From Nocardioides scoriae (GTDB lineage Bacteria; Actinomycetota; Actinomycetes; Propionibacteriales; Nocardioidaceae): DNA of 64,000 bases. A program made the position numbers and the translations under genes. Below are positions 1 through 64,000 of the stretch, one piece after another; positions within the stretch are counted from its first letter, which is position 1, and the number at the start of each line of letters is the position of its first letter. The notes beneath the pieces are model-generated. The model saw only the letters and a program-made list of their open reading frames with translations, ran no database searches and was not told where the DNA came from. The stretch is from contig NZ_LT629757.1 of NCBI RefSeq assembly GCF_900104965.1, positions 372,001-436,000 on the forward strand. Direction: 5' to 3'.

Positions 1-936
1 CAGGTGCTGGTCGAGACGGTCAGCCTGGTCGTGTTCGTCCTGGTGCTGCGCCGGCTGCCCGACTACTTCACCGACAAGCCGCTGCGCCTGACCCGCTACT
101 GGCGGATGGCGCTGGCCAGCCTGGTCGGCCTCGCGGTGGGCGGGTTCGTGCTGGTCGCGGGCAACGCCCGCACCGCGACGCCGATCTCGGAGGCGTTCCC
201 GCTGCGGGCCTACCTCGAGGGCTACGGCCGCAACGTGGTCAACGTGACCCTGGTCGACATCCGGGCGTGGGACACCTTCGGGGAGATCTCGGTGCTGGTG
301 GCCGCCGCGACCGGGGTGGCGAGCCTGATCTTCCTCGACTCCCGGTCCTCGGGCATCCGACGGGTCCACGAGATCCCCTTCCCCGAGGGCGTCGAGAAGC
401 AGCCGACGACCCCGGGCCGGCGGGTCTGGCTGCCCGGTCCCCGCACCTTGAGCCCCGACCGCCGCTCGATCATCTTCGAGGTGGTGACGCGGCTGGTCTT
501 CCACACCGTGGTGGTGTTCTCGGTCTACCTCCTCGTCGCCGGCCACAACCTGCCCGGCGGCGGCTTCGCGGCCGGCATGGTGACCGGGCTCGCGCTGATG
601 GTGCGCTACCTCGCAGGTGGTCGCTACGAGCTCGACGAGGCCGCCCCGGTGGACGCGGGTGTGCTCATCGGCACCGGCCTGTTCGTCGCCGCGCTCTCCG
701 GGCTCGGGCCGATGGCCTTCGGCGGGTCGGTGCTGCAGACCGCCGACGTCTACGTCGGGCTGCCGCTGCTGGGCGAGGTGCACCTGGTGTCCTCGGTCGG
801 GTTCGACATCGGCGTCTACCTCGTGGTCGTCGGCCTGGTGCTCGACCTGCTGCGCACCTTCGGGTCGCGGCTGGACCGCCAGATCCTCAGGGCCGAGCGC
901 GAGCGCACGACCGAGCAGGAGCTGAGCCGCGGATGA
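1..936 (+). CDS. mrpA: Na+/H+ antiporter subunit A, C-terminal part with fused MrpB domain (5' end outside window)
   Basis: The reading frame is open from the first base, so the start and the large proton-antiporter half lie outside the window. The visible 311 residues contain an MbhD/MbhE-like stretch (helix at about residues 1-20, then a segment with the motif DTFGEISVL at about 90) and, from about residue 160, an MnhB/MrpB-type domain with four hydrophobic helices and the motif GHNLPGGGFAAG. A fused MrpA-MrpB is the usual arrangement in Actinobacteria. The protein is the main membrane subunit of a Mrp complex exchanging Na+ for H+ in pH and salt homeostasis. Its TGA overlaps the ATG of mrpC. 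Confidence 0.9.
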   Translation, partial: QVLVETVSLVVFVLVLRRLPDYFTDKPLRLTRYWRMALASLVGLAVGGFVLVAGNARTATPISEAFPLRAYLEGYGRNVVNVTLVDIRAWDTFGEISVLVAAATGVASLIFLDSRSSGIRRVHEIPFPEGVEKQPTTPGRRVWLPGPRTLSPDRRSIIFEVVTRLVFHTVVVFSVYLLVAGHNLPGGGFAAGMVTGLALMVRYLAGGRYELDEAAPVDAGVLIGTGLFVAALSGLGPMAFGGSVLQTADVYVGLPLLGEVHLVSSVGFDIGVYLVVVGLVLDLLRTFGSRLDRQILRAERERTTEQELSRG

Positions 937-1370
937 CCGTCAACCTCACCCTCGTGGTCACCTGCATGGTGCTGACCGGCTGCGGGGTCTACCTGCTGCT
1001 CGAGCGCAGCCTGACCCGGGTGCTGGTGGGCCTGGTCGTGCTGAGCAACGGCATCAACCTGATGTTCCTCGCGGCCGGCGGGGGCGCCGGCGACTCGCCG
1101 TTCTACGGCACCGCGGACCCCGGCGACACCTCCGACCCGCTGCCGCAGGCGCTGGTGCTGACGGCCATCGTGATCACGCTCGGCACCATCGCCTTCCTGC
1201 TGGCCATGGCCCACCGGCTGTGGCAGCTGCACGGCCACGACGACGTCCAGGACGACGTCGAGGACGCCAACATCCGCCGGCTCGCCATCGACGACGCCAC
1301 CTCGGAGAGCTTCGGCCTCAGCACCGACGGCCAGGACGAGGACGACCCCGAGGAGGACGAGGGCCGATGA
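933..1370 (+). CDS. mrpC: Na+/H+ antiporter subunit MrpC
   Basis: A 145-residue NuoK-like membrane subunit of the Mrp antiporter with three predicted helices (about residues 4-22, 28-48, 72-95). The second helix carries the family-typical LVVLSNGINLMFL. It is longer than usual (about 115 residues) because of a strongly acidic tail from about residue 100 ending DEDDPEEDEGR. The ATG overlaps the stop of mrpA (ATGA), and an AGGAG Shine-Dalgarno lies inside the end of mrpA. The acidic tail codons in turn supply the purine-rich ribosome-binding site for mrpD. Confidence 0.92.
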   Translation: MTVNLTLVVTCMVLTGCGVYLLLERSLTRVLVGLVVLSNGINLMFLAAGGGAGDSPFYGTADPGDTSDPLPQALVLTAIVITLGTIAFLLAMAHRLWQLHGHDDVQDDVEDANIRRLAIDDATSESFGLSTDGQDEDDPEEDEGR

Positions 1371-3061
1371 ACAGCCTCGTGCCGCTGCCCGTCATCCTGC
1401 CCCTGCTCGGGACGGGCGCCACCTTGATGCTCTCGCGCTACCCGCGCGCCCAGCGGCTGGTCAGCATCGCGGTGCTGACCGCGGTCGTGGTGGTTGCCGC
1501 GCTGCTGCTCGTGGCTGCCGACCAGCAGGGCCCGCAGGTCGTGTGGCTCGGCGGCTGGGAGGGCCTGGGCATCGTCCTCGTGGCCGACCGCCTGGCCGCG
1601 CTGATGCTGCTCGTCTCCTCGGTCGTCACGCTCGCGGTGCTGCTCTACTCCGTCGGGCAGGGCATCACGGGGGAGGAGAAGGAGGCCCCGGTCTCGATCT
1701 ACCACCCGACCTTCCTCACCCTGGTGGCCGGCGTCTCCAACGCCTTCCTCGCCGGCGACCTGTTCAACCTGTTCGTCAGCTTCGAGATGCTGCTGTTCTC
1801 CAGCTACGTGCTGCTCACGCTCGGGGGCACGGCCGCCCGGGTGCGCGCCGGCACCATCTACGTCGTGGTCAACGTGACCTCCTCGATGCTGTTCCTCATC
1901 ACCATCGCGACGACGTACGCCGCCCTCGGCACCCTCAACCTGGCCCAGATCTCGCAGCGCGTGGCCGAGCTGCCCGACTCCGTCGCGCTGGTGCTGCAGC
2001 TGCTGATGCTCGTCACCTTCGCCATCAAGGCGGCCGTCTTCCCGCTCTCGCTGTGGCTGCCGGACAGCTACCCGACCGCCCCCGCCCCCGTGACCGCGGT
2101 CTTCGCCGGCCTGCTCACCAAGGTCGGCGTCTACGCCGTGATCCGGGTGCAGACGCTGCTGTTCCCGCAGAGCCCGCTGACCGACCTGCTGCTGTGGGCC
2201 GCGCTGGCCACGATGGTCATCGGCATCCTCGGGGCCATCGCCCAGTCCGACATCAAGCGCATGCTCTCCTTCACGCTGGTCAGCCACATCGGCTACATGA
2301 TCTTCGGGATCGGCCTGGCCACCCAGGCCGGGCTCTCCGGTGCGGTCTTCTACGTCGCCCACCACATCACCATCCAGACGGCGCTGTTCCTCGTCGTGGG
2401 GCTGATCGAGCGCCGCGCGGGCAGCACCTCGCTGCTGCGCCTGGGCGGGCTGGCGCGGCTCTCGCCGGTGCTGGGCGTGCTCTTCTTCGTGCCGGCGATG
2501 AACCTCGCCGGCATCCCGCCGATGTCGGGGTTCCTCGGCAAGGTGGGGCTGCTCCAGGCGGGCCTGGCCGACGGCTCCTGGACGGCGCTGGTGCTGGTGG
2601 CCGGCGGCACCCTGACCAGCCTGCTCACGCTGTACGCCGTGGCGAAGACGTGGGCGCTGGCGTTCTGGCGCTCGCCCGAGCAGGCCCACGAGATGGCGCG
2701 CCTGCTCTCGGGGCAGCACGGGCCCGAGGAGCAGGAGGGCTCGGCGGTGCCGCAGATGGTGCAGCACCGCCAGCACGTCCACGTCGGCAGCGTGGCCTTC
2801 GGGTCCGACGAGATCGACGACGCCGCCCGGGTCGCCGACGACGACGCCCCCGACCGCGACCTGCACCAGCTGCTGCAGGACGGGGCGCTGCCCTCCCGGC
2901 TGCCGGCCCTGATGGTGCTGCCCACCGCCGGCCTGGTGGCGGTCAGCCTGGCGCTGACGGTGCTGGCCGGCCCCCTGGTCGGGTTCACCGACCGGGCCGC
3001 CTCCGACCTGCGCAGCCGCGACTCCTACCTGTCCGCCGTCGGCACGGAGGTCGACCGGTGA
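1367..3061 (+). CDS. mrpD: Na+/H+ antiporter subunit MrpD
   Basis: A 564-residue proton-translocating membrane subunit of the NuoL/M/N type. It has about 14 helices and the conserved lysine-containing helices of the Proton_antipo_M family (FAIKAAVFPLSLWLPDSYPTAPAP at about 220-245; SDIKRMLSFTLVSHIGYM at about 294). It is about 60-70 residues longer than typical MrpD because of a hydrophilic, His- and Asp-rich insertion at residues about 436-510, just before the last helices. The start is fixed by the ATGA overlap with mrpC. It acts with MrpA as an antiport module in the cytoplasmic membrane. Confidence 0.92.
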   Translation: MNSLVPLPVILPLLGTGATLMLSRYPRAQRLVSIAVLTAVVVVAALLLVAADQQGPQVVWLGGWEGLGIVLVADRLAALMLLVSSVVTLAVLLYSVGQGITGEEKEAPVSIYHPTFLTLVAGVSNAFLAGDLFNLFVSFEMLLFSSYVLLTLGGTAARVRAGTIYVVVNVTSSMLFLITIATTYAALGTLNLAQISQRVAELPDSVALVLQLLMLVTFAIKAAVFPLSLWLPDSYPTAPAPVTAVFAGLLTKVGVYAVIRVQTLLFPQSPLTDLLLWAALATMVIGILGAIAQSDIKRMLSFTLVSHIGYMIFGIGLATQAGLSGAVFYVAHHITIQTALFLVVGLIERRAGSTSLLRLGGLARLSPVLGVLFFVPAMNLAGIPPMSGFLGKVGLLQAGLADGSWTALVLVAGGTLTSLLTLYAVAKTWALAFWRSPEQAHEMARLLSGQHGPEEQEGSAVPQMVQHRQHVHVGSVAFGSDEIDDAARVADDDAPDRDLHQLLQDGALPSRLPALMVLPTAGLVAVSLALTVLAGPLVGFTDRAASDLRSRDSYLSAVGTEVDR

Positions 3062-3636
3062 GCCCGCAGACGCGCACCACCCGGCGCGGCCGGGTGCGGC
3101 CGGTGCGCTACCGCGCCGTGCAGTGGCCGATGGTCGCCTGGCTGAGCCTGGTGTGGTGGGTGCTGTGGGGCAGCTACAGCCTGTTCTCCCTGCTCGGCGG
3201 GGTGGTGGTCTCGGTGGCCGTCTGCCTGGTCTTCCCGCTGCCGCCGCTGCGGATGAAGGTGCGGGTCCGACCGGTCGCGCTCGCCGTGCTGGTCGGGCGC
3301 TTCCTCGTCGACGTCGTGGTGGCCAGCCTGCAGGTGGCCCGCACGACGCTGTTCCCGCCGACGCCGCTGCACAACGCGCTGGTCGCCGTGCAGCTGCGCA
3401 CCGAGTCCGACATCGTGCTGACCGCCGTCGCCGAGATGGTCTCCCTGGTGCCCGGCAGCGTCGTGGTCGAGGCCCACCGCTCCAGCCACACCCTGTTCCT
3501 GCACGCCCTCGACGTGCGCGACCAGGCTGGTGTCGAGCGGGTCCGCGCGCAGGTGTGGGCGCAGGAGGCGCGCCTGGTCCGGGCGTTCGGGGCCGACACC
3601 GCGCCGCTGGACACCGGGGTGGGGGAGGCGCGATGA
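3058..3636 (+). CDS. mrpE: Na+/H+ antiporter subunit MrpE
   Basis: A 192-residue small subunit of the Mrp antiporter. A basic N-terminus (residues 1-20, eight Arg) precedes two or three helices at about 23-65. The rest matches the MnhE fold, including the motif LVPGSVVVEAHRSSHTLFLHALD near residues 128-147. The GTG start overlaps the mrpD stop (GTGA) and is preceded by a perfect GGAGGT eight bases upstream, within the last codons of mrpD. It is one frame away from mrpD, so translational coupling is likely. Confidence 0.9.
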   Translation: MSPQTRTTRRGRVRPVRYRAVQWPMVAWLSLVWWVLWGSYSLFSLLGGVVVSVAVCLVFPLPPLRMKVRVRPVALAVLVGRFLVDVVVASLQVARTTLFPPTPLHNALVAVQLRTESDIVLTAVAEMVSLVPGSVVVEAHRSSHTLFLHALDVRDQAGVERVRAQVWAQEARLVRAFGADTAPLDTGVGEAR

Positions 3637-3932
3637 GCGTGGTGCTGGTGGTGTGCGCCGCGGTGCTCGGGCTGGCCGCGATGCTCGTGGTCGCCCGGAT
3701 CACCCTGGGCCCGACGATGCTCGACCGGGCGATCTCCTTCGACGTGCTGGTGGCCATCACGATCTGCGGCGTCGCGGTCGACGCGGCCTTCCGGCGCACC
3801 GCGGAGAACCTGCCCCTGCTCCTGGTCGCCACCCTGCTGGGCTTCGTGGGCTCGGTGAGCGTGGCCCGCTACAGCCCGGGCAGCGACGACGTCGAGGCCG
3901 AGGCCGAGACCGAGACGGAGGAGGGCCGATGA
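3633..3932 (+). CDS. mrpF: Na+/H+ antiporter subunit MrpF
   Basis: A 99-residue membrane subunit with three helices (about 3-22, 34-54, 60-80) and the MrpF signature ITLGPTMLDRAISFDVLVA at about 23-41. It ends in an acidic tail (EAEAETETEEGR) whose GAGGAGGGCC codons form the ribosome-binding site for mrpG. The ATG start overlaps the mrpE stop and has GGGGAGG just upstream. In characterised Mrp complexes MrpF is required for assembly and antiport activity and has also been linked to solute efflux. Confidence 0.9.
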   Translation: MSVVLVVCAAVLGLAAMLVVARITLGPTMLDRAISFDVLVAITICGVAVDAAFRRTAENLPLLLVATLLGFVGSVSVARYSPGSDDVEAEAETETEEGR

Positions 3933-4297
3933 GCTGGACCGGTGTGCTCGACGTGCTCGGCGCGGTGCTGCTGCTGCTGGGCTCGCTGTTCAGCCTCGTG
4001 GCCGCGATCGGAGTGCTGCGCTTCCCCGACCTGCTGACCCGGATGCACGCGGCGACCAAGCCGCAGGTGCTGGGCCTGATGCTCGTCGCGGGCGGGCTGT
4101 CGCTGGAGCTGCGCGACCTCTCCGCGACCGCCCTGCTCGTCCTGGTGGTGGTGGCCCAGCTGGCGACGGCGCCGGTGTCGGGCCACATGGTCGGACGGGC
4201 GTCGTTCCGCGCCGGCCAGGTGCGCCGCGACCTGCTGCTCGTCGACGAGCTCTCCGGCAGCCAGGCCGCGCAGGAGGAGCCGCGCGGCGCCCCCTAG
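3929..4297 (+). CDS. mrpG: Na+/H+ antiporter subunit MrpG
   Basis: A 122-residue last subunit of the Mrp complex. It has three helices (about 6-28, 44-58, 64-82) with the typical MnhG/PhaG motif RFPDLLTRMHAATKPQVLG at about 31-49, and a hydrophilic C-terminus. The start is fixed by the ATGA overlap with mrpF. It closes the operon: 27 bases downstream the convergent histidine-kinase gene ends. No clear U-tracted terminator is present, although the GC-rich 3' end contains short complementary CGGCC blocks. Confidence 0.9.
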   Translation: MSWTGVLDVLGAVLLLLGSLFSLVAAIGVLRFPDLLTRMHAATKPQVLGLMLVAGGLSLELRDLSATALLVLVVVAQLATAPVSGHMVGRASFRAGQVRRDLLLVDELSGSQAAQEEPRGAP

Positions 4298-4324
4298 CCG
4301 CTGGCCGGTCGCGGCCGGCCGGGG

Positions 4325-6319
4325 TCAGGCCGCCGTGCCCCGCGGCAGCACCACGGTGACGGTGGTCCCGGGGCCGTCGTTGCGGCGGGCGGTGATGGTG
4401 CCGCCGTGGCGCCGCACGATCCGCTTGCACAGCGCCAGTCCCATGCCCGAGCCCTCGTAGGTGTCGGTCACGGTCGAGGCGCGGCGGAAGGGCTCGAAGA
4501 TCGCCAGCTCCTCGCCCGCGGGGATGCCGATGCCCTCGTCGACGACCTCGACCTGGACGCGGCCGGAGGGGTGCTCCCCGCTGCGCACGGTCACCACGGC
4601 GTCGCGTCCGGGGTGGGCGTACTTGACGGCGTTGCCGAGCAGGTTGGCCAGCAGGTGCTGGAGCAGGGTCGGGTCGGCGCGCACCACGTCGGGCGCCTCG
4701 AGGGTGAAGCGGGCGGTCGGGTGGCTGGCCGCGATCGACTCGACCAGCGGCTGCAGGGCCACCTGCTCCAGGCGCAGGGTGCCCTCGCGGGCGACGTTGT
4801 AGGTCAGCCAGTCGTCGATCTCGCGGGTCATCCGCTGGGTGGCGGCCAGGCCGTGGCCGAGGGCCTCGCGGGCGCGGGCGTCGTCGGCCCCGACCATGTC
4901 CTCGGCGACCTCGAGCCAGCCACCGACGGCGGTGAGGGGGCTCTTGAGGTCGTGGGCGGCGACCGCGGCGAAGCTGGCCAGCTCGTCGATGCGGCGCTGC
5001 TCGCTGGTGACGTCGCGCACGATGGCCACGACGCTGTCGGAGCCGGCGTACTGCACCCGCGCGAGCTGCACGGCCAGCACCCGCGCCCCGTCGTCGGAGC
5101 CGTCGCGGTGGAAGGTGTAGGTGAACGACGGCGAGCTCCCCAGGCGGCGCAGCCACCGGCCCGGCTCGCTCTCGAGCCGCTGCTCGCCGAGCACCCCTGC
5201 GGCCGCGGCGTTCGACAGCTGCACGGTGCCGTGGGTGTCCATCAGCACCAGCGCCTCGCTGATCGACTCGAAGACGGTGCCGAGCAGGCCCGCCTGGTCG
5301 AGCGCCTCCTGGCGGCGGCGGACGACCTCCCCGGCGAGGTGGGCCTGCTGGTCGCGCACGACCGCGAGCAGCAGCACGACCAGCACGAAGGCCGTCATCA
5401 CGGTGTCGACGACCACCATCTCGGGCAGCTGGTCGGGGGTGAGGCCGCCCGTCGCGACCGGCAGGCCCTGGGCCAGCGACACCCCCGCGGTCGCGACCAG
5501 GCTGAAGGCAGCGGCCGCCCACGGGCCCAGCGTCATGCCGGCCCACACCGCCGGCAGCAGCACGACCCAGGTCAGCGGGACCTCGGGGAACGCCAGCACC
5601 GCCGCGATCGCGGCCGCCGTCACCAGCAGCATCACGTAGACGTCGCCCAGCCGGGCCGGCACCTCGTCGGAGCGGCGGCGCTGCACCAGGAGCAGCAGGC
5701 AGGCGCCGCCGACGAAGACGTACGACGCCCCGAGCACCGCCCCGGCCAGCACGGTCGGCCCCAGGTCGGCCAGCGCGAGGCCCGGGAGCAGCGCCGGCCA
5801 GGCGGCCAGGGGCGCGGACACCACGGCGCCGGCCACCGCCGCGGTGCCGAGGGAGACGAGGTCGCGGGGCCGGTGGGGGACCAGGTCGTCGTCGCCGGTG
5901 CGCCAGCGGTGCAGCGCCAGCGTGGTGGCGCCGTGCACGACGCCGCCGAGACCGCCGGCGAGCGCACCCCACCAGGGCTGTCCCAGGAGCACGCCCACCG
6001 CGGTGACGAGCAGCGTGCTCAGCGCGGCGGTCGCGCCGACGGCGGCGAGCCGCCGGCCCGGCCCCGGCAGCGAGCGGCCGGGCGGGGCCCAGAGCCAGAC
6101 CAGGGCCAGCCAGGCGAAGGCCACCAGCGGCACGGCGTCGACCAGCCCCGGTCCGGGCACGGGAGCCCCGGCCCCGGAGCGCCCGACGTCGTCGAACGCG
6201 GTGGCCTGGTGCAGCACGGCGGCCAGCGGGGTCGCGAGCAGGGCGAGGCCCCAGCAGGCGCGCAGGGCAGCCTGCGGGAGGCGTCGCGACGGACGCCAGA
6301 ACAGGGCAGGACCTGCCAC
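4325..6319 (-). CDS. Orphan sensor histidine kinase with MASE1-like membrane domain and PAS domain
   Basis: A 664-residue sensor kinase. Residues 1 to about 300 are eight or so hydrophobic helices resembling the MASE1 sensory domain (a WVVLLPAVWAGMTLGPWAAAA-like stretch). A PAS region follows at about 325-430. Then comes a HisKA H-box (AAHDLKSPLTAVGG, phospho-accepting His456) and an HATPase domain with N-box LLANLLGNAVKYA, G1 DEGIGIP and G2 GSGMGLALCKRIV. The GTG start at 6319 was chosen because longer frames run into the divergent gene and because a GGGGGTCGAG Shine-Dalgarno precedes it. No response regulator is adjacent. Proximity to the Mrp operon hints at an ion or redox stimulus, but this is inference. 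Confidence 0.85.
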   Translation of the reverse strand: MAGPALFWRPSRRLPQAALRACWGLALLATPLAAVLHQATAFDDVGRSGAGAPVPGPGLVDAVPLVAFAWLALVWLWAPPGRSLPGPGRRLAAVGATAALSTLLVTAVGVLLGQPWWGALAGGLGGVVHGATTLALHRWRTGDDDLVPHRPRDLVSLGTAAVAGAVVSAPLAAWPALLPGLALADLGPTVLAGAVLGASYVFVGGACLLLLVQRRRSDEVPARLGDVYVMLLVTAAAIAAVLAFPEVPLTWVVLLPAVWAGMTLGPWAAAAFSLVATAGVSLAQGLPVATGGLTPDQLPEMVVVDTVMTAFVLVVLLLAVVRDQQAHLAGEVVRRRQEALDQAGLLGTVFESISEALVLMDTHGTVQLSNAAAAGVLGEQRLESEPGRWLRRLGSSPSFTYTFHRDGSDDGARVLAVQLARVQYAGSDSVVAIVRDVTSEQRRIDELASFAAVAAHDLKSPLTAVGGWLEVAEDMVGADDARAREALGHGLAATQRMTREIDDWLTYNVAREGTLRLEQVALQPLVESIAASHPTARFTLEAPDVVRADPTLLQHLLANLLGNAVKYAHPGRDAVVTVRSGEHPSGRVQVEVVDEGIGIPAGEELAIFEPFRRASTVTDTYEGSGMGLALCKRIVRRHGGTITARRNDGPGTTVTVVLPRGTAA

Positions 6320-6357
6320 CCTCGACCCCCCTCGGCCGCTCGGATGGTGCGTTTGTG

Positions 6358-6377
6358 ACGTGTCTGGGCAGGCACGT
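6358..6377. promoter_or_regulatory. Inverted repeat in a divergent promoter region
   Basis: ACGTG and CACGT arms separated by 10 bases lie between the histidine kinase and the radical SAM gene, immediately beside a TAGGGT -10-like hexamer. The arms are short, so a regulator site is only a possibility. Confidence 0.25.
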
Positions 6378-6382
6378 AGGGT
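6377..6382 (+). promoter_or_regulatory. Putative -10 (TAGGGT) for the radical SAM gene
   Basis: TAGGGT matches the TANNNT -10 consensus seen elsewhere in this window. It would start transcription near 6389, giving a leader of about 25 nt that carries a GAGG ribosome-binding site before the ATG at 6414. No obvious -35 hexamer. Confidence 0.4.
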
Positions 6383-6413
6383 TGACCATTCCCCGACGTC
6401 GCGAGGTCTACGC

Positions 6414-8351
<1,938 letters not shown>

Positions 8352-8357
8352 GCCGGC

Positions 8358-9602
8358 CTACCGGGGCCCGCGCGCGAGCGTGAGCAGCCGGTCGAGGATC
8401 CGCACGCCGTCCAGGCGCAGCCCGTTGTGCGGCCACTCGTCGGTCAGCCAGCGGCGCACGCCGGGCAGGTGCGCCAGCGTCTGCTCGGAGAGCTCGCGGT
8501 CGACGAAGGCGTCGTCGGCGTAGACGATCGCGGCGCCCGGCAGGTCGACCGCCGCGAGCGAGGCCTCGTCGTACAGCCGGGGCCAGGGGTGCTCGGCCAG
8601 CAGCGCCGCGGTGGCGGCGTACGGCCGCAGCCCGGGCTCGTCCTCGAAGTGCCAGGGGAACAGGTGCTCGCCGGTCAGCACGGCGCTGCCGTCGGCGAGG
8701 TCGTCGGGCAGTGCGCGGTGGGCGGCCCACGAGGTGCGCCCGCCGTCGGCGTAGCAGGCCTCGTGGATCACCGCGTAGAGCGGGTTGCGGCCGGTGAAGG
8801 GCAGCATCGCCTCGAGGTCGGGCACGAACGCGGGGGAGAGCGGGTCGCGCTCGAGCAGGTGGTGCAGCGCCTCGTCGCCGTCGAGCCCGAGCTGGTTGCC
8901 GACGGTGCGGACCAGCCGCGGCGTCAGCGCGCTGCCGTCGGGGCGGACCAGCTCGCCGGCCGCGGCCAGGTCGAGCACGGCCCGCAGCCGCGCGGCGTCC
9001 TCGGGGAAGCGGCGGTGGTGCGCGGCGTCGAGGCGCCGCACCGTGGCGTACGTCGCGGCGTACACGTCGGCGACCGGGGTCGCCAGGGGCGGCAGCCCGC
9101 CGGTGAAGAAGGTCTCGGTGAGGCTGTCGGGGAAGCGCGAGCGGTAGTGCAGCACGCAGAAGCCGCCGAACGACTGGCCCAGCACCGCCCAGCGACGCAC
9201 CCCCAGGTGCTCGCGCAGCGCCTCCGCGTCGCGCACGATCGCGTCGGCGCGGTGGTGCACCAGCCGGGCCGCCTCGCGCTCGGGGTCGAGGGTGGCGCCG
9301 CGGGGAGCGCCCCACGGCGTGGACAGGCCGGTGCCGCGCTGGTCGAGGAGCAGCACCCGGAAGTCGCGCAGCGCCCGACCGATCCAGGCCGGGGCCAGCG
9401 GGTGCCCGGTCGGACGCGGGGCCTCGTGGCCCGGGCCGCCCTGGAGGAACACCAGCCACGGCCGGTCCTCGCCGCCGGGGGCGGTCACCTCGCGCGCGAA
9501 CACCTCGAGCTGCTCGCCGCCGGGGTCGTCGTGGTCGAGGGGCACCGTCAGCCGGTGGTCGACCAGGGCCAGTCCGCCGCGCGAGGTCCGGGAGCTCGTC
9601 AT
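8358..9602 (-). CDS. Alpha/beta hydrolase, proline iminopeptidase-like
   Basis: A 414-residue serine hydrolase resembling prolyl iminopeptidases. The oxyanion region reads FLQGGPGHEAPRP, followed by LLLDQRGTGLS and the nucleophile elbow GQSFGG with Ser144. A late EWPHNGLR supplies a candidate catalytic His. Such enzymes remove N-terminal proline from small peptides in the cytoplasm. It converges on the radical SAM gene with stop codons six bases apart. The ATG start is supported by a TAGGGT hexamer ending exactly six bases upstream (leaderless promoter). It is one of four accessory genes interposed in an otherwise conserved locus. Confidence 0.82.
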   Translation of the reverse strand: MTSSRTSRGGLALVDHRLTVPLDHDDPGGEQLEVFAREVTAPGGEDRPWLVFLQGGPGHEAPRPTGHPLAPAWIGRALRDFRVLLLDQRGTGLSTPWGAPRGATLDPEREAARLVHHRADAIVRDAEALREHLGVRRWAVLGQSFGGFCVLHYRSRFPDSLTETFFTGGLPPLATPVADVYAATYATVRRLDAAHHRRFPEDAARLRAVLDLAAAGELVRPDGSALTPRLVRTVGNQLGLDGDEALHHLLERDPLSPAFVPDLEAMLPFTGRNPLYAVIHEACYADGGRTSWAAHRALPDDLADGSAVLTGEHLFPWHFEDEPGLRPYAATAALLAEHPWPRLYDEASLAAVDLPGAAIVYADDAFVDRELSEQTLAHLPGVRRWLTDEWPHNGLRLDGVRILDRLLTLARGPR

Positions 9603-9608
9603 CGCCCC

Positions 9609-9614
9609 ACCCTA
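9609..9614 (-). promoter_or_regulatory. Leaderless-type -10 (TAGGGT) for the peptidase gene
   Basis: TAGGGT on the minus strand, then six bases, then the ATG at 9602. This geometry places the transcription start at the first base of the start codon. Confidence 0.55.
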
Positions 9615-9624
9615 GGAGGCGGGC

Positions 9625-10863
9625 TCAGCGGGCGTGCTGCTCCAGCTGGTCCTCGACGTACGCCGGCCGCGCGACCGAGAGCCCGACCAGCAGCTGCGGG
9701 ACCGCGAGCACCAGCAGCACGAGCAGCGGGACGGTCCAGCTGCCCGTGGCGTCGTGGAGCACGCCCATGCCGAACGGCCCGACGGCGGCGAGCAGGTAGC
9801 CCACCGACTGGGCCCAGCCGGACAGCGCGGCGGTACCCTCGGGGGTGCGGGCGCGCAGCCCGATGAGGGTGAGGATGAGCGGGAAGGCGCACAGCCCGAT
9901 CCCGACCAGCACGGCCCACAGCCAGGCGCCGGCGACGGGCGCGAGGACCAGGCCGGCGTACCCGAGGGGGTAGCAGGTCATCAGCACGACCATGAGCGGG
10001 CGCTGGTCGTCGGTGCGGGCCACCAGCCACGGGATGAGCAGGGACAGCGGGATGCTCAGGCCCCCGATGACGCCGAGCAGGACGCCCGCGGTGGTCGCGG
10101 AGAACCCGGCGTCGCGGTAGACGACGCCGAACCAGCCGTACACGGCGTACGCCTGGAGCGACTGGAGGCCGAAGAACAGCGACATCCGCCGGCCCAGCGG
10201 GGTGCGGCCGACGGCGAGCACCCCGATGCCCGCGGGCCGCTCGACGTCGGGGTCGCGGCGGTCGCGGCCGACCAGCCCGATCCAGGGCACCGCGGCGACC
10301 GCTGCGACCAGGGCCCAGGTGAGCAGGCCGTCGCGCCAGCCCCCGCCCGTGGCCTCGCCCACCGGCACCGTCAGGGTCAGCGCCGAGGTGAGGCCGACCG
10401 CGAGCGCCGTGGTGTAGATCGAGGTGAGCAGCCCGATGCGGTCGGGGAAGTGCAGCTTGACCAGGGACGGCAGCACGACGTTGCCGGTCGCCATGCCGGC
10501 CAGGGCGAGCAGCGAGAGCAGCAGGAACGACGACTCGTGGTCCACGCGGCTGCGCGCCCCCAGGCCGACCGCGACGCACAGCAGCGCCACCAGCGTCAGC
10601 CGGTGCGGCCCGACGGCGCGGGCCAGCCGGGGCGCCAGCGCCCCGAAGACCGCGAAGGCGAGCACGGGCAGCGTGGTGAGCAGCCCCGCCTCGGCCCCCG
10701 ACAGCCCCAGGTCGGCGCGGAGGTCGCCCAGCACCGGGCCGACGCTGACCGCGGCGGGCCGCAGGTTGAAGGCGAGGGCGACGATCGCCACGACCACCAG
10801 CACGCGCCGGGGGCCCGGGCGCGCGGCGGCTCGCGGGTGAGGAGCGGGGTGAGGCGCGGTCAC
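9625..10863 (-). CDS. MFS transporter, CynX/NimT-like
   Basis: A 412-residue 12-helix major facilitator protein. The N-terminal helix motif LAFNLRPAAVSVGPVLGDLR is typical of the CynX/NimT branch (cyanate, 2-nitroimidazole and related small-anion exporters). A GTG start at 10863 is preferred: it follows CACACT by six bases (a degenerate leaderless -10) and avoids an arginine/proline-rich extension overlapping the divergent small gene. The hydrolase start is 23 bases beyond its stop, on the same strand but with its own promoter. Substrate unknown. Confidence 0.82.
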   Translation of the reverse strand: MTAPHPAPHPRAAARPGPRRVLVVVAIVALAFNLRPAAVSVGPVLGDLRADLGLSGAEAGLLTTLPVLAFAVFGALAPRLARAVGPHRLTLVALLCVAVGLGARSRVDHESSFLLLSLLALAGMATGNVVLPSLVKLHFPDRIGLLTSIYTTALAVGLTSALTLTVPVGEATGGGWRDGLLTWALVAAVAAVPWIGLVGRDRRDPDVERPAGIGVLAVGRTPLGRRMSLFFGLQSLQAYAVYGWFGVVYRDAGFSATTAGVLLGVIGGLSIPLSLLIPWLVARTDDQRPLMVVLMTCYPLGYAGLVLAPVAGAWLWAVLVGIGLCAFPLILTLIGLRARTPEGTAALSGWAQSVGYLLAAVGPFGMGVLHDATGSWTVPLLVLLVLAVPQLLVGLSVARPAYVEDQLEQHAR

Positions 10864-10966
10864 CTCGGCAGTGTGCAGCAGCGGCGGTCCTGCACCGTGG
10901 CCGGGGCGGGTCCGCGGACCGGGACCGGCCCTGGTCGTCGGGCGGCCGGGCGGGTCTGATGGACCC

Positions 10967-11242
10967 ATGGCCGCCGACCCGTCCGAGGGCGTCTACGTGC
11001 CCACGACGGACGCCCCCGTCCCGGGCGACCGGCGCGTGGAGCTGCGGCGCGCGGCCGACGGCCGGGTGCTGCTGTTCGGCTACTCCGGCGTGGCCCGGAT
11101 GCACGCGCTCTACCGCCGCGACTGCCGCTGGGCGCGCCTGGGCCCCGACGAGCTGGCGGCCCTGCAGATGCTGGTGCCCCACGAGCTGGTGATCGACGCG
11201 GTCGCGGACCTCGTGGTCGTCGACCCCCGCGACGCCTCCTGA
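10967..11242 (+). CDS. Small hypothetical protein
   Basis: A 91-residue soluble protein starting MAADPSEGVYVP, with a regular beta/alpha pattern and the segment GRVLLFGYSGVARMHALY at about 33-50. It loosely resembles short actinobacterial proteins of the SAV_915 type, but I do not recognise it securely and assign no function. The ATG at 10967 was preferred over an upstream in-frame ATG because TCTGAT lies six bases upstream and the longer form is low-complexity Gly/Pro/Arg. It is divergent from the MFS gene. Confidence 0.6.
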   Translation: MAADPSEGVYVPTTDAPVPGDRRVELRRAADGRVLLFGYSGVARMHALYRRDCRWARLGPDELAALQMLVPHELVIDAVADLVVVDPRDAS

Positions 11243-11268
11243 GCCCCGCGCCGTGCCACGATCGGTGG

Positions 11269-12477
11269 GTGCACCGGATCACCGACGAGCAGCGCCGGCG
11301 CCGGCTGCTGCGGCGGCACCGCCTGGTCGAGCCCGCGGCGTCGGTCGAGGAGGCCGTGGCCTCGGTGGTCTGCCTGCACGCGACCGAGCCCCCGAGCGTG
11401 CCGCTGTCGGTCGCGGTGCGCAGCGACGCGACCCTGGCCGACGTGGAGGCGGCGCTCCAGGACCGGCGCAGCGTGGTCAAGCAGCTCGCGATGCGGCGCA
11501 CGCTCTTCGGCTTCCCGCGCGAGCTGCTGCCCGCGGCGTGGGGCAGCGCCTCGGCCCGCGTCGCCGGCACCGAGGCCGCGCGGCTGGCCAAGGAGGTCGG
11601 TCTCACCGGCGTGGCGGGCACCGCCGGGGACGGCCCCGCCTGGGTCGAGCAGGTGGCGGCCGAGGTGCTGGAGAGCCTGCACCGCGACGGTCCGGGCACG
11701 ACCTCCGAGCTGCGCGCGCGGCTGCCCGTGCTCGACCTGCGGCTGGAGCAGAGCCCGGGCAAGAGCTACGGCGGCAGCACGCCGGTCGCGGCCCGGGTCC
11801 TCACGCTGCTCGGCGCCCGCGGGCAGGTCGTGCGCGGGGAGAACACCGTGGGCTGGCGCCAGGCCCGCCCGCGCTGGACCCCCACCCGCGACTGGCTGGG
11901 GGAGGTGCCCCAGGCGCTGCCCGCCGACGAGGGCTACCGCGTCCTGGTCGGGGCCTGGCTCGCCCGGTTCGGTCCCGGCACCGAGACCGACCTGGTCTGG
12001 TGGCTCGGCTCGACGAAGACGGCCGTGCGCCGCGCCCTGGCCGACCTGGGTGCGGTGCAGGTCGAGCTGGTGGGCGAGCTGGGCAGCCGCGGCACCGGCT
12101 GGGTGCTGCCGGGCGACGAGCAGGCGCCCGAGGACGACGAGGAGGCCGGCACCGGGGTGGCCACGCTGCTGCCGGTGCTGGACCCGACGCTCATGGGCTG
12201 GAAGGAGCGCGGCTTCTACCTCGATCCCGCAGACGTGCCCTACCTGTTCGACAGCAACGGCAACGGCGGCACGACCGCGTGGTGGCAGGGACGGGTCGTC
12301 GGGTGCTGGGTCCAGGACGACGCGGGCGTGGTGCGTCCCGTGGTGCGCCACGACGTGGGCGCCGAGGCGACGGCGGCGCTCGCCGACCGGGCGGCGGTGC
12401 TGAGCGACTGGCTCGCGGGCGACCGGGTCTCGACCGTCTACGCCTCGCCGCAGATGCGCGGCGAGCGGCTGCCCTGA
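11269..12477 (+). CDS. Winged-helix DNA-binding domain protein (HTH_42 / AlkZ-like)
   Basis: A 402-residue protein of the HTH_42 (PF06224) family, related to the AlkZ/YcaQ DNA glycosylases that unhook interstrand cross-links. Seen in the sequence: the N-terminal RRRRLLRRHRL helix, VVCLHATEPPSVPLSVAVR (about 34-52), a winged-helix segment around 120-190, WWLG at about 244 and LLPVLDPTLMGWKERGF at about 302. Whether it is a glycosylase or only binds DNA cannot be told from the sequence. The GTG start lies exactly six bases after CACGAT (degenerate leaderless -10). The frame is one gene downstream of a small hypothetical and reads toward the TIGR03936 gene. Confidence 0.78.
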   Translation: MHRITDEQRRRRLLRRHRLVEPAASVEEAVASVVCLHATEPPSVPLSVAVRSDATLADVEAALQDRRSVVKQLAMRRTLFGFPRELLPAAWGSASARVAGTEAARLAKEVGLTGVAGTAGDGPAWVEQVAAEVLESLHRDGPGTTSELRARLPVLDLRLEQSPGKSYGGSTPVAARVLTLLGARGQVVRGENTVGWRQARPRWTPTRDWLGEVPQALPADEGYRVLVGAWLARFGPGTETDLVWWLGSTKTAVRRALADLGAVQVELVGELGSRGTGWVLPGDEQAPEDDEEAGTGVATLLPVLDPTLMGWKERGFYLDPADVPYLFDSNGNGGTTAWWQGRVVGCWVQDDAGVVRPVVRHDVGAEATAALADRAAVLSDWLAGDRVSTVYASPQMRGERLP

Positions 12478-12514
12478 GGGCCGACCTGACGGCTCCCGCG
12501 GTGCCGGTCGCGGC

Positions 12515-12520
12515 TAGGGT
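12515..12520 (+). promoter_or_regulatory. Leaderless-type -10 (TAGGGT)
   Basis: TAGGGT followed by six bases and the GTG start at 12527, giving the TIGR03936 gene its own promoter. Confidence 0.55.
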
Positions 12521-12526
12521 CTGCGG

Positions 12527-13270
12527 GTGCGAGAGCAGCCCGAGCAGCAGGCCCCGCCGGTGCAGCGTCTCCGGATCCGCTACGCCAAGCGTGGTCGGCT
12601 GCGCTTCACCAGCCACCGCGACTTCAGCCGCGCCTTCGAGCGCGCGGTCTTCCGCGCCCGGGTGCCGATGGCCTACTCGTCGGGCTTCAACCCCCACCCG
12701 CGCATCTCCTACGCCGGCGCGGCGCCGACCGGGTCGGCGAGCGAGGCGGAGTACCTCGAGATCGCCCTGGCCGAGGTCGTCGACCCGGCCGACGTCCACG
12801 CCTCGCTCGCGGCGTCGCTGCCCGACGGGCTCGACATCCTCGAGGTCGTCGCCAGCGCGGGCGGCTCGATGCCGGACCGGCTGACGGCCTCGGTGTGGCG
12901 GCTCTCGCTCGACCGCACGGCCGTCGAGGCGGCGCAGGACGCGGTCCGGACGCTGCTCGACACGCCCGAGGTGCTGGTCGAGCGGATGACCAAGAAGGGG
13001 CTGCGGCGCTTCGACGCCCGAGCGGCGATCCACAGCGCGGCGGTCCGCGGAGAGGACCCCGGACGGCCCGGGTGTGCGATACTCGACGTGGTCCTGCGGC
13101 ACGGCTCGCCGTCCGTGAGACCCGACGACGTTCTCGCCGCTCTGCACGCAACCTCCGGCCTCGACGTCACCGCCGCCCTCCAGCAGCGGTTGGCGCAGGG
13201 GCCCCTGGATGAAGCAGACGGCACGGTGGGTGATCCGTTGGCACCCGACCGCGACGCGGCCGATCGGTGA
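12527..13270 (+). CDS. TIGR03936 family radical SAM-associated protein (DUF2344)
   Basis: A 247-residue partner of the TIGR03960 radical SAM enzyme. The family hallmark RLRIRYAKRGRLRFTSHRDF occurs at about 13-32, and PMAYSSGFNPHPRISYAGA at about 46-64. The family is usually encoded immediately after the radical SAM gene and before RNase E. Here it still precedes rne (206 bases) but is separated from the radical SAM gene by four unrelated genes. It has acquired, or kept, its own leaderless promoter, which would allow separate expression. The biochemical role is not established. Confidence 0.85.
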   Translation: MREQPEQQAPPVQRLRIRYAKRGRLRFTSHRDFSRAFERAVFRARVPMAYSSGFNPHPRISYAGAAPTGSASEAEYLEIALAEVVDPADVHASLAASLPDGLDILEVVASAGGSMPDRLTASVWRLSLDRTAVEAAQDAVRTLLDTPEVLVERMTKKGLRRFDARAAIHSAAVRGEDPGRPGCAILDVVLRHGSPSVRPDDVLAALHATSGLDVTAALQQRLAQGPLDEADGTVGDPLAPDRDAADR

Positions 13271-13476
13271 AGGTGACAGCTTCTCCGCATCTGTAGGCCC
13301 GGCGACCGCGGTTGGTGCGAGCAGGCCCGACCGACGCGCACAGGCGGAGGGTGTGGTCGCCACCAGAAGGCTTTGTCGTACGGCCCGCCGCATCCCGCGG
13401 CTCGACGTACGCCGTGACCAGCACCAGCCGGCCGACGGGGAACCGTGACCGGGCTCGTGCAGTAGGAGCTCACCCC

Positions 13477-16400
13477 GTGCTCGACGACGACACCACCTCC
13501 GGCACCCCCGCGGACGACGCGCCCACCGGGGCGTCCCCCCAGGAGCCGACCGCGGCGCCCACCGACGCGCCGGCCGGCGCGGCCGACGCCCCCGCCGAGG
13601 CCCCGGCCCGCAAGACCGCTCGCAAGAGCACCCGCAAGACCGCGCCCAAGAAGGCCACGGCCGCCGACACCCCGGCGGCCGGCGCCGAGGCCGGCGAGCC
13701 GGCAGAGGCCGCCCCGGCGCCGCGCAAGCGGGCCTCGCGCAAGAAGGCCGCGGCCGCCCCGCCCGCCGCCGAGGCGGGCCCGGCCGACGCGCCGGCCGCC
13801 GACGCTCCCAACCCCGACGCCAGCCCCGACGCCGGGTCCGACGCTGGGACCGGGGCGGGCACCGAGGCGCCCGTCTCGGCCGCCCCCGCCGTGCTGTTCC
13901 AGGCGCCGGTGAAGAAGGCGGCGCCGCGCAAGCGCGCGACCCGCAAGGCCGCTCCCGCCCCGGTGTCCGACCCGGTGGCCGAGCCCGCGACCGAGGCCGT
14001 GGCGGAGCCGGTGTCCGAGCCCGCTCTGCCGGCCACGGAGCCGTCCGGCGAGACCGGCGACCAGGGCGCGACCGAGGCGGCCCCGGCCAAGAAGGCCGCC
14101 CGTCGCACCCGCAAGTCCCCGGCCAGGAAGGCCGCCGAGGCGGCTCAGGCTGCCGAGGCCGCTGCCGTCGACGCGGCGACCGACGAGGAGCAGGCCCAGC
14201 TGGTGCTGCCCGCCGAGGTCGAGGGGGCCGACGCGACCGCGACCACCGCCGCCGTCGAGGACGGCACCGAGGAGGAGACCGCGGGTGACGCGACGGCCGC
14301 GGCCGATGCGTCGGACGCCTCGGACGACGACTCCACCGCCACCGACGACGCCACCGCCACCGACGACGCCACCGACGCCGACGACTCCACCGACGACTCG
14401 GACGACTCCGACGACGAGTCCGGGGACGGTGCTCCCCGGCGCCGCCGCCGTCGTGGCGGTCGCCGACGCCGCGGACGTGGCTCGGACCGCGACTCCGACG
14501 GTGACGACCGGGACGCCGCCGACACCGGCGACGACGCCCCGGCGGACGGCACCGACCGCTCGGGCTCCACGGGCCGGGACACGGATCGGTCCGCCGACCG
14601 GGGAGCGGACCAGGACGACACCACGGACGCGACCGACGAGGGCGACGACGCCGACGAGAGCGGGTCCGGCTCGGGTGGCCGGTCCGGCCAGCGATCCGGC
14701 GGTCGCTCCCGCAACCGCGGACGTGGCCGGGGCAACGGGTCCCGTGACGACGCCGAGGACTCCGACGAGGGCGGCGACGCCACCTCCTCGGAGCACGACG
14801 ACGACCAGCGCGACGACTCCGGCGACGACGGCTCCGAGGGCGGGGGCGGCTCGCGCCGCCGGCGCCGCCGGCGGCGCTCGGGCGACGGCGGGGGATCGGG
14901 CAGCGACGGCGGCGACGAGCCCCGTCGCCCGCGCAACGTCGAGGACGAGATCACCAGCATCGGTGGATCGACCCGGCTCGAGGCGAAGAAGCAGCGCCGT
15001 CGCGAGGGCCGCGAGGCCGGTCGCCGCCGCGCGCCCATCGTCAGCGAGGCCGAGTTCCTCGCCCGCCGCGAGTCCGTCGACCGGGTCATGGTGGTGCGCC
15101 AGCGCGCCGACCTGACCCAGATCGCCGTCCTCGAGGACAAGGTGCTCGTCGAGCACTACGTGGCGCGGGAGTCGCAGACCTCCCTCATCGGCAACGTCTA
15201 CCTCGGCCGGGTGCAGAACGTGCTCCCGTCGATGGAGGCCGCCTTCATCGACATCGGCAAGGGCCGCAACGCGGTGCTGTACGCCGGCGAGGTCAACTGG
15301 GCCGCCCTGGGCCACAAGGACGGCCAGCAGCGCAAGATCGAGTCCGTGCTGACCTCGGGCCAGTCGATCCTGGTGCAGGTCAGCAAGGACCCCATCGGCC
15401 ACAAGGGTGCCCGGCTCACCGGGCAGATCAGCCTGCCGGGCCGCTTCCTGGTCTACGTGCCGGAGGGCACCACCTCGGGCATCTCGCGCAAGCTGCCCGA
15501 CACCGAGCGCAACCGTCTCAAGAGCCTGCTCAAGGAGATCGTCCCCAGCGGCGCCGGCGTCATCGTGCGGACCGCCGCGGAGGGCGCTTCCGAGGAGGAG
15601 CTGACCCTCGACGTCGAGCGTCTCACCGCCCGGTGGAACGACATCGAGGAGAAGGTCCGCTCCGGCAAGTCGCCGCAGCTGCTCTACGGCGAGCCCGACC
15701 TGACCCTCAAGGTCGTCCGCGACCTGTTCACCGAGGACTTCGCCAAGCTGGTCATCCAGGGCGACGACGCCTGGGACCTCGTCGACGGCTACGTCTCCCA
15801 CGTCGCGCCCGAGCTGCGCGACCGGCTGCAGCACTACGGCCCCGCCGAGGTCGGCCAGAGCGGCGGCCAGGACGTCTTCGCGGCGTACCGCGTCGACGAG
15901 CAGATCGCCAAGGGCCTCGACCGCAAGGTCTGGCTGCCCTCGGGCGGCTCGCTGGTGATCGACCGCACCGAGGCCATGACCGTGGTCGACGTCAACACCG
16001 GCAAGTTCACCGGCTCCGGGGGCAACCTCGAGGAGACGGTCACCAAGAACAACCTCGAGGCTGCCGAGGAGATCGTGCGCCAGCTGCGGCTGCGCGACAT
16101 CGGCGGCATCATCGTCGTCGACTTCATCGACATGGTCCTGGAGTCCAACCGCGACCTGGTGCTGCGCCGGATGGTGGAGTGCCTGGGCCGCGACCGGACC
16201 CGCCACCAGGTCGCCGAGGTGACCTCGCTCGGCCTGGTGCAGATGACCCGCAAGCGCATCGGCACCGGTCTGCTCGAGTCCTTCAGCCACGACTGCGAGC
16301 ACTGCCGCGGCCGCGGCGTCGTCGTCGAGGACCAGCCCGTCGCGCCGCGCGGTGGCGGCTCGGGCGGGGACGACGACGAGCCCCGTGGTCGACGCGGCCG

Positions 16401-17229
16401 CAACGGTCGCCGGGGTGGCCAGAACGGCGGCCAGAACGGCGGCCAGAACGGCGGCCAGAACGGCGGCCAGAACGGCGGCGGCCGGGACGGCAGCCAGGAC
16501 GGGCGGGGCGACCAGCAGGACGCGGCGGCCGGCTCCGCGACCCCCTCTCCGAAGGACCTCGCCCACAGCCGCCCGCCCGAGAAGGACGACGAGTCCGGGG
16601 CCCCGGCCGCGAGGGCCGACCACGACGCCGACACCACGTCCGAGCAGCCCGCCGGCCCCTCGACGGACGCCGACGAGCGCACCGTCGTCGGCCACCCGAC
16701 GGGCACCGCGCCCGAGCCGATGGACGTGCCGGTCGAGCACGCCGACGAGACGTCGGTCACGCCCGTGGCGACCGCCGAGCCCGAGGCACCCGAGACGCCC
16801 GAGACGCCCGCGGCTGCCGAGGTCACCGACCGGCCCGACACGGGGTCCGACGAGCAGGAGCCCGAACCGGCCCCGTTCGTGCCCGAGGCCCCGGCCGCCC
16901 CGCCGGCGGCCCCCCGGGTCGTCACCAGCACCCGGCGCCGGCGTGCCGGACGCCCGGCCGGACCGCCCACCCCGGTGGACGAGGCCGAGACGCCCGCGGG
17001 CGCCGGCACCGCGGCCGGACCCGGTGCCGAGCCCGTCGACGTCCCGGTCGAGCCGGGGGCGGCGGGGGAGGACCTCGCCAGCACCCTGGCCGAGGCGGAG
17101 GCGCCCGAGGACTCCGACGTCACCGGCGGCGGCACGGCGTACGACGGCGAGGACGGTGACGGCGAGCCCGGTGAGGGCGGATCGCTGCTGCACGTGCCCG
17201 TCAAGCGCAAGGGCGCCCGCAAGCGCTGA
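13477..17229 (+). CDS. rne: Ribonuclease E/G with long disordered arms
   Basis: A 1250-residue RNase E/G-family endoribonuclease for mRNA decay and rRNA/tRNA processing. The catalytic core spans about 530-950. It has an S1 domain beginning near SQTSLIGNVYLGRVQNVLPSM, magnesium-binding aspartates Asp838 (VDVNTGKF) and Asp882 (VVDFIDM), and a zinc-link CEHC at 940-943. Residues 1 to about 500 are Ala/Pro/Lys- then Asp/Arg-rich and disordered. The C-terminal 300 residues are also disordered and contain five GQNG repeats. Disordered arms flanking the core on both sides are known for actinobacterial RNase E. The GTG at 13477 follows TAGGAG with about eight bases spacing. Confidence 0.93.
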   Translation: MLDDDTTSGTPADDAPTGASPQEPTAAPTDAPAGAADAPAEAPARKTARKSTRKTAPKKATAADTPAAGAEAGEPAEAAPAPRKRASRKKAAAAPPAAEAGPADAPAADAPNPDASPDAGSDAGTGAGTEAPVSAAPAVLFQAPVKKAAPRKRATRKAAPAPVSDPVAEPATEAVAEPVSEPALPATEPSGETGDQGATEAAPAKKAARRTRKSPARKAAEAAQAAEAAAVDAATDEEQAQLVLPAEVEGADATATTAAVEDGTEEETAGDATAAADASDASDDDSTATDDATATDDATDADDSTDDSDDSDDESGDGAPRRRRRRGGRRRRGRGSDRDSDGDDRDAADTGDDAPADGTDRSGSTGRDTDRSADRGADQDDTTDATDEGDDADESGSGSGGRSGQRSGGRSRNRGRGRGNGSRDDAEDSDEGGDATSSEHDDDQRDDSGDDGSEGGGGSRRRRRRRRSGDGGGSGSDGGDEPRRPRNVEDEITSIGGSTRLEAKKQRRREGREAGRRRAPIVSEAEFLARRESVDRVMVVRQRADLTQIAVLEDKVLVEHYVARESQTSLIGNVYLGRVQNVLPSMEAAFIDIGKGRNAVLYAGEVNWAALGHKDGQQRKIESVLTSGQSILVQVSKDPIGHKGARLTGQISLPGRFLVYVPEGTTSGISRKLPDTERNRLKSLLKEIVPSGAGVIVRTAAEGASEEELTLDVERLTARWNDIEEKVRSGKSPQLLYGEPDLTLKVVRDLFTEDFAKLVIQGDDAWDLVDGYVSHVAPELRDRLQHYGPAEVGQSGGQDVFAAYRVDEQIAKGLDRKVWLPSGGSLVIDRTEAMTVVDVNTGKFTGSGGNLEETVTKNNLEAAEEIVRQLRLRDIGGIIVVDFIDMVLESNRDLVLRRMVECLGRDRTRHQVAEVTSLGLVQMTRKRIGTGLLESFSHDCEHCRGRGVVVEDQPVAPRGGGSGGDDDEPRGRRGRNGRRGGQNGGQNGGQNGGQNGGQNGGGRDGSQDGRGDQQDAAAGSATPSPKDLAHSRPPEKDDESGAPAARADHDADTTSEQPAGPSTDADERTVVGHPTGTAPEPMDVPVEHADETSVTPVATAEPEAPETPETPAAAEVTDRPDTGSDEQEPEPAPFVPEAPAAPPAAPRVVTSTRRRRAGRPAGPPTPVDEAETPAGAGTAAGPGAEPVDVPVEPGAAGEDLASTLAEAEAPEDSDVTGGGTAYDGEDGDGEPGEGGSLLHVPVKRKGARKR
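16417..16476 (+). repeat. Five perfect 12-bp tandem repeats inside rne
   Basis: Five identical copies of GGCCAGAACGGC in frame encode (Gly-Gln-Asn-Gly)5 just after the zinc-link. Zero divergence suggests recent slippage expansion. Confidence 0.95.
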
Positions 17230-17241
17230 GACCGGGCCGGT

Positions 17242-17269
17242 GGGGCCGGGGTCGTTTTGACCCGGCCCC
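17242..17269 (+). terminator. GC-rich hairpin after rne
   Basis: GGGGCCGGGGTC pairs with GACCCGGCCCC around a short T-rich loop (one bulged G), starting 13 bases after the rne stop. No U-tract follows, so it may act as a terminator or as a 3' stabilising stem. Confidence 0.5.
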
Positions 17270-17285
17270 CGCCGGGCCGTAAAGT
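17256..17285 (+). promoter_or_regulatory. Candidate promoter of rplU-rpmA
   Basis: TTGACC (17256-17261), 18 bases, TAAAGT (17280-17285). Both hexamers fit the primary sigma factor. The -35 lies in the loop and 3' arm of the rne hairpin. The transcript leader would be about 125 nt before rplU. Confidence 0.5.
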
Positions 17286-17415
17286 TCACCCTTGGTGTGC
17301 TCACCCCACACCCGACCGTTGTGGCACCACGCTCCCGCCGTCTCCCGGACCGGGTGCAGCGTGAGCCGCCGCAGCCCAGACTTCAACGCACCAGACCCGA
17401 GGAGAGTGAGTCGCC

Positions 17416-17718
17416 GTGTACGCAGTCGTGCGCGCTGGCAGCAAGCAGCAGAAGGTTGCCGTGGGCGACGTCATCGAGATCGACAAGACGGACAGCGGGG
17501 TCGGCGAGTCGCTGACCCTCCCGGTCGTCATGGTCGTGGACGGCGAGACCGTCACCTCGTCCGGCCTGGACAAGGCCGGGGTGACCGTCGAGGTCCTCGG
17601 CGCCACCAAGGGCCCGAAGATCGTCATCCAGAAGTACAAGAACAAGACCGGCTACAAGAAGCGCCAGGGTCACCGCCAGAAGTACACCCAGGTCAAGGTC
17701 ACCGACATCACCGTCTGA
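17416..17718 (+). CDS. rplU: 50S ribosomal protein L21
   Basis: A 100-residue L21 beginning [18 protein letters not shown], with the family C-terminal signature [16 protein letters not shown] at about 80-95. It is standard in length and binds 23S rRNA. The GTG start has GGAGAG about ten bases upstream. It is co-transcribed with rpmA 49 bases downstream, as in nearly all bacteria. Confidence 0.97.
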
Positions 17719-17767
17719 CCCCGCGTCGGACCCCACGTCTCCTCCAGAAGGCAAAGGACTAGAGCTC

Positions 17768-18025
17768 ATGGCACACAAGAAGGGTGCGGCTTCCACCAAG
17801 AACGGCCGCGACTCCAACGCGCAGCGTCTCGGCGTCAAGCGCTTCGGTGGTCAGCTGGTCAACGCCGGCGAGATCATCGTGCGCCAGCGTGGGACCCACT
17901 TCCACCCCGGGGCCGGCGTCGGCCGCGGCGGTGACGACACCCTGTTCGCCCTCGTCGGCGGCAACGTGGAGTTCGGCACCAAGCGCGGTCGCCGCGTCGT
18001 CAACATCCTCCCTGCCGGGGAGTGA
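17768..18025 (+). CDS. rpmA: 50S ribosomal protein L27
   Basis: An 85-residue L27 starting [16 protein letters not shown] without the cleavable N-terminal extension seen in Firmicutes. It contains [21 protein letters not shown]. The N-terminus reaches the peptidyl-transferase centre. An AAGG purine run precedes the ATG. It is the second gene of the rplU-rpmA pair and is followed by a stem-loop before obgE. Confidence 0.97.
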
Positions 18026-18055
18026 CGCACCGCGGTCGGTGAATCGCTTCGAGCG

Positions 18056-18086
18056 AGGGCGTCCCTGAGTTTCTCGGGGGCGCCCT
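18056..18086 (+). terminator. Stem-loop after rpmA
   Basis: A nearly perfect 14-bp stem (AGGGCGTCCCTGAG against CTCGGGGGCGCCCT with G-T pairs) closes on a TTT loop, 31 bases after the rpmA stop. It lacks a long U-run, so it is probably a partial terminator or processing element between the ribosomal genes and obgE. Confidence 0.55.
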
Positions 18087-18204
18087 TCGCCGTTCCACCC
18101 CACCGCCGCACCCGTCGCCGTCCGACGGCGCCCGCACCACCAGCAGCTCCCTCCCGCACCACCCGCAGCAGCACCCCTACCGAGCACCACCGAGAGGTTC
18201 CACC

Positions 18205-19761
18205 GTGGCCGTCCCCACCTTCGTCGACCGGGTCCGGTTGCAGCTCGTCGCCGGACGAGGGGGCAACGGCGTCGCGTCGGTGCACCGCGAGAAGTTCAAG
18301 CCGCTCGGCGGCCCCGACGGCGGCAACGGCGGCCCCGGCGGGTCGATCGTGCTGCGCGTCGACCCCGACGTCACCACCCTGATCGACTACCACCACCAGT
18401 CCCGCCGCGTCGCGCCCCACGGCGGCCACGGCGCCGGTGACTTCCGCAACGGCGGACACGGCGAGGACATGGTGCTGGTGGTGCCCGACGGCACGGTCGT
18501 CACCGACGAGCACGGCGAGGTCCTCGGCGACCTGGTGGGCCCCGGCACCGAGATGATCATCGCCGCGGGCGGCAAGGGTGGCCTCGGCAACGCGGCCCTC
18601 GCCTCGTCCAAGCGCAAGGCCCCCGGCTTCGCGCTGCTGGGCGAGCCCGGCGAGGAGCTCGTGGTCCACCTCGAGCTCAAGGTCGTCGCCGACATCGGGC
18701 TGGTCGGCTTCCCCAGCGCCGGCAAGTCCAGCCTCATCGCCGCGCTCTCGCGGGCCCGGCCCAAGATCGCCGACTACCCGTTCACCACGCTGGTGCCCAA
18801 CCTCGGGGTGGTCAAGGCGGGCGACACCACCTTCACCGTGGCCGACGTCCCCGGCCTCATCGAGGGGGCCAGCGAGGGTCGCGGCCTGGGTCACGACTTC
18901 CTGCGCCACGTCGAGCGCTGCGCCGCCCTGGTCCACGTCGTCGACCTGGCCACGATGGAGCCCGGACGCGACCCCGTCAGCGACCTCGACGTCATCGAGC
19001 GCGAGCTGGAGCAGTACGGCGGCCTCGCCGACCGGCCCCGCCTGGTGGCCCTCAACAAGGCCGACGTGCCCGACGGGCGCGACATGGCCGACATCGTGCG
19101 CGAGGACGTCGCCCGCCGCGGATGGCCCGTCTTCACCGTCAGCGCCGCCAGCCACGAGGGCCTGCGCGAGCTGTCCTTCGCGATGGCCGGCATCGTGGCC
19201 GCCCGCCGCGCCGAGGCGCCCGTCGAGGAGTCCACCCGGATCGTGCTGCGCCCCCGCTCCACCAGCGGTGGCGAGGACTTCACCGTCAAGCGCACCGGCG
19301 AGGGCTGGCGCGTGCGCGGCGAGAAGCCCGAGCGCTGGGTGCGCCAGACCGACTTCAGCAACGACGAGGCCGTCGGCTTCCTCGCCGACCGCCTCGAGCG
19401 GCTCGGTGTCGAGGCCAAGCTGGTCACGCTCGGCGCGGAGGAGGGCGACACCGTGCTCATCGGGCACCCGGACAACGCCGTGGTCTTCGACTTCCGCCCC
19501 GGCATCGACGCCGGTGCCCAGATGCTCGGCCGTCGCGGCGAGGACCAGCGCTTCACCGAGTCGCGCACCGCGGCCCACCGCCGTCGGGCCATCGACGCGG
19601 CCATGGCGACGCGGGCCGAGGGCGAGGAGCGCGCCGACGTCGCGCGTCGCTACGACGAGGAGCACGGCCTGACCCACATCGACTTCGGCGACGAGGACGA
19701 CGCGGCCGACGGGGCCGACCGGCCGATCGACGACGGCTGGGACGAGGACGACGACGCATGA
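18205..19761 (+). CDS. obgE: Obg family GTPase
   Basis: A 518-residue ObgE/CgtA GTPase. The glycine-rich Obg fold covers residues 1 to about 158 ([29 protein letters not shown]). The G domain has P-loop GFPSAGKSS (from Gly168), switch region [20 protein letters not shown] and NKAD. An OCT domain lies at about 345-430, followed by an acidic tail ([11 protein letters not shown]...DEDDDA). It monitors GTP and acts in late 50S assembly and stress control. The GTG start follows GAGAGG. Its stop overlaps the proB ATG. Confidence 0.95.
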
Positions 19762-20870
19762 CCCGCGAGGCCGTGACGGGCGCCCGGCGGGTGGTGGTCA
19801 AGGTCGGCTCGTCCTCGCTGACCACCGCGGCCGGCGGCATCGACCCCGAGCGGGTGCGCTCGCTGGTCGAGAGCCTGGTCGGCGTGCGGCTGCGGGGCGC
19901 CGAGCTGGTGCTCGTCTCCTCGGGCGCCATCGCCGCGGGGCTGGCCCCGCTGGCCTTCCGGCGCCGGCCGCGTGACCTGGCCCGGCAGCAGGCGGCCGCC
20001 TCGGTCGGGCAGGGCCTGCTCGTGCACCGCTACACCGAGGAGTTCGCGCGCCACGGCCACGTGACCGGCCAGGTGCTGCTCACCGTCGACGACGTCACGC
20101 GCCGCAGCCACTACGCCAACGCGCAGCGCACCTTCGACAAGCTGCTCGAGCTCGGGGCGGTGCCGATCGTCAACGAGAACGACACGGTCGCCACCTCCGA
20201 GATCCGCTTCGGCGACAACGACCGGCTGGCCGCGCTGGTGGCCCACCTGGTCCACGCCGACCTGCTGGTGCTGCTCTCCGACGTCGACGGCCTGTACGAC
20301 GCGCCGCCCGGCGACCCCGGCAGCACCCGGTTCGCCGACGTGCGGTCCTTCGAGGAGATCGCCCACGTCCGCGTCGGTGGCGCCGGCGGGGCCGGGGTCG
20401 GCACGGGTGGGATGGAGACCAAGCTCGACGCCGCCCGGATCGCCACCGGCGCCGGCATCCCGGTCGTGCTCACCAGCGCCGCGCACGCCCGCGCCGCCCT
20501 GGAGGGCGAACCCACCGGCACGCTGTTCCACGCCACCGGCAAGCGCCGCCCCACCCGGCTGCTCTGGCTGGCCCACGCGACCGAGCCCAAGGGCCGCCTG
20601 GTCCTCGACGCCGGTGCCGTGCGGGCGCTGACCGAGCGCCGGGCCTCGCTGCTGCCGGCCGGGGTGACCGGCGTGGTGGGCAGCTTCGTGGCGGGCGACC
20701 CCGTCGAGATCGTCGACCAGGACCAGCGGGCGGTGGCGCGCGGGCTGGTCAACTACGGCGCCGACGAGCTGCCGGGGCTGCTCGGCCGCTCGACCCGCGA
20801 GCTGGCCCGCGAGCTCGGGGCGGCGTACGAGCGCGAGGTCGTGCACCGCGACGACCTGATCGTCCTGTGA
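19758..20870 (+). CDS. proB: Glutamate 5-kinase
   Basis: A 370-residue enzyme phosphorylating glutamate in the first step of proline synthesis. An amino-acid-kinase domain ([13 protein letters not shown] at the N-terminus, [39 protein letters not shown]) is followed by a C-terminal PUA domain from about 275 ([27 protein letters not shown]). The start overlaps obgE (ATGA). proA lies 560 bases downstream, separated by a small hypothetical gene and with its own promoter. Confidence 0.95.
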
Positions 20871-21029
20871 GGGTCCTGGGGCTCGTTCCAGATCCTGACG
20901 AAAGAGGGCGAATCTGGCCGTTTTGCCGTCTCCCGTCCCACACCTCGGACAGACTGGCCGCAGCCGGAGCAGCAGCCCGGCGCCGGTCCCGGGGCGGAGC
21001 GGCGTGATGAGCATCGAGTCGGACGGGGC

Positions 21030-21356
21030 GTGGGCCAGGTGGAGACCGAGGTGCGTCACTGGCACGTGACGCTGACCGTGGGCGGTGCGCCCGTCGAGCC
21101 GCTGCTGGCCCGGGCGGCGCTCCAGCGACTCAGCGAGGAGCGGCCCTTCCTCGACTCGGTCACCACGACCGGGGACTCCGCCGAGATCCAGTTCTGGGAC
21201 CAGGGCGAGTCCATGCTCGACGTGGCCTCGCTCGCCATGCGGCTGTGGAACGAGCACCGCGAGTCGGCCCGGCTGCCCGGCTGGGAGGTCGTCGGCCTCG
21301 AGATCGTCGAGAAGGGCGTCCGCGAGCGCCGCTCGGAGGCGGGCCGCCGGGCCTGA
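21030..21356 (+). CDS. Hypothetical protein between proB and proA
   Basis: A 108-residue soluble alpha/beta protein, acidic on balance, with the segments WHVTLTVGGAPVEPLLARAAL, SAEIQFWDQGESMLDVASLAMRLW and LPGWEVVGLEIVEKG. I do not recognise the family. The pattern of a strand, helix, two strands and a helix resembles small ferredoxin-like (ACT or BON size) folds, but that is speculation. The GTG start at 21030 is uncertain: another GTG lies three codons downstream and no good Shine-Dalgarno or TANNNT hexamer is visible. The 159 bases before it contain nothing recognised. Confidence 0.6.
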   Translation: MGQVETEVRHWHVTLTVGGAPVEPLLARAALQRLSEERPFLDSVTTTGDSAEIQFWDQGESMLDVASLAMRLWNEHRESARLPGWEVVGLEIVEKGVRERRSEAGRRA

Positions 21357-21420
21357 CCCGGCTGCGTCGAGACCCCGGCGACCGGGCCAGACCGGCCCCG
21401 GGGACCCCGAGCCGCGCGGT

Positions 21421-21426
21421 TAGGCT
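21421..21426 (+). promoter_or_regulatory. Leaderless-type -10 (TAGGCT) for proA
   Basis: TAGGCT, six bases, then the proA ATG at 21433. Confidence 0.55.
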
Positions 21427-21432
21427 GGGCGC

Positions 21433-22680
21433 ATGCCCGCTGCCGCCTTCACCGAGCTGGCGGGACGCGCCCGCGAGGCCGCCACCGTCCTGGCCCTGGC
21501 GACCAGGGCCACCAAGGACGCCGCCCTCCACGCCATGGCCGACGCGCTGCTGCGGGCCGAGACCGAGGTGCTGGCGGCCAACGCCGGCGACGTCGAGGCG
21601 GCCCGCGGCACGGGCACCCCGGAGCACCTGCTCGACCGGCTGCGGCTCGACGCCGACCGGCTCGCGGCGATGGCCCAGGGCCTGCGCGACGTGGCCGGCC
21701 TGCCCGACCCCGTGGGCGAGGTGGTCCGCGGCTCGACGCTCGCCAACGGCCTGCGGCTGCGGCAGGTCCGCGTGCCGTTCGGCGTCGTCGGCATCATCTA
21801 CGAGGCCCGGCCCAACGTCACCGCCGACGCGGCCGGCATCTGCCTCAAGAGCGGCAACGCGGTGCTGCTGCGCGGCTCCTCGAGCGCGCTGCGCTCCAAC
21901 ACCGCCGTGGTGGCGGCGCTGCGCGCGGGCGCGTCGTCGGCCGGCCTGCCCGCCGACGTCGTGCAGCTGCTGGCGGGGGAGGGCCACGAGTCGGTCAAGG
22001 AGCTGATGCGGGCCCGCGGCCTGGTCGACGTGCTCGTCCCGCGCGGCGGCGCCGGGCTGATCAGCTCGGTCGTCGAGGAGTCGACGGTGCCGGTCATCGA
22101 GACCGGGGTGGGCAACTGCCACGTCTACGTCGACGCCGCCGCCGACCTCGACATGGCGCTGCGGATCGTGCTCAACGCCAAGACCCACCGCACCTCGGTC
22201 TGCAACGCCGCCGAGTCGCTGCTCGTGCACGCCGACGTGGCCGACGCGTTCGTGCCGCGGGTGGTGGCCGCGCTGCAGGAGGCCGGCGTCCGCATCCACG
22301 GCGACGCGGCGTTCGCCGCCCACGACGGCGTCGAGCCCGCGACCGAGGAGGACTGGGGGACCGAGTACCTCGCGCTCGAGATCTCCGCGGCCGTCGTGCC
22401 CGACCTCGACGCCGCCCTGCGCCACGTGCGGCGCTGGTCCTCGGCCCACTCCGACGCGATCGTCACCGATTCCGCCGCGGCGGCGGAGCGCTTCGTGGCC
22501 GAGGTCGACTCGGCGGCCGTGCTGGTCAACGCCTCGACGCGCTTCACCGACGGGGGCGAGTTCGGCTTCGGCGCCGAGATCGGCATCTCCACGCAGAAGC
22601 TGCACGCACGCGGCCCGATGGGGCTGCCGGAGATGACCTCCACGAAGTACGTCGTGACGGGGGACGGCCACACGCGGTGA
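21433..22680 (+). CDS. proA: Glutamate-5-semialdehyde dehydrogenase
   Basis: A 415-residue NADPH-dependent gamma-glutamyl phosphate reductase, the second step of proline synthesis. An aldehyde-dehydrogenase fold is visible with [18 protein letters not shown] (about 117-134), [12 protein letters not shown] and catalytic Cys257 in [16 protein letters not shown]. The C-terminal [25 protein letters not shown] is typical. The start codon is the first transcribed base if the TAGGCT hexamer is used. The stop overlaps the next gene by GTGA. Confidence 0.95.
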
Positions 22681-23135
22681 AGCTCCTCCTGCTCACCCTG
22701 GGCTTCGGGGTCCTCTCCTCCAGCATCCCGGTGTTCAACATGGAGGCCTACATCTCGGTCGTCTACGCCAGCAACGGCAAGACCCACGTGCTGGCGCTCG
22801 CGGCGGTGGCCTCGCTCGGCCAGAACATCGGCAAGCTGGTCTGGTACTACGCCTCCCGGGGCGCCTTCGACGTGCCGTGGATCCGCAAGCGGATGGGGGA
22901 GCCCAAGCGCCAGGCGCAGCTCGAGCGCTGGCGTCACCAGGTCGAGGGCCGGCCGGTCTTCAGCGGGGCCCTCAACTTCGTCTCGGCGGCCGTGGGCTTC
23001 CCGCCGTTCTTCGTGATGGCGATGGTCGCCGGCACGCTGCGGATGAACGTCGTGGTCTTCTTCGTCACCGGCCTGCTCGGCCGCACCCTGTTCTTCTGGG
23101 CCTGGCTGGTGGGCGTCGGGCTGATCGTGCACTGA
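22677..23135 (+). CDS. Small membrane protein, VTT/YqaA-like
   Basis: A 152-residue protein with four hydrophobic segments (about 2-22, 36-54, 96-118, 122-150) separated by a basic loop ([19 protein letters not shown]). The layout and the [17 protein letters not shown] segment resemble the VTT (SNARE-associated, DedA/YqaA) superfamily of membrane proteins thought to handle lipids, but only loosely. It is translationally coupled to proA by GTGA. Function unknown. Confidence 0.65.
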
Positions 23136-23166
23136 GCCTGCCCCGAGCTGGGTGGCGAGGTCCGGA

Positions 23167-23172
23167 TAGGCT
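23167..23172 (+). promoter_or_regulatory. Leaderless-type -10 (TAGGCT)
   Basis: TAGGCT, seven bases, then the ATG of a 50-codon gene at 23180. Confidence 0.55.
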
Positions 23173-23179
23173 GCGGCCC

Positions 23180-23332
23180 ATGATCGAGCTCCTGCTGCTG
23201 CTGCCGCTCTCCGAGGCCGAGGGCGAGGGTCCCGGCGCGACGCCGTACCTGATCGGGCTCGGCGCGCTGGCCCTGCTGCTCTTCGCGGTGTTCGCCCTCA
23301 CCGCCTTCGGCAAGGGACGCGATCACTCCTGA
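23180..23332 (+). CDS. 50-residue single-pass membrane microprotein
   Basis: It encodes 50 residues: a hydrophobic start ([17 protein letters not shown]), a short acidic spacer, one clear helix at about 24-44 ([21 protein letters not shown]) and a charged end. The ATG sits seven bases after a TAGGCT -10, the same geometry as for recognised genes nearby, which argues it is real. Codon third positions are G/C as in neighbours. The stop overlaps a possible CTG start of nadD. No function can be assigned. Confidence 0.65.
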
Positions 23333-23385
23333 GCGGCTCGCAGGGGACCGAGACGCTCGCGGCGCCCGAGGGTCGGCGCCGGCGC

Positions 23386-23982
23386 GTGGGCGTCATGGGC
23401 GGCACCTTCGACCCCATCCACCACGGACACCTCGTCGCCGCCAGCGAGGTGCAGGCGTGGTTCGACCTCGACGAGGTCGTCTTCGTGCCGACCGGCCAGC
23501 CGTGGCAGAAGTCCGACCGTGACGTCAGCCAGGCCGAGCACCGCTACCTGATGACGGTCGTCGCGACCGCCTCCAACCCGCGGTTCACGGTCTCGCGCGT
23601 CGACATCGACCGCTCCGGCCCGACGTACACCATCGACACGCTGCGCGACCTGGCCGAGCGGATCCCCGACGCCGACCTCTACTTCATCACCGGCGCCGAC
23701 GCGCTGGCCGAGATCTTCACCTGGCGCGACGCCGAGGAGCTCTTCGGCCTGGCCCGCTTCGTGGGCTGCACGCGCCCGGGCTACGAGATGAGCCAGAGCA
23801 CGCTCGACGGCATCCCGTCGGACCGCGTCACGATCCTCGAGATCCCCGCCCTGGCGATCTCCTCGACCGACTGCCGCGAGCGGCGCGCCAAGGGCGAGCC
23901 GGTGTGGTACCTCGTGCCCGACGGCGTCGTCCAGTACATCGCCAAGCACGACCTCTACGCCACCACCGGAGGAACCCCGTGA
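23386..23982 (+). CDS. nadD: Nicotinate-nucleotide adenylyltransferase
   Basis: A 198-residue NadD joining nicotinate mononucleotide to AMP in NAD synthesis. Motifs: [15 protein letters not shown] at the N-terminus (nucleotide-binding HxGH), [24 protein letters not shown], and [13 protein letters not shown] replacing the usual ISSTxIR. The GTG at 23386 is the first conventional start, but the frame stays open upstream to a CTG at 23329 that overlaps the preceding TGA. Homologues often have about 15-20 extra residues before GVMGGTFDP, so the true start may be upstream. It overlaps rsfS by GTGA. Confidence 0.9.
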
Positions 23983-24359
23983 CCGCATCGACCCGCGCCG
24001 TCGAGCTGACCCACGTCGCCGCCCGCGCCGCCTCGGACAAGATCGCCGAGGACATCGTGGCCTTCGACGTCTCCGAGCAGCTCGCCATCACCGACGTCTT
24101 CCTCATCTGCTCCGCCGGCAACGAGCGCCAGGTGCGCTCGATCGTCGAGGCGGTCGAGGACCGGCTCCGCGAGGCCGGCGCCAAGCCGGTGCGGCGCGAG
24201 GGAGAGCGCCAGGGCCGCTGGGTGCTGCTCGACTACGCCGAGATCGTGGTGCACGTGATGCACACCGAGGAGCGCGAGTTCTACGCCCTCGAGCGGCTGT
24301 GGCGCGACTGCCCGACCATGACGCTGCCCGCCGACGTCACCCCCGGCCGTGGCCGCTGA
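23979..24359 (+). CDS. rsfS: Ribosome silencing factor
   Basis: A 126-residue RsfS/YbeB protein that binds L14 and blocks subunit joining when nutrients are scarce. Family signatures: [49 protein letters not shown] and [14 protein letters not shown]. The GTG start has GGAGG seven bases upstream and overlaps the nadD stop. nadD-rsfS-phosphatase is the standard order in Actinobacteria. Confidence 0.95.
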
Positions 24360-24981
24360 CCGACGGCTGGTGCTGGTGCGCCACGGGCGCACCGCCTGGA
24401 ACGCCGAGGGCCGCGCCCAGGGCCACACCGACATCGGGCTCGACCACCTCGGGCGCGCCCAGGCCGAGCAGATGGCCCCGGTCGTGGCCGCGCTCGACCC
24501 GGTGCTGCTCGTCACCAGCGACCTCGCCCGCGCGCGGCAGACCGCCGCGCGCCTGGAGCAGGCGACCGGCCTGGTCGCCGAGGCGGACCCGCGGCTGCGG
24601 GAGTACGACACCGGCGCGCGGACCGGCCTGACGTTCGCCGAGTACGCCGCCCGGGTCGGAGCCGACGCCGCCCGCTCGCTCGACGTGCACGCCCACGTCG
24701 ACGCCGCCGGGGCGGAGACGGTCGAGCAGGTGGGGGAGCGGATCGTCCCGGCCCTGCGCGAGGTCCTGGAGCGCGTCGCGCCCGGGCAGACCGCCGTCGC
24801 GGTGCTCCACGGCGCCGCGCTGCGGGTCGGGGTGGCCGGGCTGCTCGGCTGGCCGCTCGGGGCGGCCGACGGCCTCGAGGCGATGCGCAACTGCGGCTGG
24901 GCGGTGCTGCGCGAGCGCGCGGGGGGCCGGCTGCGGCTCGCGGCGTACAACCAGACGGCGGGTCAGATCCCCGAGGTCTGA
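24349..24981 (+). CDS. Histidine phosphatase family protein (phosphoglycerate mutase-like)
   Basis: A 210-residue member of the histidine phosphatase superfamily. The phosphate pocket is LVLVRHGRTAWN with catalytic His12, plus SDLARARQTA and the second histidine in AVLHGAALR. Such proteins in this position are annotated as phosphoglycerate mutase or alpha-ribazole phosphatase-like. The substrate cannot be told from sequence. The GTG start overlaps rsfS by 11 bases. It is followed by a compact hairpin. Confidence 0.88.
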   Translation: MAADRRLVLVRHGRTAWNAEGRAQGHTDIGLDHLGRAQAEQMAPVVAALDPVLLVTSDLARARQTAARLEQATGLVAEADPRLREYDTGARTGLTFAEYAARVGADAARSLDVHAHVDAAGAETVEQVGERIVPALREVLERVAPGQTAVAVLHGAALRVGVAGLLGWPLGAADGLEAMRNCGWAVLRERAGGRLRLAAYNQTAGQIPEV

Positions 24982-24982
24982 G

Positions 24983-24999
24983 CCCCGCGTCGCGCGGGG
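24983..24999 (+). terminator. Hairpin after the phosphatase gene
   Basis: CCCCGCG-TCG-CGCGGGG, a perfect 7-bp stem directly after the stop codon. No U-tract follows. Confidence 0.45.
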
Positions 25000-25033
25000 G
25001 GACCCCCGATTCGCGTCGCGGGAGGTCGACCGC

Positions 25034-25039
25034 TAATAT
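25034..25039 (+). promoter_or_regulatory. -10 element (TAATAT) of tRNA-Ala
   Basis: TAATAT in an otherwise GC-rich spacer, about 60 bases before the mature tRNA. A weak TTCGCG lies 18 bases upstream. It is the most AT-rich -10 in the window, as expected for a strong stable-RNA promoter. Confidence 0.55.
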
Positions 25040-25099
25040 TTCCCGCGTTGCCGAAACGGCGAACCGGACACGATCCGGGGACACCGACGAGGCAGCGGA

Positions 25100-25174
<75 letters not shown>

Positions 25175-25178
25175 GATC

Positions 25179-25211
25179 GAAGTCCCGTCCGGGGTCCCCG
25201 GGCGGGACTTC
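25179..25211. terminator. Terminator between tRNA-Ala and the convergent gene
   Basis: GAAGTCCCGTCCG pairs with CGGGCGGGACTTC in a 13-bp stem starting seven bases after the tRNA. It lies between convergent units and can serve both strands. Confidence 0.7.
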
Positions 25212-25243
25212 TGCCGTCCCGGGACCGACGCGGGACCATCTGC

Positions 25244-25774
25244 TCACGACCCCGGCTCGGACTCGAGGTCCTCGTTGGTCCGGCCGCTGAGGACCGAGGT
25301 CAGCTCCGTGGCCGCGACGTCGCTGCCCGGCACGGCACCGGCGTCGTCAACCTTGACGAGGATCCAGCTGGAGTCCTGGCCGCCCATCCGCGTGCGGGTG
25401 AGGGCGAAGGCGCCCCCCAGCCGGTGGCCGTGCAGCTCGACCTTGAGGTGGCCCGCAGCCACGGCGTCGGTCAGCTCGACGGGCCGGCCCCGGCGGCGGG
25501 TCTGGTTGGTCAGGGTGCCGGTGTCCCAGACGATCTTGGTGCCCGGACCCCGGCCCCCCTCGTGCCGTCCCTCGTACGTCGCGTGGTCGAGGTCGTGGTC
25601 GCCGACCCTGACGGCCAGCCGCTTGACGGCCGGGTCGAGCGAGGGCCCCTTGGGCACGGCCCAGCTGACGAGCACGCCGCCGACCTCCAGGCGCAGGTCG
25701 AAGTGCAGCGTCGAGGCGTGGTGGCGCTGCACCGTGAAGACGGGGGCCGGGGCGGCTCCCTCCGGCGGGGTCAC
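25244..25774 (-). CDS. Stand-alone LigD-type DNA 3'-phosphoesterase domain protein
   Basis: A 176-residue protein equal to the 3'-phosphoesterase module of bacterial LigD. It shows RHHASTLHFDLRLE (His and Asp of the metal site), VLVSWAVPKGPS, YEGRHEGGRGPGTKIVWDTG and a late FALTRTRMGGQDSSWILVKV. In LigD this domain trims 3' ends during non-homologous end joining. No ligase, polymerase or Ku gene is in the window. The GTG start overlaps the stop of the membrane protein gene upstream (GTGA), so both are probably one unit. Confidence 0.88.
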   Translation of the reverse strand: MTPPEGAAPAPVFTVQRHHASTLHFDLRLEVGGVLVSWAVPKGPSLDPAVKRLAVRVGDHDLDHATYEGRHEGGRGPGTKIVWDTGTLTNQTRRRGRPVELTDAVAAGHLKVELHGHRLGGAFALTRTRMGGQDSSWILVKVDDAGAVPGSDVAATELTSVLSGRTNEDLESEPGS

Positions 25775-26385
25775 GGCCGCACGGTCGGGCGGCGGGGCAG
25801 CCGGGTGACCAGCCAGGCCACGGCGGCCGAGCCGACCGCGATCAGGACCGCGGCGACGGCCACGGCGGCGTACCCGTCCACGTCGGGGTCGAGGAAGGGG
25901 TAGGGGTACCACCCGTCGAGCAGGCCCCGCACCAGCGCCCAGGCGGCGTACAGCAGCGGGTAGGCCAGCCACAGCAGGCCGACCCGCCACGGGATCCGCT
26001 CGGCGGGCGGGTCGACCACCCAGTCGAGGAGGACCACCACCGGCACCACCTGGTGCAGCACGGTGTTGTCCCACGGCACCGCGGTGAGGGCGACGCCCTC
26101 GATGGGGGCCAGGAGCACGGCGAAGACGACGAGCACGACGACCATGTAGACCGTCGTGGCGCCACGCACCCGGTCGAGGAGCCGCGGTCGGCGACCCTCG
26201 GTGAGCGCGGTGGCGAGCAGGACGACGACCACCAGCAGGTTGGTCTGCACCGTGAAGTAGCTGAAGAACTCGGTCGGGCGGAACGCGCCCCGCTCGACCA
26301 GCGTGGCCAGCTCGGTCACCACCGCGGAGAAGCCCAGCAGCGCGAACGCCACCCGCACCACCGGCAGCCACCGTCGCGACGTCAC
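25771..26385 (-). CDS. Pr6Pr family integral membrane protein
   Basis: A 204-residue protein with six hydrophobic helices, matching the Pr6Pr family by FFSYFTVQTNLLV at about 38-50, HQVVPVVVLLDWVVDPP and YPLLYAAWALVRG ... WYPYPFLDPD. It is related to the eukaryotic AIG1/FAR-17a membrane family, and the biochemical role in bacteria is unknown. The GTG at 26385 is chosen over one three codons upstream because it lies seven bases from a TAGCGT hexamer that the longer start would overlap. It is coupled to the phosphoesterase gene. Confidence 0.82.
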   Translation of the reverse strand: MTSRRWLPVVRVAFALLGFSAVVTELATLVERGAFRPTEFFSYFTVQTNLLVVVVLLATALTEGRRPRLLDRVRGATTVYMVVVLVVFAVLLAPIEGVALTAVPWDNTVLHQVVPVVVLLDWVVDPPAERIPWRVGLLWLAYPLLYAAWALVRGLLDGWYPYPFLDPDVDGYAAVAVAAVLIAVGSAAVAWLVTRLPRRPTVRP

Positions 26386-26392
26386 GAGACCC

Positions 26393-26398
26393 ACGCTA
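26393..26398 (-). promoter_or_regulatory. Leaderless-type -10 (TAGCGT)
   Basis: TAGCGT on the minus strand, seven bases, then the GTG at 26385. Confidence 0.5.
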
Positions 26399-26425
26399 GT
26401 GGTCGGGCCCGACGCGCGGGCGTGC

Positions 26426-27103
26426 TCAGGGCTCGAACCGGTAGCCCATCCCGGGCTCGGTCAGCAGGTGGCGCGGACGCGCGGGGTCGCGCTCCAGCTT
26501 GCGGCGCAGCTGGGCGACGTAGAGGCGCAGGTTGCCGTGGGCCGACTCGTAGCCCGGTCCCCACACCTCCGACAGCAGCCGGGCCTGGGTGAGCAGCCGT
26601 CCGGGGTGGCGCACCAGCACCTCGAGCAGGTGCCACTCAGTGGGCGTCAGGCGTACGTCGGACCCGTCGCGCACCACCCGTCGCGCGGCCAGGTCGACCG
26701 TGGCGTCCTCCAGCTCGACCACCGGGGGCTCGTCCTCGGGACGGCCGGCCCGCCGCAGCATGGCCCGCATCCGGGCGAGCAGCTCGTCCATCTCGAAGGG
26801 CTTGGTCACGTAGTCGTCGGCACCCGCGTCGAGCGCCTCGACCTTGTCGGCGGAGTCGGAGCGGCCCGAGAGCACCAGGATCGGCACGGTGGTCCAGCCG
26901 CGCAGCCCGGCCACGACCTCGGTGCCGTCGAGGTCGGGCAGCCCCAGGTCGAGCACGACGATCTCCGGCCGGTGGCTGGCCGCCACGGACAGGGCCTCGG
27001 CGCCGCCGGTGGCCGTGCGCACGTCGTACCCGCGGGCGCGCAGGTTGATCTGCAGCGCCCGGACGATGGCCGGCTCGTCGTCGACGACGAGCACCCGCGT
27101 CAC
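26426..27103 (-). CDS. kdpE: KdpE response regulator
   Basis: A 225-residue OmpR/PhoB-type regulator. The receiver domain has DDE at 8-10, phospho-acceptor Asp52 (VVLDLGLPD) and Lys in YVTKPFEMDEL. The C-terminal winged helix has LTPTEWHLLEVLVRHPGRLL and YVAQLRRKLE. In other bacteria it activates kdpFABC under potassium limitation after phosphorylation by KdpD. The GTG start overlaps the kdpD stop (GTGA). It is the last gene of the operon, so the system is autoregulated if one promoter drives the whole unit. Confidence 0.94.
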   Translation of the reverse strand: MTRVLVVDDEPAIVRALQINLRARGYDVRTATGGAEALSVAASHRPEIVVLDLGLPDLDGTEVVAGLRGWTTVPILVLSGRSDSADKVEALDAGADDYVTKPFEMDELLARMRAMLRRAGRPEDEPPVVELEDATVDLAARRVVRDGSDVRLTPTEWHLLEVLVRHPGRLLTQARLLSEVWGPGYESAHGNLRLYVAQLRRKLERDPARPRHLLTEPGMGYRFEP

Positions 27104-29679
27104 GGCAGCGCCCCGGCCGAGCGCTCGCGGAGCCCGGGAGCCGGCGCGGCGTCGGGCCCGGCCGCGGCGCGCAGCCGCAGCACCATCGTGAGGCCGCCGC
27201 CGGGGGTGTCGTCGGCCTCGAGGCTGCCGCCCATGGCCTCCGCGAGCCCGCGCGAGAGCGCCAGCCCGAGGCCGACCCCGGTGGTGTTGTCGGAGTCGCC
27301 GAGCCGCTGGAAGGGGGCGAAGACGCGGTCGCGCTGGTCGACGGGGATGCCGGGGCCGCGGTCGACCACCCGCAGCTCGACGACGTCGCCCACCCGCCCG
27401 GCCGTGAGCCGGGGCGGGGCGCCGTCGGGGGAGAAGCGCAGGGCGTTCGCGACCAGGTTGACCAGCACCCGCTCCAGCAGCCCGGGGTCGGCCTCGACGT
27501 CGGGCAGGTCGGGCTCGACGGCGAGCTCCACCGTGGTGGCGCCGAGGTCGTCGAGCGCACGGGCGCCCACCTCGCCGAGCCCGGTCGCCCGCAGCTCGAC
27601 GGCCATCGCGCCGGCCTGCAGCCGGCTCATGTCGAGCAGGTTGGCGATCAGCGCCGCCAGCCGGTCCAGCGACTCGTCGGCGGCGCCGAGCAGCTCGGCG
27701 GTGTCCTCGGGGCCCAGGTGCAGGTCGGGGCTGCGGAGCGTGGAGACGCTGGCCTTGGCCGCGGCCAGGGGGGTGCGCAGGTCGTGCCCGACAGCGGCGA
27801 GCAGGGCGGTGCGGGTGCGGTCGACCTCGGCCAGCGCCCCCGCCTCCTGCGCCCGGGCCCACAGCCGGCGCCGGTCGAGCAGCACCACCACCTGGGTCGC
27901 GAAGGCCGCGACCACCCGCTCGTCCTCCGCCTCGAGCAGCCGCCCGTCGAGGGCGAGCACGCGCTCGGCCCCCACCGGGACGACCGTGGCCGCGTCGTCG
28001 GGCCGGCAGCCGCCCCCGGTGGTGGCGAGCAGCTGCTCGCCCTCCCACAGCGACACGGCGTCGAGGGCGAAGGTCTCCCGCAGCCGCTCCAGCACCAGCT
28101 GCAGCGAGTCGCCCTCGGCCAGCACGACCGAGGTGAGGTCGGCCAGCGTCTGGGCCTGCGCGGCGGCGCGGGCGGCCTGGCGGGTGCGCCGGGCTGCGAG
28201 GTCGACCACCGAGCTGACCAGCATCGCCACCGCCACGAACACCGCCAGCGCGAGGGCGTTGTTGGGGTCGGTGACCGCGAGGGTCCGGTAGGGCGGGGTG
28301 AAGAAGTAGTTGAGGGAGGCCGACCCGACGACCGCGGAGACCAGGGCCGGGCGCAGGCCGCCGACCAGCGAGACGGTGACCGTGAGCAGCAGGAACAGCA
28401 GCATGTCGCTGACGAGGTTGACGTCGTCGCGCCACGGCAGCAGCAGCCCGACCAGCAGCAGCGGGGCGACGAGCGCGGCGGCGTACCCGCTGCGGACCCG
28501 GGTGGCGCCCAGTGCGCTGCCCCGTCGCGGCGGCGGCGCGGCCCGCCCGGCGTGGGCGTGGGTGACGATGTGGACGTCGATGTCGCCCGAGGCCCGGATC
28601 GTGCGGGTGCCCACCCCCGGGCCGGCGAGCAGCGCGGCGAGCCGGGAGCGGCGGCTGTCGCCCAGCACCAGCTGGGTGGCGTTCTGCCCGCGGGCGAAGG
28701 CGAGCAGCGCCTCGGCGACGTCGTCCCCCACGACCTGGTGGTACGACGCGCCCAGCGACTCGGCGAGCCGGCGCTGCTCGGCGAGGTCGGCGCCGCCGGT
28801 CTCGAGCAGGCCGTCGGAGCGGGTGACGTGGACGGCCACCAGGTCGCCGCCCGCGCGCCGCGCCACCCGGGCGGCCCGCCGCAGCAGGGTCTCGCCCTCG
28901 ACCCCGCCGGACAGCGCCACCACGACGCGCTCGCGGGCCTCCCAGGTGCCGCTGATGCGGTGCTGCTCGCGGTAGAGGTTGAGGGCGTCGTCGACCCGGT
29001 CGGCCGTCCAGAGCAGGGCCAGCTCGCGCAGCGCGTTGAGGTTGCCGGGCCGGAAGTAGTGCCCCAGCGCGGCGTCCACCTTGTCGGGCGCGTAGACGTT
29101 GCCGTGCGCCAGCCGCCGGCGCAGCGCCTCGGCCGTCATGTCGCGCAGCTCGATCTGGTCGGCGGCCCGCACCACGGCGTCCGGCACGGTCTCGCGCTGC
29201 GGCACCCCGGTGATCTTCTCGACCACGTCGTTGAGCGAGGCGAGGTGCTGCACGTTGACGGTGGTGATGACGTCGATCCCGGCCGCGAGCAGCTCCTCGA
29301 CGTCCTCCCAGCGGTGGCGGTGACGCGAGCCCGGCACGTTGGTGTGCGCCAGCTCGTCGACCAGCACCAGCCGCGGGCGGCGGGCGAGGACGGCGTCGAG
29401 GTCCATCTCCTCCCACGTCGAGCCGCGGTAGGGGAGCACCCGGCGGGGCACGACCTCCAGGCCCTGGAGCATCTCCTCGGTGTGGCGGCGGCCGTGGCAC
29501 TCGACCAGGCCAACGACGACGTCGGTGCCCCGCTCGAGCCGGCGGCGGCCCTCGCCGAGCATGGCGTAGGTCTTGCCCACCCCCGGGGCGGCCCCGAGGT
29601 AGACCCGCAGCCGCCCGCGCGACCGGTCGCGGCCCCCCTCGGGGTCGGCGGCCTGCCCGGGGGCGGGTGGGGTGGTCAC
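27100..29679 (-). CDS. kdpD: KdpD sensor histidine kinase
   Basis: An 859-residue osmosensitive K+ channel sensor kinase. The N-terminal KdpD domain has a Walker A at 29-37 (GAAPGVGKT). It is followed by a universal-stress-protein module around 250-370 and four closely spaced helices (DUF4118) at about 400-490. A GAF-like region precedes HisKA with His632 (GHDLRTPLAAAK) and HATPase (VLVNLVANALRFSP, DRGPGIPVDQRD, GVGLGLALSRGL). The GTG start at 29679 lies five bases past the kdpC stop. The protein senses K+ limitation and controls KdpE by phosphorylation and dephosphorylation. Confidence 0.93.
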   Translation of the reverse strand: MTTPPAPGQAADPEGGRDRSRGRLRVYLGAAPGVGKTYAMLGEGRRRLERGTDVVVGLVECHGRRHTEEMLQGLEVVPRRVLPYRGSTWEEMDLDAVLARRPRLVLVDELAHTNVPGSRHRHRWEDVEELLAAGIDVITTVNVQHLASLNDVVEKITGVPQRETVPDAVVRAADQIELRDMTAEALRRRLAHGNVYAPDKVDAALGHYFRPGNLNALRELALLWTADRVDDALNLYREQHRISGTWEARERVVVALSGGVEGETLLRRAARVARRAGGDLVAVHVTRSDGLLETGGADLAEQRRLAESLGASYHQVVGDDVAEALLAFARGQNATQLVLGDSRRSRLAALLAGPGVGTRTIRASGDIDVHIVTHAHAGRAAPPPRRGSALGATRVRSGYAAALVAPLLLVGLLLPWRDDVNLVSDMLLFLLLTVTVSLVGGLRPALVSAVVGSASLNYFFTPPYRTLAVTDPNNALALAVFVAVAMLVSSVVDLAARRTRQAARAAAQAQTLADLTSVVLAEGDSLQLVLERLRETFALDAVSLWEGEQLLATTGGGCRPDDAATVVPVGAERVLALDGRLLEAEDERVVAAFATQVVVLLDRRRLWARAQEAGALAEVDRTRTALLAAVGHDLRTPLAAAKASVSTLRSPDLHLGPEDTAELLGAADESLDRLAALIANLLDMSRLQAGAMAVELRATGLGEVGARALDDLGATTVELAVEPDLPDVEADPGLLERVLVNLVANALRFSPDGAPPRLTAGRVGDVVELRVVDRGPGIPVDQRDRVFAPFQRLGDSDNTTGVGLGLALSRGLAEAMGGSLEADDTPGGGLTMVLRLRAAAGPDAAPAPGLRERSAGALP

Positions 29680-29683
29680 GTGC

Positions 29684-30292
29684 TCAGTCTGCCGCGTCGG
29701 TCGAGCGCTCGCCGACGGCGTCGAGCGCCAGGTCGAGGGCCAGCACGTCGACCCGCGGCTCGCCCAGCACGCCCCAGGTGCGGCCCTCGGTGTGCGCACG
29801 CACCAGCCGGCGGACCACCTCGACGTCGAGGCCGCGGGCCCGGGCCACGCGGGCGACCTGCTGCTCGGCGTACGCCGGGGAGACGTGGGGGTCCAGGCCC
29901 GAGCCGCTGGCCAGCAGCGCGTCGGGGGCGACGTCGCCGGGACGGCTGCCGTTGGCCGCCGCGACCTGGCGCCGCCGCTCCCGCACGGCGTCGACCAGCG
30001 CGGGGTCGTCGAGGCCCAGGTTGCTGGCCCCGCTGGCCTGCGGGTCGTAGCCGCCGCCGGCCGCCGACGGCCGCGACCAGAAGTACGCCGGGTCCCCGGC
30101 GAAGGACTGCCCCACCAGGGAGGACCCGACCACCCGGCCGTCGCGCTCCACCAGCGAGCCGTCGGCGCGCCCGGGCATCGCGAGCTGGGCGATTGCCGTC
30201 ACCAGCAGCGGGTAGGCCACCCCCAGCAGCAGCGTCATCACGACCAGCGCGCGCACGGCGGTGCCGAGCTGCCCGGCGCCCCGGCGGCTCAC
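29684..30292 (-). CDS. kdpC: K+-transporting ATPase subunit C
   Basis: A 202-residue KdpC with one N-terminal helix (about 13-35) and a periplasm-facing domain. It contains [27 protein letters not shown] and ASGASNLG, then [20 protein letters not shown]. It stabilises the KdpAB complex and raises ATP affinity. The GTG start overlaps the kdpB stop (GTGA). The C-terminal [12 protein letters not shown]-type tail is slightly longer than in E. coli. Confidence 0.94.
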
Positions 30293-32313
30293 GCCAGCCC
30301 CGGCAGCTGGGAGACGACCAGGTCGAGCAGCTTGATGCCCGCGAAGGGGGCGACCAGGCCGCCGAGCCCGTAGACGAGCAGGTTGCGGCGCAGCAGCGAC
30401 GCGGCCGAGGCGGCGCGGTAGCGCACGCCCCGCAGGGCGAGCGGGATCAGCCCGACGATGATCAGGGCGTTGAAGACCACCGCCGAGAGGATCGCGGACT
30501 CGGGGCTGGACAGGTGCATCACGTCGAGGGCCTCCAGGCCGGGGTACGCCGGCGCGAACATCGCCGGGATGATGGCGAAGTACTTCGCCACGTCGTTGGC
30601 GATCGAGAAGGTCGTGAGCGCGCCGCGGGTGATGAGCAGCTGCTTGCCGATGGCCACGATCTCGATCAGCTTGGTGGGGTCGGAGTCGAGGTCGACCATG
30701 TTGCCGGCCTCCTTGGCGGCGGCGGTGCCGCTGTTCATCGCCACCCCGACGTCGGCCTGGGCCAGCGCGGGGGCGTCGTTGGTGCCGTCGCCGGTCATGG
30801 CGACCAGGCGGCCGCCCCGCTGCTCGCGCCGGATCAGCTCCATCTTGTCCTCGGGGGTGGCCTCGGCGAGGAAGTCGTCGAGGCCGGCCTCGGTGGCGAT
30901 GGCGCGGGCGGTGAGCGGGTTGTCGCCGGTGATCATCACGGTCCGGATGCCCATCCGGCGCATCTCGGCGAACCGCTCGACCATGCCGGGCTTGACCACG
31001 TCCTTGAGGTGGACCACGCCCAGCACCCGGGCCCGGCCGTCGACGCGCTCGGCGACCACCAGCGGGGTGCCGCCGGCCCGGGCCACCTCGTCGGCGAGGC
31101 GCCCGACCTGCTCGCCCGGGTCGCCGCCCTGCTCGCGGACCCACGCGACGACCGAGGCGGCGGCGCCCTTGCGGACCTCCCGGCCGTCGACGTCGACCCC
31201 CGACATCCGGGTCTGGGCGGTGAACGGCACGAAGTCGGCCCGCGGCAGGTCGGCCGCGCGGCGCGGCTCCACGCCGTGGGCCGCGACGGCCAGCGCCACG
31301 ACCGAGCGGCCCTCCGGCGTCTCGTCGGCGAGGCTCGAGAGGTGCGCGGCGTCGGCCAGCCGGCGCACCTCGACGCCGTCGACGGGGAGCAGCTCGGAGG
31401 CCTGGCGGTCGCCGAGGGTGATGGTGCCGGTCTTGTCGAGCAGCAGCGTGCCGACGTCGCCGGCCGCCTCGACGGCACGTCCCGACATGGCGAGCACGTG
31501 GTGCTGCACCAGCCGGTCCATGCCGGCGATGCCGATGGCCGAGAGCAGCGCCCCGATGGTCGTCGGCACCAGGCACACGAGCAGCGCCGTCAGCACCACC
31601 AGCGACTGCCGGGCGCCGCTGTAGACCGCGAACGGCTGCAGCGAGACGGTGGCGGCCAGGAAGATGATGGTGAGGCTGGCCAGCAGGATGGTCAGGGCCA
31701 GCTCGTTGGGCGTCTTCTGACGGTCGGCGCCCTCGACCAGGGCGATCATCCGGTCCACGAAGCTCTCGCCGGGTCGCGAGGTGATCCGCACCACGACCCG
31801 GTCGCTCAGCACCCGCGTGCCACCCGTGACCGCCGAGCGGTCCCCACCGGACTCGCGGATGACGGGGGCCGACTCGCCGGTGATGGCCGACTCGTCCACG
31901 CTGGCCACGCCCTCGACGACGTCACCGTCGCCCGGGACGACCTCGCCGGCCTCCACGACGACCACGTCGCCGGGCTGCAGCGAGGAGGCCGCGACCTGCT
32001 CCTCGGTGCCGTCGTCGCGCAGCCGCCGGGCGACGGTGTCGCGGGTGGCCTGGCGCAGCGTGGCCGCCTGGGCCTTGCCCCGGCCCTCGGCCACGGCCTC
32101 GGCCAGGTTGGCGAACAGCACCGTGAGCCACAGCCAGACCACGACGGTCCAGGCGAAGACGCTGGGGTCCAGCGCCGCGCTCGCGGTGGCGAGCGCCGCG
32201 CCCACCTCCACCACGAACATGACGGGGGAGGAGACCATCACCCGGGGGTCGAGCTTGCGCACCGCGGACGGCAGCGAGGTCGCGAGCTGGGCGGGGTCGA
32301 GCAGGGCGGTCAT
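30289..32313 (-). CDS. kdpB: K+-transporting P-type ATPase subunit B
   Basis: A 674-residue P-type ATPase. The phosphorylation motif DKTGTIT has Asp293. TGES (Ser148, the inhibitory phosphorylation serine in E. coli KdpB) is present, as are [19 protein letters not shown] and the N-domain [10 protein letters not shown]. About seven helices. It hydrolyses ATP to drive K+ through KdpA. The ATG start overlaps the kdpA stop (ATGA). Length is normal for the family. Confidence 0.96.
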
Positions 32314-33992
32314 GCGAGTCCCTCCGCGAGCGGACCCAGTGCGAGCACCGGGAAGAAGGTGAGTCCGGCGACGACGAGCGTCACGCCGGTGAGCAGGGTG
32401 ACGAACAGCGGGCCGTGGGTGGGCAGGGTCCCCTCGTGCCGCGGCACCAGGGGCTGGGCCGCGAAGGAGCCGGCCAGCGCCAGGACCAGCAGCAGCGGCA
32501 CGAACCGGCCGACGAGCATGGCCAGGGCCAGCGCCAGGTCGTAGAAGCCGGTGTCCGCGCTGAGTCCGGCGAAGGCCGAGCCGTTGTTGTTGCCGGCCGA
32601 CATGAAGGCGTAGAGCACCTCCGAGAGGCCGTGCGGTCCGGAGCCGAGCATCGACGAGCGCGGCCCCGGCAGGGAGATCGCGACGCCCGTGCCGACCAGC
32701 ACGACGAGCGGCATCGTGAGGATGCTGAGGGCGACCAGCTTCATCTCCCGCGCGGTGATCTTCTTGCCCAGGTACTCCGGCGTGCGGCCGACCATCAGGC
32801 CGGCGACGAAGACCGTCAGCACGGCCAGGAGCAGCAGGCCGTACAGGCCCGACCCGACGCCGCCGGGGGCCACCTCGCCGAGCCCCATCATGAGGATCAG
32901 CACGCCGCCGGCGACCCCGCCGTACGACGAGTGGAACGAGTTGACCGCGCCGGTGCTGGTGCCGGTCGTGGACACCGCGAACAGCGACGAGCCGGGGACC
33001 CCGAAGCGGACCTCCTTGCCCTCCATCGACGCGCCCGCCAGCTGCGCGGCCGAGCCCGGGTGGTGGAGCTCGAGCGCGGTCACGACCAGGGTGGCGGCCC
33101 CCCACAGCACGCCCATCACACCGAGCACGGCCAGGCCCTGGCGGCGGTCGCCGACCAGGGTGCCGAAGGTCCGGGTCAGCGCCACGGGCAGGAGCAGCAG
33201 CAGGAAGACCTGCAGCAGGTTGCTCAGCGGGGTGGGGTTCTCGAACGGGTGGGCCGAGTTGGCGTTGTAGAAGCCGCCCCCGTTGGTGCCGAGCAGCTTC
33301 ACGGCCTCCTGCGAGGCGACGGGTCCACCCGGGACAACCTGGCGCTGGCCCAGCAGCGTGGTCGCCTCGGTGCCCGACGAGAGGTTCTGCACGACGCCGA
33401 GCGAGACGAGCACGAGCGCCGCGACGAACGCGATCGGGAGCAGCACCCGGAGGCTGACGCGCACGAGGTCCACCCAGAAGTTGCCGACCCGGTCGGTCCG
33501 CTGGCGCGACAGCCCGCGCAGCAGCGCCCCCGCCACGCACAGGCCGACGGCCGCCGAGACGAAGTTCTGGACCGCCAGGCCCGACATCTGGGCGAGGTGA
33601 CCGAGCGCGGACTCGCCGGCGTACGCCTGCCAGTTGGTGTTGGTGACGAACGAGACCGCGGTGTTGAGGGCGAGCGCGGGCTCCATGCCCGGCCGCCCGA
33701 GCGAGAGCGGCAGCCAGGCCTGCAGCCGCAGCAGCAGGTAGAGCCCGACGACCCCCACGAGCGAGAACGCGATCACCGAGCGGGCGTAGACGGCCCAGCG
33801 CTGGTCGGCCTCGGCGTCCACCCCGAGCAGCCGGTAGACGCCCCGCTCGACGCGGGTGTGCTCGTCGGAGGTCAGGGTGCGGGCGACGTGGTCGCCCAGC
33901 GGTCGCCAGGCCAGGGCGAGGGCCGCGACCAGCACGAGCGCCTGGAGAAGCGCGGCCCAGCCGTCGGGCAGGGCGGCGCCGGACGCGCCCAT
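32310..33992 (-). CDS. kdpA: K+-transporting ATPase subunit A
   Basis: A 560-residue channel-like K+-binding subunit with ten helices. Selectivity-filter repeats are visible, for example [16 protein letters not shown] and [21 protein letters not shown], and later [12 protein letters not shown] and [14 protein letters not shown]. The ATG shares one base with the kdpF stop (TGATG), so translation is coupled. It forms the high-affinity K+ uptake path with KdpB, C and F. Confidence 0.96.
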
Positions 33993-34087
33993 CAGAACCG
34001 CTCCGGCAGCAGCAGGGCGACGAGCAGGTAGCCCAGCGCCAGCACGGCCAGCACCAGGCCGACCAGGTCCCCGGTCCCGGGGCTCAC
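33992..34087 (-). CDS. kdpF: K+-transporting ATPase subunit F
   Basis: A 31-residue single-helix subunit starting [20 protein letters not shown] and ending LLPERF. The PE(R/K)F end is typical of KdpF in Actinobacteria. It stabilises the KdpABC complex in lipid. The GTG start overlaps the stop of a further small membrane ORF (GTGA), and its TGA shares one base with the kdpA ATG. Confidence 0.88.
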
Positions 34088-34176
34088 CGGTCGAGCACCC
34101 GGACGAGGAGCCAGCACAGGACGAAGAAGGCGCCGCTCAGCGCCACCATCAGCAGGTCGGTCGGCAACGTGGTCAC
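34084..34176 (-). CDS. 30-residue membrane ORF preceding kdpF
   Basis: It encodes 30 residues, [20 protein letters not shown] followed by [10 protein letters not shown]: one membrane helix at about 8-26 with a basic end. The TGA overlaps the GTG of kdpF (GTGA), the coupling used throughout the operon. A GGGGGTCGGA purine run lies about eight bases before its GTG. It is the first ORF after the putative operator. It does not resemble KdpF and I know no named subunit for it. It could be a regulator or assembly peptide of the Kdp pump, or a coupling leader. Confidence 0.6.
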
Positions 34177-34214
34177 GTCGCCATCCGACCCCCGCGCCCG
34201 GCCGCGGGCGGCCG

Positions 34215-34265
34215 TCCTTGCAGGTTCCTTGCAGCCCCGGGCGCGATCCTCACGCCGTCCTCACG
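34215..34265 (-). promoter_or_regulatory. Two pairs of 11-nt-spaced direct repeats upstream of kdp (candidate KdpE operator)
   Basis: On the plus strand TCCTTGCAG occurs at 34215 and again at 34226, and TCCTCACG at 34247 and again at 34258. Each pair is exactly 11 nt apart and the pairs share TCCT-N-C. Tandem 11-nt repeats are the classic target of OmpR/PhoB-type regulators such as KdpE. They lie 39-89 bases before the first kdp ORF. Confidence 0.5.
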
Positions 34266-34293
34266 CGCCCGGGCGTCCGGTCCCGTGGCGAGG

Positions 34294-34968
34294 TCAGGCG
34301 GAGCGGTCCAGGCGCACCAGCACGCCGTGCTCGCCGTACTCCCGCAGCTCGCCGACCACCAGGTCGGTGCCGCGCAGGCGCTGGGCCACCGCGTCGGCCT
34401 GGAAGGCCGTGCCGAGCTGCAGCACGGCCGCCCCGCCGGGGGCGAGGTGGGCGACGAGGGCGCGCAGGCACTCGTCGACCACCACCATGCCGTCGGGGCC
34501 GCCGTCGATGGCCAGCAGCGGGTCCTCGGGGAAGCGGGCCGTCTCGGCCGCGGGCACCCACGGCGGGTCCGCGATGACGAGGGCGAACCGCTCGCCCGGC
34601 GCCAGGACGTCACGGACCATCCCGTGGCGGACCTCGACGCGCCCGCCCATGCCCGCCCGCTCCGCGTTGCTGCGGGTGTACGCCGCGGCGACGGGCGACG
34701 CGTCGACGCACACCAGCGAGCGCTCCGACCCGTGCACGGCCAGCAGCCCGATGTGGCCCGCGCCGGAGCACAGCTCGAGCACCGGCCCCTCGGGCGCGGA
34801 CGGCAGCAGCGCGTGGGCCCAGCGCGACTGGGCGGTGGTCCAGTGGCGGGGCCGCAGCACGCGGGCGTCGAAGGCGATCTCGAGCTCGCCGAACTCCGCG
34901 ACCTCGACCTCCACGCCACCGGGCACCTGCTCCGGCGTCGTACCGGGCGCCTGCTCGGTCGTGCTCAT
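34294..34968 (-). CDS. Class I SAM-dependent methyltransferase (MTS/HemK2-like)
   Basis: A 224-residue methyltransferase with motif I LELCSGAGHIGLL at about 82-94 and the catalytic ADPPWVP at about 145-151. ADPPW corresponds to the NPPY-type motif of amino-methylating enzymes (release-factor or rRNA/protein N-methyltransferases). An N-terminal segment precedes the fold (ARVLRPRHWTTAQSRWA). The ATG start at 34968 overlaps the stop of the CDGSH gene (ATGA). Substrate unknown. Coupling to an iron-sulfur protein and a diiron oxidase suggests a shared pathway. Confidence 0.8.
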   Translation of the reverse strand: MSTTEQAPGTTPEQVPGGVEVEVAEFGELEIAFDARVLRPRHWTTAQSRWAHALLPSAPEGPVLELCSGAGHIGLLAVHGSERSLVCVDASPVAAAYTRSNAERAGMGGRVEVRHGMVRDVLAPGERFALVIADPPWVPAAETARFPEDPLLAIDGGPDGMVVVDECLRALVAHLAPGGAAVLQLGTAFQADAVAQRLRGTDLVVGELREYGEHGVLVRLDRSA

Positions 34969-35162
34969 CGCGGCTGGATGGACTTGTGGGTGCTGTCGCA
35001 CCAGGGCATCCGGGAGGACTTCGCGCAGGCGCACACCGCGACCACCGGTCGCGTCACCGCGTGCGCGACGCCGGCGTCGTCGACCACGGCCTCGGCGCCG
35101 CGGACCAGCACGGGGCCGCCGGGGCAGGCGCGCTCGGTGACGTCGGGGCCCACGGCGATCAC
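34965..35162 (-). CDS. CDGSH iron-sulfur domain protein
   Basis: A 65-residue protein with one CDGSH-type 2Fe-2S motif near the C-terminus: CACAKSSRMPWCDSTH, i.e. C-x-C-x(8)-C-D-S-x-H, the three-Cys/one-His ligand set of the mitoNEET family. The N-terminal half (CPGGPVLVRGAEAVVDDAG) is the usual lead-in. Such proteins carry redox-active or transferable clusters. It overlaps both neighbours (GTGA upstream, ATGA downstream), so the three genes are tightly coupled. Confidence 0.88.
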   Translation of the reverse strand: MIAVGPDVTERACPGGPVLVRGAEAVVDDAGVAHAVTRPVVAVCACAKSSRMPWCDSTHKSIQPR

Positions 35163-36169
35163 GAGGCCACCTCGGTGGGGGTCCACCGGCTCATCAGCTC
35201 GGCCGCCGACACCTCGTCGAGGTGCAGGCACACGGCCGCGCCGAGCAGGACGCTCGCCCGCTGGTCGGGGTCCTCGGCCACCATCGCGCCGCAGATGTCG
35301 TGGGCCGCGAGGTGCTCGTGGACCGCGTCGGCCTCGACGTGCTCGTGGAAGTACGCCGCGACGGCGTCGGGCAGCCCCAGGCGCTCCATCCCGGCCGCCA
35401 CCTTGCGCGAGGGCACCGAGCTGGTGGCCTCGAAGACGGCCAGGTGGCCCATCGCCGCGCCGGCGAGCCGACGGTGCAGGCCGAAGAAGGAGACGGCGTT
35501 GGCCATCGCCAGGGAGGTGGCGCTGACCTGGTCGACGTAGGCGCCGTAGGTCGGGTCCAGGCCGACACCGGCCATCGCCTCGGCGTAGAGCCGCTGGTGC
35601 AGCCGCTCGGGACGCCCGCCGCCGAACTCGTCGTAGAGCAGCTCGGCCAGGGCGACCTTGGCCGGCCCGTGCAGGCGGGGCAGCACGAACGACTGCGGGT
35701 CGGACTCCTTGAGCTGCTGGACGCTGCGCTCGCGCAGGAAGTCCACGACGTCCTCGCGGCCGGCGTGGCGGTGCAGGTGGGCCGCGGGGGAGGGGCCGCG
35801 GCCGGTCTGGGACAGGGCGAGCAGCTGGGTGCCGACGTCGGTCCCGGCCTCGCTCCAGCTCTCGGTCCCCGGTCCGGTCAGCCGCGCCGAGGCCACCGCG
35901 CGGAGCTCGCGCTCGAAGCGGCGCTCCAGCGTGCGTCGCAGGCGCAGCACGGTCGGGTCCCACTCGAGGTCGTCCTGCACGCCGTCGAAGCCGCGGTAGT
36001 GCAGCTCGTAGAGGGTCCACAGCGCCAGCTGCGCGTCGGCGTCGGCCAGCATCGGCTCGGGGCCGAGGGCCAGCTCGTGGACGGCGGTGGCCGTCCCGGG
36101 CGTGCGGTCCCCGGTCAGGGCCTGCAGGACCCGTCGGCTCACGGGTCCGCGCTCACGGGGAAGCTGCAT
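35159..36169 (-). CDS. Haem-oxygenase-like diiron oxidase (iron-containing redox enzyme family)
   Basis: A 336-residue protein of the Haem_oxygenas_2 / HDO superfamily. Diagnostic segments: LALWTLYELHYRGFDGVQDD with EWDP, FLRERSVQQLKESDPQSFVLPRLHG, LLYDEFGGGRPERLHQRLY and FHEHVEADAVHEHLAAHDICG. These provide Glu/His pairs expected to hold two irons. HDO enzymes oxidise amines, lipids or amino acids with O2. The substrate here is unknown. The ATG at 36169 has GAAAGG upstream. It is coupled to CDGSH and methyltransferase genes downstream. The 104-bp gap before it could hold a promoter, but none is clear. Confidence 0.8.
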   Translation of the reverse strand: MQLPRERGPVSRRVLQALTGDRTPGTATAVHELALGPEPMLADADAQLALWTLYELHYRGFDGVQDDLEWDPTVLRLRRTLERRFERELRAVASARLTGPGTESWSEAGTDVGTQLLALSQTGRGPSPAAHLHRHAGREDVVDFLRERSVQQLKESDPQSFVLPRLHGPAKVALAELLYDEFGGGRPERLHQRLYAEAMAGVGLDPTYGAYVDQVSATSLAMANAVSFFGLHRRLAGAAMGHLAVFEATSSVPSRKVAAGMERLGLPDAVAAYFHEHVEADAVHEHLAAHDICGAMVAEDPDQRASVLLGAAVCLHLDEVSAAELMSRWTPTEVAS

Positions 36170-36273
36170 CAGGCGTGCCTTTCGTCCGGTGGCCGGGTCC
36201 GAGGCCCGGCGCAGGGCTGGTCGTTCCCGTACCCACCGGTAGCGGCCCGTCCCGCGCCCGAAAGGGTGAGTCC

Positions 36274-37734
36274 TCAGACGAGCTGGAAGTGAGCCGGGTC
36301 CAGGCGCGCGCAGCGGTCCTGGTACTCCGCGACCAGACCGGGCCAGTTGGTGGTGATCCGGCCGGTGGGCTCGCGGTACCAGCTCGAGCACGACGCCCAC
36401 ACGCTGCGCTGCAACCGGTCCTGCACCTCGGCGTCGAACGCCGCGGCCACCTCGGGGCGCACCCGCACGCTGCTCGCGCCGCCGGCCCGCATCCGGTCCA
36501 GCAGGGTCACCACGCCGTCGGCCGCGGCCTCGATCATGTTGACGATCGAGCTGCCGCCGAGGTTGGTGTTGGGGCCGTAGACCACGAACAGGTTCGGGAA
36601 GTCGGGCACGCACAGACCGAGGTAGGCGTGCGCCCCCTGCCGCCAGCGCTCGTGCAGGTCGGCGCCGCCGACCCCGGTCACCTGCATCGGCGCCAGGAAC
36701 TCGGTGGCCGCGAAGCCGGTGCCGTAGACGACCACGTCGGCCGCGTGCTCCACCCCGGCGGCGTCGCGCACGCCGTGGGGCAGCACCTCGACGACGGGCT
36801 CGGTGACGAGGCTGACGTCCTCGCGGGCCAGGGCGGGGTACCAGTCGTTGCTGAACAGCACCCGCTTGCAGCCCAGCGGGTGGTCGGGCCGCAGCCGGCG
36901 TCGCAGCTCCGCGTCGCGCACCTGCAGCCGCAGCTGGGCGCGCCAGGCGAGGTGGACCAGGCGCTTGAGGCGGGTGCCGTCCACGAGCGACTCGTTGTAG
37001 CGCTCGGTCACCCACATCACCGCGGCCCGGGCCGCCGCCTGCAGCGCCGGCACCCGGCGGAAGGCCGCGCGGTGCACCCGGGTGTAGGCGCGGTCGGGCT
37101 TCGGCACGACGTACGGTGCGGAGCGCTGGAAGACGGTGACGTGGGCCGCCTCGGGGGCGATCGCGGGCACGAACTGGATCGCGCTCGCACCGGTGCCGAG
37201 CACCGCGACCCGGCGTCCGGCCAGGTCGAGGTCCTCGGGCCAGTGGGCGGAGTGGAAGGCCGGGCCCTCGAAGCGCTCGCTGCCCGGCAGCTCGGGGACC
37301 GACGGCCGCGAGAGCTGGCCGACCGCGCTGACCAGCACGTCGCACGACACCTGCTCGCCCGCCGTCGTGGTCAGGTGCCAGCGGCTGGCCTCCTCGTCGT
37401 AGGCCGCCGAGGCGACCTCGACGCCGAGCCGCACCTGGTCGAGGACGCCGTGGTCACGGGCGGCCCGCTCGATGTAGTCGCGGATCTCCGGCTGGCGGGA
37501 GTAGCGCCGCGGCCAGCCGGGGTGGGGCGCGAAGGAGAACGAGTAGAGCGACGACGGCACGTCGCAGGCCGCACCCGGGTAGGTGTTGTCGCGCCACACG
37601 CCGCCCACGCTGGAGCCCCGCTCGAGGACGGTGACGTCGCGGTAGCCGGCGCGGCGCAGGGCCACGGCCGTGCCGATGCCCCCGAACCCGGCGCCGATGA
37701 CGATGATGCTCGGACGGTCGGTCGGCGGGCGCAC
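36274..37734 (-). CDS. Flavin-dependent monooxygenase (Baeyer-Villiger type)
   Basis: A 486-residue FAD/NADPH enzyme. The FAD Rossmann motif GAGFGG begins at Gly14, and a second Rossmann GTGASA lies near 183. Between them is the type I Baeyer-Villiger fingerprint FEGPAFHSAHWP at about 156-167 (FxGxxxHxxxWP). Such enzymes insert oxygen into ketones using O2 and NADPH. It lies upstream of the diiron oxidase on the same strand. GTG at 37734 is six bases after TAGGTT, so it is probably leaderless with its own promoter. Confidence 0.87.
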   Translation of the reverse strand: MRPPTDRPSIIVIGAGFGGIGTAVALRRAGYRDVTVLERGSSVGGVWRDNTYPGAACDVPSSLYSFSFAPHPGWPRRYSRQPEIRDYIERAARDHGVLDQVRLGVEVASAAYDEEASRWHLTTTAGEQVSCDVLVSAVGQLSRPSVPELPGSERFEGPAFHSAHWPEDLDLAGRRVAVLGTGASAIQFVPAIAPEAAHVTVFQRSAPYVVPKPDRAYTRVHRAAFRRVPALQAAARAAVMWVTERYNESLVDGTRLKRLVHLAWRAQLRLQVRDAELRRRLRPDHPLGCKRVLFSNDWYPALAREDVSLVTEPVVEVLPHGVRDAAGVEHAADVVVYGTGFAATEFLAPMQVTGVGGADLHERWRQGAHAYLGLCVPDFPNLFVVYGPNTNLGGSSIVNMIEAAADGVVTLLDRMRAGGASSVRVRPEVAAAFDAEVQDRLQRSVWASCSSWYREPTGRITTNWPGLVAEYQDRCARLDPAHFQLV

Positions 37735-37740
37735 CGGGCG

Positions 37741-37746
37741 AACCTA
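37741..37746 (-). promoter_or_regulatory. Leaderless-type -10 (TAGGTT)
   Basis: TAGGTT on the minus strand, six bases, then the monooxygenase GTG at 37734. Confidence 0.55.
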
Positions 37747-37751
37747 GCGGG

Positions 37752-38306
37752 TCAGACCCCCGGCGGGGGCGGGGTCGTCCCACTGGTCGGCCCTTCGGCC
37801 GCCCCGCTGATCGGTCCGGTGGTCCGGCCGTCGAGGGTCGCGAGCAGCTCGCGGCCCTGCTGGGCGAACTTGTGCTCGACGAGCAGCTCGTATCGGGTGG
37901 CCACGACCTGGCTGATCGAGGTGAAGTCGCGGCGGCCGCGGGTGGCGGCGTACCCGGCGGCGGCCCAGATCGCGCCGAACACCGCACCGAAGACCATCGT
38001 GGAGGACAGGATCGCCAGCGTCCCGCCGGTGCCGAAGACCGAGAGCAGCAGGCCGACGAACAGGCCCAGCCACAGGCCGGAGGCCACGCCGCCGACGAGC
38101 ACCTTGCCCCAGGTCAGCCGCCCGGTGACCCGCTCGACCTGGCGCAGGTCGGTGCCGACGATGAGGCAGTTCTGCACCGGGAAGTCGTGGTCGGAGAGGT
38201 GGTCGACGGCGCGCTGCGCCTCGGCGTACCGCTCGAAGACGCCCAGCGACATCGGGAACTCGAGGCTGAGGGCGGAGGACGGGACCTGGATCGGCTGCTG
38301 GGTCAT
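37752..38306 (-). CDS. General stress protein 17M-like membrane protein
   Basis: A 184-residue protein. An N-terminal YflT/GSP17M-like half (FERYAEAQRAVDHLSDHDFPVQNCLIVGTDLRQVERVTGR) is followed by two glycine-rich helices (about 83-105 and 110-130) and a hydrophilic, proline-rich tail. Proteins of this architecture are common in Actinobacteria and tied to general stress responses. The molecular function is unknown. The ATG at 38306 lies six bases after GACACT (degenerate leaderless -10). An upstream in-frame start would overlap noncoding sequence lacking such a signal. Confidence 0.78.
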   Translation of the reverse strand: MTQQPIQVPSSALSLEFPMSLGVFERYAEAQRAVDHLSDHDFPVQNCLIVGTDLRQVERVTGRLTWGKVLVGGVASGLWLGLFVGLLLSVFGTGGTLAILSSTMVFGAVFGAIWAAAGYAATRGRRDFTSISQVVATRYELLVEHKFAQQGRELLATLDGRTTGPISGAAEGPTSGTTPPPPGV

Positions 38307-38410
38307 GGCTCCAGTGTCGCCCGTCGGTCTGAGCGGGGCCTGAGACACGGGCAGGGATGCGTGGAAGTCCGGGCCGATGCTGGCCGCCCTGCTCTGAGGC
38401 ACCCGTCGTT

Positions 38411-38453
38411 CCCCTCGGTCCCTGAGTAAGGACGGAGTCCTGTCTCGAAGGGG
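38411..38453 (-). repeat. Extragenic palindromic repeat, copy A
   Basis: A 43-nt element on the minus strand, beginning CCCCTTCGAGACAGGACTCC and ending GGACCGAGGGG. It is nearly identical to copy B at 39255 but inverted. It lies three bases beyond the SDR stop codon and has internal hairpin potential (AGGACTCCGTCCT). Confidence 0.85.
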
Positions 38454-38456
38454 CGC

Positions 38457-39236
38457 TCAGGTGATCGTCATGCCGCCGTCGACGGCGAGCGTCTGCCCGG
38501 TGATGTAGCCGCCCGCGGCCGAGGCCAGGAAGATCGCGCTCGCGGTCAGCTCGCGGGGGTCGCCCTTGCGGCCCGCGGGGATCCGCTGCTGCTGGGCCTC
38601 GAGGTAGCCCTCGGGGTAGGTGTCGGTCATCTCCGAGGCGAAGAACCCCGGGGCCAGCGCGTTGACGCGGATGCCCTTGCGCCCGGTCCACTGCTGGGCG
38701 AGGTCGCGGGTCAGGCCGATGAGGCCGGCCTTCGACGCGGCGTACGCCGCCTGCGGGAGGCCGGCGGTGGTGAGGCCGAGCACCGAGGAGATGTTGACGA
38801 TCGAGGAGCCGGGCCGCATCACGCGCCCGCAGGCCTGGGCCATCCAGTAGCAGCCGTTGAGGTTGACGTCGATGACCTGGCGGAACTGCTCGGGCGTCTC
38901 GCGGGTCGCGGGCACCGCGGTGCCGACCCCGGCGTTGTTGACCAGCACGTCGACGCGGCCGAACTCCGCCATCGTGGCGTCGACCAGGGCCTGGCACGCC
39001 TCCGGCGAGGCCACGTCGGTCTCGACCTTGAGCGCCCGCCGCCCGGCCGCCTCGACGAGCGCGGCCGTCTCGTCGAGCCGCGCCACCCGTCGCGCACCCA
39101 GCGCCACGTCGGCCCCCGCCTGGGCGAACCCCTCCGCGAAGGCCACGCCGAGGCCCGAGGAGGCGCCCGTGACGATGACGACCTTGTCGGTCAGGGAGAA
39201 CAGGTCGGTGATCGGTGAGGTCATGGCCCCGATCAT
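38457..39236 (-). CDS. Short-chain dehydrogenase/reductase
   Basis: A 259-residue classical SDR. The cofactor motif is VVIVTGASSGLGVAF with a following ARR (NADP-type), then NNAGVG, the catalytic Ser in NISSVLG, YAASKAG (Tyr/Lys) and LAPGFFASEMT. It reduces or oxidises an unknown hydroxyl/keto substrate. The ATG at 39236 has GGAG nine bases upstream. A second ATG four codons in (39224) is the alternative. The gene is flanked by inverted copies of the extragenic repeat. Confidence 0.88.
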   Translation of the reverse strand: MIGAMTSPITDLFSLTDKVVIVTGASSGLGVAFAEGFAQAGADVALGARRVARLDETAALVEAAGRRALKVETDVASPEACQALVDATMAEFGRVDVLVNNAGVGTAVPATRETPEQFRQVIDVNLNGCYWMAQACGRVMRPGSSIVNISSVLGLTTAGLPQAAYAASKAGLIGLTRDLAQQWTGRKGIRVNALAPGFFASEMTDTYPEGYLEAQQQRIPAGRKGDPRELTASAIFLASAAGGYITGQTLAVDGGMTIT

Positions 39237-39254
39237 GGCAGGCCGCTCCGCTGG

Positions 39255-39444
39255 CCCTTCGAGACAGGACTCCGTCCTTCCTCAGGGACCGAGGGGGTTC
39301 GTTCCCTGAGGAGGTCGCCCTGGCGACCGTCTCGAAGGGCGGGCGTGGTCCGGGCCCTTCGAGACAGGACGTCGTCCTTCCTCAGGGACCGAGGGGCGGG
39401 CGGGCCCTTCGGGACTAGACGTCGTCCTTCCAGGGGGACCGGGG
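39255..39444. repeat. Cluster of four extragenic palindromic repeats (copies B-E)
   Basis: Four copies lie between the SDR and galE. B is at 39255-39296 (+), C at 39301-39339 (-, with the perfect hairpin GGTCGCC-CT-GGCGACC type core), D at 39355-39396 (+) and E at 39405-39444 (+, degenerate). The shared skeleton is CCCTTCGAGAC, a variable self-complementary core, TCCTCAGGGACC and a G-rich end. B and D differ at only two positions. No ORF of interest or transposase lies inside. They resemble REP/BIME elements. Confidence 0.85.
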
Positions 39445-39448
39445 TCGG

Positions 39449-40408
39449 TCAGTGGCTGCTGCGGGCCTGCCAGGCGGAGCGGACCATGTCCTCGAGGGTG
39501 TGGCGCATCTCCCAGCCGAGGTCGAGGGCGGCGGCCTCGCCGGTGGCGACGATGCGGGCGGGGTCGCCGGGGCGGCGGGGGCCCTCCTCGGGCGTGAAGT
39601 CGATGCCGGTGACGGCGCGGATGGCGGCCATGATCTCGGCGACCGAGGCCCCCTCGCCGCTGCCGAGGTTGTAGACGGGCAGCAGCTCCTCCCCGGCGGC
39701 CAGGCGCTGGGCGGCGACGACGTGGGCGCGGGCCAGGTCGGCGACGTGGACGTAGTCGCGCACGCAGGTGCCGTCGGGGGTGTCGAAGTCGGTGCCGTTG
39801 ACGCGGGGCGTCTCGCCGGCGAGCAGCTTCTCGAACACGATGGGGAGCAGGTTGTGCGGGCTGGTGTCGTAGAGGTCGTCGCTGCCGGAGCCGACGACGT
39901 TGAAGTAGCGCAGCGAGGTGTGGCGCAGGCCGGTGGCGCGGGCCTGGTCGCGGATCACCCACTCGCCGATCAGCTTGCTCTCGCCGTACGGCGACTCCGG
40001 GTGCGTCGGCGTCTCCTCGGTCACCAGCGGCACGTCCACGGTGCCGAACGTGGCCGCGCTGGAGGAGAACACCAGCGAGCCGGCCCCGGTGGCGGCCATC
40101 GCCTCGAGCAGGCTGACGGTGCCGGTGACGTTCTGGGTGTAGGTGTGCAGCGGCCGGTCGACCGAGACGCCGGCGTACTTGAAGCCCGCCAGGTGGACGA
40201 CGCCCTCGACCGCGTGGGTGCGCATCGTCTCGGCCAGCAGCGCCGTGTCGACGATGCTGCCGTCGACGAACGCGACGTCGGGTGAGACGAACTCGCGGTG
40301 GCCGCTGGAGAGGTCGTCGACCACGACCACGTCGAGGCCGGTCTCGGCGAACGCCCGCACCACGTGGGAGCCGATGTAGCCCGCTCCGCCCGTCACCAAC
40401 CAGCTCAT
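39449..40408 (-). CDS. galE: UDP-glucose 4-epimerase
   Basis: A 319-residue extended SDR. It has NAD motif VTGGAGYIGSH at the N-terminus, HLAGFKYAGVSVDRP, FSSSAATFG and the catalytic SPYGESKL (YxxxK). Later come LRYFNVVGSG, DTPDGTCVRDYVHVADLA and VYNLGSGEGAS, all typical of GalE. It interconverts UDP-glucose and UDP-galactose. The ATG follows GGGAG. It is divergent from a sodium:solute symporter across 153 bases, suggesting a shared sugar-related role. Confidence 0.9.
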   Translation of the reverse strand: MSWLVTGGAGYIGSHVVRAFAETGLDVVVVDDLSSGHREFVSPDVAFVDGSIVDTALLAETMRTHAVEGVVHLAGFKYAGVSVDRPLHTYTQNVTGTVSLLEAMAATGAGSLVFSSSAATFGTVDVPLVTEETPTHPESPYGESKLIGEWVIRDQARATGLRHTSLRYFNVVGSGSDDLYDTSPHNLLPIVFEKLLAGETPRVNGTDFDTPDGTCVRDYVHVADLARAHVVAAQRLAAGEELLPVYNLGSGEGASVAEIMAAIRAVTGIDFTPEEGPRRPGDPARIVATGEAAALDLGWEMRHTLEDMVRSAWQARSSH

Positions 40409-40509
40409 CGCAGACTCCCGTCGTCACCGTGCTCGACCCGCTCGGCGCCGCGCGGCGCCACGCGCGAACTCTATCGACGGCGCTGCTGCTGTGCGGGAGC
40501 GGCGAGGAG

Positions 40510-40515
40510 TAGCGT
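40510..40515 (+). promoter_or_regulatory. Putative -10 (TAGCGT) of the symporter gene
   Basis: TAGCGT in the galE/symporter divergent region. Transcription from about 40522 would give a 40-nt leader carrying GGGAGGT before the ATG at 40562, so this transcript would not be leaderless. Confidence 0.4.
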
Positions 40516-40561
40516 GCCCGAGGCGGCATCGGGCCGTCCGCCGTCCCGGGAGGTACTGCAC

Positions 40562-42262
40562 ATGACCGTGCTCGCCGCGGAGAGCTCGCTGAGGCTGGAC
40601 ACCAACTGGGTGGACTACCTCCTCATCGGGGTCTACTTCGCCTTCGTGCTGGGGATCGGCGTCCTGGCCCGCCGGTCGGTCTCGACCAGCCTCGACTTCT
40701 TCCTCTCGGGCCGCTCGCTGCCCGCCTGGGTGACGGGCCTGGCGTTCATCTCCGCCAACCTCGGCGCGGTCGAGATCATCGGCATGTCGGCCAACGGCGC
40801 CAACTACGGCATCCCGACGGTGCACTACTTCTGGGTCGGCGCCGTCCCGGCCATGCTGTTCCTCGGCGTGGTGATGATGCCCTTCTACTACGGCTCCAAG
40901 GTGCGCTCGGTCCCCGAGTTCATGCGGCGCCGGTTCGGCACCGGGGCCCACCTGGTCAACGCGATCAGCTTCGCGGTGGCCCAGCTGCTGATCGCGGGCA
41001 TCAACCTCTACCTGCTGGCCAACATCGTCGAGATCATCCTCGGCTGGAACCTGTGGGTCTCGCTGATCGTGGCCGCGATCGTGGTGCTCACCTACACCTC
41101 GCTGGGCGGCCTGTCGGCGGCGATCTACAACGAGGTCCTGCAGTTCTTCGTCATCGTCGCGGCGCTGCTCCCGCTGACCCTCATCGGCCTGCACAAGGTC
41201 GGCGGCTGGGGCGGGCTGAAGGAGAAGGTCGCCGCGAGCTCCGGCGGCGCCGAGCAGCTCTCGTCGTGGCCCGGCCAGGCCCTGACCGGCTTCGACTCGC
41301 CGCTGCTCTCGGTCATCGGCATCGTGCTCGGCCTCGGCTTCGTGCTGTCCTTCGGCTACTGGACGACCAACTTCGTCGAGGTCCAGCGCGCGATGGCCTC
41401 CAGCTCCATCTCCGCGGCCCAGCGCGCGCCCATCATCGGTGCCTTCCCGAAGATGTTCGTCCCCTTCATCGTCATCTTCCCCGGCATGATCGCCGCGGTC
41501 CTGGTCAACGAGATCTCCGGCCCGAAGAACAGCGGCGGCGACCCGGACTACAACAACGCGCTGCTCTACCTGATCCGCGACCTGCTGCCCAACGGCATGC
41601 TGGGCGTGGCCATCGCCGGTCTCCTCGCGTCGTTCATGGCCGGCATGGCGGCCAACATCTCGGCCTTCAACACGGTCTTCTCCTACGACCTGTGGGAGAC
41701 CTACGTCGTCAAGGACCGGCCCGACGGCTACTACCTCAAGGTCGGTCGCGCGGCGACCTTCGGCGCCACGATCATCGCGATCGGCACGGCGACCTTCGCG
41801 GCGTCGTACTCCAACATCATGGACTACCTGCAGACCCTGTTCGGGTTCTTCAACGCCCCGCTGTTCGCGACCTTCATCCTCGGCATGTTCTGGAAGCGGA
41901 TGACCGCGACCGCCGGCTGGGTGGGCCTGGTCTCGGGCACCACGGCAGCCGTCGTGGTCGGCATCCTGTCCGAGGACGCCCTCGGCGGCCTCTCGGTCGG
42001 CGCGATCGGCCTCTCCGGCCAGGGCGCGAGCTTCGTGGCCGCCGGTGCGGCGTTCGTCGTCGACATCGTGGTGAGCATCGCGGTCACGATGGTGACCCGG
42101 CCGCGGGAGGAGAGCGAGCTGCGCGGGCTCGTCTACTCGCTCACCCCCAAGGCCGACTTCCACGACGACGGCGAGGGCGTGCTGGCGTGGTACCAGAAGC
42201 CCAACGTCCTGGCCGGTGTCGGCCTCGGCATCGTCGTCCTCCTCAACATCCTCTTCTGGTAA
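40562..42262 (+). CDS. Sodium:solute symporter (SSS/SGLT family)
   Basis: A 566-residue transporter with about 14 helices. Family features are FFLSGRSLPAWVTGLAFISANLGAVEIIGMSANG at about 39-72, the GGLSAAIYNEVLQFF region near 182, GFVLSFGYWTTNFVEVQRAMA and AGLLASFMAGMAANISAFNTVF. The C-terminal helix is set off by a hydrophilic loop. SGLT-like members import sugars or other small solutes with Na+. Placement next to galE favours a sugar, by inference only. A GGGAGGT ribosome-binding site precedes the ATG. It is followed by a small membrane gene. Confidence 0.88.
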   Translation: MTVLAAESSLRLDTNWVDYLLIGVYFAFVLGIGVLARRSVSTSLDFFLSGRSLPAWVTGLAFISANLGAVEIIGMSANGANYGIPTVHYFWVGAVPAMLFLGVVMMPFYYGSKVRSVPEFMRRRFGTGAHLVNAISFAVAQLLIAGINLYLLANIVEIILGWNLWVSLIVAAIVVLTYTSLGGLSAAIYNEVLQFFVIVAALLPLTLIGLHKVGGWGGLKEKVAASSGGAEQLSSWPGQALTGFDSPLLSVIGIVLGLGFVLSFGYWTTNFVEVQRAMASSSISAAQRAPIIGAFPKMFVPFIVIFPGMIAAVLVNEISGPKNSGGDPDYNNALLYLIRDLLPNGMLGVAIAGLLASFMAGMAANISAFNTVFSYDLWETYVVKDRPDGYYLKVGRAATFGATIIAIGTATFAASYSNIMDYLQTLFGFFNAPLFATFILGMFWKRMTATAGWVGLVSGTTAAVVVGILSEDALGGLSVGAIGLSGQGASFVAAGAAFVVDIVVSIAVTMVTRPREESELRGLVYSLTPKADFHDDGEGVLAWYQKPNVLAGVGLGIVVLLNILFW

Positions 42263-42271
42263 GGGACCCTC

Positions 42272-42559
42272 ATGGCGCAGGACAGCAACGGGACGACCGA
42301 GCAGGCCCACCGGGCCGGCGCGTTCGACGTCCGCAACTTCATCGCGATGCTCATCGGCATCTTCGGCGTCGTGCTGGTGATCACCTCGTTCTTCGACGGT
42401 GAGAGCGAGTTGGCCAAGGCCGACGGCGTGCGCGTCAACCTGTGGGCCGGCCTCGGCATGGTCGTAGTGGCGCTCGTGTTCTTCGCCTGGGCGCGGCTGC
42501 GCCCGGTCGTGGTGCCCGAGGACACGGCCGCCGGCGACGCCGACGGCCGGGCGCACTGA
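42272..42559 (+). CDS. Small membrane protein downstream of the symporter
   Basis: A 95-residue protein with two helices (about 22-42 and 55-75) and a hydrophilic acidic tail. The helices are AMLIGIFGVVLVITSFF and LWAGLGMVVVALVFFAWARL. It starts nine bases after the symporter stop with AAGGGA upstream, so it is the second gene of the same unit. It may be an accessory subunit of the symporter. No named family recognised. Confidence 0.75.
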   Translation: MAQDSNGTTEQAHRAGAFDVRNFIAMLIGIFGVVLVITSFFDGESELAKADGVRVNLWAGLGMVVVALVFFAWARLRPVVVPEDTAAGDADGRAH

Positions 42560-43347
42560 GGGGCCCCTTCGCCGGGCTCCCGCCCGCGCGTCGCCGGCTG
42601 GCGCGGGCCGTGCTCGGCGCGGTCGTGCTCGTCCTCGTGGCCGTGGCCGCGTGGGCGGGCCTCCGCGCCCTGCTCGGCGGCTCGTCGGTCGACCAGTCGC
42701 GGCCCGGACCCGTCGTGGCGGTCCCCGGGTACGGCGGCCGCGTCGCCTCCCTCGACCCGCTGGTCGAGCGGCTCCGCGGCGAGGGCCGCGAGGTCGTGGT
42801 GTTCGCGCCGAGCCAGGGCGGCACCGGCGACCTCCGCGTCCAGGCCCGCCGCCTCGCCACGCTGGTGCGCGAGACCCTCGCGCGCACCGGCGAGCCGTCG
42901 GTCGACCTCGTCGGCTACTCCGCCGGCGGCGTGATCGCGCGCCTCTACGTCCGCGACGACGGCGGCGCCGACGTGGTGCGCCGCGTGGTCACCCTCGGCT
43001 CGCCCCACCACGGCACCGACGTCGCCCAGCTCGCGGTCGACGCCGCGGGCTCCTGCCCGACGGCCTGCGAGCAGCTGGTGCCCGACAGCGACCTGCTGCG
43101 CTCGCTGGACGCCGGCGACGAGACGCCGCAGGGGCCGCAGTGGGCGACCGTGCGCAGTGACGACGACGAGGTCGTCACCCCCACGGGGTCAGCGGCGCTG
43201 CAGGGCGCCCGCAACGTGCTGGTCCAGGACCTGTGCCCCGACGCCGTCGTGGGCCACGACCAGCTGCCGGGGGCCGAGGCCACCGGGCGCGTGCTCGACG
43301 CCGCGCTGGGACCGGGCCCCGTGCGGGCCCCGGCGCCGGGCTGCTGA
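42556..43347 (+). CDS. Membrane-anchored lipase/esterase (alpha/beta hydrolase)
   Basis: A 263-codon secreted or membrane-tethered lipase: VVAVPGYGGRVASLDPL, nucleophile elbow GYSAGG, then VTLGSPHHGTDVAQLA and VVGHDQLPG, as in class 2 / EstA-type lipases. An N-terminal basic stretch (PARRRLAR) precedes one helix at about 20-38. The start is uncertain: the first conventional start with little overlap is GTG at 42610, but that cuts off the basic residues. A CTG at 42556 overlapping the preceding TGA restores a proper signal anchor, and I prefer it tentatively. Confidence 0.8.
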   Translation: MRGPFAGLPPARRRLARAVLGAVVLVLVAVAAWAGLRALLGGSSVDQSRPGPVVAVPGYGGRVASLDPLVERLRGEGREVVVFAPSQGGTGDLRVQARRLATLVRETLARTGEPSVDLVGYSAGGVIARLYVRDDGGADVVRRVVTLGSPHHGTDVAQLAVDAAGSCPTACEQLVPDSDLLRSLDAGDETPQGPQWATVRSDDDEVVTPTGSAALQGARNVLVQDLCPDAVVGHDQLPGAEATGRVLDAALGPGPVRAPAPGC

Positions 43348-43350
43348 GCG

Positions 43351-44163
43351 CTAGCGGGTGACGTCCTTGGTGGCGAAGTTGGCCCACGCGGCGCCGGCGA
43401 AGACGACCAGGTAGGCCAGCTGCGTCAGCACCCCGTCCACGACGTCGCCCCACCGGATCGGGTCTCGGAACAGGTCGACGAAGGCCAGCCAGTGGCGGGT
43501 CAGCAGGTAGGGCTTGATCGCGTCGGCGGCGTCGAGGCCCAGCAGCACCGTCGAGGCGACCAGCAGCCCGATCGTGCCGAGGGCGGCCCCGACGGCGGAG
43601 TCGGTGAGCGTGCTGAAGAACAGCGCGATCGCGGCCACGCCGAGCATCGCCAGCACGACGTACACGAACGCCAGCCCGGTGCGCTGGGTCATCTGGGCCT
43701 GGGTCAGCGTCGAGCCCGAGACGCTGACCACCCCGGTCGCCGGGGCGTCGCCCAGCAGCAGCTGGCCCTCGACGTAGGCCACCACCGCCACCACGAAGAC
43801 CGCCAGCACCACGAAGACCACGACGCTCACCAGCTTGGCGACCAGCAGCCGCAGCCGCGCGACGGGGCGCACCAGCAGGTAGCGCAGGGTGTCACTCTGC
43901 ACCTCGCCCGCGACGGCGTCGCCCCCGACCACCGCCACGGCGACCGGGAGGAAGAGCGGCAGCACGAGGCCGAGGGCGGCCAGGGGGAACAGCGTGCCGT
44001 CGGTCAGCACGGCCGAGAGGAAGGGCGGGCCGGTGCCCGGCCGCGGACCGAGGTCGGTGATCGCGAGCAGCACGGCCACCAGGGTGGGCAGCGCGTTCAG
44101 CGCCAGGATCGTCACCCAGGTGCGGGGTCGGGTCAGCAGCTTGACCAGCTCGACGCGGATCAC
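43351..44163 (-). CDS. ABC transporter permease
   Basis: A 270-residue ABC-2-type permease with six helices. The N-terminal VELVKLLTRPRTW precedes the first helix, and AGEVQSDTLRYLLVRPVARLRLLVAKL is the typical cytoplasmic coupling segment. The GTG start overlaps the ATPase stop (GTGA). It converges on the lipase with three bases between stops. With the neighbouring ATPase it forms an exporter of unknown substrate. Confidence 0.88.
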   Translation of the reverse strand: MIRVELVKLLTRPRTWVTILALNALPTLVAVLLAITDLGPRPGTGPPFLSAVLTDGTLFPLAALGLVLPLFLPVAVAVVGGDAVAGEVQSDTLRYLLVRPVARLRLLVAKLVSVVVFVVLAVFVVAVVAYVEGQLLLGDAPATGVVSVSGSTLTQAQMTQRTGLAFVYVVLAMLGVAAIALFFSTLTDSAVGAALGTIGLLVASTVLLGLDAADAIKPYLLTRHWLAFVDLFRDPIRWGDVVDGVLTQLAYLVVFAGAAWANFATKDVTR

Positions 44164-45077
44164 GGGGCCTCACTCGCGGCGAGCACGATCTCCTCCAGGG
44201 TGCGGCGCTCGGGACCGAGCTCGGTGACGCGCACGCCGCGCTCCACCAGGTGGGCGACCAGGCCGGCCGGGTCGGGGCTGCGCACGACCACGTGCCCGGG
44301 TCCGTGGTCGGCCACGTGGCCGTCGAGCGCCCGCAGCGCCGTGGCGACGTCGGGCGTGCGCACCCGCACCAGACCGGTGGGGGCCTGCAGCACGGACATG
44401 TCCTCCTGGAGCACCAGCCGGCCCCGGTCGAGCACGCCGACCCGGGTCGACATCTGCTCGATCTCGGCCAGCAGGTGGCTGGAGAGGAAGATCGTGGTGC
44501 CGCCGCGGTTGAGGGCCAGCAGCAGCTCGCGCATCTCGCGGATGCCCTGGGGGTCCAGGCCGTTGGTCGGCTCGTCGAGGACCAGCAGCGGGGGCCGGCG
44601 CAGTAGCGCCCCGGCGAGGCCGAGCCGCTGGCGCATGCCGAGGCTGTAGGTGCGGGCGGGGCGGCGGTCGTCGGGGTCGAGCCCGACCTGCTCGAGCACC
44701 GCGCCGATCCGGCCCGGGCGGTCGGCGCGCGGCGAGCCGTCGATGGCGTCGAGCAGGGCCAGGTTGCGGCGCCCCGACAGGTGGGGGTAGGCGCCCGGCC
44801 CCTCGACCAGCGCGCCGATCCGCGGCAGCACCGAGGCGCCGTTGCGCGGCATCGGCTCGCCGAACACCTCGACGTCGCCCTCGGAGGCCAGGACCAGGCC
44901 GAGCAGCATCCGCACGGTCGTGGTCTTCCCGGAGCCGTTGGCGCCCAGGAAGCCGTAGACGTCGCCCTCGCGGACCTCCAGGTCGACGCCGTCCACCGCG
45001 CGCACCCCGCCGCGGTAGACCTTGGTCAGGCCGCGGGTGCGGACCACCGGCGCGGTCGCCCCGCCCGTCGCGGTCAC
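44160..45077 (-). CDS. ABC transporter ATP-binding protein
   Basis: A 305-residue ATPase. Walker A is GANGSGKTT at about 47-55, signature YSLGMRQRLGLAGALL, Walker B LLVLDEPTNGLDP and switch SSHLL. The C-terminal 90 residues are the accessory domain common to drug, bacitracin and lantibiotic exporter ATPases. It overlaps the upstream RseB-like gene and the downstream permease by four bases each. Confidence 0.92.
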   Translation of the reverse strand: MTATGGATAPVVRTRGLTKVYRGGVRAVDGVDLEVREGDVYGFLGANGSGKTTTVRMLLGLVLASEGDVEVFGEPMPRNGASVLPRIGALVEGPGAYPHLSGRRNLALLDAIDGSPRADRPGRIGAVLEQVGLDPDDRRPARTYSLGMRQRLGLAGALLRRPPLLVLDEPTNGLDPQGIREMRELLLALNRGGTTIFLSSHLLAEIEQMSTRVGVLDRGRLVLQEDMSVLQAPTGLVRVRTPDVATALRALDGHVADHGPGHVVVRSPDPAGLVAHLVERGVRVTELGPERRTLEEIVLAASEAP

Positions 45078-46183
45078 CGGCCCACCGGGTCGACCAGGCG
45101 CACGCCGGCCGCGAGGTCGTCGGCGGCCAGCACGAGCGTCGCGGGCGTGACGGTGCCGAGGTAGACGTAGGTGGCGCGACCGGCCCCGTCGAGCAGGACC
45201 GAGAGCGGGCCGAACTCCAGGGCCTGACGCTCGCCGGTGTCGCGCACGTTGCCGGCCTTGCGCAGCTCCTCGCGCAGCCCGCGGGCCACGAAGTCGCGCA
45301 GCGGCACGGCCAGCACGGCGGTCGGCCCCCGGCCGTAGACCCCGACCGCGCCGAAGTCCGCCGGGTCGCCGCGGCGCGCCAGGCCGGCGACCTCGTCGGG
45401 CACCTGGAACGGGGCGTAGCGGTTGGCACCGGCCGCCTCGTCGAGCGTGCGGCCGCGGGCCACCTCCACCCCCGGGGCGATCTCGAGCCGGGTCTGCGCG
45501 GCCGGCGGTCGGCCGAGCGAGAGCGAGGTCACCTCGGTCGTGAGCACCGGGCGCTCGCCGGCCGGGCCGGCGTACACCTCGACGCGCAGGGGGAGCCCGG
45601 ACTCCTGGTCGGCCCACAGGTCGACGCGGGTGATGGTCGAGCGGTCGTCGTCGGGCACCAGCCGCAGCCCCGCGGCGGCCCGGCCGGCGACGCGCTCCGA
45701 CGGCAGCCGCGAGAGCTCGCCCGCCCGGGCCCCGGCGAGCAGCCGCTGCGCCAGCGCGACCGGCACCACGTCGTCGTCGTCGGGCAGCCGGATGGGGGAG
45801 TACGGCGTGACGCTGACCCGGTTGCCCTCGTAGCGCCACCGGACCAGCCGGTCGCCCTCGCGGGCCAGGTCGGTCTCGCCGCTCTCGCGGACCCGGTCGA
45901 CCCGGTAGTCCTCGGGGCCCTGCCACCACACGCGCAGCCGGCTCGACTCGCCGAGCAGCCGGACCACGCCGCCGAAGGTGTCGCCGGTCAGCGGCACCTC
46001 GAGCGAGCCCTGGGTGGCGACCTCACCGGACCAGCCGGTGCGGTCGGCCGCCTGCACCCGGTCGGCGAGGGCGCGCGCGCTCTCGCGCGTCTCCGCCACG
46101 GGCAGGGCGCGGACCGCGAGCGGGACGACGACCAGGGCCGCCGTGACGGCGAGCACGACCAGCCATCGCGCCGCAGGGACCAT
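45074..46183 (-). CDS. RseB/LolA-like membrane-anchored protein
   Basis: A 369-residue protein with an N-terminal signal anchor (residues 7-26, WLVVLAVTAALVVVPLAVRA) and a predicted extracytoplasmic beta-rich domain. Segments such as TFGGVVRLLGESSRLRVWWQGPEDYRVDRV and ITRVDLWADQESGLPLRVEVY resemble the MucB/RseB-LolA half-barrel fold that binds lipids or lipoproteins. It heads the exporter operon, so it may present a lipidic ligand to the ABC transporter. The ATG is seven bases from TACGGT (leaderless promoter), divergent from leuS. Confidence 0.65.
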   Translation of the reverse strand: MVPAARWLVVLAVTAALVVVPLAVRALPVAETRESARALADRVQAADRTGWSGEVATQGSLEVPLTGDTFGGVVRLLGESSRLRVWWQGPEDYRVDRVRESGETDLAREGDRLVRWRYEGNRVSVTPYSPIRLPDDDDVVPVALAQRLLAGARAGELSRLPSERVAGRAAAGLRLVPDDDRSTITRVDLWADQESGLPLRVEVYAGPAGERPVLTTEVTSLSLGRPPAAQTRLEIAPGVEVARGRTLDEAAGANRYAPFQVPDEVAGLARRGDPADFGAVGVYGRGPTAVLAVPLRDFVARGLREELRKAGNVRDTGERQALEFGPLSVLLDGAGRATYVYLGTVTPATLVLAADDLAAGVRLVDPVGR

Positions 46184-46190
46184 GCCCCTC

Positions 46191-46196
46191 ACCGTA
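46191..46196 (-). promoter_or_regulatory. Leaderless-type -10 (TACGGT)
   Basis: TACGGT on the minus strand, seven bases, then the ATG at 46183. Confidence 0.5.
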
Positions 46197-46233
46197 CGAC
46201 CCGTGCGAAGCGCGGGACCGGGCCGAGCAGCGC

Positions 46234-46239
46234 TAGGAT
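46234..46239 (+). promoter_or_regulatory. Leaderless-type -10 (TAGGAT) of the leuS leader
   Basis: TAGGAT, six bases, then the GTG of the leader peptide at 46246. Transcription would begin on the leader start codon. Confidence 0.6.
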
Positions 46240-46245
46240 GGCGGT

Positions 46246-46272
46246 GTGAACCGCGCCCTCCTGCTTTCCTAG
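46246..46272 (+). CDS. leuS leader peptide (Met-Asn-Arg-Ala-Leu-Leu-Leu-Ser)
   Basis: An eight-codon ORF, GTG AAC CGC GCC CTC CTG CTT TCC TAG, with three consecutive leucine codons at 46258-46266, immediately before the leucyl-tRNA synthetase gene. The stop codon runs directly into a 10-bp hairpin. CTT is rare in this genome, which would increase sensitivity to charged tRNA-Leu. It is too short to be found by ordinary gene callers. Confidence 0.75.
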   Translation: MNRALLLS

Positions 46273-46317
46273 CCGCGTCGAGAACGACGCGGCTGCCCCT
46301 CCCTGCGAGGGGCTTTT
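46271..46317 (+). terminator. leuS attenuator: pause hairpin and intrinsic terminator
   Basis: AGCCGCGTCG-AGAA-CGACGCGGCT (46271-46294) is a perfect 10-bp stem. It is followed with no gap by GCCCCTC-CCTGC-GAGGGGC (46295-46313, 7-bp) and TTTT. This is the layout of an amino-acid attenuator: ribosome stalling on the leucine codons would mask the first stem. An alternative pairing GCTGCCC (46292-46298) with GGGCAGC (46326-46332) could open the terminator stem. Confidence 0.75.
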
Positions 46318-46359
46318 GCATGTCCGGGCAGCACCACCGACGACCAGAAGGCACCCGCC

Positions 46360-48843
<2,484 letters not shown>

Positions 48844-48852
48844 CCGGGACGA

Positions 48853-48889
48853 GCCCGACCGAGGCGGGGCCCGGCCTCGCCGGTCGGGC
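48853..48889. terminator. Bidirectional hairpin between leuS and the convergent SDR-like gene
   Basis: GCCCGACCG pairs with CGGTCGGGC, with a further AGGC/GCCT pair inside, in the 57-bp space between convergent stops. Confidence 0.6.
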
Positions 48890-48900
48890 CCGCTGCGGGC

Positions 48901-49548
48901 TCAGAGCTTGCGGACGGCCTCGGCGACGGGGCGGTCGCCGGCGACGACGGCGAAGGTCTTGCCGATGGTGTTCTCGGTCTCGAGCACCTCGGCGAGCACG
49001 TGGGCGACGTCGCCGCGGGTGACCGAGCCGTAGTCCACGTCGCCGACCTGGACGGTGCCCGTGGGGACGTCGTCGGTCAGCTTGCCGGGCTGGACGATGG
49101 TCCAGTCGAGGGCCTCCTGGGCGCGGACGTGGTCGTCGGCGTCGCGCTTGGCGCGCAGGTAGACCTGGAAGACGTCGTCGGAGTCCTCCTCGATGCGGTC
49201 CTGGCCCATCGAGGAGATCATCACGTAGCGCCGCACGCCCGCGGCCACGGCCGCGTCGGCCAGCATGATCGCCGCGCCCTTGTCCACGGTCTCCTTGCGC
49301 CGGGCGTTGCCGTCGGCGCCCCCACCGGCGGCGAAGACCACGGCGTCGGCGCCGCGCACGATCTCGGTGACCCGCTCGACCGAGGTGTCCTCGAGGTCGA
49401 GCTGCTGCCAGCCGATGCCGTCGGCCTCCAGGTCCGGCACGTGCTCGGCGGAGCGGATCAGCCCCACCACGTCGTGCCCGTCCTGGCTGACGAGCCGGCC
49501 CAGCTGGCGGGCGATCTGTCCGTGTCCTCCGGCGATGACGATGCGCAT
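48901..49548 (-). CDS. NAD(P)-binding SDR-like protein (atypical, NmrA/YwnB type)
   Basis: A 215-residue atypical SDR: RIVIAGGHGQIARQLGRL (Rossmann loop GGHGQIA), LDLEDTSVERV, AVVFAAGGGADGNA, YVMISSMGQ and WTIVQPGKLTDD, as in NmrA/YwnB-like proteins that bind NAD(P)(H) as oxidoreductases or redox sensors. It lacks the YxxxK active site of classical SDRs. ATG at 49548 lies seven bases after TAGCGT. It is divergent from the DHA2 exporter. Confidence 0.87.
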   Translation of the reverse strand: MRIVIAGGHGQIARQLGRLVSQDGHDVVGLIRSAEHVPDLEADGIGWQQLDLEDTSVERVTEIVRGADAVVFAAGGGADGNARRKETVDKGAAIMLADAAVAAGVRRYVMISSMGQDRIEEDSDDVFQVYLRAKRDADDHVRAQEALDWTIVQPGKLTDDVPTGTVQVGDVDYGSVTRGDVAHVLAEVLETENTIGKTFAVVAGDRPVAEAVRKL

Positions 49549-49555
49549 GGGGCCG

Positions 49556-49605
49556 ACGCTAGCGCCCGGGCGGTCAGGTCGCCCGTGAGGCTGCCCGGCT
49601 AGCGT
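49556..49605. promoter_or_regulatory. Pair of divergent leaderless -10 hexamers
   Basis: TAGCGT on the minus strand (49556-49561, seven bases from the ATG at 49548) and TAGCGT on the plus strand (49600-49605, six bases from the GTG at 49612). With 63 bases between the two start codons, the -35 regions must overlap. Confidence 0.55.
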
Positions 49606-49611
49606 GGGGAG

Positions 49612-51078
49612 GTGACCGCCAGCGAGACGACGAGCCCGAGCACGGAGGGTCACGACGACCGCTGGAGGGCACTGGCGGTGTGCCTGGTCGCCGGCGGGAT
49701 GTGCCTGCTCGACGTCAGCATCGTCAACGTCGCGCTGCCCTCGATCCGCACCGGCCTCGACGCCGACGACAGCGACCTGCAGTGGGTGGTCGCGGGCTAC
49801 TCGCTGGCCTTCGGCATGGCGCTGGTGCCGGCCGGGCGGCTGGGGGACGCGCGCTCGCGCCGCACGGTGTTCATGTGGGGCGTCGCGCTGTTCACCCTGG
49901 CCAGCGCCGCCTGCGGGGCCGCACCCAGCGCGCTGCTGCTCTCGGTGGCGCGGGTGGTCCAGGGCGTCGGCGGCGGCCTCATCACGCCGCAGGTCTCGGG
50001 CTTCATCCAGAACCTCTTCAAGGGCCCCGAGCGGGGCCGCGCGTTCGGGCTGTTCGGCGCCAGCATCGGCGTCTCCACGGCGATCGGTCCGCTGCTCGGC
50101 GGGCTGCTGGTGCAGCTCGGCGGTCCCGAGATCGGCTGGCGCCTGGTCTTCTACGTCAACCTGCCGATCGGGCTGCTGCTGCTCGTGCTGGCCCGGGCCT
50201 GGCTGCCGGTCACCGAGCGCGGTCCGCGGCAGTCCCTGGACCCCGTGGGCGTGGTGCTGTTCGCGACCTCGATGCTGCTGGTGCTGCTGCCCGTCGTCGA
50301 GGGCGGCCAGGGGGCCCCGCTGTCGCAGCGGCCCTGGTGGTTGCTCGGGGTCGCGGCGCTGCTGCTGGTCGCGTTCGTGCTGTGGGAGCGTCGGTGGGCG
50401 GCCCGGGGCAACGAGACGCTCGTGGACCTGCGGCTGGCCCGGGTGCCGTCGTACGTCTTCGGGCTGGGGCTGGGCACCTGCTACTTCGCCGGGTTCACCG
50501 CGATCTTCATCGTGCTGACGCTCTACCTCCAGCAGGGGCTGGGCTACTCCGCCCTCGAGGCCGGGCTCAGCCAGCTGCCGTTCGCGGTCGGGTCGGCCGT
50601 GACGGCCTTCTACGGCGGTCGCATCGTGCAGCGCTACGGCCGCGTGCTCGTGCTCGTCGGCCTGCTCGCGGTGGTGGTCGGGCTGCTCGGCGTCGACCTG
50701 CTGGTGCCGCACCTCGACGGGCAGGTCGGCCTGCGGCTCGCCCCGCTGCTGCTGCTCGCCGGCGCCGGCGGCGGCCTCGTGATCGCGCCCAACATCACGC
50801 TCGCCCTCGACGAGGTCGAGCCCGCGCGTGCCGGCGCCGGGGGCGGGCTGCTGCAGACCGCGCAGCGCGTGGGCGGGGCCATCGGCGTCGCCGTCGTGCT
50901 GGCGCAGTTCTTCGCCGTGGTCGGCTCCGGCGGGGAGTACGCCGAGGCCGTGTCGGTCTCGCTGCGCACCACGGTCGGCCTCGTCGTGCTGGCCCTGCTG
51001 CTGGGCCTGGTCGACCTGGCCCGCCGGGTCCGCAGCGACGAGGTGGGCGTCGCACCCGGGGCGGGGGCCGGTCGCTAG
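49612..51078 (+). CDS. DHA2 family MFS exporter
   Basis: A 488-residue 14-helix drug:H+ antiporter. Seen: DVSIVNVALPSI at about 34-45, LQWVVAGYSLAFGMALVPAGRLGDARSRR (motif A), ARVVQGVGGGLITPQVSGFIQ (motif B) and GASIGVSTAIGPLLGGLLVQ (motif C, proton antiporter signature). It exports small lipophilic compounds, but the actual substrate is unknown. GTG start from a leaderless promoter. The stop codon TAG is part of the -10 of the next gene. Confidence 0.9.
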   Translation: MTASETTSPSTEGHDDRWRALAVCLVAGGMCLLDVSIVNVALPSIRTGLDADDSDLQWVVAGYSLAFGMALVPAGRLGDARSRRTVFMWGVALFTLASAACGAAPSALLLSVARVVQGVGGGLITPQVSGFIQNLFKGPERGRAFGLFGASIGVSTAIGPLLGGLLVQLGGPEIGWRLVFYVNLPIGLLLLVLARAWLPVTERGPRQSLDPVGVVLFATSMLLVLLPVVEGGQGAPLSQRPWWLLGVAALLLVAFVLWERRWAARGNETLVDLRLARVPSYVFGLGLGTCYFAGFTAIFIVLTLYLQQGLGYSALEAGLSQLPFAVGSAVTAFYGGRIVQRYGRVLVLVGLLAVVVGLLGVDLLVPHLDGQVGLRLAPLLLLAGAGGGLVIAPNITLALDEVEPARAGAGGGLLQTAQRVGGAIGVAVVLAQFFAVVGSGGEYAEAVSVSLRTTVGLVVLALLLGLVDLARRVRSDEVGVAPGAGAGR

Positions 51079-51081
51079 CCT
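51076..51081 (+). promoter_or_regulatory. Leaderless-type -10 (TAGCCT) overlapping the MFS stop codon
   Basis: TAGCCT, seven bases, then the DegV ATG at 51089. The first three bases are the stop codon of the preceding gene. Confidence 0.5.
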
Positions 51082-51088
51082 GGCCCGC

Positions 51089-51946
51089 ATGCGCGTCGCC
51101 CTGGTCACCGACTCGACGGCGTCGCTGTCGGCCGGCACCGCGGAGCGGCTCGGCGTCACGGTCGTCTCCCTGCAGGTCGTGGTCGGCACCGTGCCGCGCG
51201 ACGAGGGCGGTCCCGACGGCATCACCCCGGCCGAGCTCGCCGCCGAGCTCCGGGCCCACCGCACCGTCAGCACCTCGCGGCCCGGCCCCGAGACGCTGCT
51301 CCGCGTCTACGAGCGGCTGGCCGCCGAGGGGGCCGACGAGATCGTCTCGGTCCACCTGTCGGCCGAGCTGAGCGGCACCTGCGAGTCGGCGCAGCTGGCC
51401 GCGCGACGCGCGCCCGTGCCGGTGCACGTGGTCGACACGCGCCAGGTCGGCATGGGCACCGGCTTCGCCGTGCTGGCCGCGGCCGAGGCGGTGGAGCGCG
51501 GTGCCGACGGCGCCGAGGTCGCGCGGCAGGCCCAGGCCCGGGCCGGGGCGACGACGTCGCTGTTCTACGTCGACACCCTCGAGCACCTCCGCCGCGGCGG
51601 CCGGGTGGGCGCCGCCGCCGCCCTCGTGGGCTCGGCCCTCGCGATCAAGCCGATCCTGCGGCTGCAGGACGGCCGCGTCGGCGCCTTCGAGAAGGTCCGC
51701 ACCGCGACCAAGGCGCTGCAGCGGCTGGAGGAGCTGGCCGTGGAGGCGGCGGGGCCGGGACGCGCCGTGGCGGCCGTGGCGCACCTCGAGAGCCGCGAGC
51801 GGGCCGAGCGCCTGGCCGCCGGGCTGACCGGTCGCCTGGGGGACCGCCTCGACCCGGGGCAGGTCCCGGTCCTGGAGATCGGCGCCGTGCTTGGCGCTCA
51901 CGTCGGGCCCGGCATGGTCGCCGTCGCCGTCGCCGCCCTGGGCTGA
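51089..51946 (+). CDS. DegV family fatty-acid-binding protein
   Basis: A 285-residue DegV-fold protein: VALVTDSTASLSAG at the N-terminus, TSRPGPETLLRVYERLAAEGADEIVSVHLSAELSGTCESA (about 63-105), VHVVDTRQVGMGTGFAVL, FYVDTLEHLRRGGRVGAAAALVGS and IKPILRLQDGRV. DegV/FakB proteins hold a fatty acid and can present it to a fatty-acid kinase. No FakA is seen here. It has its own leaderless start. Confidence 0.92.
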   Translation: MRVALVTDSTASLSAGTAERLGVTVVSLQVVVGTVPRDEGGPDGITPAELAAELRAHRTVSTSRPGPETLLRVYERLAAEGADEIVSVHLSAELSGTCESAQLAARRAPVPVHVVDTRQVGMGTGFAVLAAAEAVERGADGAEVARQAQARAGATTSLFYVDTLEHLRRGGRVGAAAALVGSALAIKPILRLQDGRVGAFEKVRTATKALQRLEELAVEAAGPGRAVAAVAHLESRERAERLAAGLTGRLGDRLDPGQVPVLEIGAVLGAHVGPGMVAVAVAALG

Positions 51947-52022
51947 GGGTCCACACCCCGCCCCGGCGTGGGAGTTGTCCACAGATCGCGGCCGGTCGGT
52001 ACCGACGCCGCCGCGCGCTTCC

Positions 52023-52028
52023 TAGCGT
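52023..52028 (+). promoter_or_regulatory. Leaderless-type -10 (TAGCGT) for comEA
   Basis: TAGCGT, six bases, then the comEA ATG at 52035. The six bases are G-rich and could double as a weak ribosome-binding site. Confidence 0.5.
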
Positions 52029-52034
52029 CGGGGG

Positions 52035-53012
52035 ATGAGCAGGCAGTCCCAGGAAGAGGTGGCCGCGGCCGCCCGACGACGTCTCGAGCTGCTCGGCCGC
52101 GAGCTCGAGCAGGCCGGGCTGCGGCGTCTCGACGAGCCGGAGCCCGAGGCCGAGCCGGTCGCCGCGGCTGCGGACACCGCACCGCTGGAGGTCGCCGACC
52201 CCGCGCCCCTGGCGCCGGTGGGCCGGCACGCCCGCACCAGGCGGGACCCGGCGTGGGCGCGGCTGCACGCCTGGGCCGCCGACCAGGTCCCCGACACCCT
52301 GCACGGCCGGGTCGCGCTCACCGCGGGGCCGCTGCTGGTCGTCGTGGTGCTCGCGGTCGTCGCCCTCGGCGGTGCTGCCGTCCTGGTGCTGCGCAGCGGC
52401 GGGGGCGCCGAGGCGCTGCCGGCGGGGTCCGGCGCCGCGCCCCCCGCTGCCTCGCCGCTGGTGCCGCTCGCCTCCGGGGCGGCCGCGTCCGGTGCCGCCA
52501 CCGGAGCCGCCGGCGCGACCGCGAGCCCGGGCGGCCCGCCGGCCTCCGGCGCCGTCGGGGCCGCGAGCGGCGAGGTGACCGTCGACGTCGCCGGCAGGGT
52601 GCGGCGCCCCGGGGTGGCCACGCTCCCCGCGGGCAGCCGGGTGGTCGACGCGCTGCGCCGCGCCGGGGGCGCACGACCGGGGGTGGACCTGACCTCGCTC
52701 AACCTCGCCCGCGTGCTGGTCGACGGCGAGCAGCTGCTCGTCGGCCGGGCGGCCCCCGCCGCGTCCGGCCCGGGCGGCGCGGCGGCCGCGGCGGCCGGGG
52801 CCGCGCCCGCCCCCACCGGCGCGCTGGTCAGCCTCAACACGGCGACCGCCGAGCAGCTCGACACCCTGCCCGGTGTCGGCCCGGTCACCGCCGCGGCCAT
52901 CCTGGAGTGGCGCAGCGCGCACGGCGCCTTCTCCTCGGTCGACGAGCTGCTCGAGGTCGACGGCATCGGCGACAAGACGCTGGCCGACCTCGCGCCCCAC
53001 GTCACCCTGTGA
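52035..53012 (+). CDS. comEA: ComEA family DNA-binding protein
   Basis: A 325-residue competence-type DNA receptor. A cytoplasmic N-terminus (1 to about 93, Arg/Glu-rich) precedes one helix (about 94-121), an Ala/Gly/Pro linker, a SLBB domain (about 180-238, VTVDVAGRVRRPGVATLPAGSRVVDAL) and a C-terminal helix-hairpin-helix (about 266-325, SLNTATAEQLDTLPGVGPVTAAAILEWR). The HhH binds DNA outside the membrane. The stop overlaps comEC (GTGA), so both DNA-uptake proteins are made together. Confidence 0.92.
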   Translation: MSRQSQEEVAAAARRRLELLGRELEQAGLRRLDEPEPEAEPVAAAADTAPLEVADPAPLAPVGRHARTRRDPAWARLHAWAADQVPDTLHGRVALTAGPLLVVVVLAVVALGGAAVLVLRSGGGAEALPAGSGAAPPAASPLVPLASGAAASGAATGAAGATASPGGPPASGAVGAASGEVTVDVAGRVRRPGVATLPAGSRVVDALRRAGGARPGVDLTSLNLARVLVDGEQLLVGRAAPAASGPGGAAAAAAGAAPAPTGALVSLNTATAEQLDTLPGVGPVTAAAILEWRSAHGAFSSVDELLEVDGIGDKTLADLAPHVTL

Positions 53013-55357
53013 CGGTCCCGCCGCTCACGGCCCCGACCGCGGCCGGCGCCTCCGCCGGCTCGACCGGCGCGCGCGGGCTCGACCTGCGGATGCCGGTGCT
53101 GGCGCTGGTGGCGTGGGGAGCCGCCCTGGTGGCCCTGCTCGCCCCGCCCTGGTGGCTGTTCGTGCTCGGGGCGGCCGTCCTGGTCCGGGCGTGGCAGCGC
53201 CGGCGTCGTGGCCGTGCGGTGCTGACGCTGCTCGCCTGGGCCCTGGCCGGTGCCGCCGTCGCCGGATCGGCCCTGCTGCGCGCCGACGGCGTGCGGTCGG
53301 GCCCGGTCGCCGAGCTGGCCCGCGAGCAGGCGGTGGTGCGGGTCGAGCTGGTCACCACCTCGGACCCCGCGGTGCGCCCGGGGCGGTTCGGCGACCTGGT
53401 CGTGGTGCGGACGCGGGTCGAGGAGGTCACCGGCCGCGGGGTCCGCCGCGAGGTGCGGGCCCCGGTGCTGGTGCTGGGCGACCGGTCGTGGCGGGCGGTG
53501 CCCCTGGGCAGCCGGGTGGTGGCGACCGGCCGGCTCGACACCCCGCGCACGGACGACCTGGCGGGGGTGCTCGCCCCGCGAGGCCCACCCGAGGTGACCG
53601 ACCACCCGGGACCGCTGCTCGACGGGGCGGCGGCGCTGCGCGCCTCGATCCGGCACGCCGTGGCCGACCGGGCCGCCGCCCCCCGGGCGCTGGTGCCGGC
53701 GCTGGTGGACGGCGACGACGCGGCGATGCCCGAAGGCCTGGTCGAGGACTTCCGCACGGCCGGGCTGACGCACCTGCTGGCGGTCTCCGGCACGAACCTG
53801 ACGCTCGTGGTCGGGTGCCTGCTGCTGCTGGCCCGCTGGGCCGGCGTACGCGCGCGGGGGCTGGTGGTGGTCGGCCTGCTCGGGGTCGCGGGGTTCCTGC
53901 TGCTGGCCCGGGCCGAGCCGAGCGTGGTCCGCGCCGCGGCGATGGGCGCCGTGGGGCTGCTCGGTCTCGGGCAGCACGGCCGCCGCCACGGCACCCGGGC
54001 GCTGGGAGCAGCGGTGCTGCTGCTGCTCGTGTGGGACCCGTGGATGGCGCTCTCGCTCGGCTTCGCGCTCTCCGCCCTGGCCACCGCCGGCATCCTGTGG
54101 CTGGCGCCCGGGTGGCGCGACCGGATGGCGCGCTGGCTGCCCCGGTGGGCCGCCGAGGCGCTCGCGGTCCCGCTGGCGGCCCAGCTCGCGTGCACGCCCC
54201 TGGTCGCGGCGCTCTCGGGCCAGGTCAGCCTGGTCGCCGTCGCGGCCAACCTGCTCGCGGCCCCGGCGGTCGGCCCGGCCACCGTGCTGGGCCTGCTCGG
54301 CGGGGTGGTCGGCCTGGTGTGGCCCGCCGTCGGCGAGGCGGTCGCGGCGCCGGGTGCGTGGAGCGCGGCGTGGATCGTGGCGGTGGCCGAGCGCAGCGCC
54401 GACGTGCCCACCGCGGCGGCGGCCTGGCCGACCAGCGCGCCGGCGCTCGCGCTGCTGACCGGACTGGTGGTCCTCCTGGCCCTGCTGGTCGGCGTCGTCG
54501 TGGCCCGGCGCTGGGCCACGCTGGCCGCCGTCGCCCTGGTGGTCGTGGTGCTGCTGGTCCCGCTGCCCACGCCCGGGTGGCCGCCCCGCGGGTGGGTGAT
54601 GGTGGCCTGCGACGTCGGCCAGGGCGACGGCCTGGTGCTGCACGCCGGGCCGGGCGCGGCCGTGGTGGTCGACGCCGGGCCGGACCCGCGGGCCATCGAC
54701 CGCTGCCTCGACCGGCTGGGCGTGAGGCGGGTGCCGCTCGTGGTGCTGACCCACTTCCACGCCGACCACGTCGACGGGCTGGCCGGCGTGCTGGGCTCGC
54801 GCGAGGTGGGGGCGGTCGAGGTGACCGGGCTGGCCGAGCCCGCGTCCGGCGCCCGGCTGGTGGCGCAGGTGGCCGCGGCGGCCGGCGTGCCGGTGCGGCG
54901 GGCGGCGTACGGCGAGGCCCGGGAGCTCGGACCGCTCCGCTGGCAGGTCGTCGCGCCGGCCGGTGCCCCTCCGGCGGGGTCGGGGTCGCCGCCCAACGAC
55001 GCCAGCGTGGTGCTCCTCGTCGAGAGCCGGGGCGTCCGGCTGCTGCTCATGGGCGACGAGGAGGACGACTCGCAGACCCGGCTGCTGCGCGAGACCGGCG
55101 GCGTGCGGGCCGACGTGCTCAAGGTCGCCCACCACGGAAGCGCCAGCCAGGACCCCGCGCTGGTGCGGGCCACGGGGGCGCGGCTGGCGGTGATCTCGGT
55201 GGGCGCCGACAACGACTACGGCCACCCGGCGCCCTCGCTGCTGGCGCTGCTGCGCGACGCCGGGATGCGGGTGGTCCGCACCGACCAGCAGGGGGACGTG
55301 GCGGTCGTCGCCGACCCGGGTCTCGGCGTCGAGACACGTGGCAGGCTCGGGCCATGA
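53009..55357 (+). CDS. comEC: ComEC/Rec2 DNA-uptake channel protein
   Basis: A 782-residue protein. Several N-terminal helices are followed by a DUF4131/OB-like region, the competence channel domain (LTHLLAVSGTNLTLVVG near residue 253, then about eight helices to about 510) and a metallo-beta-lactamase-like domain. The latter has GDVGQGDGLVLHAG and the metal motif HFHADH at 582-587, then HHGSASQDP. It carries single-stranded DNA across the membrane. The GTG start overlaps comEA. Its stop overlaps a PhzF gene (ATGA). Confidence 0.93.
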   Translation: MTVPPLTAPTAAGASAGSTGARGLDLRMPVLALVAWGAALVALLAPPWWLFVLGAAVLVRAWQRRRRGRAVLTLLAWALAGAAVAGSALLRADGVRSGPVAELAREQAVVRVELVTTSDPAVRPGRFGDLVVVRTRVEEVTGRGVRREVRAPVLVLGDRSWRAVPLGSRVVATGRLDTPRTDDLAGVLAPRGPPEVTDHPGPLLDGAAALRASIRHAVADRAAAPRALVPALVDGDDAAMPEGLVEDFRTAGLTHLLAVSGTNLTLVVGCLLLLARWAGVRARGLVVVGLLGVAGFLLLARAEPSVVRAAAMGAVGLLGLGQHGRRHGTRALGAAVLLLLVWDPWMALSLGFALSALATAGILWLAPGWRDRMARWLPRWAAEALAVPLAAQLACTPLVAALSGQVSLVAVAANLLAAPAVGPATVLGLLGGVVGLVWPAVGEAVAAPGAWSAAWIVAVAERSADVPTAAAAWPTSAPALALLTGLVVLLALLVGVVVARRWATLAAVALVVVVLLVPLPTPGWPPRGWVMVACDVGQGDGLVLHAGPGAAVVVDAGPDPRAIDRCLDRLGVRRVPLVVLTHFHADHVDGLAGVLGSREVGAVEVTGLAEPASGARLVAQVAAAAGVPVRRAAYGEARELGPLRWQVVAPAGAPPAGSGSPPNDASVVLLVESRGVRLLLMGDEEDDSQTRLLRETGGVRADVLKVAHHGSASQDPALVRATGARLAVISVGADNDYGHPAPSLLALLRDAGMRVVRTDQQGDVAVVADPGLGVETRGRLGP

Positions 55358-56247
55358 CGAGCCACGCCTTCTCCCAGGTCGACGTCTTCGCCCACGGCCC
55401 GCTCAGCGGCAACCCCGTCGCGGTGGTGCACGACGCCACCGGCCTCGACGACGCGGTGCTCGCCGACCTGGCCCGCTGGACCAACCTGTCGGAGACGACC
55501 TTCCTGCTCCCCGCGACCGACGCCGGGCGGGCGCAGGGAGCCGACTACCGGTTGCGCATCCTCACGCCGTCCGAGGAGCTGCCCTTCGCGGGCCACCCCA
55601 CCCTGGGCTCGGCGCACGCCTGGCTCGAGGCCGGGGGAGTGCCGGCCCGGCCGGGGGTGGTGGTGCAGGAGTGCGGCCTCGGGCTCGTGGAGGTGCGGGT
55701 CGAGGAGCCGGCCCCCGCGGCGGTGCCCGGCGCGGGTCGGTCCCTGGCCTTCCGCGCCCCCGACCTGCTGCGCTCCGGACCGGTCGACGACGCCACCCTG
55801 GCGCGGGCCGTCGCGGCGCTGCGGGTCGGTCCCGACCAGGTGCTCCGGGCCGAGTGGATCGACAACGGACCGGGGTGGCTGGGCCTGCAGCTCGTCGACG
55901 CCGCGACGGTGCTGGCGCTGCAGCCCGACGTCGTCGCGCTGGGCGACCTCGCGCTCGGGGTCATCGGTGAGCACGACCCGTCGCAGGCCGAGCGGATCGG
56001 CGCCGGCTGGGAGGTGCGCGCGTTCTGCCCGGGCCTGTCGGTCACCGAGGACCCCGTCACCGGCAGCCTCAACGCCGGGTTCGCGCGCTGGCTGGGCGGC
56101 GAGGGCGTGCTGCCGGCGGCGTACGTCGTGCGGCAGGGCACCACGACCGGCCACGACGGACGCGTCCGCGTCAGCACCGACGCGCAGGGGGCGCGCTGGG
56201 TGGGCGGTCTCGCCCGCACGGTGGTCGCGGGCTGCGTCGAGCTCTGA
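55354..56247 (+). CDS. PhzF family isomerase
   Basis: A 297-residue PhzF-fold protein. FSQVDVFAHGPLSGNPVAVV opens the fold. The catalytic Glu47 is in NLSETTFLLP, followed by FAGHPTLGSAHAW and EDPVTGSLNAGFARWL. Members isomerise or epimerise small acids, but most genomic copies have no known substrate. The ATG overlaps the comEC stop, and a CAGGCT hexamer six bases upstream could also give an independent leaderless transcript. Confidence 0.9.
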   Translation: MTSHAFSQVDVFAHGPLSGNPVAVVHDATGLDDAVLADLARWTNLSETTFLLPATDAGRAQGADYRLRILTPSEELPFAGHPTLGSAHAWLEAGGVPARPGVVVQECGLGLVEVRVEEPAPAAVPGAGRSLAFRAPDLLRSGPVDDATLARAVAALRVGPDQVLRAEWIDNGPGWLGLQLVDAATVLALQPDVVALGDLALGVIGEHDPSQAERIGAGWEVRAFCPGLSVTEDPVTGSLNAGFARWLGGEGVLPAAYVVRQGTTTGHDGRVRVSTDAQGARWVGGLARTVVAGCVEL

Positions 56248-56327
56248 GGCGGCTCGGGGCCGCCACGGCGTCCGGGGGCGCCCGGGGGCGTCGGGGAACT
56301 GTCGGGGACGCGTGAGAGAGTCACGCC

Positions 56328-57338
56328 ATGGCAGCCCGGAGCTCCTCGGCCACGGCGACCCGCGGGGTCCCGCGCGAGGTGCTCGGCGCGGTCGTGCTGG
56401 TCACCGGTCCCGAGGAGTTCCTCGGCGAGCGCGCCATCGCCCAGGTGCGGGCCTCGGTGCGTCGCACCGACCCCGAGTCCGAGGTCTCCGAGACCGCCGC
56501 CTCCACGCTGACGATGGCCGAGCTCGGCGACCTCGCGGCGCCCTCGCTGTTCTCCAGCATCCGCTGCGTCGTGGTGCGACGCCTCGAGGACCTGCCCGAG
56601 GAGTCGGTCCCCGGCCTGCTGCAGTACGCCGCTGCGCCCGCCGACGAGGTGGCGCTGGTGCTCGCCCACGGTGGCGGCCCCAAGGGCAGCGGCGTCCTGG
56701 CCAAGCTGCGCAAGCTCGACGCCGTCCACGAGGTCAGGTCGACCACCCTCTCGGCGCGGGAGTTCCCCGGCTTCGTGGTCGACGAGCTCCGGGGCCACGG
56801 CGCCCGCATCGAGCCCGACGCCGCCGACTTCCTCGTGCAGGCCGTCGGCCAGGACCTGCGCTCGCTGTCCGCGGCCGCCCACCAGCTCGCGAACGACTTC
56901 GAGGGCAGGAGGCTGACCACCGAGATGGTCAAGCAGTACTTCGGCGGCCGGGCCGAGGCCAAGTCGTTCGCCGTCGCCGACCACGCGCTCCACGGCCACG
57001 CGGCCAAGGCCCTCGAGGAGCTGCGGTGGGCGCTGGAGCGGGGGACCGCCCCGGTGTTGGTGACCAGCGCGGTCGCCGCCGGCCTCCGGGGCCTGGCCAA
57101 GCTGATGGGCGCCCCGCGCGGGCTGCGCGGCAACGACCTGGCCCGGGAGGTCGGGGTGCCGCCGTGGAAGGTCGACGTGCTGCGTCGCCAGGCCCACGGG
57201 TGGGACGCCGACGGCCTCGGACGCGCGATCCGGTGCGTGGCGCGCGCCGACGCCGACATCAAGGGCCAGGCCAGCGACGCGGCGTACGCCCTGGAGAAGA
57301 TGGTGCTCGACGTGGTGCGGGCCCGCCCGTCGCGCTAG
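56328..57338 (+). CDS. holA: DNA polymerase III subunit delta
   Basis: A 336-residue clamp-loader delta subunit. Recognisable features are VLVTGPEEFLGERAIAQVR at the N-terminus, SLFSSIRCVVVRRLEDLPEE, FVVDELRGHGARIEPDAADFLVQAVGQDLRSL and the C-terminal VPPWKVDVLRRQAHGWDADGL. It opens the beta clamp during replication. comEA-comEC-holA and convergent rpsT is the usual arrangement, here with PhzF inserted. GAGAGT lies six bases before the ATG. Confidence 0.95.
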   Translation: MAARSSSATATRGVPREVLGAVVLVTGPEEFLGERAIAQVRASVRRTDPESEVSETAASTLTMAELGDLAAPSLFSSIRCVVVRRLEDLPEESVPGLLQYAAAPADEVALVLAHGGGPKGSGVLAKLRKLDAVHEVRSTTLSAREFPGFVVDELRGHGARIEPDAADFLVQAVGQDLRSLSAAAHQLANDFEGRRLTTEMVKQYFGGRAEAKSFAVADHALHGHAAKALEELRWALERGTAPVLVTSAVAAGLRGLAKLMGAPRGLRGNDLAREVGVPPWKVDVLRRQAHGWDADGLGRAIRCVARADADIKGQASDAAYALEKMVLDVVRARPSR

Positions 57339-57378
57339 ACGCGTCGAGCAGGGCCGGTCAGCACCCCGGGACGCACGA

Positions 57379-57409
57379 AGGCGCCGCACCCCGGAGGAGT
57401 GCGACGCCT
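57379..57409. terminator. Hairpin between holA and rpsT
   Basis: AGGCG-C-CGCAC-C-CC against GG-A-GTGCG-A-CGCCT: three helical blocks separated by single mismatches, between convergent genes. Usable in both directions. Confidence 0.6.
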
Positions 57410-57428
57410 GCGTCGAAGAGGGGGAGCC

Positions 57429-57689
57429 TCAGAGGGAGGCGGCCTTCTTGGCCATCGCCGACTTGCGGTTGGCGGCCTGGTTCTTGTGGATGACGCCCTT
57501 GCTGGCGGCCTTGTCGAGCTTGCGGCCCGCGGCGGCGGCGAGGGTCTTGGCCTCGTCGGCGTTGCCGGCGGTCGCGGCCTCGCGGAACTTGCGGACGGCG
57601 GACTTCAGGCCGGTCTTCACGGCCTTGTTGCGCTCGTGGGCCAGCTCGGACTGCCGGTTGCGCTTGATCTGGGACTTGATGTTGGCCAC
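57429..57689 (-). CDS. rpsT: 30S ribosomal protein S20
   Basis: An 86-residue, highly basic S20. It opens [20 protein letters not shown] and has [19 protein letters not shown] at the end, normal length. It binds 16S rRNA early in assembly. It is encoded alone, convergent with holA. A TTGGTC-N18-TATCTT promoter lies about 90 bases upstream, giving an 85-nt leader. Confidence 0.97.
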
Positions 57690-57780
57690 TGCAGGCTCGC
57701 CTCGTCTACGTCAGGGGTGTGGAAGGTGGTGCTGGATCGTGGGGTGCGGCCTGCTCGCGACAGCGGCCAGACACAAGCGA

Positions 57781-57810
57781 AGAAGATACCAGCGGGGCTC
57801 GGGCGCGACC
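57781..57810 (-). promoter_or_regulatory. Promoter of rpsT
   Basis: On the minus strand TTGGTC (57810-57805), 18 bases, TATCTT (57786-57781). Transcription from about 57774 leaves an 85-nt 5' leader before the ATG at 57689. It is the clearest two-hexamer promoter in the window. Confidence 0.65.
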
Positions 57811-57921
57811 AAATCGTCGGCCGTCTCCCGGCGACCCGGTCCCGGGTGGTGCCACCGGCGCCGGGTGGGTACGGGAGGAGCCCGGCCTCGAGGACGGGGA
57901 ACCCTTCCGGAGGAGTGTCGC

Positions 57922-59646
57922 ATGACGACCGTGGCCGAGCTGTTGATCGAGTCTCTGGCCGAGCACGGCGTGCGGTCGGTCTGGGGCGTGGTGGGCGATG
58001 CCCTCAACCCCGTGACCGACGCCATCCGCCGCGAGGACCGCATCGAGTGGATCGGGGTGCGCCACGAGGAGGTCGGGGCCTTCGCGGCCAGTGCCCAGGC
58101 GCAGCTGACCGGGAGGCTCGCGGTCTGCATGGGCACCGTCGGACCGGGTGCGGTGCACCTGCTCAACGGCCTGTACGACGCGAAGAAGTCCCACGCGCCG
58201 GTCCTGGCCATCTGCGGCCAGGTGCCCCGCGAGGAGATGGGCACCGAGTTCTTCCAGGAGGTCGACAACGACGCCCTGTTCGCCGACGTCGCGGTCTTCA
58301 ACCGCACCGTCACCCACCTCGACCAGCTGCCGCTGCTCATCGAGGCCGCCGGCAACGCCGCGCTCCAGCAGTCCGGCGTCGCCGTGCTGACCCTGCCCGG
58401 TGACGTCGGCGGGCTCGACCTGCCCCGCCACACGCCCGTGCCGCGGTTCGTCGAGCAGCGCCCGCGCAGCGTGCCCGAGACCGACGCGCTGCAGCAGGCC
58501 GCGGCGGCGCTCGACGCCGGCGGCCGGGTCACGATGCTGGTCGGCATCGGCGCCCGGGACGCCCGCGAGGAGGTGCTGGCCGTCGCCGAGCGGCTCGCCG
58601 CCCCGATGGTGCTCAGCCTCAAGGCCAAGGAGGGCCTCGAGGACGACAACCCCTACGAGGTCGGCCAGTCCGGGCTGCTCGGCAACCCGGCCACCGCGAC
58701 CGCGTTCGACGAGTGCGACGTGCTGTTCCTGGTCGGGACCGACTTCCCCTACCGGGACTTCCTGCCGGCCGGCAAGCAGGTGGTGCAGCTCGACGTGCGC
58801 GGCTCCCACATCGGGCGCCGGGTGCCCGTCGACCACGCCCTGGTCGGTGACGCCGGGCTCGGCCTGGCCGCGCTGCTGCCGCTGCTCGCGCCGCACGAGG
58901 ACCGGGGCCACCTGGAGTCCGTCCGCGAGGAGTACCTGTCCTGGCAGGAGAAGCAGCAGCGCTTCACCGACCCGGCGTACGACCACAGGCCGAGCGGCTT
59001 CCTGCGCCGCAAGGTCGACAACCCCGACGCGCTGGTGCGGCCCGAGCTGCTCGCCGCCGCCATCGACCGCCACGCCGCGCAGGACGCCGTGTTCACCACC
59101 GACACCGGCATGGCCACGGTGTGGCTCTCGCGCTACGTCCGGATGACCGGCGCCCGCCGGCTGCTGGGGTCCTACAACCTGGGCTCGATGGCCAACGCCA
59201 TGCCCCAGGCGCTGGGCGCCAGCGCGCTCGACCGCGGCCGCCAGGTGGTCGCGCTGTGCGGCGACGGCGGCCTGTCGATGCTGCTGGGCGACCTCATCAC
59301 CGCGGTGACCTACGACCTGCCGGTCAAGCTCGTGGTCTTCGACAACAGCCGTCTCGGCATGGTCAAGCTGGAGATGGAGCAGGTCGGGCTGCCGGAGTTC
59401 GGCACCGTGCTGCGCAACCCCGACTTCGCCGAGGTGGCTCGCGCGATCGGCTTCCACGGCGTCCGGGTCGAGCGGCCCGCCGACGTCGACGAGGCGGTGC
59501 GCGAGGCGCTGGCCCACGACGGGCCGGTGCTGCTCGACGTGGTCACGAACCCCGACGAGGTCGCGCTGCCGCCCTCGCCGACCGTCAGCCAGGCGTGGGG
59601 CTTCGCGATCGCGAAGACCAAGGAGGCGGTCACCAGCGCCGAGTGA
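57922..59646 (+). CDS. Thiamine-pyrophosphate-dependent pyruvate oxidase/dehydrogenase (PoxB-like)
   Basis: A 574-residue ThDP enzyme close in length to E. coli PoxB (572). Catalytic glutamate in RHEEVGAFAA (Glu50), the FAD-type middle domain (about 190-340; LLGNPATATAFDECDVLFLVGTDFPY) and the ThDP/Mg motif GDGGLSMLLGDL ... NSRLGMVKLE near 445-480. It probably converts pyruvate to acetate plus CO2 with quinone as acceptor. GGAGGAG lies about eight bases before the ATG, one of the best ribosome-binding sites here. Related ThDP enzymes cannot be excluded. Confidence 0.88.
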   Translation: MTTVAELLIESLAEHGVRSVWGVVGDALNPVTDAIRREDRIEWIGVRHEEVGAFAASAQAQLTGRLAVCMGTVGPGAVHLLNGLYDAKKSHAPVLAICGQVPREEMGTEFFQEVDNDALFADVAVFNRTVTHLDQLPLLIEAAGNAALQQSGVAVLTLPGDVGGLDLPRHTPVPRFVEQRPRSVPETDALQQAAAALDAGGRVTMLVGIGARDAREEVLAVAERLAAPMVLSLKAKEGLEDDNPYEVGQSGLLGNPATATAFDECDVLFLVGTDFPYRDFLPAGKQVVQLDVRGSHIGRRVPVDHALVGDAGLGLAALLPLLAPHEDRGHLESVREEYLSWQEKQQRFTDPAYDHRPSGFLRRKVDNPDALVRPELLAAAIDRHAAQDAVFTTDTGMATVWLSRYVRMTGARRLLGSYNLGSMANAMPQALGASALDRGRQVVALCGDGGLSMLLGDLITAVTYDLPVKLVVFDNSRLGMVKLEMEQVGLPEFGTVLRNPDFAEVARAIGFHGVRVERPADVDEAVREALAHDGPVLLDVVTNPDEVALPPSPTVSQAWGFAIAKTKEAVTSAE

Positions 59647-59706
59647 GGCGCCGCCGCCGCGGAAACCCGGTGGCGGGGCGGGGCGGGCGCCTCGGAGGAT
59701 GGGGCG

Positions 59707-60234
59707 ATGCCCCACCTCGCGCTGCCGGACCCGGCGTACCGCACGTCCTTCCTCGCCGCCATGGGCGAGTTCGCCGCCGAGGGCCGCACCGGCGACGACT
59801 CGGGCATCGGCCAGGACCTGCTCCTGGAGGAGCCGGGCTGGCGCAGCGAGGCGGGCTTCGCGGAGTACGTCGCGGCGCTGCGCGCCGAGACCGACCGGCC
59901 GCGACGCCCGGGGCTGGTCACGGCGACGACCTGGTGGTGGGTCGAGGGCACCGACTACCTCGGGCGGGTGCAGCTGCGCCACGAGCTGACCCCCCGGCTG
60001 CGCGAGGTCGGTGGCCACGTCGGGTACGACGTGCGTCGCAGCGCCCGGCGGCGGGGCCACGCGACCGCCATGCTGGCCGCGGTGCTGCCGCTGGCGCGGG
60101 AGCGGGGGATCGTCGAGGCGCTGGTGACCTGCGACACCGACAACCACGCCTCCCGCGCGGTGATCGAGGCCAACGGGGGCGTGCTGGAGGACCGGCGCGG
60201 CGCCAAGCTGCGGTTCCGGGTGCCGACCGGGTGA
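59707..60234 (+). CDS. GNAT family N-acetyltransferase
   Basis: A 175-residue GNAT protein: LGRVQLRHELTPRLREVGGHVGYDVRRSARRRGHATAML contains the acetyl-CoA loop (RRSARRRGHATAML, R/Q-x-x-G-x-A type). ALVTCDTDNHASRAVIEANGG provides the C-terminal motif. N-terminal residues PDPAYRTSFLAAMGEFAAEG are typical of this subgroup. Substrate unknown. ATG six bases after GAGGAT. Confidence 0.88.
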   Translation: MPHLALPDPAYRTSFLAAMGEFAAEGRTGDDSGIGQDLLLEEPGWRSEAGFAEYVAALRAETDRPRRPGLVTATTWWWVEGTDYLGRVQLRHELTPRLREVGGHVGYDVRRSARRRGHATAMLAAVLPLARERGIVEALVTCDTDNHASRAVIEANGGVLEDRRGAKLRFRVPTG

Positions 60235-60248
60235 GCCGGGTCCCTCGT

Positions 60249-60254
60249 TAGGTT
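60249..60254 (+). promoter_or_regulatory. Leaderless-type -10 (TAGGTT)
   Basis: TAGGTT, six bases, then the S9 peptidase ATG at 60261. Confidence 0.55.
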
Positions 60255-60260
60255 GGACGG

Positions 60261-62303
60261 ATGCGCCCCGACGACCTCGACCTCCTGCTCGCGTGCGGCC
60301 GACCCGCCCTGACGCCCGACGGCACGCGAGCGGTGGTCGCGGTCACCCGTCCGGACGTCGCCTCCGACAGCTACCGCGGCGGCCTGTGGGTCGTCCCGAC
60401 CGGCACGTCCGGCGCCACCGGCGACGGTCCGACCGCGGCACGGCGGCTCACCACGGGGGAGCGCGACTCCGCGCCCGCCGTCAGCCCCGACGGCCGCTGG
60501 GTGGCCTTCGTCCGGGCGGGCGCGGGCGAGAAGCCGCAGGTCCACCTGACCGCGCTCGACGGCGGCGAGCCGCTGCGGCTGACCGACCACCCGCTGGGGG
60601 TGGGCGCGCCGCGGTGGAGCCCCGACGGCACCCGGCTGGCCTGGAGCGCCCGCGTGCCCGAGCCCGGTCGCTACGGCACCGAGGACGCCGAGGGCCGCAC
60701 GCCGGGTCCGGAGGCCGAGCCCGCGCGGCTGGTCACCGAGCCGGGCTACCGCCGCGACGGCGTGGGCTGGACCCGCGACCGCCGCCAGCACGTGTTCGTG
60801 CTCGCGCTGCCCGACCTCGCCCGGCTCGGGTCCGACCCGACGGCCGGGCTGCCCGAGCTGCCGCTGGTCCCGCGCCAGCTGACCGACGGCGACGCCGACG
60901 ACACCGAGCCCGTGTGGAGCCCCGACGGCACCACGCTGGCCTTCCTCTCCTCGCGCCACGAGGGCCGCGAGGACGACCTGCGCTCCGGCGTGCACGTCGT
61001 CGACGCCGGGGCGGACGGTCCGGTCGCGGACCCGCGCGCGGTCGTCCACGGCGACCTCGCGGTCGGTGGGGCGCAGTGGCTGCCCGACGGCCGGCTCGTC
61101 GTCACCGGCCAGGACACCGGTCCGCAGGGCCGCGACTTCGTCGGCCGCAAGGGCCGCGCCTGGGTCACCACGGCGCCGGTCGACCGGGCCCCCGAGGGGT
61201 CGGTGGGCCTGCGGGCCCTGACCGAGGAGGCCGACCTCGAGCTCGACGGCGGCACCGCCGACGTGGTCGTCGCCGGCGGCCGGGTGCTGGTCCGCGACCT
61301 GCACCGCGGCCGCGGCCGGCTGCTGGCGCTGGACCCCGACGGGTCCGGCGGGCCCGCGCTGCTGCTCCACGGCGAGCTCGTCGTCGGCGGCTTCGCGGCG
61401 ACCGCCGACGGGGACACCGTCGTGGCGAGCGTGGCCGATGCCGGTCGGACGGGCGACCTGGCGCTGGTGCGCGACGGCGGCCCCCGCTTCCTCACCGACG
61501 TCGCTGCCCCGCTGCGCGAGGCCGGCGTGCGTCCGCTCGCCGAGCTCGAGGCGACCTCGGGCGACGGGCACCCGGTGCACGGCTGGGTGGTGCTGCCCGA
61601 CCCCGCGACGCACGGCGAGGGCCCGCACCCGGTGCTGCTGAACATCCACGGCGGCCCGCACGCGCAGTACGACTGGGCGCTGTTCGACGAGGCCCAGGTG
61701 TACGCCGGCGCCGGCTACGCCGTGGTGATGTGCAACCCGCGCGGCGCCGCCGGCTACGGCCCCGAGCACGCCCGGGCGGTCCGCGGGGCGCTCGGGTCGG
61801 TCGACGCCGACGACGTGCTGGCCTTCCTCGACCACGCGCTGGCGAGCGACCTGCCGCTGGACGCGGACCGGGTCGGCGTCATGGGCGGGTCCTACGGCGG
61901 CTACATGACGGCGCTGCTCACCACCCGCACCGACCGCTTCGCCGCGGCCGTGGTGGAGCGCGGCTACCTCGACGGCGTGTCGTTCCACGGCTCCTCCGAC
62001 ATCGGCTGGTTCTTCCCGGGGGAGTACCACGGCTCCGCGGAGGCCGCGCGCGAGCAGAGCCCGATGACGCACGTCGACCGCGTCACCACCCCGACCCTGG
62101 TGATCCACTCCGAGGCCGACTGGCGGTGCCCGGTCGAGCAGGGCCAGCGGTGGTTCGCCCACCTCCGGGCACGGGGCGTGCCGACCGAGCTGCTGCTGTT
62201 CCCCGGCGAGGGCCACGAGCTCAGCCGCAGCGGCACCCCGCGACACCGCCGGCAGCGCTTCGAGGAGGTCCTGCGGTGGTGGGGCTCGCACCTGCCGGTG
62301 TGA
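60261..62303 (+). CDS. S9 family prolyl oligopeptidase-type peptidase
   Basis: A 680-residue acylaminoacyl-peptidase/dipeptidyl-peptidase-like enzyme. An N-terminal beta-propeller of WD40-like/TolB repeats (several SPDGxxxAF/W segments such as [12 protein letters not shown] and [18 protein letters not shown]) fills residues 1 to about 430. The C-terminal hydrolase has [10 protein letters not shown], Ser544 in GGSYGGYM, Asp620 in SEADWRCP and His652 in GEGHELSR. It degrades short peptides in the cytoplasm. No signal peptide. It precedes lepA by 70 bases. Confidence 0.9.
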
Positions 62304-62373
62304 GGGACGCCCCCGTGCGTGGGAGGATGGCGGCTCGTCCCACCCGCCGTGCCCGTCGTCCCGAGAGCAGTCC

Positions 62374-64000
62374 GTGTCCCTGAACGCCAACGCGCCCGCC
62401 CCGGGGAAGACCGACCCCGCGATCATCCGCAACTTCTGCATCATCGCGCACATCGACCACGGCAAGTCGACGCTGGCCGACCGGATGCTGCAGCTGACCG
62501 GCGTGGTCGACGAGCGGGCCGCCCGGGCGCAGTACCTCGACCGGATGGACATCGAGCGCGAGCGCGGCATCACCATCAAGAGCCAGGCCGTGCGGATGCC
62601 GTGGACGGTCACCGACGAGGCGGCCGAGCTCCACGAGGTCCCGCCGGCGACGTACGTCCTCAACATGATCGACACCCCGGGCCACGTCGACTTCACCTAC
62701 GAGGTCTCCCGCTCGCTCGAGGCGTGCGAGACCGCCGTGCTGCTCGTCGACGCGGCACAGGGGATCGAGGCCCAGACGCTGGCCAACCTCTACCTCGCCA
62801 TCGGCGCGGACCTGCACATCATCCCGGTGCTCAACAAGATCGACCTGCCCAACGCCCAGCCCGAGAAGTACGCCGCGGAGCTCGCGGGCATCATCGGCTG
62901 CGACCCCGGCGACGTCCTCCAGGTGAGCGCCAAGACCGGCATGGGCGTCGAGCACCTGCTCAACGAGATCGTGGCCCAGACGCCGGCCCCCGTCGGCGAC
63001 CCCGACGCCCCGCCGCGCGCGCTGATCTTCGACTCGGTCTACGACACCTACCGCGGCGTGGTCACCTACGTCCGCGTCGTCGACGGCAAGCTCACCCACC
63101 GCGACCGCATCAAGATGATGTCCAACGGCGTCGTGCACGAGATGCTCGAGGTCGGCGTCATCAGCCCCGAGCCGGTCAAGGCCGGCGACCTCGGGGTGGG
63201 GGAGGTCGGCTACCTCATCACGGGCGTGAAGGACGTGCGCCAGTCGCGGGTCGGTGACACCGTCACCAGCCAGCACCACGGCGCCACGGAGGCGCTGGGC
63301 GGCTACAAGCACCCCAACCCGATGGTCTACTCGGGGCTCTACCCGATCGACGGCGACGACTACCCGACGCTGCGCGACGCCCTGGAGCGGCTCCAGCTCA
63401 ACGACGCGGCGCTGGCCTACGAGCCGGAGACCTCGGGCGCGCTCGGGTTCGGCTTCCGCTGCGGCTTCCTCGGCCTGCTCCACATGGAGATCGTGCGCGA
63501 GCGCCTCGAGCGGGAGTTCAACCTCGACCTGATCTCGACGGCCCCCAACGTGGTCTACGGCCTGCTCATGGAGGACGGCAGCGAGCGGGTGGTCACCAAC
63601 CCGAGCGAGTACCCCAACGACGGCAAGATCGCCGAGGTCCGCGAGCCGGTCGTGCGGGCCACGATCCTCTCGCCGAGCGACTACATCGGCGTGATCATGG
63701 AGCTGTGCCAGTCCAAGCGCGGGCAGCTCGACGGCATGGACTACCTCTCCGAGGACCGCGTCGAGATGCGCTACACGCTGCCGATGGGCGAGATCGTCTT
63801 CGACTTCTTCGACCAGCTGAAGTCGCGCACCAAGGGCTACGCCTCCCTGGACTACGAGCCCACCGGCGAGCAGGCCGCCGACCTGGTCAAGGTCGACATC
63901 CTGCTCCAGGGCGAGACGGTCGACGCGTTCAGCGCGATCGTGCACCGCGACGCGGCGTACGGCTACGGCGTGATGCTGGCCGGCAAGCTGCGCGAGCTGA
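62374..64000 (+). CDS. lepA: Elongation factor 4 (LepA), 3' end outside window
   Basis: The first 542 codons of LepA/EF4, a translational GTPase that back-translocates or remodels stalled ribosomes. GTP motifs: AHIDHGKST at 25-33, [16 protein letters not shown] and NKIDLPNA. Domain II, the EF-G-like domains ([21 protein letters not shown]) and the start of the C-terminal domain ([18 protein letters not shown]) follow. The frame is still open at the last base. The total is expected near 620 residues. The GTG at 62374 follows GAGAG and gives the usual short hydrophilic N-terminus. Confidence 0.95.

Follow-up and report, generated by a model that had tools for sequence, protein, structure and literature searches.

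A study of 2005 predicted attenuators ahead of leuS in Streptomyces avermitilis and S. coelicolor, and its accessible portion names an antiterminator and a terminator hairpin (PMC1262725). In 2021 a leaderless peptide, LeuL2 (MRAVRLLLSEPR), was placed upstream of leuS in S. lividans TK24, according to the excerpt available (PMC8079986). The leuS leader of Nocardioides scoriae analysed here resembles these Streptomyces elements, as far as the excerpts describe them, in its gene, in a leader peptide with leucine codons (leaderless in S. lividans), in a hairpin and in a terminator. It differs from LeuL2, as excerpted, in belonging to another taxonomic family and in its shorter peptide, MNRALLLS, which ends at the hairpin; moreover, the upstream hairpin of the present sequences does not exclude the terminator, whereas the available part of the 2005 prediction includes an antiterminator hairpin (PMC1262725). 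The covariance model built from leaders of the present family matched two loci (L129, 1.6e-15; L130, 8.8e-17) which both encode the peptide MRAVRLLLSEPR of LeuL2. Judged by sequence likeness, the element studied here is homologous to the Streptomyces leuS attenuator and LeuL2, and represents the same kind of element in another lineage.

More distant relatives control other genes. In Mycobacterium tuberculosis, mutation of the LVVI codons in the ilvB1 leader abolishes induction, according to the partial text (PMC13236596). Both leaders place branched-chain codons in a short ORF that precedes a terminator; the ilvB1 uORF, as described in that part of the paper, differs in its gene, in its mixed LVVI codons and in the mutually exclusive structures proposed for it, which were not found in the present leaders (PMC13236596). 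For the S. coelicolor ilvB leader, codon changes reportedly had no effect on regulation in the excerpted account (PMC1262725). The mycobacterial polycysteine leaderless sORF attenuators, judging by the title of the report, are likewise leaderless and carry codons of the regulated amino acid, but they serve cysteine operons, and the excerpt at hand states that no conserved terminator hairpin was found in mycobacterial cys operons (PMC1262725). The LEU element of actinobacterial leuA shares a leucine-rich leader before a leucine gene; according to the same excerpt it differs in forming a pseudoknot, in the base stem of which the leucine codons pair with the leuA Shine-Dalgarno box (PMC1262725). 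A leuS attenuator is already known as a kind. The codon bias, the spread and the abutting stems reported below were not found in the portions of the literature available, and what goes beyond that literature is the CTT bias, the failure to find an antiterminator and an isoleucine-coding scaffold before citramalate synthase.

Leader and terminator upstream of leuS

The window is the whole 64,000-nt stretch of DNA that was analysed, part of a genome of 4.06 Mb on a single contig; leuS and the parts of its leader lie on the plus strand. The gene leuS occupies 46360..48843 with an ATG at 46360, and its protein matched TIGR00396 (leuS_bact) with 927.6 bits against a cut-off of 548.4, which upholds the earlier naming of the gene. 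A -10 element, TAGGAT (46234..46239), is separated by a spacer of six bases (46240-46245) from the GTG start of an apparently leaderless leader ORF at 46246..46272, which encodes MNRALLLS and a stop and is kept in the family. Its letters are GTG AAC CGC GCC CTC CTG CTT TCC TAG, with the GTG at 46246 and the TAG at 46270-46272. The putative control codons CTC CTG CTT cover 46258..46266, the CTT (46264-46266) being the conserved position -2. The final two bases of the TAG lie inside the 5' arm of hairpin 1 (46271..46294), a stem of 10 bp made of AGCCGCGTCG (46271-46280), an AGAA loop and CGACGCGGCT (46285-46294), which the covariation reported below supports. The intrinsic terminator (46295..46317) begins at the base right after hairpin 1, without a linker; it consists of a 7-bp stem, GCCCCTC (46295-46301) and GAGGGGC (46307-46313), a loop of five bases (46302-46306) and TTTT (46314-46317), and is indicated by a terminator scan, by covariation and by linker lengths. 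The -10 element, the six-base gap, the leucine ORF, the 10-bp hairpin and the 7-bp terminator with its TTTT had all been listed by the first-pass annotation, and direct reading found every one of them in place.

The terminator scan of 44000-50000 returned this site as two overlapping hits, with 0.4 expected from shuffles, and folding of the 114-nt leader gave z = -2.78. A promoter scan that also needs a -35 found nothing at the leuS leader, and no -35 match was seen ahead of TAGGAT. The earlier preference for an attenuator over a T-box at leuS held: the T-box model (RF00230) had no match up to E = 5 in 46150-46420 and, at E 0.001, none anywhere in the genome to which the window belongs. Applied to 20 relatives, the same model produced matches below threshold in 16 genomes, at one or two per genome; the window genome had none. 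Sub-threshold Rfam matches to Hrs1 (on the opposite strand), mir-1976 and asd were dismissed, all being far below their gathering scores. Across the window, only a tRNA-Ala(GGC) at 25100-25172 reached the gathering score of an Rfam model.

Conservation in the family and across the class

Relatives were sought with the N-terminal part of the window LeuS at E up to 1e-30, which matched 139 of 197 family genomes. The upstream regions of 90 of these were read, namely the 30 best matches and 60 hand-picked for spread, the other 49 not being included. A leader was called when a TANNNT lay 5-8 nt before a start codon, followed by 5-16 codons, at least two of them for Leu (or HL), and by a stem resembling a terminator. 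Aligning relatives had been suggested as the check on the element, and it bears the element out: leader, hairpin region and terminator occur in the same order in 79 of the 90 regions, and both stems covary. A leucine codon stands at position -2 in 78 of the 79 family leaders, as expected of the leucine-codon leader peptide first proposed; codon choice, Leu position and hairpin 1 are independent of the scan conditions, unlike the -10 element and the Leu content. With that restriction on the -10, the leaders start 6 nt (57) or 7 nt (22) after it, and the -10 recurs in 51 of the 52 class-set sequences described below, where it was not a match condition; this supports the leaderless promoter spacing originally noticed. 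The start codon is ATG in 58 leaders and GTG in 21.

The position of the stop is more variable than the structure. In 35 of the 79 leaders, as in the window, the frame ends in a TAG at the base of hairpin 1, and in the other 44 the frame continues through the 5' arm of hairpin 1, typically as ...QPR, to a stop further in. Codon 0 is TAG in the former and CAG in 23 of the latter: TAG stands in for this codon, and the stop moves without a change in the nucleotide structure. In a MAFFT alignment of the family, which was not fitted to structure, compensatory changes were present in 8 of 15 pairs.

Under the scan conditions no such leader was found in 11 of the 90 family leuS regions. In at least six of these (L027, L054, L059, L079, L086 and L087) leuS itself, by eye, starts 6-7 nt after a -10. 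In L034, also by eye, leader codons (MRQVLLT...) are in frame with LeuS, and hairpin and terminator are gone; we read this locus as a decayed or fused leader. For the other form of LeuS, 23 genomes were tried and gave 16 loci, of which 14 were read, L202 and L210 being excluded as too short; a match in G129 stays outside these counts because it is the same gene as L059. Two of the 14 genomes, both of genus g8, carry the element, and no leader was found in the other 12, all of genus g19. In at least six of the g19 loci (L195-L199, L203) a -10 sits, by eye, 6-7 nt before the GTG of LeuS. In both groups of loci it is as if leuS had moved into the place of a lost leader.

A covariance model built from 56 leaders of the window's family gave matches, at E up to 0.01, in 225 of 394 class genomes and 96 of 137 genera, figures which are counts of model matches and include some cross-hits to isoleucine elements. 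Closer reading was given to a class set of 52 sources hand-picked for spread, comprising the window and 51 loci, 50 of them from outside the family; the closely read loci span 23 families other than the window's. A LeuS motif follows downstream in 50 of the 51 non-window loci, the exception (L118) ending after 36 nt. In an alignment of the class set made by fitting to the model, a procedure that is biased toward the structure, 99.0% of cells pair and both sides have changed in 9 of 15 pairs; none of 500 shuffles scored as high, and slid structures were only 39-53% paired. One genome holds two forms of LeuS, each with its own Leu leader (L127 and L128).

These data bear on whether the stems might be chance hairpins in GC-rich DNA, which folds readily, or the end of a different transcription unit. 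Both readings are extremely improbable: the loci fetched show the element in 23 families besides that of the window, and the upstream neighbour is antisense and reads away from a start at about 46183 (chosen by eye). Because that gene lies on the minus strand, a plus-strand terminator cannot end its transcript. On the strength of its conservation, the leuS element is real and more than chance.

Two further conserved features concern the terminator region. In the aligned relatives, a stretch 3' of the T-run (46318..46327 in the window) has the consensus YRTGYCCGG, with its best two columns at 98% T and 91% G, and lies past the point where transcription should end; several leaders of citramalate synthase have similar letters after their T-run. 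YRTG fits a polymerase pause consensus, and the stretch may mark a polymerase pause at the release site. About 10-11 nt after hairpin 1, T or C followed by G was found in 92% and 83% of sequences, respectively. As a lead only, hairpin 1 might be a polymerase pause hairpin; a constraint on the terminator loop would be an alternative source of these two columns.

The putative sensing codon and an isoleucine twin

At position -2, counted back from codon 0, the 79 family leaders carry CTT in 71 cases, CTC in seven and CCC in one. The class set (n = 52) has 47 CTT, four CTC and one CTG, a count to be read with the preference of the model that found it, which itself favours CTGCTCCTT and with it the CTT codon. 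In the leuS bodies of 30 loci, CTT makes up 10 of 1682 Leu codons (0.6%), against 13.3% for CTC and 83.7% for CTG. Conservation of leucine rises toward the hairpin, from 66 of 79 leaders at position -4, where CTG is found in 47, to 73 at -3 and 78 at -2.

The scaffold recurs with another amino acid. Five second hits of the leuS model that were fetched precede citramalate synthase, and their leaders end in ATC GTC ATT, ATC ATC ATT or CTC ATC ATT. A second covariance model, built from these five leaders (L122-L126), matched 122 of 149 family genomes, leuS cross-hits included. The isoleucine element of the window genome lies at C1:3966467-3966548 (L155), just upstream of a citramalate synthase match in which a part of 219 residues scored 275 bits against TIGR00977, whose cut-off of 450 applies to the whole protein. 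Among 20 further family loci, L170 was a leuS cross-hit and the other 19 all hold a YDTT(L/M)RDGAQ-type motif, which we take to mark the citramalate synthase enzyme family; outside the family the motif was present in 10 of the 11 loci read. Elements upstream of citramalate synthase were thus recorded at L155, L122-L126, L156-L169, L171-L174, L260 and L262-L270, the leader of L267 not being displayed. The remaining locus, L261, bears Leu-Val-Ile codons (...DLVIP) on the same scaffold before an acetolactate synthase-like gene. No report of a leader before citramalate synthase was found among open-licence PubMed Central papers.

Position -2 of the 24 isoleucine leaders read holds ATT in 15 cases and ATC in nine, whereas in five citramalate synthase genes ATC occurs 83 times and ATT never. 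Two simple reasons for CTT can be weighed against these counts. The window genome, with 45 tRNA hits, has a single tRNA-Leu(GAG) and no AAG. tRNA-Leu(GAG) should decode CTT by wobble as well as CTC, and tRNA-Ile(GAT) would be shared by ATC and ATT. The choice of isoacceptor as the only cause of CTT is weakened by this sharing, since the codon ending in U is preferred all the same. Pairing of the Leu codons (CUCCUU) with GAGGGG in the 3' arm of the terminator, considered by eye, is insufficient as the reason, because the Ile leaders also favour ATT although AUCAUU cannot pair in this way.

Search for an antiterminator and proposed mechanism

Ribosome positions were modelled by masked folding of the 79 family transcripts up to the T-run, with nested equilibrium structures and an assumed footprint reaching from 17 nt before the first base of the A site to 11 nt beyond it. 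In each of six ribosome states the terminator kept a mean predicted probability of 0.95-0.98. L032 alone fell below 0.5 throughout, and there the automatic terminator call was wrong, another 5-bp stem having been picked; with the A site at -1 four of the 79 leaders were below 0.5, namely L032 together with L015, L045 and L056, the last three in that state only. The base of the 5' arm of hairpin 1 did respond to the ribosome: its pairing with any partner was 0.99 in the free transcript and with the A site at -4, 0.79 at -3, 0.17 at -2 and 0.00 at -1 or at the stop.

Covariation was examined in 100 sequences by corrected mutual information, with no significance test. The strongest covarying columns were those of hairpin 1 and the terminator; columns close to each other in the leader start ranked lower, and the covarying complementary columns gave no sign of a third helix. 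The linker between hairpin 1 and the terminator measures 0-2 nt in all 100 sequences, and in 27 a linker base can pair and make the stems flush. In five of the 79 leaders (L070, L074-L077) the final base of hairpin 1 can pair as part of the terminator stem instead, and in L077 opening of the hairpin base lengthens the predicted terminator. The first-pass annotation had proposed that GCTGCCC (46292-46298) pairs as an antiterminator with GGGCAGC, which lies at 46326-46332 in the window genome. As a conserved antiterminator this pairing was rejected: when the first 45 nt 3' of the T-run were compared with this arm in 99 sequences, the longest complementary stretch had a mean of 4.14 nt, below the 4.58 nt of shuffles, and 7 nt is reached in only two, the window genome and L131.

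Thus neither nested equilibrium folding nor covariation nor linker lengths revealed an antiterminator that excludes the terminator and is set by ribosome position. Within these models, the lack of a classical antiterminator among nested structures would speak against the word classical and not against control by the ribosome, which is kept in view because the codon data ask for decoding. It is unlikely that attenuation is classical after all, by way of a hidden antiterminator, perhaps a pseudoknot or a helix using sequence after the T-run, that forms on a stall. The remaining parts of the classical plan are all there, an antiterminator is named in the excerpted Streptomyces prediction of 2005 (PMC1262725), the window genome does hold the GGGCAGC complement, and the five leaders just mentioned let the terminator take up the last base of hairpin 1. 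Yet masking removes the terminator in few leaders (one of 79 in five states, four of 79 at -1), the 100 sequences yield the two known stems and no third, and the complement is both unconserved and transcribed only once the polymerase is past the T-run.

The predicted stability of the terminator in every ribosome state could also mean that it is a constitutive upstream terminator or a transcript-stability hairpin, and that the leader is translated without being regulatory; the reported indifference of the S. coelicolor ilvB leader to codon changes, in the part of the study available, would agree with this (PMC1262725). Such a reading is very unlikely: in two families of elements the amino acid fits the function of the gene, and codon choice at a single fixed position is extremely biased. 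A simple terminator has no need of matched codons, and is disfavoured for that reason.

The leuS leader is most probably a transcription attenuator worked by the ribosome, which increases leuS expression under a shortage of charged tRNA-Leu. Its ordered parts in 79 of 90 regions, the CTT bias at -2, the covariation of both stems, the response of hairpin 1 to masking, the short linker, and the fit of amino acid to gene in leuS and in the sister isoleucine element all argue for this, with published support from the M. tuberculosis ilvB1 leader (PMC13236596) and from LeuL2 (PMC8079986). Against it stand the modelled formation of the terminator in every ribosome state, which leaves the switch itself a prediction, the 11 of 90 family regions and 12 of 14 genomes with the other LeuS form that have no such leader, and the reported indifference of the S. 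coelicolor ilvB leader to codon changes (PMC1262725). Transcription would start at or beside the GTG, as the -10 spacing suggests, and a ribosome loading on the leaderless mRNA would translate MNRALLLS. When leucine is plentiful the leader would be completed and most transcripts would stop at 46295-46317. When leucine is short the ribosome would stall on the last Leu codons, chiefly CTT, where according to the masked folding it would cover the base of hairpin 1, and more polymerases would then pass into leuS.

How the covered hairpin might act can be pictured in two ways. Our preferred guess, held tentatively, is that hairpin 1 stacks on the terminator and strengthens termination, and that the stalled ribosome removes this support. 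A difficulty is that a ribosome parked at the stop would open hairpin 1 too, so that release would have to be fast. The textbook order, in which hairpin 1 would itself be the antiterminator by abutment, is possible and rather doubtful. That order, proposed for M. tuberculosis ilvB1 (PMC13236596), would place the control codons where a stall leaves hairpin 1 intact, here at -4; under it, ribosomes stalled at -2 and ribosomes at the stop would block hairpin 1 to much the same extent. The order of leucine conservation, lower at -4 than at -2, matches the order in which masking opens the hairpin, and this favours a stalled ribosome that has to open hairpin 1.

Somewhat speculatively, and with less than even confidence, the stacked arrangement may be seen as a modular attenuator without an antiterminator, carried by Actinobacteria, in which a leaderless peptide finishes with a codon ending in U for the sensed amino acid, at a fixed distance from the stacked hairpin; a stall there would open the hairpin base and so unlock termination, and a codon swap would change the input. 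The inputs would then be Leu for leuS, Ile for citramalate synthase and, in one case (L261), mixed branched-chain codons for the acetolactate synthase-like gene.

With these data, a prediction from two species of Streptomyces becomes an element that recurs in much of the class, can be searched for with a covariance model and has a specific proposed sensing codon. They also point to a gap in the accepted mechanism, as no antiterminator was found. If it is true that the abutting hairpin is the switch, this would be a different way for the ribosome to control termination. The isoleucine twin marks a further step, in isoleucine synthesis, as likely to be regulated.
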